From Gemmatimonadota bacterium (GTDB taxonomy: Bacteria; Gemmatimonadota; Gemmatimonadetes; Longimicrobiales; Gaopeijiaceae): a DNA stretch of 48,739 nucleotides. Location: the NCBI GenBank assembly GCA_030430625.1, contig JAUIKL010000009.1, positions 1 to 48,739 of the forward strand, in the 5' to 3' direction. A model generated the notes under the pieces. The model was not told where the DNA came from and did not search any database. It saw only the letters and a program-made list of their open reading frames with translations. The number at the start of each line of letters is the position of its first letter. Position 1 is the stretch's first letter. Below are positions 1 through 48,739 of this stretch, piece by piece. Both the position numbers and the translations under genes were made by a program.

Positions 1-695
1 TACACACGCGGACCGCCCAACCGGAGGGCCACCGCCGGCTCCGGCTTGAGTTCGATCCGACTACCCGCCTCCAGACCTGCGGAGGACGGAACACTGCCCG
101 GGACCGTCACGAACAGTCCGTCCCTCTGGCCGAGCTCACGAACGTCCTCGGCACTGGTGAACTCACGCAACGTCTCCCAACCCAGCCAGGCGCAGTCCGC
201 GTCGCGCACTCCCAGCGCCCAGTTCCCCACGACGCTCCCACCGTCGAGGATGTGTGTCATGATCGCCGAGCGCTCGGCCGACGCGAGACAGGGAGCCTCG
301 GGTACGACGAGAAGGGCGTCACCGGCCTCTTCGATACCCGCCGCACTTCGGACGACGGTCACGTCGGCACCCGTCGACTCGAGCAGGGCCCGCCAACGGG
401 CCATCTCCCCGGGGTAGAACGCGGGATCGTCGAAGTAGGTCGCACTCGACGCACTCTCGAAGAGGACGGCGCGGAAGGGTTCCGTCCGTCGGGCCGGGCC
501 GGTGGCTACGACCGGTTCGGGGAGAGAGACTTCGAGCTGCATGAGGTCCGGAGCCAGCTGCCGGACGTCGACGTTCTCCCACAGGGCCACGCCCGCAGCG
601 ACGACGCCCGCCCCGACGACACCGAGCGTGAGGACCCCACCGAGCCACCACCACGCCTCGCGGGCGCGGGGGACCGGATCACGTCTGGGCCGCAT
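1..695 (-). CDS. Membrane-anchored protein of exopolysaccharide operon (3' end outside window)
   Basis: This gene is truncated by the left window edge. The ATG at 695 opens a continuous frame to base 1 and overlaps the stop of the preceding gene by 17 bases. The N-terminus is basic (MRPRRDPVPRAREAWWW) and is followed by one membrane helix (about residues 18-40, rich in G/V/A), so the rest should lie in the periplasm. The visible soluble part (about 190 residues) has alternating strands and helices, with VLFES, ADVTVV, DALLVVPE and GGSVVGNW. This resembles the class I glutamine-amidotransferase-like or Rossmann-like domains found in some polysaccharide deacetylases and hydrolases. As the last gene of a Pga-like operon it occupies the place where a PgaB-like deacetylase/hydrolase would be expected, but no catalytic motif is visible. 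The function is inferred only from position. Confidence 0.7.
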   Translation of the reverse strand, partial: MRPRRDPVPRAREAWWWLGGVLTLGVVGAGVVAAGVALWENVDVRQLAPDLMQLEVSLPEPVVATGPARRTEPFRAVLFESASSATYFDDPAFYPGEMARWRALLESTGADVTVVRSAAGIEEAGDALLVVPEAPCLASAERSAIMTHILDGGSVVGNWALGVRDADCAWLGWETLREFTSAEDVRELGQRDGLFVTVPGSVPSSAGLEAGSRIELKPEPAVALRLGGPRV

Positions 696-912
696 CCGCC
701 CCCGGTCCCATTCGCTCCGACCCACCCTCCGGCATCGGTGGGTCGAACCGGACGAAATAGCGTAGTCCACCGGGCTCATCCTGGGTGCGCTCGGGCTCCC
801 GGGCGAGGCGCAGCTTGTACGCGACGTACGTCACGACGGCCAAGATGATCGTCACCAGAATCGTGACGACCACGATCGATACGAGAATGTCGACGACGCT
901 CATCGGGCGCAT
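679..912 (-). CDS. Small single-pass membrane protein, PgaD-like by position
   Basis: This protein of about 77 residues has one long hydrophobic helix near its N-terminus (MSVVDILVSIVVVTILVTII onward) and a charged, probably cytoplasmic tail containing KLRLAREPERTQDEPGG. It lies 19 bases after the glycosyltransferase stop and its own end overlaps the next gene. In pga operons the synthase PgaC is followed by a small membrane partner, PgaD. The position matches, but at this length and with one helix it is shorter than PgaD (about 137 residues, two helices), so the equivalence is inferred. The start is uncertain: a GTG at 921, an ATG at 912 and an ATG at 903 are all in frame. A GGAG lies just before the 912 and 903 starts. 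Confidence 0.7.
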   Translation of the reverse strand: MRPMSVVDILVSIVVVTILVTIILAVVTYVAYKLRLAREPERTQDEPGGLRYFVRFDPPMPEGGSERMGPGADAAQT

Positions 913-931
913 GCGCTCCACGTGGGGGTCA

Positions 932-2257
932 TCATACGGGCGATTCCTCCAGGCGCTGGAGCTTGCCCCAGCCCATGTCCAGTCGGAAGAGCTCCTCGAC
1001 CATGGCGAACATCTTCACCACGTCGAGGAAGAGGATGAAGATGAAACGGTAGATCAGCGCCATGGGAACCAGAGTCAGAGACTCTTCTTCCATCGAGACG
1101 GTGACGAGAGCGGCGACCAGGTCCAGCAGGGTGAGCAGGACCATCCAATAGAGGATCAACTCACCGGCACCGAAGATCAGTGCCACGATCGCGAAGAAGA
1201 GGTGCGCAAGGACGTTCATCGTAGGCCATACGAGAGCCTCGAAGGCCAACTGAAGCGTCGAGACCCAAAGGGGAAAGTCCGGAAATGGGCGCAGGAAGAG
1301 GCCCTTCCGCTTGCGAAGTGCCTGTAGGATCCCACGTGTCCACCGGTACCTCTGTTGGGTCAGGTCACGCCAGGACTCCGGGGCCTGCGTCCAGGCGATC
1401 GCCTGGTCCTCGTACTCCACCCGCCACCCCGCGGCCATCATCTTGAGCGTCAGGTCGGCATCTTCGGCGAAGGTGTCGACGTCGTAGCCACCGACCTCCT
1501 CGAGCGCCTCTCGGCGAAAGAGCCCGACGGGGCCCGGCACGATGTTGACCGCGGCGACGAAGCCCTGCGCGCGTCGCGGCATGTTCAACCCCTCGATGTA
1601 CTCGAGGGCCTGAAGTCGGGAGACGATCTTGCGCCGGTTCTCGACCTTCACGTTCCCGGCAACGGCGCCCACGGCCGGATCCGCGAAGTGGCGAGCCGCT
1701 TTCAGAAGCGTCTGCGGCTCGAGGTACGAATCGGCATCCATGCACATGATGAGGGGGTGCGTCGAATGCGCGATCCCCGCGTTCAACGCGCTCGACTTTC
1801 CGCCATTGGGCTTCGTGATCACACGGAAACGGCCGGGCCCCCTCTGGCCCTCCCACTCCGACGCGATCGAAAGGGTCGCATCCGTCGAACCGTCATCGAT
1901 CACGAGGACCTCGTACTCCGGGTAGTCGAGCTTCATCAGGCTCGTCAGCGCCCGCTCCATGACGCGGCCTTCGTTGTACGCCGGGACGAGGATGGAGATG
2001 GGCGGCAGTTCGCGGAGTTCGCGGATCCCCAGGACGTTCCTTTCGGCATGGCCGAGGTACGAGAACCAGAGAAGTGCGAAGTAACGGAGAAAGAGGATGA
2101 TCAAGAAGATGATCAACGTCACGACGACCGCGCGGACGATGACGCGCTGCACGTCCGGGCCGGCCACCAGCGCCCACGCGACGAAACCGACCGTGATCCC
2201 GACGAGGCCCAGGACGACCACCAGAGAGCCGAAGACGGAGTTGCGGCGCCCGCTCAT
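932..2257 (-). CDS. Family 2 processive glycosyltransferase, PgaC/IcaA-like
   Basis: The 441-residue inner-membrane polysaccharide synthase has the same length as E. coli PgaC. Two membrane helices (about 9-33 and 38-62) precede the GT2 domain, and several more follow it (about 320-420). All processive GT2 motifs are visible: VLVIDDGSTD (Asp 121-122), the metal-binding DAD at 174-176, the catalytic-base region TFAEDAD near 262-268 and QQRYRW at 301-306. The family polymerises UDP-sugars, with UDP-GlcNAc in PgaC, and moves the chain through the membrane. The substrate here is inferred from the PgaA-like gene next door. The start is the ATG at 2257, which overlaps the upstream TGA as ATGA. The frame stays open upstream, but that part is antisense-like sequence inside the neighbouring gene. 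Confidence 0.9.
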   Translation of the reverse strand: MSGRRNSVFGSLVVVLGLVGITVGFVAWALVAGPDVQRVIVRAVVVTLIIFLIILFLRYFALLWFSYLGHAERNVLGIRELRELPPISILVPAYNEGRVMERALTSLMKLDYPEYEVLVIDDGSTDATLSIASEWEGQRGPGRFRVITKPNGGKSSALNAGIAHSTHPLIMCMDADSYLEPQTLLKAARHFADPAVGAVAGNVKVENRRKIVSRLQALEYIEGLNMPRRAQGFVAAVNIVPGPVGLFRREALEEVGGYDVDTFAEDADLTLKMMAAGWRVEYEDQAIAWTQAPESWRDLTQQRYRWTRGILQALRKRKGLFLRPFPDFPLWVSTLQLAFEALVWPTMNVLAHLFFAIVALIFGAGELILYWMVLLTLLDLVAALVTVSMEEESLTLVPMALIYRFIFILFLDVVKMFAMVEELFRLDMGWGKLQRLEESPV

Positions 2258-4530
2258 CGGCCCGTTCCCGTCCAACCGTGAGCCGCGAAGCCTACGCCGA
2301 TCGTGAGTGAGCGGTACCCGGTGAAGCGCCCCTGCCCGTACGTCACGTCCACGGACGTGCGGTACCGCGCGCCTTCGCGCAAAGCCCTGAACGAGGCGTT
2401 GATATCCGGCACCACCTGGGTCTCCGCCCCCGTCCGCTCCCGCATCATACCGACACCCGGGCTCGCCGAGGCCTCCAGTCGCCAGGTGGACGACACGCGG
2501 TCTTCCCACCGAAGAAGAGGTCCGACGGACAGAGACCACTCGGGATCCCAGTACAGCCCACGGCCTACCGAGGTCGGGGCCGACGACGAGTAGGAGAGCG
2601 CGCGAGCACGAGCCCCGGCCGAGAAGCCTCCACCGACCGACCGCGCGAGGGCAGCGGACCCGGCCGCACGAAGGTTGCGATCACTCCCGGTGACACCGCG
2701 GTGGCTCAACGAGGCGGCCTCACCGCTGACCGCCATCGACCAGACCGGTCCGAGCGCCCGAGTGTGGGACACCGCCAGGCGGTCCTGCCGGACATCCGCC
2801 TCGGACGACTGCAAGGTGTTGGCACTCAGGTGGGCGGGCTCGCTGTCGAGGTCGACGTCCGTCCGCTGGCCGGCCGCGCCGCCGAACCTGGCTCCGAGCC
2901 CCACGGAAAGGTCCGTCGCACCGTCCCGGACCGTCTGAGCTCCCAGGCGCGCGACCGTCCGAACGGTTCCCGACCGCCACCAGCGACCACCTTCGAGCTC
3001 CGCAAAAAGCCCGTCACGATCGGCCGAAGCGCTCGCAAGGTCGAAGCCACGCATGAGGCGCGCGCCCGATGTCGTCGCCCACACCCACGACCCGTCGATC
3101 CCCCGCCACTCACCGCCGAGGTCGAGGCGGTGGAAGTCGTCGGTGTCCGAGAAGGAGCGCGCTATGCCCCCCAGGCCCGGCTGCTCGTTCTCGACGAGAA
3201 CCCTGGACACGTCCTCGCGTAGAGCCTCCGCCCCGGCGAGGGCAGACACATGGAGCGGGTCGACCGTCAGTGCCTCATCGTATCGGCGTGCGGCCGCGGG
3301 TCGGTCGCCTCTCCAGCGCGCGATATCCCCGCGCAGGGCCAGGGCGTCACCGAGTTCCACGGTCGACGCCTCCGGGTCGATCGAAGCGGTCAGACGCACG
3401 AGACGAAGCTCGGCCGCATCCAGGTCGTCCGTCCACACCTCGAGTTGGGCCATCCGGTACTGAAGCGCAGCGGCGCCCGGCCCGGTCTCTCCCTGCAGAC
3501 GAACGACCTCCTTCAGGGCGCCGAGCGCGCCGGGAAGGTCCTGACGTTCGTACTGCAGAAAGTCGGCGTACGCCTGCCAGAGATCCGGCCGGTCGGGCTG
3601 CGCACCGATCGCGACGAGGAAGAGTGAATCCGCTTCTTCGAACCGCCCCTCTTCCCGGGCGCCGACCGCCCTCTCCAGAACCGTGGGCTCGGGTGCCGGG
3701 ATCGGCTCGACCTCGGGTGGCGTCAGCTCACCGACGATCGTCCGGTACAACTCCGTCGCTCCGGCCTCGGCGCGCTCCGACGCGCTCAGCTCGCCCAGAG
3801 TCCGCTCCGCCGCAACGAGCTGCCCCGCCAGGTACTGAAGCCGGCCCAACTCGGCGCGGAGTAGAACGGAGAGCGGGACCACCCGGAGGCCGCCTTCAAT
3901 GATGTCGATCGCTTCCGGGTACGCCTCGATCCACGCCAGCGCCCCGGCGTGTTCCAGGACCAGCGATTCGTCGGTCGGCGCCCCAGCGATCAACACCCGA
4001 TAGTGGACGGACGCATCCGCCACCCGACCGGCATCGCGGAGTGTCCGTGCGAGCAGGAGCCTCAGCTCGGGGTCGTCCCCACTGCCCAGCAGGCGCTCGA
4101 ACAGGGGGATGGCCCGATCGGCGTACCCGGCCTTCGCCAGTGTGATCGCGTACTCTCTCCGAGCACCATCGTCGGTCGGGTTGGAGCCGAGGTAGAGGGC
4201 GAATAGACCGATCGCGGCATCCCACTCCTCCGCCGCGATCAACGGTAGAACCTCTTCCCAGAATCGCTCCGCCGGTCCCCGAACCACTGCCGTGTCCGGA
4301 GGAGCGGACATCGGCCGAGCCGCCACGAAGCGAGACTCGACGGCCTCGAAAGGAATCGACGGGTCGGGCAAGTTCAGGTTGCCCTCGACGAAGCCCGAAC
4401 TGAGCACGTATCGCTCGGGCAGCACATACAACACGAGTACGAGTGTGCCCGACAGGAGAAGCCCGGCGGTGCCCACGAAGGTGAGGAAGTAGCGGGCGTC
4501 GGCCCTGCGGCGATTATCCCCTCGAGCCAT
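2254..4530 (-). CDS. TPR and outer-membrane beta-barrel protein, PgaA-like exporter
   Basis: This protein of about 758 residues is close to PgaA in size and layout. The N-terminus has a basic stretch and one hydrophobic helix (FLTFVGTAGLLLSGTLVLVL), acting as signal or anchor. Residues of about 85-450 are alpha-helical repeats of TPR type, with repeated A-x-x-L-x-R-L and alternating A/Y/L positions. The last 290 residues or so switch to alternating beta-strand sequence rich in Gly, Ser, Arg and aromatic residues, ending in WTGTGR. PgaA uses TPRs to hold deacetylated polymer and a barrel to export it. The ATG at 4530 is chosen because GAGGG precedes it by five bases. It overlaps the upstream gene by 17 bases. 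The helix may be uncleaved, since no clear AxA site follows. Confidence 0.85.
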   Translation of the reverse strand: MARGDNRRRADARYFLTFVGTAGLLLSGTLVLVLYVLPERYVLSSGFVEGNLNLPDPSIPFEAVESRFVAARPMSAPPDTAVVRGPAERFWEEVLPLIAAEEWDAAIGLFALYLGSNPTDDGARREYAITLAKAGYADRAIPLFERLLGSGDDPELRLLLARTLRDAGRVADASVHYRVLIAGAPTDESLVLEHAGALAWIEAYPEAIDIIEGGLRVVPLSVLLRAELGRLQYLAGQLVAAERTLGELSASERAEAGATELYRTIVGELTPPEVEPIPAPEPTVLERAVGAREEGRFEEADSLFLVAIGAQPDRPDLWQAYADFLQYERQDLPGALGALKEVVRLQGETGPGAAALQYRMAQLEVWTDDLDAAELRLVRLTASIDPEASTVELGDALALRGDIARWRGDRPAAARRYDEALTVDPLHVSALAGAEALREDVSRVLVENEQPGLGGIARSFSDTDDFHRLDLGGEWRGIDGSWVWATTSGARLMRGFDLASASADRDGLFAELEGGRWWRSGTVRTVARLGAQTVRDGATDLSVGLGARFGGAAGQRTDVDLDSEPAHLSANTLQSSEADVRQDRLAVSHTRALGPVWSMAVSGEAASLSHRGVTGSDRNLRAAGSAALARSVGGGFSAGARARALSYSSSAPTSVGRGLYWDPEWSLSVGPLLRWEDRVSSTWRLEASASPGVGMMRERTGAETQVVPDINASFRALREGARYRTSVDVTYGQGRFTGYRSLTIGVGFAAHGWTGTGR

Positions 4531-6034
4531 TGGAGCCCTCGAGGAGGGCCACGATCCGCGCACCGTCCGAAGGGTGACTCAGCACCTCCACGGAGAAGTC
4601 ACCGCTCGAACCGGCCTCCCACAACTTGGCGTTCAACCGATCGACGAAGGGTCCGAGCTGGGTCTCCCGGGCTCCCTGCAACAGGATGGCGCATCCCTCA
4701 CCCAGGCTCGTGACCAGATCTCCCTCTTCGGCCCGCATCTGATCGGACAGGACCTCTTCCAGAGCACCCGACTCGAGCCGTGCGTGGTCGACCTTGAGCA
4801 CACAGAAGAAGGCCTGTTCGGGCGCCTTGGCGCGGCCACCGATCTCTCTCAGGAAGATCTGACGCGGAACCCTGCCGTCCTCGTACTGGGCGTGAATCGA
4901 ATCGATCCGGTCGTCCGCATCCGACAGCACCGACGAGACCGGCCGTGCACCCGTGGCGATCGCCTGCTTGATTCGCAGTCCAAGCTCCCGGAAGTCCACA
5001 CCGCCACTCAGGCAGTCGTCGGCCCCGGCCTCGAGAATGTGAACACGATCCGTCGACCGGATGGCATCGTCCGAGGCGAAGACGATGGCAGCCCGTGAGA
5101 GCGGGCGGATGGCGCGACATGCCTGGACGGCCTCCCGCACCTGACGTCGAGGCGCGTGGATGAGCACTCCGCCATACGGCGTCCCGGCCTGGACCGAGGC
5201 GACCGCTTCGAAGGGCTCCGAAACGACGTCCGCGTCGTAGGCGCTCGTGGCCCACGCCTCGAGGTCGGCGGCGTGAGCGCTACCGAGTGAGACCAGCAGG
5301 AGACGGTTCTCGTCGATGCCAGCCCGATCCACGCCGCGACGGGAGGGGTACTGCTCCGGCCTGACGAGGCCCGACCCGGCCACCATATCCAGAGAGATCG
5401 TCTCCTCCCGCCGGCCGGCGACAGGAACGGCGTTCGCCAACGTGACCTGGTAGAGACCGTCACCCCTCTTCTCGAGCAGGAGCCTGCCCGTGGTCGCCGT
5501 GACGAGCCAGTCCGCGGACGAGGGCAAGGAACCCGACCCGCCGTCGACGGAGAAGGTCGCCAGGACGGTCGCGGGGTGTCTCCGGGCCCATCCGAGGAAG
5601 GCGGCCCCGAGGAGTGTCTTGGCCCCTCCGGAGAGGAACATCGTCCCCGGGTCCACCGCAATCCGTACCCGGTCGGCCAGGACGACCGTGTCGAGCTCTT
5701 CGAGCACCTCCTCCGGCGCGATCGACCGCATGGCCCGGAGTTCGAAGTCCTCACGGAACCCTACGATCTGCAGCAGTCCGGACTCCCACGCGGGGCGCAG
5801 GTCGAAACCCCACGCCTCGGCGACGTCGAGCAACTCTTCCCCGCCCGCGTTGGTCAGGAGCGCCGTCGGTTGGTCCGCAGCGATACCCGCCTGAACGAAC
5901 TGAAGGGCGGCGACGAGCTTCTCCGGCCCCGGCGCTCCGACGACGAGGTAGGTGCCTCCATTCCGAAGGCCTCCGACACGTTCGTCGACCGGGCCGATTC
6001 CGGATGGGACGAGTTGGACGTCCGAATCGCTCAT
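4514..6034 (-). CDS. KaiC-like / receiver-like / GGDEF-like regulator, apparently catalytically degenerate
   Basis: This first gene of the exopolysaccharide operon encodes 506 residues. Residues 1-220 look like a RecA/KaiC domain: a GIGPVDERVGGLRNGG opening typical of KaiC/MEDS proteins, then GAPGPEKL where a Walker A (GxxxxGKT) would lie, keeping Lys but lacking the Thr/Ser. Residues of about 245-355 look like a response-regulator receiver domain; the late part AIVFASDD...LEAGADDCL matches the family, but there is no convincing phosphorylatable Asp in the strand GGVLIHAP. Residues of about 385-490 align with a GGDEF fold; the signature region reads SLGEGCAILL instead of GGDEF. I infer a pseudo-enzyme that senses or scaffolds, probably linking nucleotide signalling to polymer export. 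No membrane helix is visible. The start is the ATG at 6034. Confidence 0.7.
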   Translation of the reverse strand: MSDSDVQLVPSGIGPVDERVGGLRNGGTYLVVGAPGPEKLVAALQFVQAGIAADQPTALLTNAGGEELLDVAEAWGFDLRPAWESGLLQIVGFREDFELRAMRSIAPEEVLEELDTVVLADRVRIAVDPGTMFLSGGAKTLLGAAFLGWARRHPATVLATFSVDGGSGSLPSSADWLVTATTGRLLLEKRGDGLYQVTLANAVPVAGRREETISLDMVAGSGLVRPEQYPSRRGVDRAGIDENRLLLVSLGSAHAADLEAWATSAYDADVVSEPFEAVASVQAGTPYGGVLIHAPRRQVREAVQACRAIRPLSRAAIVFASDDAIRSTDRVHILEAGADDCLSGGVDFRELGLRIKQAIATGARPVSSVLSDADDRIDSIHAQYEDGRVPRQIFLREIGGRAKAPEQAFFCVLKVDHARLESGALEEVLSDQMRAEEGDLVTSLGEGCAILLQGARETQLGPFVDRLNAKLWEAGSSGDFSVEVLSHPSDGARIVALLEGSNGSRG

Positions 6035-6212
6035 GACAGATCTCGCTCGGTCGGCTGGACATGGGCGTCCCGACCGAACCTTGGGGGGGCAACGGCGCTC
6101 ACCGTCGAGTCACCGGACTCGAGCACACTCTCCGCGCCGTGGTGTCACCGACGGACAGTGCTCGGTTCACCCCTCAAATCTGGCAAGATCGGGGCCTGTC
6201 GAGGAGGTCTGT

Positions 6213-9209
6213 TCAGAAACCCCACCAGAGTCGCACGCCGGTGAGATCGTCATCGGGGTCGACCGAACTGGCGTCCCAGGTCGTGGACCACGAGGCCAGG
6301 AGACCCGCGTTCAGAGTCAGGCGATACCCGAGTGCCACCTCGAAGCGCTCGACGTCCCAATCCCAGTCGCCCATCGGGCCCAATTCCCGGAAGTCGATGT
6401 GACCGACCCGCGTGGCGATCGACCACCCCGTAGCGATATCGGCCTGCACCTCGAGCGTGTAGCCGATATCCACCGCATCGTAGGAGACGTTGGGGATGTC
6501 CCAACTGTCGTGGACGAACTCACCGCGCACCATGAACCGTCCCCTCGCGAACGCCGCATCGGCACCCCACAGCCTCTGATCGTAGGTCGTGCCGGCCGGT
6601 GGAGCGTCGGGTCCATTCGGGATCGACGTTCGCGCATACGGGCCCACGTCCCAGGACCCCCCCAGCGTCAACTCTGGAGTCAGTACGGCCTCGATCCGGG
6701 CAACCCACGATGGTTCTTCGACGACGTCGAACTCGTACCAGTCGACGGGTTCACTGGACGGAGCGCTGTTCATCCCCGCCACGCGGAGTCGAAAGATGCC
6801 GACCTCCCCCGTCACCATGCCGCCCCACTGGTAGGGAACGCCCCAGATCGGTGGAGCACCGTCTCGACGCCACTCCGACGGGTTGTCCCTCCAGCGCACG
6901 AACCAGTCGGCGCTCGCGGGCGACCATCGCCTCGAAACCACGGTCCGGTAATCGTACGGGAGCGGGGGTCGGAGAAAGGGATCGACCACAGTGAGGTGAC
7001 GTTGTGCGTACGCCCCGAAGGGATTCGGGAAGATGCCCGCCTGGAACTGCAGTGCCCCCGACGAGGTGGCGACGCTGAGGTATGCCTGCTCGACCCGGGC
7101 CTCCCAGAAGCCCGCAGTCGGGGCCTCTCCACGGTCCCCTCTCCACTCCACCAGACCGTACACGTGGTCCCCGAGAAAGACGTCGAGGAAGAGCCGGGCG
7201 CGGGGCGCAAAGAGGGGGCCGCTTCCGAACGCCAGGCCCGAGAGGCCGTTCTCGTCGTTGTGGAAGTAGAAAGCCTCGAGGTCGAGCTGTCCGCTGAGGT
7301 CGACCTGATATCGACCGTCGTCCGACAGGTACCCGACTCCTGCATCCCGTAGCGTGGGCCACTGCGCCGCAGCTTCGACCGGAGTCGCTGCGGTCGCGCC
7401 CGCAATAGCCGCACCCGCGAGCAGAGTGAAGGCGACCGACCCGAGCGCCTTGTAGACCGCCGTGGGAGCCGCACGGGTGAGGGACCGATCGATGCCGTCC
7501 ACCCGGTGCACGTCGACCTGGGTCGAAAAACCCTTCAGAGACACACCGCCGATCCGGGTGGCCACACAGGCGGGCCCCGCAGCCTCGAGCGTCGACTCAC
7601 TCACCATGATTTCCCCCGCGCTCGCCGCGCTCGTCAGACGTGCTGCGAGGTTCACGGTCGTTCCGAGGACCGTGTAGTTCATCCGGTCGCTCGACCCCAT
7701 GTTGCCGGCCACAGCGACCCCCGTGGCCACGCCGATGCCGACCCCGACGGGTTTCTCACCACGCTTCGATCGCCGAGCGTTCATGACGTCGATTCCGTCC
7801 CTCATGCGGACCGCGGCCGCAACGGCTCGCAGGGCGTGATCGGGCTGCTCGACCGGGGCTCCGAACACGGCCATCACCTCGTCTCCGATGAACTTGTCGA
7901 CGACCCCGTCTTCGGAGTCCACGGCGCTGGCCAGTACCTCCATGCACTCGTTGAGCAGGGTGATGACCGCCTGGGGCTCCATACCCTCCGTGAGGGGTGT
8001 GAAGCCACGGATATCCGCGAAGAGGACGGTCATCTCGCGGTTCTCGCCCCCGAGCTCGACCTCGCCGCGCATGAGTTCCTCGGCTACGTCCTTGGACACG
8101 ACCTTGCTCAGGACCGACCGGTATTGCTCCCTCACCCGGAGGCCTCGGGTCATCTCGTTGAAGGCATCGCCGAGCGTCGCCATCTCGTCCCGGGAGTCGA
8201 TCTCGACGGCCGCATCGTAGTCGCCGTCGGCCACACGCTCGGTCGCGGCAACGAGGGCTCGGACCGGTTGGGTCAGATTTCGACTCAAGGCTCGCCCGAG
8301 CACCGCCGCCATCAAGAGCGCCACGAGACCACTCAGGAGCAGGGCATTCACGATGGACTCGAAGGGCCGAAGCACGGGCTCGAGCGGGACCGCGACGACT
8401 CGCTGTCCATCCGCCGCACTTCCGGGGACGAGGGAAGACGCCTGCAGAGACCACTCCTCACCCCCCGACCGCACACGCCGGGGATCGGCGCTCTCGAGGG
8501 TCTCCAACATCGATCGTTCCAGATCGGAGGTGACGCCACTCGTTCGGACGACACACCGGCCTTCCAGGACGAGGCAGGCCTCGAAACCGCGGCCGCCGGC
8601 ATCGGAGACTCCGTCCCGCACCCCTTCGATGTCGCTCGCGGTGATCGGCAGACCGACGGTCACCGTACCCACGGCTCGCGGGCCGAGCCCGAGATAGACC
8701 GTTTCCGCCGTGTACGCGGTCTGGCCCAGCAGCCGGTAACCCGGCACCGAGAACTCCTCCGGATCGTCCAGGAGCGTCGAGGCCGTGGGACCGACCCCGA
8801 CCGGGTCTCCTTCCGTCACCCGCTCGCCGTCGACGATCGAGAGAACGGGTACGCCCAGGTCGTCCGTGAGAACGACGATCGCGCTGTCCAGTCGCTGGAG
8901 GTCGAGCTCGTACTCGACGTTTCCGGCCATGTAGCCGACGTCGCCTTCCTTGATGGCGGCGTCCAGGGCGATGACGGCACGACGGCTGGTCGTGAACGAA
9001 CTCGACAGTCGGGCCAGTGACTCCCTCTGGCTGCGGTCGCGCTCCTCGAAAAGTCGACTCGCGTCGGCCATGGTGAGGGCGGTCTCGCTCTCCAACTGGC
9101 GGTTCGTGACCACCCTGACGGACACGAAGGTGACGACGAGGAGGAGCCCGACCGTACCGAGCATGGCCGAGAGGAGCTTGGCACCGAAGCTCTCCCGGAT
9201 GGCGATCAC
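6213..9209 (-). CDS. Class III adenylate cyclase fused to outer-membrane beta-barrel domain
   Basis: One uninterrupted 998-residue frame encodes two proteins' worth of domains. Residues 11-33 are a membrane helix, 34-286 a periplasmic sensor region, 287-310 a second helix, 310-363 a HAMP domain, and 385-560 a class III cyclase. Metal-binding Asp residues are in LFADIRGFT (Asp 399) and FIGDEVMAVFG (Asp 443). Lys 439 and LGTTVNLAARL fit ATP specificity (class IIIb type). At about 583-615 comes a signal-peptide-like stretch, with Arg, then a 20-residue hydrophobic helix ending VEAAAQWP. From 616 to the end there are alternating strands rich in W/Y/R/G, like a porin-type barrel, ending RLWWGF with the terminal Phe usual for outer-membrane proteins. 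There is no ATG between the halves, only unconvincing GTGs. The GTG start overlaps the cupredoxin stop. Confidence 0.85.
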   Translation of the reverse strand: MIAIRESFGAKLLSAMLGTVGLLLVVTFVSVRVVTNRQLESETALTMADASRLFEERDRSQRESLARLSSSFTTSRRAVIALDAAIKEGDVGYMAGNVEYELDLQRLDSAIVVLTDDLGVPVLSIVDGERVTEGDPVGVGPTASTLLDDPEEFSVPGYRLLGQTAYTAETVYLGLGPRAVGTVTVGLPITASDIEGVRDGVSDAGGRGFEACLVLEGRCVVRTSGVTSDLERSMLETLESADPRRVRSGGEEWSLQASSLVPGSAADGQRVVAVPLEPVLRPFESIVNALLLSGLVALLMAAVLGRALSRNLTQPVRALVAATERVADGDYDAAVEIDSRDEMATLGDAFNEMTRGLRVREQYRSVLSKVVSKDVAEELMRGEVELGGENREMTVLFADIRGFTPLTEGMEPQAVITLLNECMEVLASAVDSEDGVVDKFIGDEVMAVFGAPVEQPDHALRAVAAAVRMRDGIDVMNARRSKRGEKPVGVGIGVATGVAVAGNMGSSDRMNYTVLGTTVNLAARLTSAASAGEIMVSESTLEAAGPACVATRIGGVSLKGFSTQVDVHRVDGIDRSLTRAAPTAVYKALGSVAFTLLAGAAIAGATAATPVEAAAQWPTLRDAGVGYLSDDGRYQVDLSGQLDLEAFYFHNDENGLSGLAFGSGPLFAPRARLFLDVFLGDHVYGLVEWRGDRGEAPTAGFWEARVEQAYLSVATSSGALQFQAGIFPNPFGAYAQRHLTVVDPFLRPPLPYDYRTVVSRRWSPASADWFVRWRDNPSEWRRDGAPPIWGVPYQWGGMVTGEVGIFRLRVAGMNSAPSSEPVDWYEFDVVEEPSWVARIEAVLTPELTLGGSWDVGPYARTSIPNGPDAPPAGTTYDQRLWGADAAFARGRFMVRGEFVHDSWDIPNVSYDAVDIGYTLEVQADIATGWSIATRVGHIDFRELGPMGDWDWDVERFEVALGYRLTLNAGLLASWSTTWDASSVDPDDDLTGVRLWWGF

Positions 9210-9862
9210 CGCGTCAGCTCCACCTCGATCTCGGCGGTCTCTCCCGCCGTCACGGTCACGGTTCGCTCGAGCGGATCGTGGTCCGCACTCCAGAAGACCA
9301 CGGTGTGCTCACCCGGTGGTACATCGGTGATGGTGAAGCTTCCGTCATCCGCGACGACCGCGTGGTAGGGGTTCTCGGTCACGATCACCGCACCCCTCAT
9401 CTCCTCGTGCACTTCGCAGAAGACCTCGACGATACCGACCTCGTCGAAGACCTCTTCCTTCGACTCACCCTGGGGATAGCGGCCGAGGTCCAGTCGCTTG
9501 GCTTCGGAGTACGAGAAGACGTTGTGGAAGAACGGATCGTCGTTCGGGAACTCGACCGTTCCGCCGACCGTGATCGCCACGACGCCCGGAGTGAACGCCG
9601 TATCCCGCTGCGTCATGACCGCATGGCTCGTCGACTGGCCTCCCGCGATACCGCCACGGAGGTAGACCACAGCCGGAAGCTGCTGAATGACCTCGGATCC
9701 AGCGTTGTAGCTCCGCGCGCGGGACGTCCGCCTCGGAGGCGGGGGTGGCTCCATCGAGACACGCCCCGTGATCGATCCGGTCACCGGAGGGTCGACGTGA
9801 TCGACGGTCGCGAAGACGGACACGCCCGCCGCCGCCAACAGCGCAACGAACAACGACTTCAT
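9206..9862 (-). CDS. Periplasmic cupredoxin-like protein with C-terminal regulatory-like beta domain
   Basis: This 218-residue exported protein has a signal peptide at 1-19 (MKSLFVALLAAAGVSVFA). After a proline-rich linker with five Pro, residues of about 60-165 form a plastocyanin-like fold. The four type 1 copper ligands can be placed as His 113 (FFHNVFS), Cys 149, His 152 and Met 155 (FCEVHEEM). Residues 166-218 look like a carboxypeptidase-regulatory/fibronectin-like beta domain (DGSFTITDVPPGEHTVVFW). Such proteins are often labelled methylamine utilization protein, but no methylamine genes are nearby. A strong ribosome site (GAGGAGG) sits about seven bases before the ATG. It is the promoter-proximal gene of a pair with the cyclase-barrel gene (GTGA overlap). 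It probably carries electrons or copper in the periplasm; its partner is unknown. Confidence 0.85.
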   Translation of the reverse strand: MKSLFVALLAAAGVSVFATVDHVDPPVTGSITGRVSMEPPPPPRRTSRARSYNAGSEVIQQLPAVVYLRGGIAGGQSTSHAVMTQRDTAFTPGVVAITVGGTVEFPNDDPFFHNVFSYSEAKRLDLGRYPQGESKEEVFDEVGIVEVFCEVHEEMRGAVIVTENPYHAVVADDGSFTITDVPPGEHTVVFWSADHDPLERTVTVTAGETAEIEVELTR

Positions 9863-10003
9863 GAGCGACCTCCTCGACCGATCGATTCCTCTCGGGCCCT
9901 ACCCCGTAAGAGGTCGACCTCGTTCAAAGATACGGGCCGGGTCGACCTGCGTTCAATCGACGATCCCTCGGGGCGCCGGCGGCGGTTGGTTCTGCCCCTG
10001 GCC

Positions 10004-10570
10004 CTACGCGCGTGAAAGCGCGGTGGCGACGAAGTCGATGAGGACCCGGTCCAGCCACACGTCAACATCCTCACCGGGCTGGGGGTGGAGGGGCTCCGGC
10101 GCCTGGCCGAACACGTCCATCCACACGCGCGCGCTCAGCCGGCCCGACTCGATGGTCAACTCGAGGACCGTGCTCTCGGCGGGTGATTGGAGCGGACTCC
10201 GGCGGGGCTCGACGAGTAGCCGTGCTCCTGCCGGTCGACGACCGATCCGCTCGTCGACCACGGCCGTATGGCCCGCGTCGTTGAGGCGGGTTGCCAGCCG
10301 ACGAACCTTTGCCAGGACCGAACGCTCGAACGGTGCCGCCTCCCCCGTCCGATCGCGTCGGCGCCGTCGAGCGGGCCTGGTCGCCCGGCGCCTGGGCTGA
10401 GTCACGGACTCACGCGGATCCGTCGACACGGAGCTGGCCGACTCCGCACCTCTCGGCTCCGCCCCGGAGGGTGCGGTGCCGGACGGTTCGGTGCCCGCCG
10501 GATCGGTGCCCGCCGGATCGGTGCCCGTCGGCTCGGCAACCCAGAAGGGGTCGAAGGGGACGTCGGTCAT
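10004..10570 (-). CDS. Unknown protein with Gly-Thr-Pro pentapeptide repeats, paralog of its upstream neighbour
   Basis: I do not recognise this 188-residue protein. After a short start (MTDVPFDPFW) come about five degenerate repeats of G-T-D/E-P-A/S (residues 16-43), then an arginine-rich block (near 60-75), then a folded domain (about 85-188). The domain contains VRRLATRLNDAGHTAVVDE and ends WLDRVLIDFVATALSRA. This domain resembles residues 50-157 of the protein encoded just upstream at 10575-11045, which has DRLEQAGHSVLYQE and a FVRDAL ending. The two are therefore divergent tandem duplicates, four bases apart and presumably cotranscribed. No signal peptide or membrane helix is visible. 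The basic block could bind nucleic acid, but that is a guess. Confidence 0.75.
   Translation of the reverse strand: MTDVPFDPFWVAEPTGTDPAGTDPAGTEPSGTAPSGAEPRGAESASSVSTDPRESVTQPRRRATRPARRRRRDRTGEAAPFERSVLAKVRRLATRLNDAGHTAVVDERIGRRPAGARLLVEPRRSPLQSPAESTVLELTIESGRLSARVWMDVFGQAPEPLHPQPGEDVDVWLDRVLIDFVATALSRA
10442..10525 (-). repeat. 15-base tandem repeat encoding G-T-D/E-P-A/S units
   Basis: Five to six degenerate 15-base units lie head to tail inside the coding sequence of the unknown protein at 10004-10570. The two best-conserved copies differ by one or two bases (plus strand reads ggatcggtgcccgcc). Later copies have drifted (Thr to Ala, Asp to Glu). The tract makes a flexible linker between the N-terminus and the Arg-rich block, and its copy number could vary between strains. 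Confidence 0.8.
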
Positions 10571-10574
10571 TCGA

Positions 10575-11045
10575 TCAAGTCAGGTCGAGCGCGTCCCGAA
10601 CGAAACCGGTCAGCTGCTCCCGCACCCAGAGCTCGTCGAGTTCCTCCCGAGCGACCGATCCGGTGTCGCGCGCCTGGCCGTAACCCTCCGACGTCCACCG
10701 CCTGGCGATGAGGCGATCGGGGTCCGGCTCGCTCCAAACGAACTCGATCGTCCACCGCTCCGGATGATCGAAGTCCATGGCGCCCGACTTCCGGGTGAGG
10801 TGCAGCCGCACGGACGGAGGATAGCCATCGAGAAGCTCCTGATAGAGCACGGAGTGCCCCGCCTGCTCGAGGCGGTCAGCCACTTCTCGCGAATGCGCGA
10901 GTACGGCTCGGCGCAGGTGCTCGGCGCCGACCTTCCTGGCGCTTTCCAAACGGTACGCGCGCTGCACCATCCGGCGCGTCTCGTCCTGCTTCCGGCTGTC
11001 GTACTCGGCTAATAGAGATTCGAGGGGGTCCGATCCTTCACTCAC
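10575..11045 (-). CDS. Unknown soluble protein, paralog of the downstream gene
   Basis: This protein of about 156 residues starts at a GTG (VSEGSDPLESLLAEYDSRK). It is mainly helical in its first half (RRMVQRAYRLESARKVGAEH) and mixed alpha/beta afterwards, with a tryptophan-containing strand (ERWTIEFVWSE) and the ending FVRDALDLT. No catalytic motif, signal peptide or membrane helix can be seen. The region REVADRLEQAGHSVLYQEL aligns with the downstream neighbour's RRLATRLNDAGHTAVVDER, and both end in an LxxFVxxAL helix, so the pair arose by duplication. The GTG at 11045 is preferred because the frame upstream encodes only a low-complexity Pro/Arg stretch from a G-rich tract. Confidence 0.75.
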   Translation of the reverse strand: MSEGSDPLESLLAEYDSRKQDETRRMVQRAYRLESARKVGAEHLRRAVLAHSREVADRLEQAGHSVLYQELLDGYPPSVRLHLTRKSGAMDFDHPERWTIEFVWSEPDPDRLIARRWTSEGYGQARDTGSVAREELDELWVREQLTGFVRDALDLT

Positions 11046-11060
11046 GGTTCTTCGACGCCT

Positions 11061-11125
11061 GGGGGAGGGGGGGGAGTGCACAGGGGTAGGTTGGGTAGAC
11101 CTATCCCCTATACAACTTGGTGCAC
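11061..11125. other. G-rich tract and imperfect hairpin between two minus-strand genes
   Basis: The plus strand has four G runs in a row (5, 8, 4 and 3 G, at 11061-11094), the pattern of a potential G-quadruplex. Overlapping it, GGGGTAGG (11083-11090) pairs with CCTATCCCC (11100-11108), leaving one bulged base, and this is flanked by two copies of GTGCAC. It lies between the ABC permease stop (11166) and the GTG of the unknown gene (11045). It may end ABC transcription or influence the unknown gene's leader. No U run follows, so a classical terminator is doubtful. Confidence 0.3.
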
Positions 11126-11165
11126 GGTGGCTCGGGGAGCCAGTCGAGCATCCGCCGGTCCGCCC

Positions 11166-12416
11166 TCAAGCCTCCCGAATCCACCTCATCAGTTCGGGGA
11201 GAGTCGGACGCTTGCCGGACATCAGGATGCCGACCTTGTAGATGCGCCCAGCGACCCAGGCGACAGCCAGGACCGTCAGCGCCATCAAGACGAACGACAA
11301 TCCGATCTGCCAAATCGGTACGCCCCCACCCGCCACCCGCCCCCACATCAGGATCGGGCTGAAGAACGGAATGAGGGACATGGTGACCGCCATGGCCGAA
11401 CCAGGGTTCTCGATGACCGAGGTGACGATCACGATCGGCACGATGAGGAGCATCATGACCGGGAACTGAGCCTGCTGCGCCTCCTCGTCACTGCTGCACA
11501 TCGCTCCGAGTGCGGCGTAGAGTCCAGCGTAGATGAAGAAGCCGAAGACGAAATAGCCGATGAAGAGGGCCACCAGCCCCAGACCGGGTAGGAGGTCGCG
11601 CACTTCGGAGAGGTTCGCCAACTCGGGGCGGGCGGCAATCAACATCGGGATGCCGCCCGCAAAGAGGAGCGTGCCCACGAGCACCCAGATGGCCAGCTGG
11701 GTCATGCTGACCGCCCCGACACCCAGGATCTTCCCGAGCATCAGGTGCCACGGCTTCATGGCCGAGATGATCACCTCGACGATCCGGTTCGTCTTCTCTT
11801 CGAGCGTGGCGCGCAGGACGGCCACCGCGTAGAGCAGGATCGCCATGTAGAGCAGGAAGGCGCCCATGTAGGCCACGAGGAACGCCGGGTCGTCCGTATC
11901 GGTCCCGTCTTCGGTCAGGAGCTCGATCCTGAGTTCACCACCCTCCAACATCGAGGCGGCATCGACGCCCCGCTGGTCGAGCTGGTACTCGAGCGCGGAG
12001 CGGGCGATCGAACTTCGCATGGTCACCTGACGGATCGTGCTGGGCCGGTCGATCGTGTAGAACATCGCCTCACCACTCTCGAGGGTCAGTTCGTCGAGCA
12101 TGACGAAGCCGCCGAGCTCCCCGGCTTCGACCGTCTCCCTGAGCTCTGTGACCACGTCGGCGTGCCAGCGCTGCTCGCGGACCTCCCAACCACTTTCCTC
12201 CAGCCGAGGAGCGACCCGCTCGTAGAGCACATCCGTCCCGTCCACGATGGCGATCTCCCGGGCGTTGCGCTCTCCCTGGTTCACGAAGAACGCCGGAACC
12301 ACGATCAACCCCACCATGAACAGGGGCGCCCCGATCGTGGCCGCTATGAACCACTTCGACCGGACCCGCTGGAGGTACTCGCGTCGGATCACCGCCCAAA
12401 CGTCACGCCACATCAT
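11166..12416 (-). CDS. ABC-2 type exporter permease, NatB-like
   Basis: This 416-residue integral membrane subunit of an ABC exporter follows the usual ABC-2 plan. One helix sits near the N-terminus (KWFIAATIGAPLFMVGLIVV), then a large extracytoplasmic domain (about 48-180), then a block of five helices (about 185-400) including VAYMGAFLLYMAILLYAVAV and the conserved EEKTNRIVEVIIS segment typical of the NatB group. In Bacillus NatAB moves Na+; in most genomes the substrate is unknown, as here. The ATG overlaps the ATPase stop (ATGATG) with GGGGGAA just upstream, so translation of the pair is coupled. The C-terminus ends with a short cytoplasmic tail. Confidence 0.9.
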   Translation of the reverse strand: MMWRDVWAVIRREYLQRVRSKWFIAATIGAPLFMVGLIVVPAFFVNQGERNAREIAIVDGTDVLYERVAPRLEESGWEVREQRWHADVVTELRETVEAGELGGFVMLDELTLESGEAMFYTIDRPSTIRQVTMRSSIARSALEYQLDQRGVDAASMLEGGELRIELLTEDGTDTDDPAFLVAYMGAFLLYMAILLYAVAVLRATLEEKTNRIVEVIISAMKPWHLMLGKILGVGAVSMTQLAIWVLVGTLLFAGGIPMLIAARPELANLSEVRDLLPGLGLVALFIGYFVFGFFIYAGLYAALGAMCSSDEEAQQAQFPVMMLLIVPIVIVTSVIENPGSAMAVTMSLIPFFSPILMWGRVAGGGVPIWQIGLSFVLMALTVLAVAWVAGRIYKVGILMSGKRPTLPELMRWIREA

Positions 12417-13369
12417 ACTTCCCCCAGGTTGGCACCCTGCGGCAGTCCGGCGTCGCCTACCGCGTCCGCCCCCGCATGTCTGACGAAGATCTCGTGAAGC
12501 CTCGGCTCGACGAGGTCGAAGCGGAGGATCTCGGCACCCGACTCGACCCCTCGGCGAAGGATCGCCTGATGATCCGCGCCCTCCCTCAGCACGAGGTGCA
12601 CCTCACCGTTGACGTGCTCCACGTGGTCGACCTCGGGACCGGCAAGCCATTGGTCAGGCCCGTGGAACTCGACGGCAACCAGGCCCTTACGCTCGGCGGC
12701 CTTGAGGTCCCTCAGGTTCGCGTCGAGGACCTTCCGGGATCGGGAAATCAGGCAGACGCGCTCGCACAGACGCTCCGCCTGATCCATCAGGTGGGTCGAG
12801 AAGAGGATGGTCGTCCCCTTCGCGTGAAAGTCCCTGACGATCTCCTCGAGGACGTCCTGGTTGATCGGGTCGAGCCCGGAGAACGGTTCGTCGAGGATCA
12901 GGAGTTCCGGCTCGTGGATCACTGTGCCGACGAACTGGATCTTCTGCTGCATCCCCTTCGACAGATCCTCGACCTTCTTGTCCGCCCACTCACTGAGACC
13001 GAGGCGTTCGAGCCACTCGCCGCCCCGCCGTCGACCTTCGGAGCGCCTCACTCCGCGAATCTCGGCAAGAAAGGTCACGAGCTCGATGCACTTCATCTTC
13101 TTGTAGACGCCCCGCTCTTCGGGCAGATAGCCGACCTTCTCCCTCCGGGTCTTGTCCGGATCCTCACCGAACAGCTCGACCGTTCCCTCGTCCGGGTGGA
13201 GGATGCCCATGATCATCCGGATGCTCGTCGTCTTCCCCGAGCCGTTGGGTCCCAACAGGCCACAGATCACGCCTCGGGGCACCTCGAAGTCGAATCCGTC
13301 GACGGCCGTGTGCTTGCCGAACCGTTTCGTCACGCCGCGCAGGCGGATGGCGAAGCCGTTGTCGCTCAT
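12413..13369 (-). CDS. ABC transporter ATP-binding protein, NatA-like
   Basis: This 318-residue ATPase subunit powers the permease encoded directly downstream. Visible motifs are Walker A GPNGSGKT (about 40-47), the signature LSKGMQQKIQ, Walker B LLILDEPFSGLDP and the switch His in FSTHLMDQ. The C-terminal 90 residues are the extra domain common in NatA/CcmA-type exporters (DUF4162-like). The ATG at 13369 is chosen over a GTG nine bases further upstream because MSDNGFAIRLRGVTKRFG is the usual N-terminal layout. It is the first gene of a two-gene operon whose promoter should lie in the 176-base gap shared with the divergent AbrB-like gene. Confidence 0.92.
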   Translation of the reverse strand: MSDNGFAIRLRGVTKRFGKHTAVDGFDFEVPRGVICGLLGPNGSGKTTSIRMIMGILHPDEGTVELFGEDPDKTRREKVGYLPEERGVYKKMKCIELVTFLAEIRGVRRSEGRRRGGEWLERLGLSEWADKKVEDLSKGMQQKIQFVGTVIHEPELLILDEPFSGLDPINQDVLEEIVRDFHAKGTTILFSTHLMDQAERLCERVCLISRSRKVLDANLRDLKAAERKGLVAVEFHGPDQWLAGPEVDHVEHVNGEVHLVLREGADHQAILRRGVESGAEILRFDLVEPRLHEIFVRHAGADAVGDAGLPQGANLGEV

Positions 13370-13545
13370 GCGTCTCACCGATGGGGGGGCGGAGCCGGGC
13401 TCCGCAGGTCACAGAAGGTACGGCACGCCGGGAAAAGTTCTTCAATCCGACGACCCGAAGAGGCCGATCCTTCCGGCATGCGTACCGTAGTGAGCCCGAT
13501 CCGCGTAGATTGTCAGGCTACGGTGGGATATTACCTGGAGTGCTG

Positions 13546-13743
13546 ATGGCGATCTATCGTACGCTCTACTACACGGACGTGAGTGTCGGCGTAGGCGGGC
13601 GCGTGACCATTCCTCAAGATATGCGTGAGGATCTGGGCATCGACGAGGGGGACTCCCTCACGGTGCGTGTAGAGGAGAACCCGCGGGGCGGGCGGCAGAT
13701 GGTGATCTGGCGGGCCGAACAGCAGGAGGAAGGCGAGGAGTAA
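13546..13743 (+). CDS. AbrB/SpoVT-fold small DNA-binding protein
   Basis: This 65-residue protein has the swapped-hairpin AbrB/MazE pattern: VSVGVGGRVTIPQDMREDLG followed by IDEGDSLTVRVEEN. This is the classic G-R-V-T-I-P...L-G-I-x-x-G-D motif of dimeric DNA-binding hairpins, and it ends in an acidic tail (EQQEEGEE). Members are either transcription regulators or antitoxins. No toxin gene (PIN, MazF or Doc) is adjacent, so a free-standing regulator is more likely. GGAG lies eight bases before the ATG. The gene is divergent from the ABC operon and converges with the LuxC-like gene, whose end is only 13 bases away. Confidence 0.85.
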   Translation: MAIYRTLYYTDVSVGVGGRVTIPQDMREDLGIDEGDSLTVRVEENPRGGRQMVIWRAEQQEEGEE

Positions 13744-13756
13744 CTTCCTCGTCACC

Positions 13757-15079
13757 TCATTCGAGCTCGGCCCAGCGCACGAGTTCGTCCAGGGGCCGAC
13801 GCCCGTCGTGGAGCCACCACGGGGGTGGGAAACCCATGTCACGCGGTTCGACGATCCGGGTGGCTCCCAGCCGCGCCAGTTCCAGTGCGGTCTCGGCCCT
13901 GCGGTCCCCCATACCCGTCAATCCGACGGTCTGTAGGTGTGGGCCCAACGGGCCGATCGACCGTACGAGCGCGTCGAGGCCGGACCACGGGCGCACCCGC
14001 ACCCCACGGGCGGTCGTCGGAGGGCCCTCTCGCGGCTCCGACTCGTAGACGACGGTCCACGATGCCGAGGCACCGCCGTGCCAGACGCGGCCGCCGCTAG
14101 CGGCCGCCTGCATCTCGGTCACGCCACGAAGTTGCTGCAGCGCGCCGACATCCGACGTGGCCGACGGGAGAGCGGGCCACGTCTCGGCACAGCGCGCCGA
14201 CGCCGACGCGAGCTCGGCTCCGAAGCCCTCCGGGTCGATCGCCCCTCCCGACTCCACCAGAACGAGGTGCGGACACACGCACCCTCGCTGTTCGAAGAGA
14301 GAGACGGAGCGCGCCACCTCGTCGGCCACCCCTCGGACCACCTCCGATTCGAGCGCCTCCCGTCCGATGACGACCAGGGAGATCCGGTGGTGGTACTCGA
14401 TCAACCGCGCCACGACTGGTGCGGCCGATCGGATCTCCGACACGGTCGCGTCCGACCCATACACGGTGATGGCTCGTGCGTGTCGGAGTGCGGCTTCGGT
14501 ACAGCCTGTGGCCTCGCTCCTCCACCGCATGGCGGTGGCGGCTTCGACCAGCCAGCCGGCCTCTTCGGACAGCCCCCGTAGGAACAGCTCCGCGAGCACC
14601 TCGTCACCACGCCCGGGCCGAAGTAGGGTCGGACTCTTCACCAGGAGCGCGCGCAGGAGTGCGTTCACACCGACGCCGGGCACGCCGCCAGCCACGATCT
14701 GAACGGTCAGCTCGGGGCCGACCGCATGCACCCGTCGGCCGGCAACGTCACAGAAGCGGTCGAGCACCCCCGGATCGGGGAAGTCGGCTCGAAGTGCCCG
14801 GTCCAGGCGCTCGCGCGTCCAATCCCCGGCCATCCCGTCGAGAATCACCGAGGCCATCGCGGGTGACACGTCCGCGTCACTCGGCAGCCGTCGGAGCGCT
14901 TCTACCCGAAGCGGATCGGATTGGTCGAGAAATCGCTCCCCGACCGATCCGAGAGCCCGAACCACCGAGTCGACCGGCCGCTCCCGGAGCCGTTCTGCTG
15001 CCTTTTCCAGGCGGCGGGCCTCGGCCAGAATCGACTCCGGCAAAGCGTCGTCGATCACACGCTCACCCACGGGCTGCAC
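13757..15079 (-). CDS. LuxC-like acyl-CoA reductase
   Basis: This protein of about 440 residues belongs to the LuxC/acyl-CoA reductase group of the aldehyde dehydrogenase superfamily. Family-like landmarks are a nucleotide-binding segment with VQIVAGGVPGVGVNALLRAL (about 125-145), SPTLLRPGRGDEV, and the active-site region FEQRGCVCPHLVLVESGG with Cys 267 or Cys 269 as nucleophile. LuxC reduces a fatty acid, passed to it as an acyl group by LuxE, to the aldehyde using NADPH. The LuxE-like gene is directly upstream and overlaps by 17 bases, so the two subunits are made together. Several GTG codons could start it (15079, 15070); the first is given. No luxA, luxB or luxD is in the window. Confidence 0.82.
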   Translation of the reverse strand: MQPVGERVIDDALPESILAEARRLEKAAERLRERPVDSVVRALGSVGERFLDQSDPLRVEALRRLPSDADVSPAMASVILDGMAGDWTRERLDRALRADFPDPGVLDRFCDVAGRRVHAVGPELTVQIVAGGVPGVGVNALLRALLVKSPTLLRPGRGDEVLAELFLRGLSEEAGWLVEAATAMRWRSEATGCTEAALRHARAITVYGSDATVSEIRSAAPVVARLIEYHHRISLVVIGREALESEVVRGVADEVARSVSLFEQRGCVCPHLVLVESGGAIDPEGFGAELASASARCAETWPALPSATSDVGALQQLRGVTEMQAAASGGRVWHGGASASWTVVYESEPREGPPTTARGVRVRPWSGLDALVRSIGPLGPHLQTVGLTGMGDRRAETALELARLGATRIVEPRDMGFPPPWWLHDGRRPLDELVRWAELE

Positions 15080-16211
15080 CGCGCGTCGACATCAGCTCGT
15101 CCAGCGCGCGCGAGCAGCCTCGCGGCTCGGACCCGAGGAGTCGGCCCTCGAGGCGCACGCGACCATCGACGACGGCGCCCACGTCCTGCGTCACGACGTG
15201 ACTGACCGAACCGAAGTTGGCCAGGTCGTAGAACGCGAGCAGCCCCGACGCGCCCTCGGGCAGCTCATTCAGCGATACTGGATCGAGCGCCCGGACACGG
15301 AGCCAGGGAGCGGGACGGTGGCACCCACGGACCGTGGGTCCCTCCGTGAGAACGGGCTCCCACAGCTGGGACAACAGTTCCGTCATTCCGTACTCGTTCA
15401 CGATCCGATCCGGGTCGACCGCGAAGGCCTCGGCTACACCCTCGTAGAGGGCCTCACGGGACACTTCGGTGTCCACCCCCTTGAAGCCTCCGGTCTCCAT
15501 CACAGTCGATCCGGGTGGGAGCACGCGCCCGAGGCCAGGTCGTTCGAGCAGGTGCACCAGCGACAAAGCGGTCGCCAGAACGAGGACGGGGCGGTCCCTG
15601 GTCGCGGCATCGAACCGCGCGATCTCCTCGTCGACCCACCCCCCGTCGGCATCGACCCACTCGTACACCTCACGACCGAGCACCCTCGCGCCCTCTGTGA
15701 CCATGACCGACAGAGACGAGTCGGGCCGGGCGGTCGCACTCGGGACCAGGGATACGACATCCGGGCGGACCCCTTCGGGGTCGAGCGCCTGCCTCATCGG
15801 AGCGTTCATGGACGCGAGGTACAGGTCCAACGACAGAACGGCGTGTCGACCCCGTCGACCCGACCCCTTCGTGGTCCCACTCGTGACAAAAACGGCCTCG
15901 GGTTCGAGGTCGTGGGGCGAACGAAAGTCGAAGTACTTGAACGCCTCGGCCGGCACGGGCGGGACATCCTGCCACCGCTCCACCGTACTCGGTGTGACCC
16001 CTCGCGCCGTCCACCATGCCCGAAGCGGTGGACACCCTCCGAACTGATGACGGAACGCCGCCAGTGCCCACCGGTCCCAATCGGCAGTCAGCGCCTCGGG
16101 ATCCCCTGTCATGGCTCCCGCCAACGCCGTCGCGGCGGCACGGAGATACCCGGCCGACCCGGGAGGGTCGGCAACGAGATCGAGGACGCGGGCCTTGTCT
16201 TGTCGGGACAT
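15063..16211 (-). CDS. LuxE-like acyl-protein synthetase / acyl-activating enzyme
   Basis: This 382-residue enzyme of the LuxE family is related to adenylate-forming ligases. The phosphate-binding loop VFVTSGTTKGSGRRGRH (about 105-123) and the later YGMTELLSQLWEP motif (about 265-278) match the family. An early segment VPPVPAEAFKYFDF is typical of LuxE-like proteins. It activates a fatty acid as acyl-AMP, holds it as an acyl-enzyme and hands it to LuxC. The C-terminus ends LDELMSTRGAARG. The ATG at 16211 has no obvious ribosome site; 89 bases separate it from the divergent DUF5916 gene. The natural acyl chain and the use of the aldehyde are unknown. Confidence 0.85.
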   Translation of the reverse strand: MSRQDKARVLDLVADPPGSAGYLRAAATALAGAMTGDPEALTADWDRWALAAFRHQFGGCPPLRAWWTARGVTPSTVERWQDVPPVPAEAFKYFDFRSPHDLEPEAVFVTSGTTKGSGRRGRHAVLSLDLYLASMNAPMRQALDPEGVRPDVVSLVPSATARPDSSLSVMVTEGARVLGREVYEWVDADGGWVDEEIARFDAATRDRPVLVLATALSLVHLLERPGLGRVLPPGSTVMETGGFKGVDTEVSREALYEGVAEAFAVDPDRIVNEYGMTELLSQLWEPVLTEGPTVRGCHRPAPWLRVRALDPVSLNELPEGASGLLAFYDLANFGSVSHVVTQDVGAVVDGRVRLEGRLLGSEPRGCSRALDELMSTRGAARG

Positions 16212-16300
16212 TCGGGCAATGTAAGGCCAACACCCTCGATGTCTGCCGTGTCCGGGGTGTGCATAGAATCGGTGCGCGATTCACCCTCGTGGAGTTCCCC

Positions 16301-18652
16301 ATGGTTCGTTCGGTGTCGAGCACCGTTCTCATTGCGCTCGCCCTGGTCCCAGCCGTCGCGGCTGGGCAGCAGTCGAGCAGCGCCTCCTCGTCTCCGGGGT
16401 CGGCGCCCCTTCCCCTCGTAGCCCACCAGCTGGGCGACGCGGGGATCCAGCTCGACGGTCGGATGGACGAGGGCGCGTGGGCACAGGCGACGCCGATCAC
16501 CGACTTCACGCAGCAGGAACCCGTCGAGGGAGCCACACCGACGGAGAGAACCGAGATCCGAGTCCTCTTCGACGAGGACAACCTCTATATCGGGGCAATG
16601 ATCTACGACGATCCCGATCAGGTGCTCGCCTTCCAGCGCGAACGCGACGCGGGTCTGAACACCGACGATCGCTTCATGTGGATCCTCGACACGTTCCGCG
16701 ACGGTCGCACCGGTTACTTCTTCGAGATCAACGCGGCCGGCCTGATGGGTGACGGCGTGATCGGAGGAGGAGGCGGCGGTGGTGGTGGTGGCGGAGGAGG
16801 AGGGGGAGCGAACAAGGCCTGGGATGGCATCTGGGAAGCCCGCACCGCCATGCTCGAGGATGGCTGGTCCGCCGAGATCGAGATCCCCTTCCGCACGTTG
16901 AACTTCGATCCGAATCAGTCGGACTGGGGGATCAACTTCCAGCGGACGATCCGTCGCCGGAACGAGGAGATCATGTGGCGAGGTTGGCGCCGGACCGAGG
17001 GCCTTCGTAACCCGGTGTTCGCCGGTACGCTGACGGGCCTGTCGGGCATGTCCCAGGGCCTGGGACTCGAGGCGATCCCGTCGGCGATCGCCTCGTATAG
17101 GAACGTCCCGACGAACACCGATCCGACGACCTACCCCCGCGAGCTCAGCCTCGATGTGAACTACAGCATCACGTCGTCGCTCCGGGCGTCCGCCTCGATC
17201 AACACCGACTTTGCGGAAGTCGAGTCCGACAACCGCCAGGTCAACCTGACGCGCTTTCCGCAGCGCTTGCCCGAACAGCGCGACTTCTTCCTGGAGGGCT
17301 CGGGGATCTTCTCCTTCGCGCCTCGAAGCAGCCCGTCGCCCTTCTTCTCGCGCCGAATCGGACTCCAGAACGGCCAACCCGTCCCGATCCAGTACGGGAC
17401 CCGCCTGACCGGTCAGGCCGGCGCGTTCACACTCGGGCTCTACCAGATCGGAACGGGTGACCACACCTACTTCGACGAAGACGACCTGCTCGACGTCACG
17501 ATTCCGAGCGAGAACTTCACCGTAGCACGGGTCCAGCGTCAGGTCGGCGAGCAGTCGGCCATCGGCGCGATCTACACGCGTCGCGCCACATCCTCGGACC
17601 TTTCGGGCTTCGCCCCGATCGATCAGCACACGGCCGGTGTCGACCTCGACCTCAAGACCCGGAGCTTTCTCGGGAACAAGAACCTCGAGCTCGAGGCCTT
17701 CTTCGCGTGGAACTCGAACCCGTTGGCCCCGGACGACGCCGACTACGAAGAGCTCAGTACGGAACAGCTTTCGTCCCACGGCTTCCGGCTCAACTTCCCG
17801 AACGACGTCTGGCAGGCCCACGTGTCGTACCGACAGTTCGGAGACGACTACTCCCCTGCCCTCGGCTTCGTCACCCGCAACGACTTCCGTCGCCTCGAAG
17901 AGCGCCTGGCGTGGGCCCCCCGCACCCCGGGAATCTCCTGGCTCCGACAGCTCGACTTCTCGGTCCAATTCCGGGAGTTGGTGAGCCTCGATGACACGGC
18001 CCTCGGCAACGACCCGTACCTGCTCCGCGGCCGAGGCGGCGCCCAGGAGCGCGAATGGCAGTTCAACGTCCTGGGAATGAACTTCGAGTCCGGGGACAAC
18101 ATCGACGTCCAGATCACGAACACGTACGAGTACCTGGACAGCGAGTTCGACCCGAGTGACGGGATCACCGTCGTGCCGGGCAACTACACGACCAACGACG
18201 TTCGCGTGAACGTCCGCACGGCGGGTCGACGCCGGGTATCCCTCTTCGGAAACGCCTCGAAGGGTGGATTCTGGGATGGAGACCGGATGCAGTACGGGGG
18301 CCGGGTCAGCTTCCGCCCTCAGCCCGGTGTCTCGATCTCCGGCAACTTCCAGTACAACGACGTCTCCATGCCCGCGGGAGACTTCACGGCCGCCCTCTAC
18401 GAGTTGGAGACCGACTGGACGCCCTCTCCATGGGTCGCCGTCACGGCGCAGCTCCAGTACGACGATCAGTCGGACATCGTCGGTACTTTCGCGCGGTTGC
18501 GCTGGATCGTGAAGCCTGGCAACGACGTCTTCGTCGTGTTCACGCAGAACTGGCTCCGCGAACTCGTCGACCCGTTGGAGCGCGACCGCTACGAGTACAC
18601 CACGCTCTCACGCGGCGCGGCGATCAAGGTCAACTACACCTACCGCTTCTAA
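16301..18652 (+). CDS. Outer-membrane DUF5916 protein with N-terminal CBM9-like domain
   Basis: This 783-residue exported protein has a signal peptide at 1-24 (VLIALALVPAVAAGQQ). Residues of about 48-210 form a carbohydrate-binding family 9-like sandwich (LDGRMDEGAWAQATPI, LFDEDNLYIGAMIYDDPD). From about 230 to the end is the DUF5916 barrel region, with the conserved ADINTDFAEVESD-like segment (here INTDFAEVESDNRQVNLTRF), FPEQRDFFLEGSGIFSF-like sequence and a terminal NYTYRF ending in Phe. The family is common in Bacteroidota, Acidobacteriota and Gemmatimonadota; its role is not established, though uptake or surface hydrolysis is often assumed. Fifteen consecutive glycines (155-169) interrupt the CBM9 domain. 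The ATG is preceded by GGAG. The frame is open further upstream, but that part is antisense to the LuxE-like gene. Confidence 0.88.
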   Translation: MVRSVSSTVLIALALVPAVAAGQQSSSASSSPGSAPLPLVAHQLGDAGIQLDGRMDEGAWAQATPITDFTQQEPVEGATPTERTEIRVLFDEDNLYIGAMIYDDPDQVLAFQRERDAGLNTDDRFMWILDTFRDGRTGYFFEINAAGLMGDGVIGGGGGGGGGGGGGGGANKAWDGIWEARTAMLEDGWSAEIEIPFRTLNFDPNQSDWGINFQRTIRRRNEEIMWRGWRRTEGLRNPVFAGTLTGLSGMSQGLGLEAIPSAIASYRNVPTNTDPTTYPRELSLDVNYSITSSLRASASINTDFAEVESDNRQVNLTRFPQRLPEQRDFFLEGSGIFSFAPRSSPSPFFSRRIGLQNGQPVPIQYGTRLTGQAGAFTLGLYQIGTGDHTYFDEDDLLDVTIPSENFTVARVQRQVGEQSAIGAIYTRRATSSDLSGFAPIDQHTAGVDLDLKTRSFLGNKNLELEAFFAWNSNPLAPDDADYEELSTEQLSSHGFRLNFPNDVWQAHVSYRQFGDDYSPALGFVTRNDFRRLEERLAWAPRTPGISWLRQLDFSVQFRELVSLDDTALGNDPYLLRGRGGAQEREWQFNVLGMNFESGDNIDVQITNTYEYLDSEFDPSDGITVVPGNYTTNDVRVNVRTAGRRRVSLFGNASKGGFWDGDRMQYGGRVSFRPQPGVSISGNFQYNDVSMPAGDFTAALYELETDWTPSPWVAVTAQLQYDDQSDIVGTFARLRWIVKPGNDVFVVFTQNWLRELVDPLERDRYEYTTLSRGAAIKVNYTYRF

Positions 18653-18657
18653 GCCAA

Positions 18658-18675
18658 CCGGTTCGAGCCAACCGG
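18658..18675. terminator. Hairpin between convergent genes
   Basis: CCGGTT and AACCGG form a perfect six-base stem with a six-base loop, five bases after the DUF5916 stop codon and 30 bases before the stop of the convergent amidohydrolase. It lacks a T run on either side, so it may act as a weak bidirectional terminator or only protect mRNA ends. Confidence 0.4.
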
Positions 18676-18705
18676 CCGGAGGGCGCTGCGGAGCATCTGG
18701 GCCGA

Positions 18706-20391
18706 CTACCCCTCGCGGGCGGCGCCCTTCACACCGCGTCCTCCTCGGTCGCCCGTGTGCTCACCGGCTCGCAGGGTGTGTACGCCGTTCACCAGGACGT
18801 CCCCGATGCCCGTCGGGTATCGATGTGGATCGTCGAAGGTGGCGGTGTCCGCTACGGTGTCCGGGTCGAAGACGACGAGATCGGCGAAGGCCCCGACCTC
18901 GACCACCCCGCGACGTTCGAGGCGTAGCTTCCTCGCCGGCATCCACGTGACCTTCCGGACGGCGTCCTCCAGGGTCAGCGCGCCGCGGTCCCGAACGTAG
19001 TGACCGAGAAGGCGCGGGAACGACCCGTACCCTCGCGGATGCGGGGAGCCCGAAGAGAGTGGGCCGTACGGCGCGTACGCCCCCCCGTCCGAGCACAACA
19101 TTCCCAACGGGTGTGAAAGGATCCGCTCCGTGTTCTCCTCACTCATCCCGTGGCCGATCATCCCGACACCACCGCCGTTTCGTTCGAGGAGGTGCAGGGT
19201 GAGCGCGTAGGGCTCCTCACCCCGCTCACGTGCCAGGGTCCCCATCCTGCGTCCCCGTGCCCAGGCGGTCTCCTGGTTCGTACTCGAGATCTGCACGGAG
19301 TCCCAATCTCCCAGGAGCGCGACCTTGTCTCGGCACGCCTTCTCCAGTGCGGCGGCCGTCTCCGGGTCCCGGAGACGGGCCAGGAACGCGGCCGACCCTC
19401 CGGACCGCGCATCGCTTGGAAAGAGGTTGGAGAGCCCCGTGGCGTACGCCGTGTACGGGTATCGGTCGAAGTGCACGTCCAGGCCATCGGCCGCCGCCTG
19501 CTCGATCAGGCGAAGCGCGGCGTCGGCCTTCCAGTAGTTCCGCTGCCCCTGGGCCTTCAGGTGTGAGATCTGAACGGGAACACCGGCGACCCGGCCCACG
19601 TGCAGCGCTTCCTCCACCGCGCCGAGGAGGCGGTCGTCCTCGTTCCGCATGTGCGAGGCGTACGGGTACCCCGACCCACGAAGCACACCCGCCAGCTCGA
19701 CGAGCTCCGCGGCGTCGGCGAAACCGCTCGGTGCGTACTCGAGGCCGGACGACAACCCGACACAGCCACGGGCGATGAGGTCGGCCAGGAGTCGCTTCAT
19801 CTGCTCGACCTCCGCGGGTGTGGCCGGACGGTTCCGATTCCCGACGACGTACGAGCGCAGAGCCCCGTTTCCAACCATCGACGCCACGGACACGGCCGGG
19901 CGCTCTCGCGTGATTCGATCGAGGAAGCCGACGGGGTCGCGGTAGTCGATGTCGATGCCACGACCGGCGAACCCCTCGCGTGTGGCCTGAAAGGCGGCCT
20001 CCGACCACGGCCCGATCGACCCCCCGTCCTGCCCTACGATCTCGAGCGTCACGCCCTGCCGAATGCGACTCTCTGCGCGTGGCTCGATCAGGAGGTTGGT
20101 GTCGGCGTGCGAATGGATGTCGATGAAGCCCGGTGCGACGACGCGATCTCGCGCGTCGATCTCGACCGAACCGATCGGGAGGTTCGGGCCGATGGCGCTG
20201 ATCGCATCGCCGGTGACGGCCACGTCGACCTGACGACCGGCCGCCCCCGTGCCGTCGACGAGGAGGCCACCCCGAATCACGATGTCGGCGCGAGCCCCGA
20301 GGCCGATCGGCATCGCGGTCAGTCGTCCCGGAGCGAACGCATACCCGCCCAGCGCAACGCTCGTGTTACGTACGAAGTGCCGTCTGTCCAT
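18706..20391 (-). CDS. N-acyl-D-amino-acid deacylase-type amidohydrolase
   Basis: This 561-residue metal-dependent amidohydrolase of the D-aminoacylase group hydrolyses N-acyl-D-amino acids (or related N-acyl compounds). The first metal motif IHSHAD has His 93 and His 95. Later motifs match the family: GLSSGLEYAPSGFA, YASHMRNEDD, VQISHLKAQGQRNYWKAD, YPYTAYATGL and LCSDGGAYAPYGP, with the catalytic-type Asp. The C-terminal DLVVFDPDTVADTATFDDPHR is the usual beta-sandwich signature. The N-terminus MDRRHFVRNTSVALGGYAFA has a twin Arg followed by a weak hydrophobic stretch, suggesting Tat export, though the core is short. A small coiled-coil gene lies 23 bases upstream and is probably cotranscribed. 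Confidence 0.9.
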   Translation of the reverse strand: MDRRHFVRNTSVALGGYAFAPGRLTAMPIGLGARADIVIRGGLLVDGTGAAGRQVDVAVTGDAISAIGPNLPIGSVEIDARDRVVAPGFIDIHSHADTNLLIEPRAESRIRQGVTLEIVGQDGGSIGPWSEAAFQATREGFAGRGIDIDYRDPVGFLDRITRERPAVSVASMVGNGALRSYVVGNRNRPATPAEVEQMKRLLADLIARGCVGLSSGLEYAPSGFADAAELVELAGVLRGSGYPYASHMRNEDDRLLGAVEEALHVGRVAGVPVQISHLKAQGQRNYWKADAALRLIEQAAADGLDVHFDRYPYTAYATGLSNLFPSDARSGGSAAFLARLRDPETAAALEKACRDKVALLGDWDSVQISSTNQETAWARGRRMGTLARERGEEPYALTLHLLERNGGGVGMIGHGMSEENTERILSHPLGMLCSDGGAYAPYGPLSSGSPHPRGYGSFPRLLGHYVRDRGALTLEDAVRKVTWMPARKLRLERRGVVEVGAFADLVVFDPDTVADTATFDDPHRYPTGIGDVLVNGVHTLRAGEHTGDRGGRGVKGAAREG

Positions 20392-20414
20392 TCGACCCCC
20401 CTCGGTGGATCGTC

Positions 20415-20672
20415 CTACCCCCTTCGCGTGCGGCCCGGCTCCAGGCCTCCGGCATGGAGGATCTTCTCCTGCAAGCGCCGGCCCTCCTCGTCACAGAAGT
20501 CACGGACCTCCGCCAGTCGCGCTTCGATGCCGTCATATTCGTCGACGGGGAAGTCCTCACCCTCGGCGTGCTGGAGAGCGGCCCGGAGCCCCTCGATTTC
20601 GCGCTCGGACTTCTCGACGGCCCGCCGGAGTCGGTTCAGGGCCTTCCGTGCTTCGGACTCTGCTGAGATCAT
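20415..20672 (-). CDS. Small coiled-coil protein, function unknown
   Basis: This 85-residue, highly charged, helix-rich protein shows heptad spacing (SEARKALNRLRRAVEKSERE, then IEARLAEVRDFCDEEGRRLQ), so a two-stranded coiled coil is likely. It has one Cys and no signal peptide. The open frame extends further upstream, but that part is Pro/Arg-rich and overlaps the ypdA leader; the ATG at 20672 gives a sensible protein. It lies upstream of the D-aminoacylase gene on the same strand and is divergent from ypdA. I do not recognise a family. Confidence 0.6.
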   Translation of the reverse strand: MISAESEARKALNRLRRAVEKSEREIEGLRAALQHAEGEDFPVDEYDGIEARLAEVRDFCDEEGRRLQEKILHAGGLEPGRTRRG

Positions 20673-20745
20673 CCACCGAAGCTGCGCCACTCCGGCGCAG
20701 GTGGGAAGGGCACGCGGCAGCGGCGCGTGGAGGTGTAGGCGACAC

Positions 20746-21729
20746 ATGACCGATCGGATCGAACTTCTCGTCGTCGGGGCAGGCCCGTGCGGTATCGCGG
20801 TCGGGGCCGCCGCAGCCAAGAAGGGGGTCTCCTGTACCCTCTTCGACCGCGGGTGCATCACCAACTCGCTGATCGGCTACCCGTACTACATGACCTTCTT
20901 CTCCACCGCGGTCATGCTCGAGGTCGGCGGCGTCCCGTTCACGATTCCGGAATCGAAGCCCACCCGCCGGGAGGCTCTCGCGTACTATCGGAGGGTCGTC
21001 GATCACTTCGACCTCGACGTACGGCAGTACGAGGAGGTTCTGGAGATCGACGGGGAAGCCGGAGACTACACGGTCAAGACGAGACGTCCGGACGGCACCG
21101 AACCGATCTACGCGGCCAACGCAGTCGTCGTGGCTACGGGCGGCTTCCAAGCGCCCAATTTCCTGGGCGTCGAGGGCGAGCAGCTCCCAAAGGTCCGCCA
21201 CTACTATCACGAGCCGTACCCCTACTACGCCCAGGACGTGTTGGTCGTCGGGGCAGGAAACTCCGCAGTGGAGTCGGCACTGGAGATGTTCCGAAACGGC
21301 GTTCGGGTCTCCCTGGTGCACTTCGACGAAGCGATCGATCGCGGTGTGAAGCCCTGGGTGGTCCCGGACATCACCAACCGCTTCGAGCGGGGTGAGATTC
21401 CGGTGTTCTGGAAGCACCGCGTAGCGGAGATCCGGCCCGACTCGGTCGTCCTTCGGGCCGAGGACGATGGCACCACGACCGAGATCGCGAACGACTTCGT
21501 GGTTGCCATGACGGGTTGGCGATCGGACCACAGCCAACTGGCCGCACTCGGCGTACGTATCGACCCGGAGACGGGAATTCCGGAACACGACCCGGCGACG
21601 ATGGAGACGAACGTAGCCGGGCTCTATATCGCGGGCGTGATCGCGGCGGGCCACAACGCGAACAAGATCTTCATCGAGAATGGGCGCGAGCACGGCGATC
21701 TGATCGTGCGACACCATCGCCCGTCCTGA
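20746..21729 (+). CDS. ypdA: YpdA-type FAD/NAD(P)-dependent disulfide reductase (bacillithiol reductase family)
   Basis: This 327-residue flavoprotein has an FAD-binding GAGPCGIAVG at 11-20 and a second dinucleotide site VVGAGNSAVESALE (about 167-180). The early segment GCITNSLIGYPYYMTFFSTA is characteristic of YpdA/Bdr. YpdA reduces bacillithiol disulfide with NADPH in Firmicutes, Bacteroidota and Deinococcus. The family's key Cys can be compared with Cys 15 in GAGPCG, as in the characterised enzymes. This hints that the host makes bacillithiol or a similar thiol, although no bsh biosynthesis gene is in the window. GGAGGTG lies 11 bases before the ATG at 20746. The gene stands alone and converges with a small lipoprotein gene. 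Confidence 0.9.
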   Translation: MTDRIELLVVGAGPCGIAVGAAAAKKGVSCTLFDRGCITNSLIGYPYYMTFFSTAVMLEVGGVPFTIPESKPTRREALAYYRRVVDHFDLDVRQYEEVLEIDGEAGDYTVKTRRPDGTEPIYAANAVVVATGGFQAPNFLGVEGEQLPKVRHYYHEPYPYYAQDVLVVGAGNSAVESALEMFRNGVRVSLVHFDEAIDRGVKPWVVPDITNRFERGEIPVFWKHRVAEIRPDSVVLRAEDDGTTTEIANDFVVAMTGWRSDHSQLAALGVRIDPETGIPEHDPATMETNVAGLYIAGVIAAGHNANKIFIENGREHGDLIVRHHRPS

Positions 21730-21783
21730 GCCCGATATGAAACGCGGGCCGCACCTCATCGGTACGACCCGCGCCCCGCGCTT

Positions 21784-21801
21784 CCCGCTGCGTGCAGCGG
21801 G
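21784..21801. terminator. Hairpin between convergent ypdA and lipoprotein genes
   Basis: CCCGCTG and CAGCGGG form a perfect seven-base stem with the four-base loop CGTG, six bases beyond the lipoprotein stop on the minus strand and 55 bases past ypdA. A second weaker stem (CGCGGGCCG with CGACCCGCG, near 21751-21774) lies before it. No strong T run follows; bidirectional termination is the likely role. Confidence 0.55.
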
Positions 21802-21807
21802 TCCTGC

Positions 21808-22224
21808 TTAGCGAATTCGGTCGGTGACGGTCAGGCTGAGCTCGGTGTCTCCGGCGCGATCGACCGCCGCCATCTTGCGGTACTTCTGCCCACCACCGAG
21901 GAAGCCACCGAAGTCGGAGATGGCCACGGCTTCGACGGGGCCCGAGTCACAGTGGACCGAGAAGGTGAGAGAGCGGCCCGACGGGATGCGGCCGAGCATC
22001 GACTCGCGGCCCTCCTGCCGGTAGACGGCATCCACGAGGTGCCCGGTGGCGTTCGAAACGATCACGGGGCAGATCTGGCGATCCTTCGTGGCCTCCTCGA
22101 TCTGCCGCTGAACCTGAACGGCGTCATGGCGCTCGAAGACGTTGGGACTCGCGGAGGCGCAGGCCGAAGATCCGATCACGGCCACAGCGCCGCACCAAGC
22201 CCGAAACAGGTAGCGTGTCCTCAT
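21808..22224 (-). CDS. Small lipoprotein, function unknown
   Basis: This 138-residue protein has a lipoprotein signal: MRTRYLFRAWCGAVAVIGSS followed by AC, with the lipid-carrying Cys at about residue 22. The mature part has three more features: QICPVIVSNATGHLVDAVYR, FSVHCDSGPVEAVA and a Gly-rich FGGFLGGGQKYRKM, giving two Cys that could pair. It looks like a small beta-sandwich. Start choice: the ATG at 22224 is preceded at five bases by GGGAGGA, an excellent ribosome site; the open frame continues upstream without such support. It is divergent from the selenocysteine peroxiredoxin gene, with which it shares an AT-rich 236-base promoter region. Confidence 0.75.
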   Translation of the reverse strand: MRTRYLFRAWCGAVAVIGSSACASASPNVFERHDAVQVQRQIEEATKDRQICPVIVSNATGHLVDAVYRQEGRESMLGRIPSGRSLTFSVHCDSGPVEAVAISDFGGFLGGGQKYRKMAAVDRAGDTELSLTVTDRIR

Positions 22225-22269
22225 GACGTCCTCCCGACGTAACCGAAACATCTGACGCTCTCCTACACC

Positions 22270-22331
22270 AATGTACCGGTTGAGTGTCCAAAATGTATCA
22301 ATCTCGTCACCAAATGTTACAAACATGTAAC
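22270..22331. promoter_or_regulatory. Phased AATGTA repeats and palindrome in shared promoter region
   Basis: In an unusually AT-rich island the motif AATGTA/T occurs three times on the plus strand (starting at 22270, 22292 and 22313), 22 and 21 bases apart, i.e. on one face of the helix. The third overlaps a perfect inverted repeat GTTACA-AACA-TGTAAC (22316-22331). The region lies between the divergent lipoprotein and peroxiredoxin genes and looks like a regulator binding site. The regulator is unknown. Confidence 0.45.
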
Positions 22332-22460
22332 GAGGGCACTGCGTCGGGTCGTCTGCAGGCCCCCGCCTGTCGCTGCGCCGGGAACCGTCCGACCTTGGAA
22401 CGCATTCAGGTTCGTAGCCCCCGACAAAGCGGGGCGCTTTCCGACGAGGGAGTGCTGGAC

Positions 22461-23102
22461 ATGGCTCGACGCGCCGTAGTTATGACCGTGGCCGTCCTGA
22501 TCGCTGCGGGGTGCGCCTCGGAGGGTGATTCGGATGCGGCCTCGACCGACGAAGTCGCCCTGGCGCTCGGACCGGTCGACGGACACGAGCTGACCGGCAC
22601 CGACCTCGATCGTGTGCAGGTCGGAGCGCTCGCACCGGACTTCACGCTGGCTTCCCTGTCGGGAGCCCCGGTCACCCTCTCGGACTACCGAGGCGCAAAG
22701 GATGTCATCCTGGTCTTCTACCGGGGCCACTGGTGACCCTACTGCGCTCAGCAGCTCGGTGAGCTGCACGGCCTCCTGCCCGCCCCGCTCCAGACCACGA
22801 CCGAGATTATCGCCCTGGCATCCGATGACGCTCCGGAACTGCAGATGATGATCGACCGGGTGGCCGAGGAATACGACGGGCTCGCCCTCGACTACACCTT
22901 CGTCTCGGACCCTGACGCCAGCGTCATCAACAGATACGGCCTCTACAATCAGGATGACCCGCGCGGACGAGCCATCCCGCACCCGACGACGTACGTCATC
23001 GACCGGGAAGGCGTGGTTCGCTGGAAGATGACCGAGGTGAACTACCGGATTCGACCGGAGAACGACGACATCCTCGCGGCGCTGATGGAGATACAGCCGT
23101 AA
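22461..23102 (+). CDS. Selenocysteine-containing lipoprotein peroxiredoxin (UGA at codon 92 read as Sec)
   Basis: Read through one TGA (22734-22736), the frame gives a 213-residue thioredoxin-fold AhpC/TSA-like protein. The lipoprotein signal ends LIAAGC (Cys 18). Then come a linker, the family start VGALAPDFTLASLSGAPVTL, DVILVFYRGHW, the TGA, PYC, and on to VSDPDASVINRYGL and PTTYVIDREGVVRW. In relatives the TGA position holds the peroxidatic Cys of the FYRGxWCPYC motif, so the active site here reads U-P-Y-C (Sec 92, Cys 95). The sequence on both sides of the TGA is normal for the family, with no frame change. A seven-base hairpin follows the TGA, and SelD is encoded 5 kb away. It should reduce peroxides in the periplasm. 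GAGGGAG precedes the ATG by nine bases. Confidence 0.88.
22734..22767 (+). promoter_or_regulatory. UGA selenocysteine codon and candidate bacterial SECIS hairpin
   Basis: After the TGA (22734-22736), GCAGCTC (22751-22757) and GAGCTGC (22761-22767) form a perfect seven-base stem closing the three-base loop GGT. The loop begins 21 bases after the TGA. Bacterial SECIS elements sit just downstream of the UGA and present a G, often GGU, in a small apical loop to SelB, as in E. coli fdhF. Stem, loop and distance all fit. Confidence 0.75.
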
Positions 23103-23243
23103 GTCCCGGTGCCACGTAGCTTTTTGCTACCCACGACCGCCGCAACTCTCCTATCTTTAGGGGTCGACGAGTCGTGCGTGGGTGCTGCCTCCGGTGCCGT
23201 CGCGAAAACCGCGGCTCACATCCCTGTACGATTCGGTGTAAAC

Positions 23244-26159
23244 GTGGAGCCATCGCGTCGCCTGGCGATCTTCTTCGCTCTCCTGGCGCTCTTCGTCGTG
23301 ACCCCTTCGGTCGATGCACAGATCGGCTCGACCGCGCGGGTGGCCGGCACAGTCGTGACCTCGCCGGGCGCCCGCCCGGTGGCCGGAACCCTCGTGACGA
23401 TTCGGTCGCTCAACAGTGGAACGACCCACGAGACCACGACTGCCGGGAACGGAAGCTTCTCCGTCCCGACGCTTCAGCCGGGTCCATACGAGATCCGGGT
23501 CGAAGCCCTGGGCTACCGTCCGCTCGTCGTGCGCGGACTCGTGCTCTTCGCCGGTGACGAGCGCAGTCTCGCCCTCACGATCACGGTCGATCCGCCACCG
23601 GTCGAGCGCATCGATACACTCACGATCTCCAGCAGCTCCGGATCCAGGAACCGAGCCGAAGGCCTCTCCCTCGGCAACATGGAGATGCGACAGCTCCCCT
23701 ACCGCTTCGACGACATCGGGGCGCTGGCCGCCATGGAGTCGTCGTTCGACGAGCGGCTCGGCGCGGAAGGCCTGCCGGGTGAACTCACGGTCCTCGTGGC
23801 GGACGGAGTCCCCGTCTATCGCGCCACGCATCCGAACGCCCGGTCGGAGTCGCTGCCGAGCCCGCTCTTCGGACGCAACCTGATCAGCGGCGTCTCCGTA
23901 CTTCCCCGGGCGACGGATGTCACCCTTCCGGGGGCGGCGGGTGGTCACGTGTCCGTTTCCACCAGGCGAAACAGCGCCGGCCTACCGAACGTGGGCGGCA
24001 GCTGGTCCGCCGACCCGCTCTGGTCGTCCAGCAAGCACGGCTTCGACACCCCGACCCTTCTCTCCTGGCAGGGCTTCGGGAACGTCTCGGCCGATGTGGC
24101 CCCTGGGTCGCGACTCTTCGTGGCCGCCGACGGCATGAGGCACGAAGCGCCGATGGCCATCCGTCTGGCCGACGCATCGGGACTCTCCGGGCTCGCGGAA
24201 GAAGACGTGCAGTCGCTCCAACAGCCGGGTGTGCAGTCCGTTCAGCGAATCGGTGGACTTGCTCGGTTCGATCGCGAGCTCTCGACCACCGACCGCTTCT
24301 TCATGCGGGCCATGCTCGGAGTCTCGGAGCGGACCTTCACGGGTGCCGGGCCGATCCAGAACGGCGACGTGCCCGAGGAAGCTGTCGACTTCTCCACGGC
24401 CTTCGGATACGTCGGGCAGGCGTCACCCAGCGTGACCCTGGACCTGCGCGGCGGCGTGTCGGGCAGCTACCGGGACTTCGCACTCGGTGGTCTGGCACCG
24501 GCCAGCCTCGGTCAACCGGCGGCGGCACTCGGTAGCGCCTCGGGCCTCACGGGATCGTCGACGCGCACCGACATCATCGTCGCGCCCGGACTGGTCCTCG
24601 ACGCCGACGCGACCGAGGTGCGCGTCGGTCTGGCGATCCGGGCAAGTCGGCACTCGATGGAGCGGGCGGACGCCGGGTTCTCGTACACGGATGAGGCGGC
24701 GCAAGCAGCTTCCGTCGGGTACGGCTACACCCAGGTCGCCCCCATGGCGGAGTTCACCACCCGTGAGTTCGGGCTGTACTCGGAGTTGCGGGGGAGTTTG
24801 TCACCGACCCTCTCCTACGTCGCGGGCGCACGATACGACCTGGAGCGCCTCGGGGAGAACCAGGTCTCACTCGGCGAAAACTGGTTGGTGGCCACCGGAC
24901 TGGTGAACAACGACTTCGCGCGTGCCTTCCATCAGTTCGGCGGTCGATTCGTTCTCAACTGGACCCCGATACCGGGGCGCCCGACGCGTATTCGTGCACA
25001 GGCCTCCGTCGACCACGGGGACATCAATCCCCGAAGTCTGTACACCGTAACCAGCGAAGCCACCAACGCATTGGAGACGACCGCCCTGGGGGGAAGTGTC
25101 GAGTGGCCCGATCCCGAACTCGACGCGTTTGCTCCCCTGGCGCACGTCTCCCTGTTCGGGCCGGACCTGCGCGCACCTCGCACCGTCGGGACGGATCTCA
25201 TCGTCCTCCAGGGTTTCGGCCAGTCGACCGTGGTCACCGTCCGCGGATCCTCGCGCCGCACCGACTTCGTGTTCCGCCGACGCAATCTCAACCTTCCAGT
25301 CGTCGCATCCGGACAGGACGCCGGCGGGCGGCCCATCTGGGGCACACTGACGCAGGACGGGGCTCTGGTGGCTGCACTCGGAGGCGATTCTCGTCGGTTC
25401 AACGGCTTCGGAGTGGCATCGGCATTGGATCCGGACGGTTGGTCCGAGTACCGGGGCGTGACGGCGTCGCTCGATCACACGAGCGCGGACGTCTCACTCT
25501 TCGGATCGTATACGTGGTCGGAAACGACCGACAACTGGTTCGGCGCCCAGTCGACCACACCCGGCGCGGACCTTCTACCGGGTATGCCGGTCGACGACGA
25601 CGATCCCGAGTGGTCCGAGGGCGTGTCCGACTTCGATGTCACACACAGAGCCTCGGTCGGTGCCTCCGTCCGAGCCGGACCCGCCAATCTCAGCGCCGTC
25701 TTCCGCTTCGAGTCGGGACTCCCCTTCACCCCGGGGTACCGGTTCGGCGTCGACGCCAACGGGGACGGATCTGCCGCCAACGACGTCGCACTCACGAGCG
25801 TCGCGGGCGCCGATGCCGCCCTGTCGGCGGCGGGCTGCACGTCTCCGACCGGCGCCTACGCGGAGCGGAACAGCTGCCGCGCCTCCTCCAGCCAGACCCT
25901 GAACGTTCGGCTGGCCTTCGACCTCTCGTCGCTCGGGGTCGATCGGGCCCAACTCACGGTCGACGTACTCAACGCGGTGGAGGCGGCTTCGGGAGTCGTC
26001 GACTCGGCGCTGCTTCTCGTCGACCCGACCGGTGCGATCACCACCGCGACCGACGGTACGGTCACCCTCCCGACCACGATCAACCCGGACTTCGGCTCGG
26101 TCATCTACCCGACGTCGATGGGCCGGATGATCCGGGTCGGGTTCCGGATCGGCGCCTAG
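23244..26159 (+). CDS. TonB-dependent receptor-like outer-membrane protein with N-terminal carboxypeptidase-like domain
   Basis: This outer-membrane protein has about 971 residues. A signal peptide (RRLAIFFALLALFVVTPSVDA) is followed by a carboxypeptidase-D regulatory-like domain (about 30-125: VAGTVVTSPGARPVAGTLVT, SFSVPTLQPGPYEIRVEALG). A plug-like region (about 145-260, with LPGELTVLVADGVPVYR and VSVLPRATDVTLPGAAGGHV) and a long barrel with Trp/Tyr/Phe alternation follow. No clear TonB box is visible. The C-terminus ends MIRVGFRIGA rather than in Phe. The GTG at 23244 is chosen because it directly precedes the signal peptide; another in-frame GTG at 23109 would add an unlikely 45-residue leader. 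Substrate unknown. The gene converges with ygfZ. Confidence 0.82.
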   Translation: MEPSRRLAIFFALLALFVVTPSVDAQIGSTARVAGTVVTSPGARPVAGTLVTIRSLNSGTTHETTTAGNGSFSVPTLQPGPYEIRVEALGYRPLVVRGLVLFAGDERSLALTITVDPPPVERIDTLTISSSSGSRNRAEGLSLGNMEMRQLPYRFDDIGALAAMESSFDERLGAEGLPGELTVLVADGVPVYRATHPNARSESLPSPLFGRNLISGVSVLPRATDVTLPGAAGGHVSVSTRRNSAGLPNVGGSWSADPLWSSSKHGFDTPTLLSWQGFGNVSADVAPGSRLFVAADGMRHEAPMAIRLADASGLSGLAEEDVQSLQQPGVQSVQRIGGLARFDRELSTTDRFFMRAMLGVSERTFTGAGPIQNGDVPEEAVDFSTAFGYVGQASPSVTLDLRGGVSGSYRDFALGGLAPASLGQPAAALGSASGLTGSSTRTDIIVAPGLVLDADATEVRVGLAIRASRHSMERADAGFSYTDEAAQAASVGYGYTQVAPMAEFTTREFGLYSELRGSLSPTLSYVAGARYDLERLGENQVSLGENWLVATGLVNNDFARAFHQFGGRFVLNWTPIPGRPTRIRAQASVDHGDINPRSLYTVTSEATNALETTALGGSVEWPDPELDAFAPLAHVSLFGPDLRAPRTVGTDLIVLQGFGQSTVVTVRGSSRRTDFVFRRRNLNLPVVASGQDAGGRPIWGTLTQDGALVAALGGDSRRFNGFGVASALDPDGWSEYRGVTASLDHTSADVSLFGSYTWSETTDNWFGAQSTTPGADLLPGMPVDDDDPEWSEGVSDFDVTHRASVGASVRAGPANLSAVFRFESGLPFTPGYRFGVDANGDGSAANDVALTSVAGADAALSAAGCTSPTGAYAERNSCRASSSQTLNVRLAFDLSSLGVDRAQLTVDVLNAVEAASGVVDSALLLVDPTGAITTATDGTVTLPTTINPDFGSVIYPTSMGRMIRVGFRIGA

Positions 26160-26170
26160 CGCTCGAAGAG

Positions 26171-27283
26171 CTACGGCTCCGGCTGGATCTCGACCTCGTC
26201 CAGCCGGAGCCGACTTCCGAGCACGTCGAAGTCGGTAACGCCACGGCGGACGTAGGCGAGCGCAACCGTCCCGCCAAAGCGCGGTGACTGGACCGAGGAT
26301 CGGATTTCCCCCACGGGCTTGTCCGTGCCCTCGACGCTGGTCAACGGCGTGCCCGGGCTTGGCGCCGGAACGTCGCCGAGGCGGAGCAGGCGAAGATGAC
26401 GGTTCACGTGGCCGCGATCCCGAATCCTGACAATCACCTCCTGGCCCGTGTAGCACCCTTTGGTGTGGTCGATCGCCCGGTCGACGATCCCCGCCTCGGG
26501 GGGCATTGTCCCGTCATCCATATCGGTGCCGAACACCGGTCGTCCCGCTTCGACCCTGAGGGTCGACCAGACGCCGAGACCCGCGGGCGTCGCTCCACCC
26601 TCGACGGCCGTTTCCCAAAAAGCCTCCACCGACTCCGCCGGACCGTACACCGACCAGGCATCCGGCCACACTTCGTCCGATCGCACGACCACCAGGCCCG
26701 CCACGGGCTCGGTCGACCACCACCTGTACTCGGGCCCTTCGGCCAGCGCCCCGGGAGTCAAACGCCGATCGAACACCGCTTGGGACAACAGCTCGGCTGC
26801 CTTCGGCCCGACAACCGAGACACATGCGGTCGACACGGACTCGTCTCGGATTTCGGCGAAGCGCGGAGGCACGAACTTGCGCAGGTGCTCGATCAGCCCG
26901 GCGGCCCCGGCCACCGGCACGTCCAGCAGGTAGGACTCCGCATCGCCGGCTCCGATCCGCAGCGCCACGAGGTCCGTGATCATCTTCCCCTTCGGCGTCA
27001 GAACCGCGTGGTACGACCCCTCCCCGACCCAGGAGTGGCCTGCCTCGAGCCGAGGCTCGGCCGGGAGCCGTCCCGTGAGGATCCCGTTGAGCATCTGACC
27101 GGGGGCACGACCGAGGACGTGAAGACGAGTGCGGTGACTCCGGTCGAAGACCGCCACCGACTCGACCGCGGACTCGTACTCGCGGGTCGGGTGGCCGAAG
27201 TGCCGAACGAGAGAGCGCCCGTGGTATTCGGAGACCACGCCCCCCTCCCCCTTCAGTCGATCCAACAGCGGGCTGGCGTGCAT
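26171..27283 (-). CDS. ygfZ: YgfZ/GcvT-like folate-binding protein
   Basis: This 370-residue cytosolic protein belongs to the YgfZ (COG0354) branch of the aminomethyltransferase fold. The defining motif, K-G-C-Y-x-G-Q-E, is present as TKGCYTGQEVIVRIRDRGHV (about 280-298), with its conserved Cys. Other family segments include DLVALRIG, VSVVGPKAAELLSQ and GRPVFGTDMDDGTMPPEAG. YgfZ binds tetrahydrofolate and helps build or repair Fe-S clusters in enzymes such as MiaB; in this window the Fe-S client could include ETF-quinone oxidoreductase. It starts three bases after the SirB1-type gene, with which it forms an operon. The ATG at 27283 is the only sensible start (MHASPLLDRLKGEGG). Confidence 0.9.
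   Translation of the reverse strand: MHASPLLDRLKGEGGVVSEYHGRSLVRHFGHPTREYESAVESVAVFDRSHRTRLHVLGRAPGQMLNGILTGRLPAEPRLEAGHSWVGEGSYHAVLTPKGKMITDLVALRIGAGDAESYLLDVPVAGAAGLIEHLRKFVPPRFAEIRDESVSTACVSVVGPKAAELLSQAVFDRRLTPGALAEGPEYRWWSTEPVAGLVVVRSDEVWPDAWSVYGPAESVEAFWETAVEGGATPAGLGVWSTLRVEAGRPVFGTDMDDGTMPPEAGIVDRAIDHTKGCYTGQEVIVRIRDRGHVNRHLRLLRLGDVPAPSPGTPLTSVEGTDKPVGEIRSSVQSPRFGGTVALAYVRRGVTDFDVLGSRLRLDEVEIQPEP
26174..26212. terminator. Strong 13-bp hairpin inside the 3' end of ygfZ, between convergent genes
   Basis: CGGCTCCGGCTGG (26174-26186) and CCAGCCGGAGCCG (26200-26212) are perfectly complementary, with a 13-base loop. The stem begins at the base next to the ygfZ stop codon and lies 15 bases beyond the end of the TonB-receptor-like gene. 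It encodes the last residues of YgfZ and would stop transcripts coming from either side. There is no T run. Confidence 0.65.
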
Positions 27284-27286
27284 CGG

Positions 27287-28135
27287 TCAGCTCCCGGACT
27301 CGTCGGCATCGTCCCACCGCCCGGCTCTCAACTCCCGGACGATCTCGATGACCTCGCCCTTGTCGTCCGCCGAAGGTGAGACCCTGAGGTAGGCCTCCAG
27401 TTGGTCGGCCGCCTCGGTCAGCCGCCCCAGGCGTGCCAGAAGCATGCCCCGGGTCCGACTGACGAGCGGAGCGGTCGGGATGATCATGAGGATTCGCTCC
27501 ACGGCGGCCAGCGCCCGTCGGTCGTCACTGACCCGGGTGTAGATGCCTTTGAGGCCGGTGAGCAGGCGCACGAGGATGTCCCGCTTCGATGAGGTCTTCA
27601 AGAAGCCCTCGCGCATGGCCACGACACCTCCGTAGCCCTGGTCCAGAAGCTCCTGCGCCTGATCCTCGAAACGGATCGTACCACCGTCGTACGGATCGAT
27701 CAGGAGGCGAATGGCCGACCCCCGGTACCTCACGACGAAACGGCCCGGGAAGTTCACGCCCTCGAGGGGGAGTCCGAGTCGCCATCCGACCTCCAGGAGG
27801 ACGATGCCGAGCGTGATCGGCGCACCGACGCTTCGGTCGAGCACGTCGTTCAGGAACGAATTCCTGGGATCGTGCTGGGCGGCTCTGTTCCCTCCGAATC
27901 CTCGTCGTCCGTAGAGGGTGGCGATGACTTCCTGAAGCACCACGAGCGGAGCCGATTCGTTGGCAAGGCGGTCGCGAACCTCTTCCGCCACCTGATCGAG
28001 TCGGGCCAGATACAGGTCCACGGAGAGCTGTGGGTACTCCTCCTTCGCAATGAGGAGCGACGCACGCGCCAGATCCATCTCCGCCTCCGAGGAGGACAGC
28101 TCCTCGGCCAGCAGATGTCTCGGCGTTCGCTCCAT
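27287..28135 (-). CDS. SirB1-type transglutaminase-fold protein with TPR-like tail
   Basis: This protein of about 282 residues matches the SirB1/YchA family (COG2912). The N-terminal half is a transglutaminase-like fold with the recognisable NSFLNDVLDRSVGAPITLGI and FPGRFVVRY, then IDPYDGG. The C-terminal half has TPR-like helices (GLKGIYTRVSDDRRALAAVE, LLARLGRLTEAADQLEAYLR). The family's Cys-His-Asp catalytic set is not complete here: position NSFLNDV has no Cys, so it may be non-enzymatic, as is common in the family. The role is unknown. The start is the ATG at 28135, or a GTG nine bases upstream. It is divergent from selD and cotranscribed with ygfZ. Confidence 0.85.
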   Translation of the reverse strand: MERTPRHLLAEELSSSEAEMDLARASLLIAKEEYPQLSVDLYLARLDQVAEEVRDRLANESAPLVVLQEVIATLYGRRGFGGNRAAQHDPRNSFLNDVLDRSVGAPITLGIVLLEVGWRLGLPLEGVNFPGRFVVRYRGSAIRLLIDPYDGGTIRFEDQAQELLDQGYGGVVAMREGFLKTSSKRDILVRLLTGLKGIYTRVSDDRRALAAVERILMIIPTAPLVSRTRGMLLARLGRLTEAADQLEAYLRVSPSADDKGEVIEIVRELRAGRWDDADESGS

Positions 28136-28311
28136 CGGGCTCACGATCTGAATCCTGTCTCGTCGGGTTTTCGGGTGTCGGGGGCTTCACTACCCTCGGA
28201 GCGTCCCGGGTTTCCGCTTTTCCCTCGCCGCGGGGTGAGCGACCTTCCGGGATGCCCGCCGCCCGTACGCAGAACGGGCCCGTCCGTTCACGCTCACACC
28301 GAGGAGGTAGC

Positions 28312-29373
28312 ATGGCCAACGAGCCCAGGGACCGCAGGCCGGAGATCCGGCTTTCCCAGCTCAGCCACGGCGCCGGGTGAGCATGTAAACTCGGCATGTC
28401 CGAGCTGGCGCAGGTCCTGCGTCACATCACACCCGTGGACGACCCCGACGCGCTCGTAGGCCAGATGACGGGCGACGATGCGGCGGTGTACCGACTATCC
28501 GACGACCGAGCCCTGGTCGTGACGGCCGACTTCTTCACGCCCATCGTCGACGACCCTTACGACTTCGGGCGAATCGCCGCCACGAACGCCCTGTCGGACA
28601 TCTACGCCATGGGTGCCACCCCGATGTTCGCGTTGAACCTCGTCGGCTTCCCGAGAAAGCTCCTTGGAGAAGGGATCCTCGACGAAGTCCTGCGTGGTGG
28701 AAGCGACGTCTGCGCCAGCGTCGGTATCCCGACACTGGGCGGCCACTCGATCGATGACGCCGAGCCGAAGTACGGCCTCGTTGCCATCGGCCAGGTCGAT
28801 CCGCGCTCGATGGTCACCAACGCCGCAGCCCGACCCGGCGACCGACTCGTCCTCACCAAGGCACTCGGGTCGGGCGTCGTAGCCACGGCGGTCAAAGCCG
28901 GAGTCGCACCCGACGACGTCTTGAGTGTGGCGGTCGAGTCGATGGCGACGCTGAACGCGGGCGCGGCACGGGTGATGGCCGACTTCGGCGTTCGCTGCGC
29001 TACGGACGTGACCGGCTTCGGACTCCTCGGACATCTGCGGAGTCTGTTGAGGGCTTCCGAGCAGGCCGCCCGCGTCGACGCGTCGACCGTTCCACTTCTC
29101 CCGGGTGCACGCGCACTTCTCGAGGCGGGGTACGTGCCCGGCGGCACTCGACGGAATCTGGAGGACCTCGGTCCCGACGTGGACTTCGACCCATCCGTCG
29201 ACGAATCGACCCGGATTCTCCTTGCCGACGCTCAGACCTCCGGCGGACTACTCATGTGCGTCCCGGAGGACGCGACGGCAGAACTGCTGGCGACCCTCGA
29301 AGGCGAAAGCCCCGTGGCGGCCGTCGTCGGCGAGGTCGTCGACGGCCGCCCGGGGTCGATCGAGGTGGTGTAG
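28312..29373 (+). CDS. selD: Selenophosphate synthetase SelD, itself a selenoprotein (UGA at codon 23)
   Basis: The enzyme makes selenophosphate from selenide and ATP, the selenium donor for Sec-tRNA. The ATG at 28312 follows an excellent ribosome site (GAGGAGG, four to five bases away). The frame then gives MANEPRDRRPEIRLSQLSHG, AG, TGA, ACKLGMSELAQ. SelD proteins have LTQxSHGAGCGCK here, where the first Cys (or Sec) is the catalytic residue, so the TGA at 28378-28380 is Sec 23, followed by Cys 25 and the conserved catalytic Lys 26. The rest is typical: GDDAAVYRL, TADFFTPIVDDPYDFGRIAA, GGHSIDDAEPKYGL, DVTGFGLLGHL, LLADAQTSGGLLM. A start at the ATG after the TGA (28396) would remove the active site. 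Full length is 353 residues. Confidence 0.92.
28378..28421 (+). promoter_or_regulatory. UGA selenocysteine codon and candidate SECIS hairpins in selD
   Basis: Two small stems follow the TGA (28378-28380). The near one is CTCGG/CCGAG (28390-28394 with 28400-28404), with loop CATGT starting 14 bases after the TGA. The far one is CGCAG/CTGCG (28409-28413 with 28417-28421), with loop GTC starting 33 bases after. The far loop begins with G, as bacterial SECIS loops usually do, and is still inside the accepted distance. Which one is used, or whether they act together, cannot be told by eye. Confidence 0.5.
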
Positions 29374-29388
29374 GCCTCGGGCTCAGTC

Positions 29389-31941
29389 CTACTTCCCGCC
29401 CTTCTTCGCCTTCTTCTCCGACGCCTTCTTCTCCGACGTCTTTTTCTCGGAGGCCTTCTTCGCGGACGACTTCTTGGCCGCCTTCTTCCTGGCCGGCGCC
29501 TTGTCGGTCGCCTTCTTCGACGAGGCCTTCTTGGCCTTGGCCTTCGAAGGACTACCGTCGGCGAGCGCCACCTCGATGACGTCGTCGAGCGTGGTCGCGA
29601 AGTGGAAGGCGATGGAGTTCCGGACGTCCTCCGGGATGTCCTCGATGTCGGCCTCGTTGTCGATCGGCAGGATGATCTCCTGGATCCCTGCTCGAACGGC
29701 ACCGAGCACCTTCTCCTTGACCCCACCGATCGGAAGCACACGTCCCGTGAGCGTGAGCTCACCGGTCATCGAGACGTCCCTGCGGACTTTCCGGCCGGAC
29801 ACCGCAGAGACCAGCGCCGTCGCCATCGTGATCCCCGCGGACGGCCCATCCTTCGGAATCGCGCCCGCAGGCACGTGGATGTGGACCTCGACCTTTCGGA
29901 GGGCGTCCTCTGGAATCCCGAGCCGGTCGGCGTTGGCCTTGGCGAACGACAGCGCGGCCCGACCCGACTCCTTCATCACGTCACCGAGCTGACCGGTCAG
30001 GACGAAGCCGCCTTCCCCGGGCATGACGGAAGCCTCGACGAACATGATGTCGCCGCCCATCGGGGTGTAGAACATCCCCGTCGCGACCCCGCTCATGTCC
30101 AGCTCCGACATCCGCTCCGGATGGACTCTCGGGCGCCCGAGTACTTCGCGGATGTCGTCCGGCGTCGCATCGATCTTCTCGAGCTTTCCGCCCGCTATTC
30201 GGCGCGCCACCTTGCGCGCGAACTTCCCGACCTCCCGCTCGAGCTGCCGAACCCCCGCTTCGCGCGTGTAGTTCTGGATGATCGTGAGGATCGCGTCGTC
30301 CGTCAGCTTCAATTCGTCGTCCGTGAGGCTGTTCTCCGACCGCTGACGGCGAACGAGGTACCGCTTCACGATCTCGAGCTTCTCGGCCTCCGTGTAGCCG
30401 GCGAAGTCGACGCGCTCCATCCGGTCCAGGAGGGGTCCCGGAATCCGGTCGAGGTAGTTCGCCGTGGCCACGAAAAGGACCTCGGAGAGGTCGAACGGAA
30501 TCCCGAGGTAGTGATCGACGAAGGTCGAGTTCTGCGCCGGGTCGAGGACCTCGAGGAGCGCCGAACTCGGATCTCCCTGGAAGGACTGCCCGAGCTTGTC
30601 GACCTCGTCGAGGAGGAAGACCGGGTTCTTACTCTTGGCCTGTCGCATCCCCTGAATGATTCGTCCTGGCATCGCTCCCACGTAGGTGCGGCGGTGGCCA
30701 CGGATGTCGGCTTCGTCGCGGGCCCCTCCGAGCGAGATGCGCACGTACTCTCGACCCAGCGACCGAGCGATCGACTTGGCGATCGATGTCTTTCCCACAC
30801 CCGGAGGGCCGACGAACAGCAGGATCGGCCCGCGTCCGGCTCCCAGATCCGGAGCCTCGCTGGCGCCCCCCGCCTTCTCCTTCTTGTCGCCGGCCCCGGC
30901 TTCGGCCGCACGTTCGAGGGCGAGTTTCCGTACCGCGAGGAATTCGAGGACCCGGTCCTTCACGTCTTCGAGGCCGTAGTGATCGCTGTCGAGGATCTCC
31001 TCCGCGAGTGACAGGTCGATCTTCTCCTCGCTGCGCTCGTTCCAGGGCAGCTCGGTGATCCACTCCAGGAAGGTGCGGATGACCTGGTACTCGGCCGACT
31101 GCGGGCTCGTGCGTTCGAGGCGCCGCAACTCACGGTCGACCTCGTTGCGCTGCTCTTCGGAGAGCTCCAACTCCTCGAGGCGGTTGCGCATCTCCTCGAC
31201 GTCGTCGCGCTCCTCCTCTTCGCCCAGCTCCTTCTGGATCGCCTTGAGCTGCTCCCGCAGCAGCATCTCGCGCTGCCGTTCTCCGAGCTCGGACTGGACC
31301 TTGGCCTGGATGTCCTCCTGGGCGTCGATTCGAGCCAATTCTCGCTCGACCGCGAGCAGGCAGGCTCTCATCCGCTCCTCGTCGTCGAGGAGCTCGAGGA
31401 GTCCCTGCTTGTCGGGCGTCTCCAACTCGAGGTAGAAGGCCACCAGATCCGCGAACGGTCCGGGCTCGTCCACACCCTGGATCAGCTGGTTGAGGGCCTC
31501 GGCCGGAACACCGCGCCGCGTTCCCAGCTCTGCGGCCCGGTCCCGCAACTCGGTGTCCAGCGCCTGGAATGCCGGGTCTTCTTCGTTTCGAGGCGGCAGG
31601 GTCTCCATCTCGAGCAGCAGTGCGTTGAGCATCGCTTGCCCGTCCTGTTCGTAAACGAGGGCCTGCGCACGACCTTCGCCCTGAACCAGGAGTTGTACGC
31701 CACCGCGAACCCGGTGCGTCTGGATAATTCGAACGACGGTCCCGACCGTGTACAGGTACTCGGGGGCGGGGTCGTCCACGTTCTCTCGCTGGGCGACGGC
31801 AAAGAGCCGACGGTCACCGTCCAGAGCCTCCTGGACGGCTTCGACCGTGCCCGGTCGTCCTGCGGAAATCGGCACCGCCACACCCGGGTACACCACGGTG
31901 TCTCGGAGGGGCAGGACGGGCAGGGTGAAACGCTCGGCCAT
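29389..31941 (-). CDS. lon: ATP-dependent Lon protease with lysine-rich C-terminal tail
   Basis: This AAA+ serine protease has about 850 residues. The N-domain (about 5-200) begins LPVLPLRDTVVYPGVAVPIS and is followed by a long coiled-coil region. The ATPase part has Walker A GPPGVGKTS (about 375) and Walker B VFLLDEVDKL. The protease part has the catalytic Ser in KDGPSAG (about 701) and Lys in GGVKEK (about 744). It degrades damaged and regulatory proteins in the cytosol. Unusual: after the protease domain a tail of about 55 residues is almost only Lys, Ala and Ser (KKASEKK-type repeats). The start is uncertain: the ATG at 31941 fits homologs, but an in-frame ATG at 32073 follows AAGGAAGG and would add 44 residues. 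No CIRCE heat-shock operator is visible upstream. Confidence 0.93.
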   Translation of the reverse strand: MAERFTLPVLPLRDTVVYPGVAVPISAGRPGTVEAVQEALDGDRRLFAVAQRENVDDPAPEYLYTVGTVVRIIQTHRVRGGVQLLVQGEGRAQALVYEQDGQAMLNALLLEMETLPPRNEEDPAFQALDTELRDRAAELGTRRGVPAEALNQLIQGVDEPGPFADLVAFYLELETPDKQGLLELLDDEERMRACLLAVERELARIDAQEDIQAKVQSELGERQREMLLREQLKAIQKELGEEEERDDVEEMRNRLEELELSEEQRNEVDRELRRLERTSPQSAEYQVIRTFLEWITELPWNERSEEKIDLSLAEEILDSDHYGLEDVKDRVLEFLAVRKLALERAAEAGAGDKKEKAGGASEAPDLGAGRGPILLFVGPPGVGKTSIAKSIARSLGREYVRISLGGARDEADIRGHRRTYVGAMPGRIIQGMRQAKSKNPVFLLDEVDKLGQSFQGDPSSALLEVLDPAQNSTFVDHYLGIPFDLSEVLFVATANYLDRIPGPLLDRMERVDFAGYTEAEKLEIVKRYLVRRQRSENSLTDDELKLTDDAILTIIQNYTREAGVRQLEREVGKFARKVARRIAGGKLEKIDATPDDIREVLGRPRVHPERMSELDMSGVATGMFYTPMGGDIMFVEASVMPGEGGFVLTGQLGDVMKESGRAALSFAKANADRLGIPEDALRKVEVHIHVPAGAIPKDGPSAGITMATALVSAVSGRKVRRDVSMTGELTLTGRVLPIGGVKEKVLGAVRAGIQEIILPIDNEADIEDIPEDVRNSIAFHFATTLDDVIEVALADGSPSKAKAKKASSKKATDKAPARKKAAKKSSAKKASEKKTSEKKASEKKAKKGGK

Positions 31942-32099
31942 GTCTTCTAGAAGTTCCTTTTCCTCACCGTCTTTCCGGTCAGGATTCAGCGCATCGTCGG
32001 ACAGAATGGGTCTCCGGCGTTCGTGGGTCGTCGATCTCGTGGGGGGCGTTCGCGCCGGGAGTGGCCCTCCCATGCACCTTCCTTGCCACGAATAGGGCC

Positions 32100-32119
32100 G
32101 CGATTCGTGCCTGAATCGC
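32100..32119. promoter_or_regulatory. Perfect 7-bp inverted repeat between lon and the divergent operon
   Basis: GCGATTC and GAATCGC are separated by six bases (GTGCCT), forming a dyad typical of a dimeric repressor site. It lies in the 287-base region that must hold promoters for lon (minus strand) and for the MBL/GGT/NUDIX operon (plus strand). No known operator consensus was recognised. Confidence 0.4.
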
Positions 32120-32228
32120 AGGTCTTCCTGCCATCATGACGGCAAGTGCACCGGCCCATCGCGCCACTTTTTCACCCCCCCAGGGGCCGTTAGGTTGGCA
32201 CCTCCTCACTCCTCGCGCCACCGGTCGA

Positions 32229-32861
32229 ATGTCACCGTTGAGCGATTCTCTCGAAGGCATCACGTGGTTTCGAGGCTCGTCCGTGCGGATCCGGAGATCC
32301 GGCCTGGAGGTTCACGTCGACCCCATCGGCGTGGACGAGCCGTCCGAGGCCGACTTCGTGCTGCTCACGCACCCGCACTACGACAATTTTTCGGAGGCGG
32401 ATATCGAGCGGGTGCGTGGAGACCACACCGTACTCATCGCGCCCGCCTCGATGAAGAAACAGCTCGACGGTGCGGATCATTTCATGCGTCCGGGTGACAT
32501 GCTCCAGCTCGAGGGCTTCGACGTTCTCGCGGTGCCGGCGCACAACGTCGACAAGAAATTCCACACCGCCGAGCAGGGATGGCTCGGCTACGTCTTCACC
32601 ATCGACGGCACGACGTACTACCACGCCGGTGACACCGACTTCCTGCCGGCCATGTTCGGAATCCGATGTGACGTCGCCTTCCTCCCTGTCGACGGCTACT
32701 ACACGATGGGCGTGGAGGACGCCGCCCGCGCCGGCGACGCCTGCGGCGCGGAGATGATCATCCCCATCCACTGGGGTGAGACGCACGGCACGGAAGACGA
32801 TGTGGCTCGCCTGCACGAGCTGTTCGGCCGAGAGGTCGGCGTGCTTCCGCGACGCTCCTAG
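32229..32861 (+). CDS. MBL-fold metal-dependent hydrolase, UlaG-like (COG2220 type)
   Basis: This soluble protein of 210 residues has the metallo-beta-lactamase fold of the UlaG/COG2220 group. The metal loop reads LLTHPHYDNFS where H-x-H-x-D-H is usual, so the last His is Asn. Further ligand-like residues are VPAHNVDKKFH, YYHAGDTDFLP and IIPIHWGETHG. The family contains lactonases, phosphodiesterases and many untested members; the substrate cannot be told. It is the first gene of an operon with a gamma-glutamyltransferase-like gene 15 bases downstream. The ATG at 32229 (MSPLSDSLEGITWFRGSSVR) has no strong ribosome site, but the sequence before it is not protein-like. Confidence 0.85.
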   Translation: MSPLSDSLEGITWFRGSSVRIRRSGLEVHVDPIGVDEPSEADFVLLTHPHYDNFSEADIERVRGDHTVLIAPASMKKQLDGADHFMRPGDMLQLEGFDVLAVPAHNVDKKFHTAEQGWLGYVFTIDGTTYYHAGDTDFLPAMFGIRCDVAFLPVDGYYTMGVEDAARAGDACGAEMIIPIHWGETHGTEDDVARLHELFGREVGVLPRRS

Positions 32862-32876
32862 GCGCGAAGGCTGGAG

Positions 32877-34478
32877 ATGACCGGTCCTGTGCGCAGCCCG
32901 GCCACCGAATCGGGGCGCTCGACCGTGTACGCCCCCAACGGCGTGGCAGCCACGAGTCACCCACTGGCGACCACCGCGGCGCTCGGCCTCCTGGAGGGGG
33001 GTGGCAACGCAATCGACGCCGCCGTAGCGGCCGCCGCCGTACTCAACGTCACCGAGCCCCACATGACCGGCGTCGGAGGCGACCTCTTCGCCATCCTCTG
33101 GTCGGCCGCGGAGGGGAAGTTGGTCGGCCTGGATGCGAGCGGTCGATCCGGCTCCAGGACGGACCGAAGAGCCCTGGTTGCCGGCGGCGCCGAGTGTGCT
33201 CCGCCGGATGGCGCGAGATCCGTGACGGTCCCGGGCGCCCTCTCGGGCTGGAATGCCCTCGTCGAGCGCTACGGCAGCCGATCGCTCGCGGAGGTTCTGG
33301 CCCCCGCCATCCGCGTTGCACAGGAGGGCTTTCCGGTCAGTCCGATCATCGCCCGGGACTGGGCGGAAATGGCCGAGAAGCTCGAGGCGGGAAGCGGAGC
33401 AGCGGAGACCTTCCTCATCGAAGGAGAGGCACCTCGAGCCGGAGACTGGTTCCGGAACCCGGACCTGGCCCGGAGCTTCCAGCGCATCGCGGATCAGGGC
33501 CCTTCGGTTTTGTACGGAGGGGCACTGGGCGCCGAGATCGTGGCGGGCCTCGACGAGCTCGGCGGATACATCACCCTAGACGACCTGGCGCGGCACGAGG
33601 CTCGATGGGTGATGCCCCTGAGCATCGATTACAAGGGGTACACGCTGCACGAGCTACCACCCGCCGGGCAGGGAATCGCCGCCTTGCAGATGCTCAAGAT
33701 GCTCGAGGATGTGGACTTCTCCACGATGAGGCACAACTCGGCCGAGTACCTGCACACCCTTATCGAGGCCAAGAAGCTCACGTACGCCGACCTCGCGCGC
33801 TACGTGGCCGACCCGGACCACATGGAGGTCGGGCCCGAGGCCATGCTCGACCCGCGATATCTCCGCGGGCGGGCCGCACTCATCGATCCGAATTCAGCCG
33901 CAGATCGACCCGAGCCGGGCCACTTTGCGACCGAATCGGAGACGGTGTATCTGACGACCGCCGACCGCGACGGCAACATCGTTTCGTTGATCAACTCCAT
34001 CTACAACTCCTTCGGAGCCCGGGTCGTCGTCCCCGGCACGGGAATACTCCTCCAGAACCGGGGGGCGGGCTTCACCCTCGAAGCGGGACACCCGAACGAG
34101 CTGGCCCCGAACAAGCGACCCTTCCACACGATCATCCCCGCCTTCGTGACCCGAGAGGGCCAACCCTGGCTCTCGTACGGGGTGATGGGGGGGTCGATGC
34201 AACCGCAGGGTCACGTTCAACTGCTTCTGAACATGGTCGAGTTCGGGATGGACCCTCAGGAAGCGGTGGACGCCGCGCGCTTCCGGCACCTCTCCGGTGC
34301 GGCCGTGGCCATCGAGAATCTGGACCCCGTGGTCGCTGCCCGACTCGAGGCTCTGGGTCACGAGCTTCGAGACCCGCGGAGCGAAACGTTCGGAGGAGCG
34401 CAGGCGATCCTTAGATTGGAGAGGGGATGGGCAGCCGGCTCGGACCCGCGCAAAGACGGCATGGCGGCAGGTAACTGA
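32877..34478 (+). CDS. Gamma-glutamyltransferase family protein (YwrD-like)
   Basis: This 533-residue Ntn-hydrolase of the gamma-glutamyltransferase family cleaves itself into two chains. N-terminal family motifs are LGLLEGGGNAIDAAVAAAAV and HMTGVGGDLFAILW. The self-cleavage site is the Thr in ATESETVYLTTADRDGN, with the new N-terminal Thr of the small chain inside ETVYL; then NSIYNSFGARVVVPGTGILL, LAPNKRPFHTIIPAF and GGSMQPQGHVQLLLNM. No signal peptide is visible, unlike periplasmic GGT, which favours the cytosolic YwrD-like branch. The substrate is not known to be glutathione. Residue context around the binding Arg (GRSGSRTDR) agrees with this branch. It overlaps the NUDIX gene by one base. 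Confidence 0.9.
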   Translation: MTGPVRSPATESGRSTVYAPNGVAATSHPLATTAALGLLEGGGNAIDAAVAAAAVLNVTEPHMTGVGGDLFAILWSAAEGKLVGLDASGRSGSRTDRRALVAGGAECAPPDGARSVTVPGALSGWNALVERYGSRSLAEVLAPAIRVAQEGFPVSPIIARDWAEMAEKLEAGSGAAETFLIEGEAPRAGDWFRNPDLARSFQRIADQGPSVLYGGALGAEIVAGLDELGGYITLDDLARHEARWVMPLSIDYKGYTLHELPPAGQGIAALQMLKMLEDVDFSTMRHNSAEYLHTLIEAKKLTYADLARYVADPDHMEVGPEAMLDPRYLRGRAALIDPNSAADRPEPGHFATESETVYLTTADRDGNIVSLINSIYNSFGARVVVPGTGILLQNRGAGFTLEAGHPNELAPNKRPFHTIIPAFVTREGQPWLSYGVMGGSMQPQGHVQLLLNMVEFGMDPQEAVDAARFRHLSGAAVAIENLDPVVAARLEALGHELRDPRSETFGGAQAILRLERGWAAGSDPRKDGMAAGN

Positions 34479-35335
34479 TGGCTGAGGTCGGATCGATCAT
34501 CCCCTTCGACAGAATTCCCGAGGGCTTCGCGCAGAGGATCGACGACCCGCCCGAAGCACCGGCCACCCCCCGCCCCGCCGCAACGATCGTGTTGATGCGC
34601 GACGGCGGCGACGGGCCCGAGCTCCTGCTCATGCGGCGCAACCGGAACGCCGGTTTCGTGCCAGGGGCGTATGTATTCCCCGGCGGTCGCGTGGACGCCG
34701 CGGACGCGGGTGACGACGCGGTCTCCCTGGTCGACGGGCTCGACGGAGACGGGGCGGCGGATCGTCTCGGCCTCCGGGAAGGAGACACACCGGCGATCGC
34801 CTACTACCTGGCAGCCCTGCGGGAAGCGTTCGAGGAGACGGGTATCCTCGTCGGAGTCACCCCGGACGGTTCACCACCACCGTCGGCCGCCCAGGACACA
34901 GGTGTGGACGAGGTGCGGAAGGCCCTCATGGACGACGACCTCACCTTCGGCCAGGCGCTGGACCGGCTCGGCTGCAGAATCTCGGGAACCGCGATCGAGT
35001 ACATCGCGCATTGGATCACGCCTCTCCCCGAGCCGCGCCGCTACGATACCCGCTTCTTCGCCGCACACGTCGGGGTCGACACACCACCGATCATCGATCC
35101 TCGGGAGATGACCGACGGAATCTGGATCCGCCCCTCCGCGGCGCTCGACCGCTGTGACTCGGGGTCTCTCCCGATGGTGTTCCCGACCATCAAGACGATC
35201 GAACAGCTGGTAGACTTCGGGACCGTGTCGGAAGCCCTCGCTTCATATCGCCGGGCACCCGTGCGAACGATTCTCCCCACGCTCGTCGTGACGCCGACCG
35301 GAATCGGACTCGAGATCGACGACGAGGACGGCTGA
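34478..35335 (+). CDS. NUDIX hydrolase with split NUDIX box (NUDT19-like)
   Basis: This 285-residue NUDIX-fold hydrolase resembles eukaryotic NUDT19/RP2-type proteins, which act on CoA and acyl-CoA diphosphate bonds. The N-terminal strand is ATIVLMRDGGDGPELLLMRR. The NUDIX box begins VFPGGRVD and resumes after about 37 inserted residues at AALREAFEETGI, keeping the metal-binding REAFEE. An insertion inside the box is typical of this group. Later segments HWITPLPEPRRYDTRFFAAH and MVFPTIKTIEQL also fit it. It is third in the MBL/GGT/NUDIX operon, its ATG sharing a base with the GGT stop. A role in CoA or nucleotide clean-up is inferred. Confidence 0.87.
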   Translation: MAEVGSIIPFDRIPEGFAQRIDDPPEAPATPRPAATIVLMRDGGDGPELLLMRRNRNAGFVPGAYVFPGGRVDAADAGDDAVSLVDGLDGDGAADRLGLREGDTPAIAYYLAALREAFEETGILVGVTPDGSPPPSAAQDTGVDEVRKALMDDDLTFGQALDRLGCRISGTAIEYIAHWITPLPEPRRYDTRFFAAHVGVDTPPIIDPREMTDGIWIRPSAALDRCDSGSLPMVFPTIKTIEQLVDFGTVSEALASYRRAPVRTILPTLVVTPTGIGLEIDDEDG

Positions 35336-35421
35336 CCCGGCCCCGTCGATCCACGACGGCGGTAAGCTCGGGAGCGAGGTTTTTCCTTGCCCCTGCGCCC
35401 AGCGTGTTGAGAGTTAGGCGC

Positions 35422-37236
35422 ATGTCGTCCGTACGCCGAATCAAGCCATTTCGCGCGATGAATCGCTCCGCGATCGTCGCCGGCCTCGTCTTCATCGCCT
35501 TCGTCGGTGGGACGCGTGTAGCCGCGCAGGGCCAGGGCTCCGCGCCTCTGGAAGTCCTGTACGGCTTCTCATTGATCGACGGAACCGGCGGCCCTCCGAT
35601 CGAAGATGCCGCGATGGCCATCCGCGGCAACGAGATCCTGACCGTCTCCAGCCGACTCGAGTTGTTGTCCGGGCCGAACGCTCCGCGGGACGCGATCGTC
35701 CGCAATCTCGGAGGTGGCTGGATCGTGCCCGGGCTCATCGACGCCCACGTGCACCTGGCCACGGTACCGAACCGTGAGAGGGCCGAGGCGGAGCTGAACC
35801 GCATGCTCTACGGCGGGATCGTCGCCGTCCGTGACATGGCCGGAGACGCCCGGGCCCTTTCGTCCCTGGCGCGTGATACACGCCTCGGACAGCTGCAGGG
35901 CCCGGATGTGTTCTACTCTGCGCTGATGGCCGGGCCGACCTTCCTGAGCGACCCGCGCCCCCAGTCTTCGGCCGCAGGTGAGGTGGCGGGAGAGGTCCCC
36001 TGGATGCAGGCGATCACTCCCGAGACCCACCTCCCGACCGCCGTTGCGTTGGCACGCGGGACATCGGCGTCCGGCATCAAGATCTACGCGAACCTCGAGC
36101 CCGAGCTCGTCCGCGCGATCACCGACGAGGCCCACCGGCAGGGCACGAAGGTGTGGGCTCACAGTATGGTCTTCCCGACCCGACCCCTGGCCGTCGTGGA
36201 GAGTGGCGCGGACGTGATCTCCCATGTCTGTCGGCTGGCCTGGGAGGGTATGGCCACGGCTCCGACCGAGTACCACCACGACCAGGTGCCGCTCTTCGGA
36301 AACTTCTCGGCCGAGTCTCCGGTCTTCACGGAGCTGTTCGAGGCGATGCGTGCTCGGGGCACGATCCTCGACGCCACGCTGTCCATGTACGTGCGGATGG
36401 CCGCGAACCCGGACAACACCCAATCCGACAGGTGCGACCTCGGCTTCGCGCGCGAACTGGTCCGACGGGCCTACGAAGAGGGCATTCCGATCGCGGCCGG
36501 GACGGATTTCACGACCGATCGTGAGGATCCGTACCCGTCCTTGTTCGAAGAGGTGGAGGAACTCGTGAACGGTGCGGGGCTTCCCCCGATGGCGGCCATC
36601 GAAGCCGCCACACGCGTGGCCGCCGAAGCCATCGGTGTCGAAGATCGTTACGGAACACTCGAACATGGACGGCCCGTCTCCTTCGTTCTCCTCGACGCGA
36701 ACCCGCTCGAGGACATCGGGAACCTCCGAAGCATCAAGGCTGTGTGGAAGAACGGGGAGCGCTACGAGCGCGGAGCCTTCCGTCCGGTCGTGGTCGCACG
36801 GGACGACGTCCGTCGGGTCGAAGCCCGGGGTCCCCAGACGGCGCAGCAAGCGCTCGATGCCTGGCTCGGCCTCTGGCGCCGCTACGACCTCGATCAACTC
36901 GGCGACGTCTTTCTTCAGGATCCTGCCCTCACCTACTTCGCCAGCGACGCGGAGGGTGTGATCGAGGGGTGGGAGGCGGTCCTGGCGTATCACGACGAGC
37001 GTGGCTTCGTCCCCGGTGGCTTCGCCATCACCGACGAACTCTGGCTCGACGATCCGCTCATCACACACTTCGAGGACACCGCCGTCGTGAGCGCCGTCTG
37101 GAACTTCGGGAAGCGACTCCAGCCCGCCGAGGCCGGCCGTGGCCCCTTCAGCATGGTGATCGTACGCACCCCTGAGGGCTTTCGGGTGTCTCACGTGAAC
37201 ATGGCCAACTACCCCCGGAGCGGGTCGGGCAGCTGA
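35422..37236 (+). CDS. Exported amidohydrolase with C-terminal NTF2-like domain
   Basis: This protein of about 604 residues has a signal peptide ending GGTRVAAQGQ, then an imidazolonepropionase-like amidohydrolase. Motifs: PGLIDAHVHLATVP (metal His pair), GIVAVRDMAGDA, a likely carbamylated or metal Lys in ASGIKIYANL, KVWAHSMVF, ISHVCRLAW and AAGTDFTTDRED with the catalytic Asp. From about 470 on, a second domain (AQQALDAWLGLWRRYDLDQL to SHVNMANYP) has the SnoaL/NTF2-like pattern. The physiological substrate is unknown. Two starts are possible: the ATG at 35422 and the ATG at 35458 (MNRSAIVAGLVF), the latter giving a more compact signal peptide. The next gene, 34 bases downstream, encodes a separate NTF2-like lipoprotein. 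Confidence 0.85.
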   Translation: MSSVRRIKPFRAMNRSAIVAGLVFIAFVGGTRVAAQGQGSAPLEVLYGFSLIDGTGGPPIEDAAMAIRGNEILTVSSRLELLSGPNAPRDAIVRNLGGGWIVPGLIDAHVHLATVPNRERAEAELNRMLYGGIVAVRDMAGDARALSSLARDTRLGQLQGPDVFYSALMAGPTFLSDPRPQSSAAGEVAGEVPWMQAITPETHLPTAVALARGTSASGIKIYANLEPELVRAITDEAHRQGTKVWAHSMVFPTRPLAVVESGADVISHVCRLAWEGMATAPTEYHHDQVPLFGNFSAESPVFTELFEAMRARGTILDATLSMYVRMAANPDNTQSDRCDLGFARELVRRAYEEGIPIAAGTDFTTDREDPYPSLFEEVEELVNGAGLPPMAAIEAATRVAAEAIGVEDRYGTLEHGRPVSFVLLDANPLEDIGNLRSIKAVWKNGERYERGAFRPVVVARDDVRRVEARGPQTAQQALDAWLGLWRRYDLDQLGDVFLQDPALTYFASDAEGVIEGWEAVLAYHDERGFVPGGFAITDELWLDDPLITHFEDTAVVSAVWNFGKRLQPAEAGRGPFSMVIVRTPEGFRVSHVNMANYPRSGSGS

Positions 37237-37270
37237 CGACGCTCCGGACATCACTCGGAGCCCCGCGCCC

Positions 37271-37804
37271 ATGCGCACCCTACTCCTGGTAGCTCTCGCG
37301 CTCGCCTCGACGTCGTGCTTCCAGCTTCGACCGACCCAGGACGAGTCGGTCCGCGAGGCGGAACTCACGATCCGGACGCTCATGACCGCGTGGGAACGGG
37401 GTGACTCCGAGATTCTCGAAGAGCTTTTCTGGCCCGACGCCCTCTATGACGACTACCCGAACCAGCACACGTATCAGGGTCTGGACGAAATCATCGGGTA
37501 CGTGAACGCGCTCCACGCATGGGCGGACGACGTGTTGTGGAACGTCGGTCAGGTCCACGTCACGGAGACGGGCGCCGTGGCCGAATGGGTGTTCTCGGCG
37601 GTCCAGGCCCGTCCGATGGGCAACGAACTCAGTGTCGGTACCGGCGCCGAGGTCGTCACGAACGGTGTCACCGTGATCGAACTCGAAGGAGGACGAATCA
37701 CGAGGGCGGCCGACTACATGGATACGGCCCCGATGCTCCTACAGCTGGGCGCTCGCATCGAGATGCCGGACGGCACGATCGTCGAACTCGGAGGTGGAGA
37801 CTGA
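37271..37804 (+). CDS. NTF2-like (SnoaL-type) lipoprotein
   Basis: This 177-residue protein has a short lipoprotein signal (MRTLLLVALALASTSC, Cys 16). The mature part is one NTF2-like domain: the helix EAELTIRTLMTAWERGDSEI, then FWPDALYDDYPNQHTYQGLD (a typical SnoaL/DUF4440 opening), and later strands with GRITRAADYMDT. The fold is used by cyclases, dehydratases and simple binding proteins, so no reaction can be assigned. Its fold is the same as the last domain of the amidohydrolase just upstream, suggesting a functional or evolutionary link. The stop is 16 bases from the convergent ETF-QO gene. Confidence 0.8.
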   Translation: MRTLLLVALALASTSCFQLRPTQDESVREAELTIRTLMTAWERGDSEILEELFWPDALYDDYPNQHTYQGLDEIIGYVNALHAWADDVLWNVGQVHVTETGAVAEWVFSAVQARPMGNELSVGTGAEVVTNGVTVIELEGGRITRAADYMDTAPMLLQLGARIEMPDGTIVELGGGD

Positions 37805-37819
37805 CCCCACCTTCCGTCC

Positions 37820-39505
37820 TCACATCTGACGATAGGCCGGCCCACTCCCTCCCTCGCGGGGCGTCCAACGAGGTCCGACGACATCCGTGGCTTTGCAGTC
37901 CACGCAGTTCGGCGCGTTGACGATCAGCTTGTCACCGTCCCGCTCGTAGACACCTGCCGGGCACAGGTGCACGTACATTTCGGCCGCCTCGGGTGAGACG
38001 TCCTCCCCGATCACGAGGTGGGACGGGATGTCGTCACGAGTCTGGTTCCCCGACTTGTAGACCGCGTCGACTTTGGAGAAAGTCAGCTTCCCGTCCGGCA
38101 CGACCTTCTCGGGCGTGGGCCCGAGGTGCTTCGTCTCGGCCGCGTCTTCCTCCACCGAGATCTTTCCACCGGGAAAGGCCCCGCCCGTCACCGTCATCAG
38201 GCCGGCCTTCACCCCACCCACGAAGAAGCCGCTCTTGAACGCGAGCCGCATGTTCCGGCGCGCCTCGAGATCCTTCATGATGACACTCTGGTCGACCGCA
38301 GCCGTGTAGCCGGCAAGAGCTGCCTCGGACGTGTCACCGGCCTTGAGCGCCTGGAAGATCTGACGGGCGGCCATCATGCCCGAGTGCATAGCGTAGTGGA
38401 TCCCCTTCAACGAGGAGACCTCCACGTAGCCGGCCGCGTCACCGACGATGACGAGACCGTCACCGTGACGGCGATTCGGCACCGAGTAGTAGCCTCCTTC
38501 AGGGATCGTCTTGGCTCCCCACTCGATCATCTCACCGCCTTCCAGGATATCCCGGAAGAGGGGGTGAAGCTTCATGCGCTGGAGGCGATCGTGGACGTCG
38601 AAGCGCGCGTCGGCGTAGTCGAGCCCGACGACGAGGCCGACGGCCACGGTGTTGTCCGACATCGGATACATGAACGAGCCACCGAAGGCGTCCTTCGGCA
38701 GAGGCCAGTTCATCGTGTGGATGATCCGGTCGAGGGGCTTCTTCACCTCCCAGACCTCTTTCACCCCGAGCGCGTAGATCTGCGGGTTCTCCGAGGTGAC
38801 ACCCTGCCAGTCGAGCCACGCCTGGGAGAGGGGTCCACGTGTTCCTTCGGAGAGCACCGTGACGCGTGCCGTCAGATCGACGGCCGGCATGGCGTCGGCA
38901 CTGGCCGGCTCGCCGTCCCTGCCCAGGCCCGACGGGGTCGTCCGAACACCGATCACATCGTTGTCGGCCACCAGGAGCGAGTCCACCGGAAAGCCCGGGA
39001 AGACGTTCACACCCAGGCCCTCGGCCTGCTCACCCAACCAACGGACCATCTCCGAGATGGAGCCGATCCAGTTCCCGTGGTTCTGCATCGTCGGTGGCGT
39101 CGGGATCCGGTACGAACTCGATTCCGTGAGAACGTACACCGACTCCTTGTCGACCGGACGACGCAGCGGCAGCTCGTCCATGGACAGGTCGGGGAAGAGC
39201 TCCTTGAAGGCGCTCGGGTTCACGACAGCGCCAGACAGGTTGTGTTCCCCGAGCTGTCCAGCCTTTTCGAGCACGGCGATTTCGACGTCTCCGATGCCGT
39301 CGCCACCCTCGTTGTCCTTCTGCACGAGGCGGGCGAGTTCGATCGCCCCGGCCAAACCCGCGGGACCGCCACCGACAAAAACCACGTCCATCGGGATCGC
39401 TTCGTCGTCCGGCGTGTCCGCCACGATGAAGCGATCTCGAGGAAGAGGCGGCTGATCGTCGAGAAGACGAACGGAGGAACGAGTGAGGCTCGTACCCTCT
39501 GACAT
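37820..39505 (-). CDS. Electron transfer flavoprotein-quinone oxidoreductase
   Basis: This 561-residue membrane-associated enzyme passes electrons from ETF (fatty acid and amino acid oxidation) to the quinone pool. The FAD site VFVGGGPAGLAGAIEL is at about 43-58. The family segment LGEHNLSGAVVNP is complete, and WPLPKDAFGGSFMYPM and VIVGDAAGYVEVSSLKGIHY are well conserved. The C-terminal ferredoxin-like part has LCPAGVYERDGDKL and NCVDCKATDV. Classical ETF-QO has C-x2-C-x2-C here; the last Cys is replaced (K-A-T), leaving three of the four [4Fe-4S] ligands. The ATG at 39505 follows GGGAG by five bases. No etfA/etfB is in the window. The gene is divergent from the AAA ATPase gene, with 139 bases between them. 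Confidence 0.9.
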   Translation of the reverse strand: MSEGTSLTRSSVRLLDDQPPLPRDRFIVADTPDDEAIPMDVVFVGGGPAGLAGAIELARLVQKDNEGGDGIGDVEIAVLEKAGQLGEHNLSGAVVNPSAFKELFPDLSMDELPLRRPVDKESVYVLTESSSYRIPTPPTMQNHGNWIGSISEMVRWLGEQAEGLGVNVFPGFPVDSLLVADNDVIGVRTTPSGLGRDGEPASADAMPAVDLTARVTVLSEGTRGPLSQAWLDWQGVTSENPQIYALGVKEVWEVKKPLDRIIHTMNWPLPKDAFGGSFMYPMSDNTVAVGLVVGLDYADARFDVHDRLQRMKLHPLFRDILEGGEMIEWGAKTIPEGGYYSVPNRRHGDGLVIVGDAAGYVEVSSLKGIHYAMHSGMMAARQIFQALKAGDTSEAALAGYTAAVDQSVIMKDLEARRNMRLAFKSGFFVGGVKAGLMTVTGGAFPGGKISVEEDAAETKHLGPTPEKVVPDGKLTFSKVDAVYKSGNQTRDDIPSHLVIGEDVSPEAAEMYVHLCPAGVYERDGDKLIVNAPNCVDCKATDVVGPRWTPREGGSGPAYRQM

Positions 39506-39644
39506 GGGCACTCCCGAAGGCTGGAGAACGGGGATCCGCGTCCTGGGACACGTGTATCGATTCGACTTCAAAGATCGCGAAGCGGTGACTTCCTCTCTAC
39601 CCTTCGGTTCGCGCCGCTCTTCGACCGTGCATGGAGACACACGC

Positions 39645-41114
39645 ATGTCCCAGGACCGCCCCACGACTCTAGGCGCCCTCGAGGCCTCCGGCTACCGCAG
39701 TCGGTCGGTCAAAGACGAGATGCGCGCCAATCTCGTCAGCAAGCTCAAGGCGGGGGAAACCCTGTTCGAAGGCGTGCAGGGGTACGACGAGACGGTCGTG
39801 CCGCAGATCGTGAACGCCGTCCTGGCCAGGCACGACTTCATCCTTCTCGGCCTCCGGGGACAGGCGAAGAGCCGAATCCTCAGGCAGTTGGCCGAACTGA
39901 TGGACGACCGGATCCCGATCCTGGCCGGCAGTGAGGTCAACGACGACCCACTCGCCCCGATCTCGAAATACGGCCGACAGCTGATCGAGGAGCATGGCCC
40001 GGACACACCGATCGAGTGGATCGGGCGGGATGTGCGCTACGTGGAGAAGCTGGCGACACCAGACGTGACCATCGCCGACATGATCGGCGACGTCGATCCG
40101 ATCAAAGCCGCCCGGGGCGGACACATCCTGGCCGACGAGTTGACCATCCATTACGGCCTGCTTCCGCGAGCCAACCGCGGCATCCTGGCCATCAACGAGT
40201 TGCCCGACCTGGCCGGAAAGATCCAGGTCGGCCTCTTCAACATCCTCCAGGAGGGGGACGTTCAGGTCAAAGGATATCCGATCCGGATGGCCCTGGACCT
40301 GATGATGGTGTTCACGGCCAACCCCGAGGACTACACAGCCCGGGGAAAGATCATCACTCCGCTGAAGGATCGCATCGGGGCGGAGATCCGCACGCACTAC
40401 CCCGAGGAAGTGGACACCGGGGTCTCGATCACGCGGCAGGAGGCGTGGACCGGGCGCGACGATTCAGCCGTCGAGATCCCGGACTTCGTGGAGGAAGCCG
40501 TCGAACGTGTCGCTTTCATCGCACGAAACGACAAGCGCATCGACCAGCGATCGGGGGTCAGCCAGCGTATGCCGATCACCGTGATGGAGACCGCGGTCTC
40601 GAACGCCGAGCGGCGCGCGCTACGCCATGAGGAGGACGTCGCCGTACCGCGGATCGCCGACCTGTACGCAGCCCTCCCCGCCATGACGGGCAAGATGGAA
40701 CTCGAGTACGAGGGCGAGCTCCACGGCGGGGACCGGATCTCTCGCGAGCTGATTCAGCAGGCGTGCTCGCACACCTTCGACGTGCGCGCTGCGGGCGCAG
40801 ACGTCGATCGGATCATCGAGTACTTCGAGGGTGGTGGAGCGCTCCAGGTCGGTGACGACGCGTCGGGCGCCGCCTGCGTGAAGGGCTTCGAAACCGTGCC
40901 GGGTCTCCTGGACCTCATCCGCAACGTCGGCCTGGCACCGGATGCCGTGAGTGATGGCCAGAGGGCCGCCGCGTGTGAACTCGTGCTCGAGGCCCTCGTC
41001 GCCCAGAAGCGGATCAGCCGAAGCTCGGCGGGATACGCCCGAGCGCCCCACCAGGCCCCCCAACAGGGGAAGGGTTATCAGGGCTTCGATCCGATGGGCG
41101 GAATGAGCCTCTGA
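39645..41114 (+). CDS. MoxR/ChlI-like AAA+ ATPase (magnesium-chelatase-like)
   Basis: This 489-residue cytosolic AAA+ protein belongs to the ChlI/MoxR clade. The P-loop is a variant (LLGLRGQAKSRIL, about 67-79), keeping Lys-Ser. Other clade features follow: the sensor/insert region HILADELTIHYGLLPRANRG, INELPDLAGKIQVGLFNILQ with an Asn-Glu Walker B-like site, and MVFTANPEDYTARGKIITPL. A lid domain (about 300-400) ends with GVSQRMPITVMETAVSNAER. MoxR proteins usually work with a von Willebrand A partner to remodel protein or insert metal; none is adjacent here. The ATG at 39645 has GGAGA eight bases upstream. It stands alone, divergent from ETF-QO and convergent with the MscS gene. Confidence 0.85.
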   Translation: MSQDRPTTLGALEASGYRSRSVKDEMRANLVSKLKAGETLFEGVQGYDETVVPQIVNAVLARHDFILLGLRGQAKSRILRQLAELMDDRIPILAGSEVNDDPLAPISKYGRQLIEEHGPDTPIEWIGRDVRYVEKLATPDVTIADMIGDVDPIKAARGGHILADELTIHYGLLPRANRGILAINELPDLAGKIQVGLFNILQEGDVQVKGYPIRMALDLMMVFTANPEDYTARGKIITPLKDRIGAEIRTHYPEEVDTGVSITRQEAWTGRDDSAVEIPDFVEEAVERVAFIARNDKRIDQRSGVSQRMPITVMETAVSNAERRALRHEEDVAVPRIADLYAALPAMTGKMELEYEGELHGGDRISRELIQQACSHTFDVRAAGADVDRIIEYFEGGGALQVGDDASGAACVKGFETVPGLLDLIRNVGLAPDAVSDGQRAAACELVLEALVAQKRISRSSAGYARAPHQAPQQGKGYQGFDPMGGMSL

Positions 41115-41135
41115 CGGCGTCGCGTCTACGGGGGC

Positions 41136-42062
41136 CTACCGACCGGAATCGTCCGCGTCGCTCGGCGCGGAGGGGGGCATCGCGTCGAGTGCACCCGACG
41201 CCCCTTCGACGATCCTGATCGGGAAGGCCTCGGACTCGCTTCCGACGTAGAGGGAGCGGTGCGGGAAGGGGATCTCGATTCCCTCCTCGAGGAAACGCGC
41301 CCAGATCTGCTCCTGAATCGAGTTCTTCAGCGCCAGCCAGTTCTCTCGAGTCGTCCAAACCGCGAAGAGCAGATCGATCGAAGACTCGCCGAACAGTTCG
41401 AAGATCACGATGGGCTCCGGCTCCATCAGTGCGATCGGATTGGCAGCCGCCACCTCGAGGAGCACCTGCCGGACCCTCTCCGGGTTCTCCTTGTACGCCA
41501 CGCCGATCTTCACGTCGAGCCGACGGATCGGGAACTTGGTGATATTCGTCACCACGCTCTGCACGAGCGTTTCGTTCGGGATCCGCACGAAGCGGTTGTC
41601 CAGCGTCCTCAGCTTGACCGACATGGTGTCGACGGACAGGACCTGACCGCGCACGTCCCCGACCTGGACCAGATCGTCGACCACGAAAGGCCGCTCGGCG
41701 ATCAGGAAGAGGCCGGCAATCACGTTCGAGACGCTGGTCTGTGACGCGAATCCGACGGCGATGCCCACGACACCCGCGGCACCGAGCAACGGAGTCAGGC
41801 TGAACCCCAATTCGATCATCGTCGCGGCGGCGATCGTGGCCAGGCCCGCGTACAGGAGCAACTTGCCCGCAATCAGGCCGCCCTGAGGACCGAAGCGACT
41901 CGTGCCCCAGCGACGCGCACCCCGTGACAAGGCCATCACCATCGGAATGCCGAGGACCAGCATCGCCGTGGCGCGCACCCATGTCACGGCATCGAGTGCG
42001 GCCAACCCCGGTGTCGCCTCACTCGACTCCTGGGCGAGTCGGAGGAGGTGCAAAGTCGTCAT
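41136..42062 (-). CDS. Small-conductance mechanosensitive channel, MscS family
   Basis: This 308-residue inner-membrane channel has three helices: about 28-46, 65-90, and the pore helix GAAGVVGIAVGFASQTSVSN (about 93-112) with the Gly/Ala packing typical of MscS TM3, followed by VIAGLFLIAERPFVVDDLVQ. The cytoplasmic vestibule domain (GDVRGQVLSVDTMSVKLRTL onward) is complete. It opens when membrane tension rises and releases solutes on hypo-osmotic shock. The ATG overlaps the stop of the DUF432 gene (ATGA), a pairing seen in other genomes. A polar tail (PSAPSDADDSGR) ends the protein. Confidence 0.92.
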   Translation of the reverse strand: MTTLHLLRLAQESSEATPGLAALDAVTWVRATAMLVLGIPMVMALSRGARRWGTSRFGPQGGLIAGKLLLYAGLATIAAATMIELGFSLTPLLGAAGVVGIAVGFASQTSVSNVIAGLFLIAERPFVVDDLVQVGDVRGQVLSVDTMSVKLRTLDNRFVRIPNETLVQSVVTNITKFPIRRLDVKIGVAYKENPERVRQVLLEVAAANPIALMEPEPIVIFELFGESSIDLLFAVWTTRENWLALKNSIQEQIWARFLEEGIEIPFPHRSLYVGSESEAFPIRIVEGASGALDAMPPSAPSDADDSGR

Positions 42063-42814
42063 CTGTCCCCCCAGGCCAGTGCCTTCAGACGGGAGAAGGT
42101 CCGTCCTCTCAACCCGGAGGGAGGCGGTGTTCTCGGCCCGGCCAGCCGCTTCACGGAGGCCGCGGCCCGGGGAGGGCGGCCGGTGTGACGGATCTCACTT
42201 CCCTCGTCCGGTCCGGCATACCGCACCGACACCTCGTCGGTCCACACGCCTGAGTCGGTCGAAAAGAGCGACAGGTAGTCGACTCGGACCGAGAATCGCT
42301 CCACCGGCAGGGCCTGGCTCGACTCGTTCACGAGGTGAAAGGGGCACACGGCCTGGTTCGGGCCGTACGGCTCGGTCGGCACGGCCCGACGCGCCCTCGT
42401 CTCGACCCAGTAGGCCAATTCACCCTCGGTGAAGCCACCCCACCACGTGTCCGACAACACCTCGGACGGGTAGTCGGCCAGCACTTCGACCGCGCCGCCG
42501 ATCGTGGACACCACGCGCACGAACATCGGGATGCCGACGTAGATCTCGGACTCTCCCCGCTGAGGCAGACGATACGGGCGTTCCGGGGCCACCACGATGG
42601 CCCGGTCGGGGAGTGCGGGACGGAGCTCGAAGCGCGTTTCCGGCGCGGCGTGCCAACGGACCCAATCCGAGCTCTCGACCCCGTCGTGTTCGGTGCGGAG
42701 GAGGATCTCGGTCTCCTTCCGGCGCGCATACAGCGTCAGCGGACCGAACGACCAGGCCGACACCTCCTCTCCTGCCCGGAGATCGACCTCTCCCCACTCC
42801 AATGGTGTAGTCAC
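42059..42814 (-). CDS. DUF432 family protein, MscS partner
   Basis: This 251-residue soluble protein matches the DUF432 pattern: a beta-rich body with WVRWHAAPETRFELRPALPD, YVGIPMFVRVV and LSDTWWGGFTEGELAYWVET, and later VNESSQALPVERFSVRVDYL. In archaea and bacteria DUF432 genes commonly sit beside MscS-type channels, and here the stop overlaps the channel's start. No signal peptide or membrane segment is visible, so it probably acts at the cytosolic face; its function is unknown. The C-terminal 60 residues are basic and possibly disordered (RHTGRPPRAAASVKRLAGPR). It is first in the two-gene operon and divergent from tamA. Confidence 0.82.
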   Translation of the reverse strand: MTTPLEWGEVDLRAGEEVSAWSFGPLTLYARRKETEILLRTEHDGVESSDWVRWHAAPETRFELRPALPDRAIVVAPERPYRLPQRGESEIYVGIPMFVRVVSTIGGAVEVLADYPSEVLSDTWWGGFTEGELAYWVETRARRAVPTEPYGPNQAVCPFHLVNESSQALPVERFSVRVDYLSLFSTDSGVWTDEVSVRYAGPDEGSEIRHTGRPPRAAASVKRLAGPRTPPPSGLRGRTFSRLKALAWGDR

Positions 42815-42952
42815 GGACGTAGCCCCCGTTCGGCCCCGGTCGACTCCCCGACCGCCGGCGGGAGTCTAGTGCGCTCCGGGGTTGCGCTTCAATAGCTTGC
42901 ACAACGGATCGCGACTCAGGGTCCACGGATGGACAGCATCGAGGAACCAGGC

Positions 42953-44704
42953 ATGACGATCCGAGGCGCACCCAGGTACGCCGTGTGGGCGTTGGTTTGT
43001 GCTGTGACCTCGGCGGCACCGGCAACGGCTCAAGAGTTCACGGGTCCCGTGTCCGTGGACATCTCCGGGGTCGACGCCGCACAGAGAACGAACGTCGAGG
43101 GGAACCTGAGCCTGGCGCGGCTGGGCGAGCGGACATTGGCCACCGGGCGCCTTCGAGACTACACGGCCCGGGTGTCCGACGAAGTCCGGGAGGCACTCAT
43201 ACCCCTCGGCTACTACGAGGCGAGAGCGGAAACGGACTTCAGCTGGACGGGCTCCCGCTGGAGCGTCTCCGTCGCCGTTGAGCCGGGGCCCCCTGTCCTC
43301 ATCGGCGCGGTCGAGGTCAGCCACGGTCTCGGGAGCGTCGCGGCAACGCGAATGGACCCTCTCCCCGGGCAGCTCGGAATTCAACGGGGCGCGGTGCTGA
43401 ACCACGGGACGTACGAGACCCTCAAGCGGACTCTGCTGGGCACCGCCGTCGACCTCGGATACCTCGAGGCGGCCTTCGACTCGTCCGTCGTACGCGTGGA
43501 CCGCCGAGCAAGGCGTGCCGACATCGTCGTCCTGATGAACCCCGGCCGCCGCTACCTGCTCGGGGAGGTGGTGTTCGAGCAGGACGCGGTGGACCCGAGC
43601 GTGCTGCAGAGGCTCGTCACCTGGCGCCCGGGAGCCCCGTTCGAGGGTCGGCGCCTACTCGAGCTTCAGGAGGCGCTGTCGTCCGAGCCGTACGTGCGAT
43701 CCGTGGAGATCGTGCCCGACCTCGAAGCCGCGCGCGGCGACACGGTGCCGATCCAGACCTTCCTCACGATGGAGAGACCCGAGAGGTACTCGATCGGCGG
43801 GGGCTACGGCAGCGACACCGGTCCACGTGCTACGCTGTCGGCAGAGTTCCGGCGTCTGAACCGACGTGGACACAGCGCCGAGGCCGACTTGAGGGTCTCC
43901 ATCGTCGAACGCCGTGCGACGGGGCGATGGCTCGTGCCCCTCCGCGGCCGGCGTGCCAGCCTGCTGACCTTCTCCGGAGGCTTCGCCGACCTCACGCCCG
44001 AGACGAGCGACACGCAGACCTTCTTCGGGTCGGCTGCGGTCAGTGGACTGATGGGACCGTGGCGCACCGAGGTCACGCTCGGCCTTCAGCGGTCCGACTT
44101 CGAGGTGGGAAGCGACAACGGGATCACGACCCTCCTGCTGGCCGGTCTGGGTGTGACCCGAATCCGAGCCGACGATCGACTCGACCCCACGCGAGGGAGC
44201 CTTCTGCGACTGCGCGGCCGTGTCGGACCCGATGTCTGGCTCAGCGAGGCCAGCGTGCTCGAGTTGGGCTTCGAGGGGAGAATCGTCCGCTCTCCGACCC
44301 CACGCACACGGGTCCGAGCGCGGGTCGAAGTCGGCTATCTGGATACGAACGCCTTCTCACGTCTCCCCGGTACCCTCCGGTACTTCGCGGGCGGCGACAG
44401 GAGTGTGCGCGGCTACAGCTACCGGACGCTCGGCCCCATCGACTCCGAAGGCCGACCCGTCGGCGGAGACCGACTGGGGGCGGCGAGCGTCGAAGGGGAG
44501 TTCCGCATCTGGCCCGCGGTGGGCTTCGCCCTCTTCACGGACGCCGGCAACGCGGGGCGGGGAGAGATTCCCTACCCGAAGGTCGGCGCGGGATTCGGCC
44601 TTCGATGGAGGGCGCCGATCGGGATGGTCCGCCTCGACCTGGCCTGGGCCGTCACGGAGAGCGGCGGACCGAAGTTCCACCTGACGCTGGGGCCCGAGCT
44701 TTGA
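42953..44704 (+). CDS. tamA: TamA-like Omp85 outer-membrane translocation protein
   Basis: This outer-membrane protein of 583 residues has a signal peptide (WALVCAVTSAAPATAQ), then two to three POTRA-like domains (about 35-280, with ALIPLGYYEARAETDF-type strands and YLLGEVVFEQD), then a 16-strand-type barrel. The Omp85 lid signature appears as RYFAGGDRSVRGYSYRTLGP (about 475-495). TamA works with TamB in lipid or autotransporter export to the outer membrane; the tamB gene overlaps its stop codon. The ATG at 42953 is preferred, with GAGGAA six bases before it; an in-frame ATG at 42929 would add eight residues. The C-terminus ends FHLTLGPEL, lacking the usual terminal Phe. Confidence 0.9.
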   Translation: MTIRGAPRYAVWALVCAVTSAAPATAQEFTGPVSVDISGVDAAQRTNVEGNLSLARLGERTLATGRLRDYTARVSDEVREALIPLGYYEARAETDFSWTGSRWSVSVAVEPGPPVLIGAVEVSHGLGSVAATRMDPLPGQLGIQRGAVLNHGTYETLKRTLLGTAVDLGYLEAAFDSSVVRVDRRARRADIVVLMNPGRRYLLGEVVFEQDAVDPSVLQRLVTWRPGAPFEGRRLLELQEALSSEPYVRSVEIVPDLEAARGDTVPIQTFLTMERPERYSIGGGYGSDTGPRATLSAEFRRLNRRGHSAEADLRVSIVERRATGRWLVPLRGRRASLLTFSGGFADLTPETSDTQTFFGSAAVSGLMGPWRTEVTLGLQRSDFEVGSDNGITTLLLAGLGVTRIRADDRLDPTRGSLLRLRGRVGPDVWLSEASVLELGFEGRIVRSPTPRTRVRARVEVGYLDTNAFSRLPGTLRYFAGGDRSVRGYSYRTLGPIDSEGRPVGGDRLGAASVEGEFRIWPAVGFALFTDAGNAGRGEIPYPKVGAGFGLRWRAPIGMVRLDLAWAVTESGGPKFHLTLGPEL

Positions 44705-47700
44705 GCGCTCCGGATCGCGATCGGGGTCGTCGACGATCCCACCGTCGGTGGGTCGGGGTGGGGATCCTCGCCGTCGTGGCACTCCTCGGTGTCGGGCTCG
44801 GCGTGTTGGTCTACACCCCGATCGGCCTTCGCTTTGCCGAGTCCTTCGTCCGGACTCGGATCGGAGCTGTAACGTACGAATCTCTTCGCGGGACGATCGC
44901 AGGACCGATCGACATCGACGGCATCACCGCACCGACCGCCTCGGGGACCTGGTACGTCCGCTCGGCTCGGCTCACATGGAACCCGTGGGCGCTCCTCCGC
45001 CGAACCGTATCGGTCCAGACACTCCGGATCGACGGTGTTCACAGCCGGCCTTCCCCCACGGCGCCGTCGTCCCCGTCCGAGTCCGCACCCGCCTCACCCC
45101 TTCCGATCCCGGTCATCGTCGACTCTCTCATCGTGACGGACCTCGAGCTTCCCCTCGAAGATCCGTTCACGATCCAGTCCGTCACGGCGACCGGGATCGA
45201 AGCGGAGAACGAGGTCGGCTGGGACCGGGTGGTGATACGGTGGGCCGAGGGCGAAGCTTCGGCGGCCGGGTGGGCCCGCCTCGACGGTAGCGAGCGATTC
45301 GCGCTCGACGGGTCGGTGGACGGGGTGCTCGCCGGCCGACGTGTCGTGGCCGACGGAGAGGCGGAGGGTACACTCGACTCGATCGGACTCGCTGTCGAGG
45401 CGCGCGAACCCGTCGCGGGGTCGATCGAGGGTCTGGTGCTCGGCGTACGGGACCGACCCCGCTTCGACGTCGACGTGAGTCTCGAGGCCACGGACCACGC
45501 CGTGCTGGCGGAGCTGACCTCGTTCGACGAACCCGTTCCCGCCGGTCGAACCCGAGCTCGACTCGCTCTGGCAGGGACCCCCACCGACCTTCGAGTCGTC
45601 GGCCGGCTCGACTTCGAGTTGGACGAGTACGGCATGGTAGCCGCGGAGATGGACGGCGTGGTGCGGGACTCACTCGCCGAACTCTCGAGGCTCGTCGTGA
45701 CCCGCGGAGAGCAGCGAGTCGAGGGATCCGGTTCCTCAACCATCCAGGCTCCCTTTCAATTCGATGCCGACGTGCGGTGGCAGGAGGCGGCGTGGCCCCT
45801 CACGGAGCCTACGGTCAGGAGCCGGGAGGGCCGTCTTCGGGTGCGGGGTCGGGCGGACGACTTCTCCGCCGAAGGTCGAGGGCAGTGGAGCCACGTGTCC
45901 GGTATCGAGGGTGCCGTCGTTGGGCGGGCCCGACGAGCGGGTGAGGTGGTCCACGTCGACTCGGTCCTGGTCGACGCCCTCGACGGCGAGATCGTCGGGC
46001 GGGGCCGGGTCACGCTCGGGAACAGGCTCCGGTGGGACGCCACACTTTCGGCCCGGGACGTCTCCACGGCCCGCTGGGCCGAAGAGAACCCCGCCCTTCT
46101 GGGGACACTGTCCGGACGCGGGAGTGTGGCGGGAGCACTCGCGCCGTCCGCCCTCGACCTCCGCGCCACGATCGACACTCTGACCGGAACGATCGGTTCC
46201 GCCGACCTGAACGCCTCTACGTCAGTGCGGGGGCAATTCGTTCGGAGCGGAGACGGCTTCGACCTCGAGCGCAGTCGCGGCACGTTCGATTGGCTCGAAG
46301 CCGAGTGGGGTCCGAACTCGTTGTTCGTGACCGGCGTCTACTCCGACTCCGTCGACGCTCGGGTCACGGTGCGTGCCCCCCGCCTCGAAGAAGTTTGGCC
46401 GGGTGCCTCCGGCGCGCTCGAGTTGGTAGGTCGGGTACGCGGTCCCCGGAGCGGGTTCGGAGTTTCGGTCACCGGATTGGGCACGAGCCTGAGTATCGAC
46501 TCCATCCGGGTCGACACCCTTTCGGCCGACCTGGAGTTGGGGATCGGCGCAGGTGGCGAAGCCACCGGGAGGGTGACTGCGAATGGCCTGGCGTCGGGAA
46601 GTATCGAGGTCGACTCCGTCGCACTCGACCTGACCGGCGTTCGCGACAACCACGACCTCTCGCTCTTCGCAGCGGCCGCGGTGGGCGAGGTCGAAGTCGA
46701 CGCCACAGGAAGTCTCGGCGACTCCGTATGGACCGGAGCGGTCGACGCCTGGGAGTGGCGGCTCGACGGACCCGGCAACTGGGCGCTCGCCGACAGGGCA
46801 GACGTGACCCTGGCGGCTGCTGGCTCGACGATTTCCGGCGCGTGTTGGGCTTCGGGGTCGGCGCGTGTTTGTGTAGACGGCTCGAGGGAAGCTGACCAGA
46901 GCGTCCGGGTTCGGGCAGCCGCAGAACGCATCCCACTCCAGAGTCTGGCGACAGTCCGATTCCCACAGACCCGTTGGGAGGGGACGGGGTCCACATTCCT
47001 GGATCTGGAGATCGATGCCGACGGAAGGGTCCTGCTGGACAGTCGCACCGATGTGAGCGCGGGTCGACTGATCCTGCCCGCCACAGCCGGTGCGAGGACG
47101 TTCGACTTTCCGGCGTCGACGTTCGTGGCCGCTGCCGATTCGTCGGGCGGAAGCGCTTCGGGTGCCTTCGTCTTGAACGACCCCCAGTCCGGTGAGGTCG
47201 CTCGGTTCTCGATCGACGCCGAGACCACGACTCGCCTGGCTCTCGATACGAACTGGCCCGCCCTACCCGTACAGGCGGCTGTCGAGGCCCAGGTCGACCT
47301 GCCCGCAGCCACGGCCCGCGACCTCCCCGTCAGCCTCGACTCCCTTCAAGGCCGGGTCGACGTCGATTTCGACGTGACCGGCACCCTCGGCGAACCGCTC
47401 GTCGAGGGATACGCACGGTGGGTCGGGGGAAGCTTCGTCGCGCCGACGGTGGGTGCGCGCGTCACCGAGATCGACATCGAGGCCTCGGGCGCCGGGCTCG
47501 AAGGACTCGTCGTGAACGGATCGTTCCGCGCCGGCGGGTCGGGAAGGATCGAGGGCGTCGTACCGCTCCGGCAGGACGCCGACGGGCGCCTCCGTATCGT
47601 CGGCGAAGGACTGCGCCTCGCGTCCATGCCCGACCTCACGATCGAGTCCGACCTCGACCTGGCCACCGCTGTGACAGCTGATTCCCTGCGGGTCACGGGG

Positions 47701-48525
47701 CGAGTCGACGTGACCCGGGCGTCCGTCGAGTTGGCGGAGATCGCGACCGGTGTCGTGCGACCGTCGGTCGATGTGGTCGTGGTCGACGACACCGCCTCCG
47801 TCAGTCGGGTTCGAGCCGCGACGACCGATCTCCGACTCACACTCGGCGACTCCGTGTCCTTCCGCGGCTTCGGTGTCGAGGCCCGGCCGGCCGGATCGAT
47901 CACCGTGCGCGGCCCGATGGCCGCGCCGGTGGCCAGTGGTGAGATCAGCCTCAGCGACGGGACGTACCGCGCCTTCGGTCAGCAGTTGGATATCGACCGG
48001 GGGCGATTCCTCTTTGCCGGAGGTCCGTTGATGGATCCCGGCCTGGACGTCCGAGCGGGCCGGGAGGCGCCCGACGGCGTGGTGGCCGGCGTGGAGGTCT
48101 CGGGGACACTCCGCAGCCCCGTGCTGTCGGTGTACTCGACGCCGACGATGACCGAGGCCGAAGCCCTTTCCTACGTGGTGCTGGGGCGGCCACTCTCGGA
48201 CGCGGGCTCGACCGAGGACGGGCGACTGGTCAACGCCGCCGCCACGCTCGGGTTGCGACGCAGCAACGCCATTACGAGCCGCATCGCGCCCCTACTCGGG
48301 CTGTCCGAAGTCAGGGTCGACGCCGACGGCCCCCTCGAGGAGGCGTCCCTCGTGGCCGGGCGCCAATTCTCGAGCAAGCTGTACGTGTCGTACGGAGTCG
48401 GTCTCTTCCAGCCGGTGAGCACATTCCGAATCCGCTACCTCCTGTCACGCAGATGGACCGTGCTGGCGGAGAGTGGGGCCGCCACCGGCGCCGACCTCCT
48501 GTTCAGGATCGAGCGGGGTCGCTGA
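44701..48525 (+). CDS. tamB: TamB-like periplasm-spanning protein
   Basis: This protein of about 1274 residues is anchored by one helix near the N-terminus (GVGILAVVALLGVGLGVLVY) after a strongly basic stretch. The long middle is repetitive beta sequence (alternating D/V/R/L with DLELPLEDPF-type strands), as in the AsmA/TamB/VPS13-like beta-groove proteins that bridge the periplasm. The end is the conserved TamB (DUF490) domain: FLFAGGPLMDPGLDVRAGRE, YSTPTMTEAEALSYVVLGRP, LGLRRSNAIT, ending RYLLSRRWTVLAESG...LLFRIERGR. The start is a TTG at 44701 overlapping the tamA stop as TTGA; it keeps the basic segment before the helix, whereas a later GTG (44758) would lose it. The open frame upstream is antisense-like sequence inside tamA. 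Confidence 0.9.
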   Translation: MSAPDRDRGRRRSHRRWVGVGILAVVALLGVGLGVLVYTPIGLRFAESFVRTRIGAVTYESLRGTIAGPIDIDGITAPTASGTWYVRSARLTWNPWALLRRTVSVQTLRIDGVHSRPSPTAPSSPSESAPASPLPIPVIVDSLIVTDLELPLEDPFTIQSVTATGIEAENEVGWDRVVIRWAEGEASAAGWARLDGSERFALDGSVDGVLAGRRVVADGEAEGTLDSIGLAVEAREPVAGSIEGLVLGVRDRPRFDVDVSLEATDHAVLAELTSFDEPVPAGRTRARLALAGTPTDLRVVGRLDFELDEYGMVAAEMDGVVRDSLAELSRLVVTRGEQRVEGSGSSTIQAPFQFDADVRWQEAAWPLTEPTVRSREGRLRVRGRADDFSAEGRGQWSHVSGIEGAVVGRARRAGEVVHVDSVLVDALDGEIVGRGRVTLGNRLRWDATLSARDVSTARWAEENPALLGTLSGRGSVAGALAPSALDLRATIDTLTGTIGSADLNASTSVRGQFVRSGDGFDLERSRGTFDWLEAEWGPNSLFVTGVYSDSVDARVTVRAPRLEEVWPGASGALELVGRVRGPRSGFGVSVTGLGTSLSIDSIRVDTLSADLELGIGAGGEATGRVTANGLASGSIEVDSVALDLTGVRDNHDLSLFAAAAVGEVEVDATGSLGDSVWTGAVDAWEWRLDGPGNWALADRADVTLAAAGSTISGACWASGSARVCVDGSREADQSVRVRAAAERIPLQSLATVRFPQTRWEGTGSTFLDLEIDADGRVLLDSRTDVSAGRLILPATAGARTFDFPASTFVAAADSSGGSASGAFVLNDPQSGEVARFSIDAETTTRLALDTNWPALPVQAAVEAQVDLPAATARDLPVSLDSLQGRVDVDFDVTGTLGEPLVEGYARWVGGSFVAPTVGARVTEIDIEASGAGLEGLVVNGSFRAGGSGRIEGVVPLRQDADGRLRIVGEGLRLASMPDLTIESDLDLATAVTADSLRVTGRVDVTRASVELAEIATGVVRPSVDVVVVDDTASVSRVRAATTDLRLTLGDSVSFRGFGVEARPAGSITVRGPMAAPVASGEISLSDGTYRAFGQQLDIDRGRFLFAGGPLMDPGLDVRAGREAPDGVVAGVEVSGTLRSPVLSVYSTPTMTEAEALSYVVLGRPLSDAGSTEDGRLVNAAATLGLRRSNAITSRIAPLLGLSEVRVDADGPLEEASLVAGRQFSSKLYVSYGVGLFQPVSTFRIRYLLSRRWTVLAESGAATGADLLFRIERGR

Positions 48526-48575
48526 CGGAATCAGATGCGTGACCGCGATCCACCGATCGAGTAAATTTCGTCATC

Positions 48576-48739
48576 ATGGTCCGCATCCCGAGTCGCGTTT
48601 GGCTGCTCTTCGGTTGGGCCTCCCTGGTCGGGTCGACTTCGCTGTGGATGGAGAGCGAGACGAGTCGACTCCTGAGGGGCCGGAGCGAAGCATTGCGCAC
48701 CGGCGCCCCCGCGGTCGCAGCCGGCGAACGACTCCTGGC
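48576..48739 (+). CDS. Start of an exported or membrane-anchored protein (cut by window end)
   Basis: Only 54 codons are visible. The ATG at 48576 opens a frame to the window end: MVRIPSRVWLLFGWASLVGS, followed by a hydrophilic, Arg/Glu/Ala-rich part (MESETSRLLRGRSEAL). Basic residues followed by a hydrophobic core suggest a signal peptide or anchor. It lies 50 bases after tamB on the same strand. The family cannot be told from this fragment. Confidence 0.6.
   Translation, partial: MVRIPSRVWLLFGWASLVGSTSLWMESETSRLLRGRSEALRTGAPAVAAGERLL

Follow-up and report, generated by a model that had tools for sequence, protein, structure and literature searches.

A gene on the forward strand of the window, the 48,739-nucleotide stretch of Gemmatimonadota DNA analysed here, has a TGA within its reading frame. 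The question is whether this codon ends the protein or is translated, and if translated, as which amino acid. The sequence-only reading had proposed that the TGA separates two halves of one thioredoxin-fold protein and encodes selenocysteine (Sec). When TGA is read as Sec the frame contains this one internal TGA only, at codon 92, and gives a single protein of 213 amino acids. Both halves are covered by the Pfam domain AhpC-TSA (PF00578; residues 54–188, 96.1 bits, cut-off 26), and PF08534 is also passed (75.3 bits, cut-off 26.6). The locus is therefore one AhpC/TSA-fold protein split by a single in-frame TGA, as had been proposed. An Rfam scan of the window at gathering level gave no matches, and no tRNA genes were found in the window. 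The features are listed in Table 1.

Table 1. Position of the selenoprotein gene, its parts and its neighbours in the window
Feature	Position	Strand	Evidence
Predicted selenoprotein gene, 213 aa, U92, TAA stop	22461..23102	+	TGA=U reading, Pfam, orthologs
In-frame TGA, predicted Sec92 of W-U-P-Y-C	22734..22736	+	51 TGA and 3 TGC in 54 distinct loci
Predicted signal sequence with lipobox AAG-C18	22461..22514	+	Regex and hydropathy scan
Cys95, putative resolving partner of Sec92	22743..22745	+	Invariant in A2 (C62 there)
Pro175, putative cis-Pro of the thioredoxin fold, replacing the peroxiredoxin Arg	22983..22985	+	Invariant, P142 in A2
SECIS-type hairpin GCAGCTC-GGT-GAGCTGC, 14 nt after the TGA	22751..22767	+	Conservation, published bSECIS rules
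selD with its own in-frame TGA at 28378-28380 (HGAG-U-ACKLG)	28312..29373	+	Profile, translation
YpdA-family putative bacillithiol disulfide reductase, upstream	20746..21729	+	TIGR04018, 398.7 bits, cut-off 339.9
Outer-membrane beta-barrel / CarboxypepD_reg protein	23109-26159	+	Between the selenoprotein gene and a YgfZ-like gene

The Sec codon and the Sec machinery

All 38 orthologous loci fetched have a stop at the Sec column and a Cys three residues later. Seven of these are duplicates, leaving 31 distinct loci, and the codon is TGA in every one. Read from the DNA in 54 distinct orthologous loci, the codon is TGA in 51 and TGC in three. The downstream half is also conserved, with H141, P142, E159, R165 and P166 invariant (numbering of alignment A2, made of 31 ortholog rows). 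A full ortholog (at least 191 bits) is present in 34 of 98 relative genomes, each time with exactly one internal TGA, and the next match below these scores 54 bits. Eight orthologous loci were found by a contig scan, seven of which repeat relative-genome loci over 150 nt. Apart from the one new locus (L052), those with titles are from Gemmatimonadota, Gemmatimonadetes or Longimicrobiales MAGs. L052 is an ortholog at 51% identity on a contig titled as a Proteobacteria MAG, through either transfer or misbinning. The plasmid search gave 124 records, every one below 60% identity.

A phylum-wide search at 1e-25 had matches in 87 of 395 genomes, in 90 rows. Three rows were dropped, two being fragments that miss the Sec column (G412:C485 and G345) and one a canonical peroxiredoxin with Thr there (G380). 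The 87 rows kept represent 85 genomes; TGA is listed in 84 of the rows and no stop in three, with the codon itself read from the DNA for fetched loci only. By genome, TGA is kept in 82 of 85. Seven of the 84 rows list a TAG besides the TGA; for L101, the row examined, this TAG lies 119 codons further on and ends the gene normally.

The TGC codons are all in one genus (genomes G129, G156 and G320; loci L096–L098). When 17 genomes including these were searched, selA was found in 12; no match was found in the three TGC genomes or in G345 and G380, the other two. The best tRNA-Sec matches in the TGC genomes are read as tRNA-Ser by ARAGORN. In a 54-sequence tree, midpoint-rooted without an outgroup, the three Cys forms group together with support 100/97 and lie among the Sec forms, which is best read as a single Sec-to-Cys change. 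Cys at the Sec column, a mark of bacterial selenoprotein families, is thus found in L096–L098 and also in a Rhizobium peroxiredoxin-like protein of 34% identity. The retention of UGA across the phylum, and the single appearance of Cys together with selA loss, may mean that these proteins had Sec ancestrally and have it as a rule.

Sec machinery is present in the genome that contains the window, which is 87.4% complete. The matches for selA (532 bits), selB (344.6 bits) and selD (382.4 bits) are all above cut-off, and tRNA-Sec (68.6 bits, cut-off 47) is confirmed by ARAGORN with anticodon tca. The sequence-only reading had named two observations that would speak against Sec, a genome lacking selA, selB or tRNA-Sec and homologs with an unrelated residue at this position. 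All three are found, and the orthologous loci read have either TGA (51 of 54) or the Cys codon TGC (3 of 54). Among the relatives, 32 of the 34 genomes that carry the ortholog have selA, as do 32 of the 64 that lack the ortholog (Fisher p 5e-6, kinship ignored). The tRNA-Sec model is unspecific when used alone, since there are weak matches in 14 of 14 control genomes and its cut-off is exceeded in G129 and G320 by what ARAGORN reads as tRNA-Ser. There are exceptions, all in draft assemblies. G010 and G050 carry a TGA ortholog with no selA found, and are 63% and 76% complete; tRNA-Sec is found in G010 (68.5 bits) and none was found in G050. G195 (94% complete) has the TGA and selA, yet its best tRNA-Sec match is a tRNA-Ser.

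The hairpin 3' of the TGA

A seven-base hairpin with the loop GGT had been described as starting 14 bases after the TGA, and was located there. The loop of 3 nt, stem of 7 bp and spacing of 21 nt all agree with the rules for a bacterial SECIS (bSECIS) as given in the Figure 2 legend of PMC13188914, and the segment folds at -14.7 kcal/mol over 40 nt. There are 1049 TGA trinucleotides in the window, counting both strands and all frames, and two of them, including the Sec TGA, have such a hairpin (13–25 nt after the TGA, a 7-bp Watson-Crick stem and a 3-nt loop starting with G).

All seven base pairs of the stem form in 28 of the 31 loci, where sampling of synonymous codons would give 2.6 such stems. 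Twenty further loci, eight of them from a single family (f4), include 18 with the complete stem, where 1.6 would be expected. Other offsets have zero complete stems, among the best 6 of 400. The codons of the stem are frozen, Gln98 being CAG in 31 of 31, Leu99 CTC in 29 of 31, Glu101 GAG in 30 of 30 and Leu102 CTG in 31 of 31; the invariant Leu residues outside the stem (44, 73 and 84) have mixed codons. Over 51 loci, the outer stem pair is G-C in 26, T-A in 22, A-T in one and unpaired in two, and the first loop base is always G. These 51 loci are not independent, having only 15 different stem-loop sequences, of which 10 are fully paired. In the Cys-form loci 6, 4 and 5 of the 7 pairs are present. 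Compared with synonymous shuffles, the 51 nt following the TGA do not fold with a lower free energy (mean z of -0.07; z below -1 in 3 of 31 loci). A bSECIS hairpin is therefore indicated by the rules and by the pairing, the energy test of the whole segment being negative.

The energy test and the small number of distinct stem sequences would agree with a hairpin that simply follows from conservation of the peptide QLGEL, Sec being inserted through another element. This is improbable given that synonymous sites in the stem are frozen, that both bases of the outer pair vary and that the Cys forms have lost the pairing. Translation of the TGA as Trp, Cys or Arg, through suppression or a changed code, would likewise hold the frame open by read-through alone. 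Such decoding is very improbable: the Sec machinery and a SECIS-type hairpin are present, the exceptions are Cys with selA loss, and the neighbouring genes terminate normally. TGA is also a normal stop, with which some orthologs end, and the codon might be a real stop followed by the debris of a pseudogene, or a sequencing error. The likelihood of this is negligible, as it is refuted by the conservation of TGA at the same column in 51 of 54 distinct loci and of the downstream half, and by the appearance of Cys where selA is lost. On comparative grounds, the UGA at codon 92 is almost certainly read as selenocysteine. The sequence-only reading is upheld here by the orthologs, the genome's own selA, selB, selD and tRNA-Sec, the hairpin, and TGC in three genomes without selA.

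Fold, active site and export

The predicted structure (pLDDT 88.0, pTM 0.87) has Mycobacterium tuberculosis AhpE as its first match in a Foldseek search of the PDB (TM 0.76/0.85), and each of the 50 PDB matches listed is a peroxiredoxin or a related peroxidase/redox entry. AhpE, a cytosolic 1-Cys peroxiredoxin, is the closest solved fold, with 27–28% identity, and ranks above ResA in the profile search. The alignments place U92 opposite the Thr of the AhpE PxxxTxxC motif, Cys95 opposite the peroxidatic Cys, Arg88 opposite the Pro of the site and Pro175 opposite the Arg, the residue that is mutated in 4xih, whose title gives R116A. AhpE has Thr and Arg where the window protein has Sec92 and Pro175. 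Across the 31 rows of A2, R88, C95 and P175 are invariant.

Arg88 takes the Pro position, Sec92 the Thr position and Pro175 the Arg position, so that the site is thioredoxin-like and lacks the canonical peroxiredoxin signature (PxxxTxxC plus the catalytic Arg), of which Cys95 occupies the Cys position. The sequence-only reading had the TGA exactly at the peroxidatic Cys of a peroxiredoxin. This placement was three residues off; it is Cys95 that aligns there, while U92 faces Thr and the peroxiredoxin Pro and Arg are absent. A Sec in the peroxidatic position is therefore rejected. The UxxC motif that had been recognised is present as U92-P-Y-C95, which together with the AhpC-TSA domain characterises the Prx-like UxxC selenoproteins.

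The favoured function is that of a Prx-like UxxC thiol:disulfide oxidoreductase, in which Sec92 would attack and Cys95 would resolve. Because the nearest folds are peroxiredoxins, the protein might instead be a true selenoprotein with peroxidase action, Sec92 or Cys95 reducing periplasmic peroxides and the other residue resolving. The nearest fold and profile match being a 1-Cys peroxiredoxin, and Cys95 being aligned with its peroxidatic Cys, are consistent with this. The peroxidase is nevertheless rather unlikely, since Arg88 and Pro175, which do not vary in A2, stand where a peroxiredoxin has Pro and Arg, Sec stands in place of the Thr, and the motif is a thioredoxin-like UxxC. No reductant or substrate of the selenoprotein was found.

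Export was assessed by a custom script, used in place of SignalP, that picked the start codons and scanned for hydropathy and regex matches. An N-terminal hydrophobic export segment is present in 31 of 31 orthologs. The sequence-only reading considered the lipoprotein form the unusual point; there is a lipobox in 19 of the 31, and the remaining 12 have a signal-like hydrophobic segment only, so that many members of the group, though not all, would have a lipid anchor. For the window protein itself, the exported lipoprotein that had been claimed is also predicted by the regex, through a signal sequence and a lipobox Cys.

The conservation of the gene, the Sec machinery, the hairpin, the replacement by Cys, the export segment and the fold are established computationally; Sec insertion itself, the location in the cell and every catalytic step are inferred. 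The SECIS hairpin just 3' of the UGA would have SelB and tRNA-Sec place Sec at codon 92. The protein is probably exported, and in the source species it would be lipid-anchored, facing the periplasm. There, the target attacked by Sec92 would most likely be a disulfide, or else a peroxide or an oxidised small molecule; Cys95 would resolve the intermediate as an Se-S bond, and a reductant would then recycle the Se-S form. It is highly likely that this is a SECIS-directed Sec92 selenoprotein, exported and probably lipid-anchored, with a U-P-Y-C redox site on a thioredoxin fold.

Related selenoproteins and neighbouring genes

Prx-like thiol:disulfide oxidoreductase selenoproteins (PF00578, UxxC) are catalogued in Table 1 of PMC13188914. 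In the available portions of earlier sources, Prx-like selenoproteins have UXXC in 21 of 22 cases (PMC1088965), 'Prx-like 1' has 225 Sec and 2,740 Cys homologs (PMC2398784), and Prx-like selenoproteins are also covered (PMC1794560). This kind of selenoprotein is therefore already catalogued and, judged by its domain and motif, the window protein belongs to it, sharing the AhpC-TSA fold and Sec as first residue of UxxC. The window group differs from the catalogued set, as compared by description only, in being exported and often lipid-anchored, and in being phylum-wide orthologs with TGA in 82 of 85 genomes. Table 1 of PMC13188914 also has a Redoxin family protein selenoprotein (PF08534, UxxC; representative HEU0032618.1), and by description only the window protein may be of the same subfamily.

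The fold is also that of PrxU (TxxU), but the Sec of the window protein is three residues earlier, and membership is rejected on a weak match to NF040737 (33.9 bits, cut-off 270). The SelL-related redox protein (NF040769) is Prx-like too, and is likewise rejected on a weak match (31.4 of 120 bits). ResA/TlpA-type thiol-disulfide oxidoreductases are exported and have CxxC and a Pro before a strand. The window protein resembles them in these traits, but reaches 52.9 bits with the ResA model, below the 170-bit cut-off.

The string 'Gemmatimonad' is absent from the main text of PMC13188914, and 'Gemmatimon' from the available parts of PMC12013277 and PMC5029168. The window protein is not described in the accessible portions of PMC8938466 and PMC3281104, and no description of a Gemmatimonadota selenoproteome was found in the literature searched, part of which was available as partial text. 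The orthologous group may lie unnamed within metagenomic Prx-like sets.

The window holds a second selenoprotein, SelD (TIGR00476, 360.5 bits, cut-off 125). The gene is 5.2 kb downstream of the Sec92 gene, in agreement with the 5 kb reported from the sequence alone, and its in-frame TGA recurs in L045–L051. SelD is downstream in 7 of 8 loci having 3-kb flanks; most other loci had 1.5-kb flanks only. In related loci SelD starts about 2.5 kb after the Sec TGA, compared to 5.6 kb in the window, and the outer-membrane protein gene between them therefore looks inserted. Among the neighbours listed, a YpdA-like frame is upstream in related loci too, although a link of this putative reductase to the selenoprotein is unproven. 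A second Prx-like gene of the same genome (G000:C121:6300-6917, L056; AhpC-TSA 94.9 bits) has a TGA in FFRGRW-U-PYC. TGA is at the Sec column in 10 of 10 distant redoxin loci (L056–L065), all fetched for carrying TGA.

Standard gene calling would truncate this gene at the TGA throughout the lineage, with loss of the active site in each genome. The orthologs amount to a clean natural experiment, being mostly Sec with one switch to Cys, accompanied by selA loss and hairpin decay. Tentatively, and with somewhat less than even confidence, it may be a distinct exported Prx-like subfamily of the Gemmatimonadota in which Sec is ancestral, and which may be among the reasons for retention of the Sec pathway in this lineage and may constitute a periplasmic redox system based on selenium. 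The findings point to a redox enzyme of this phylum that uses selenium and is exported.
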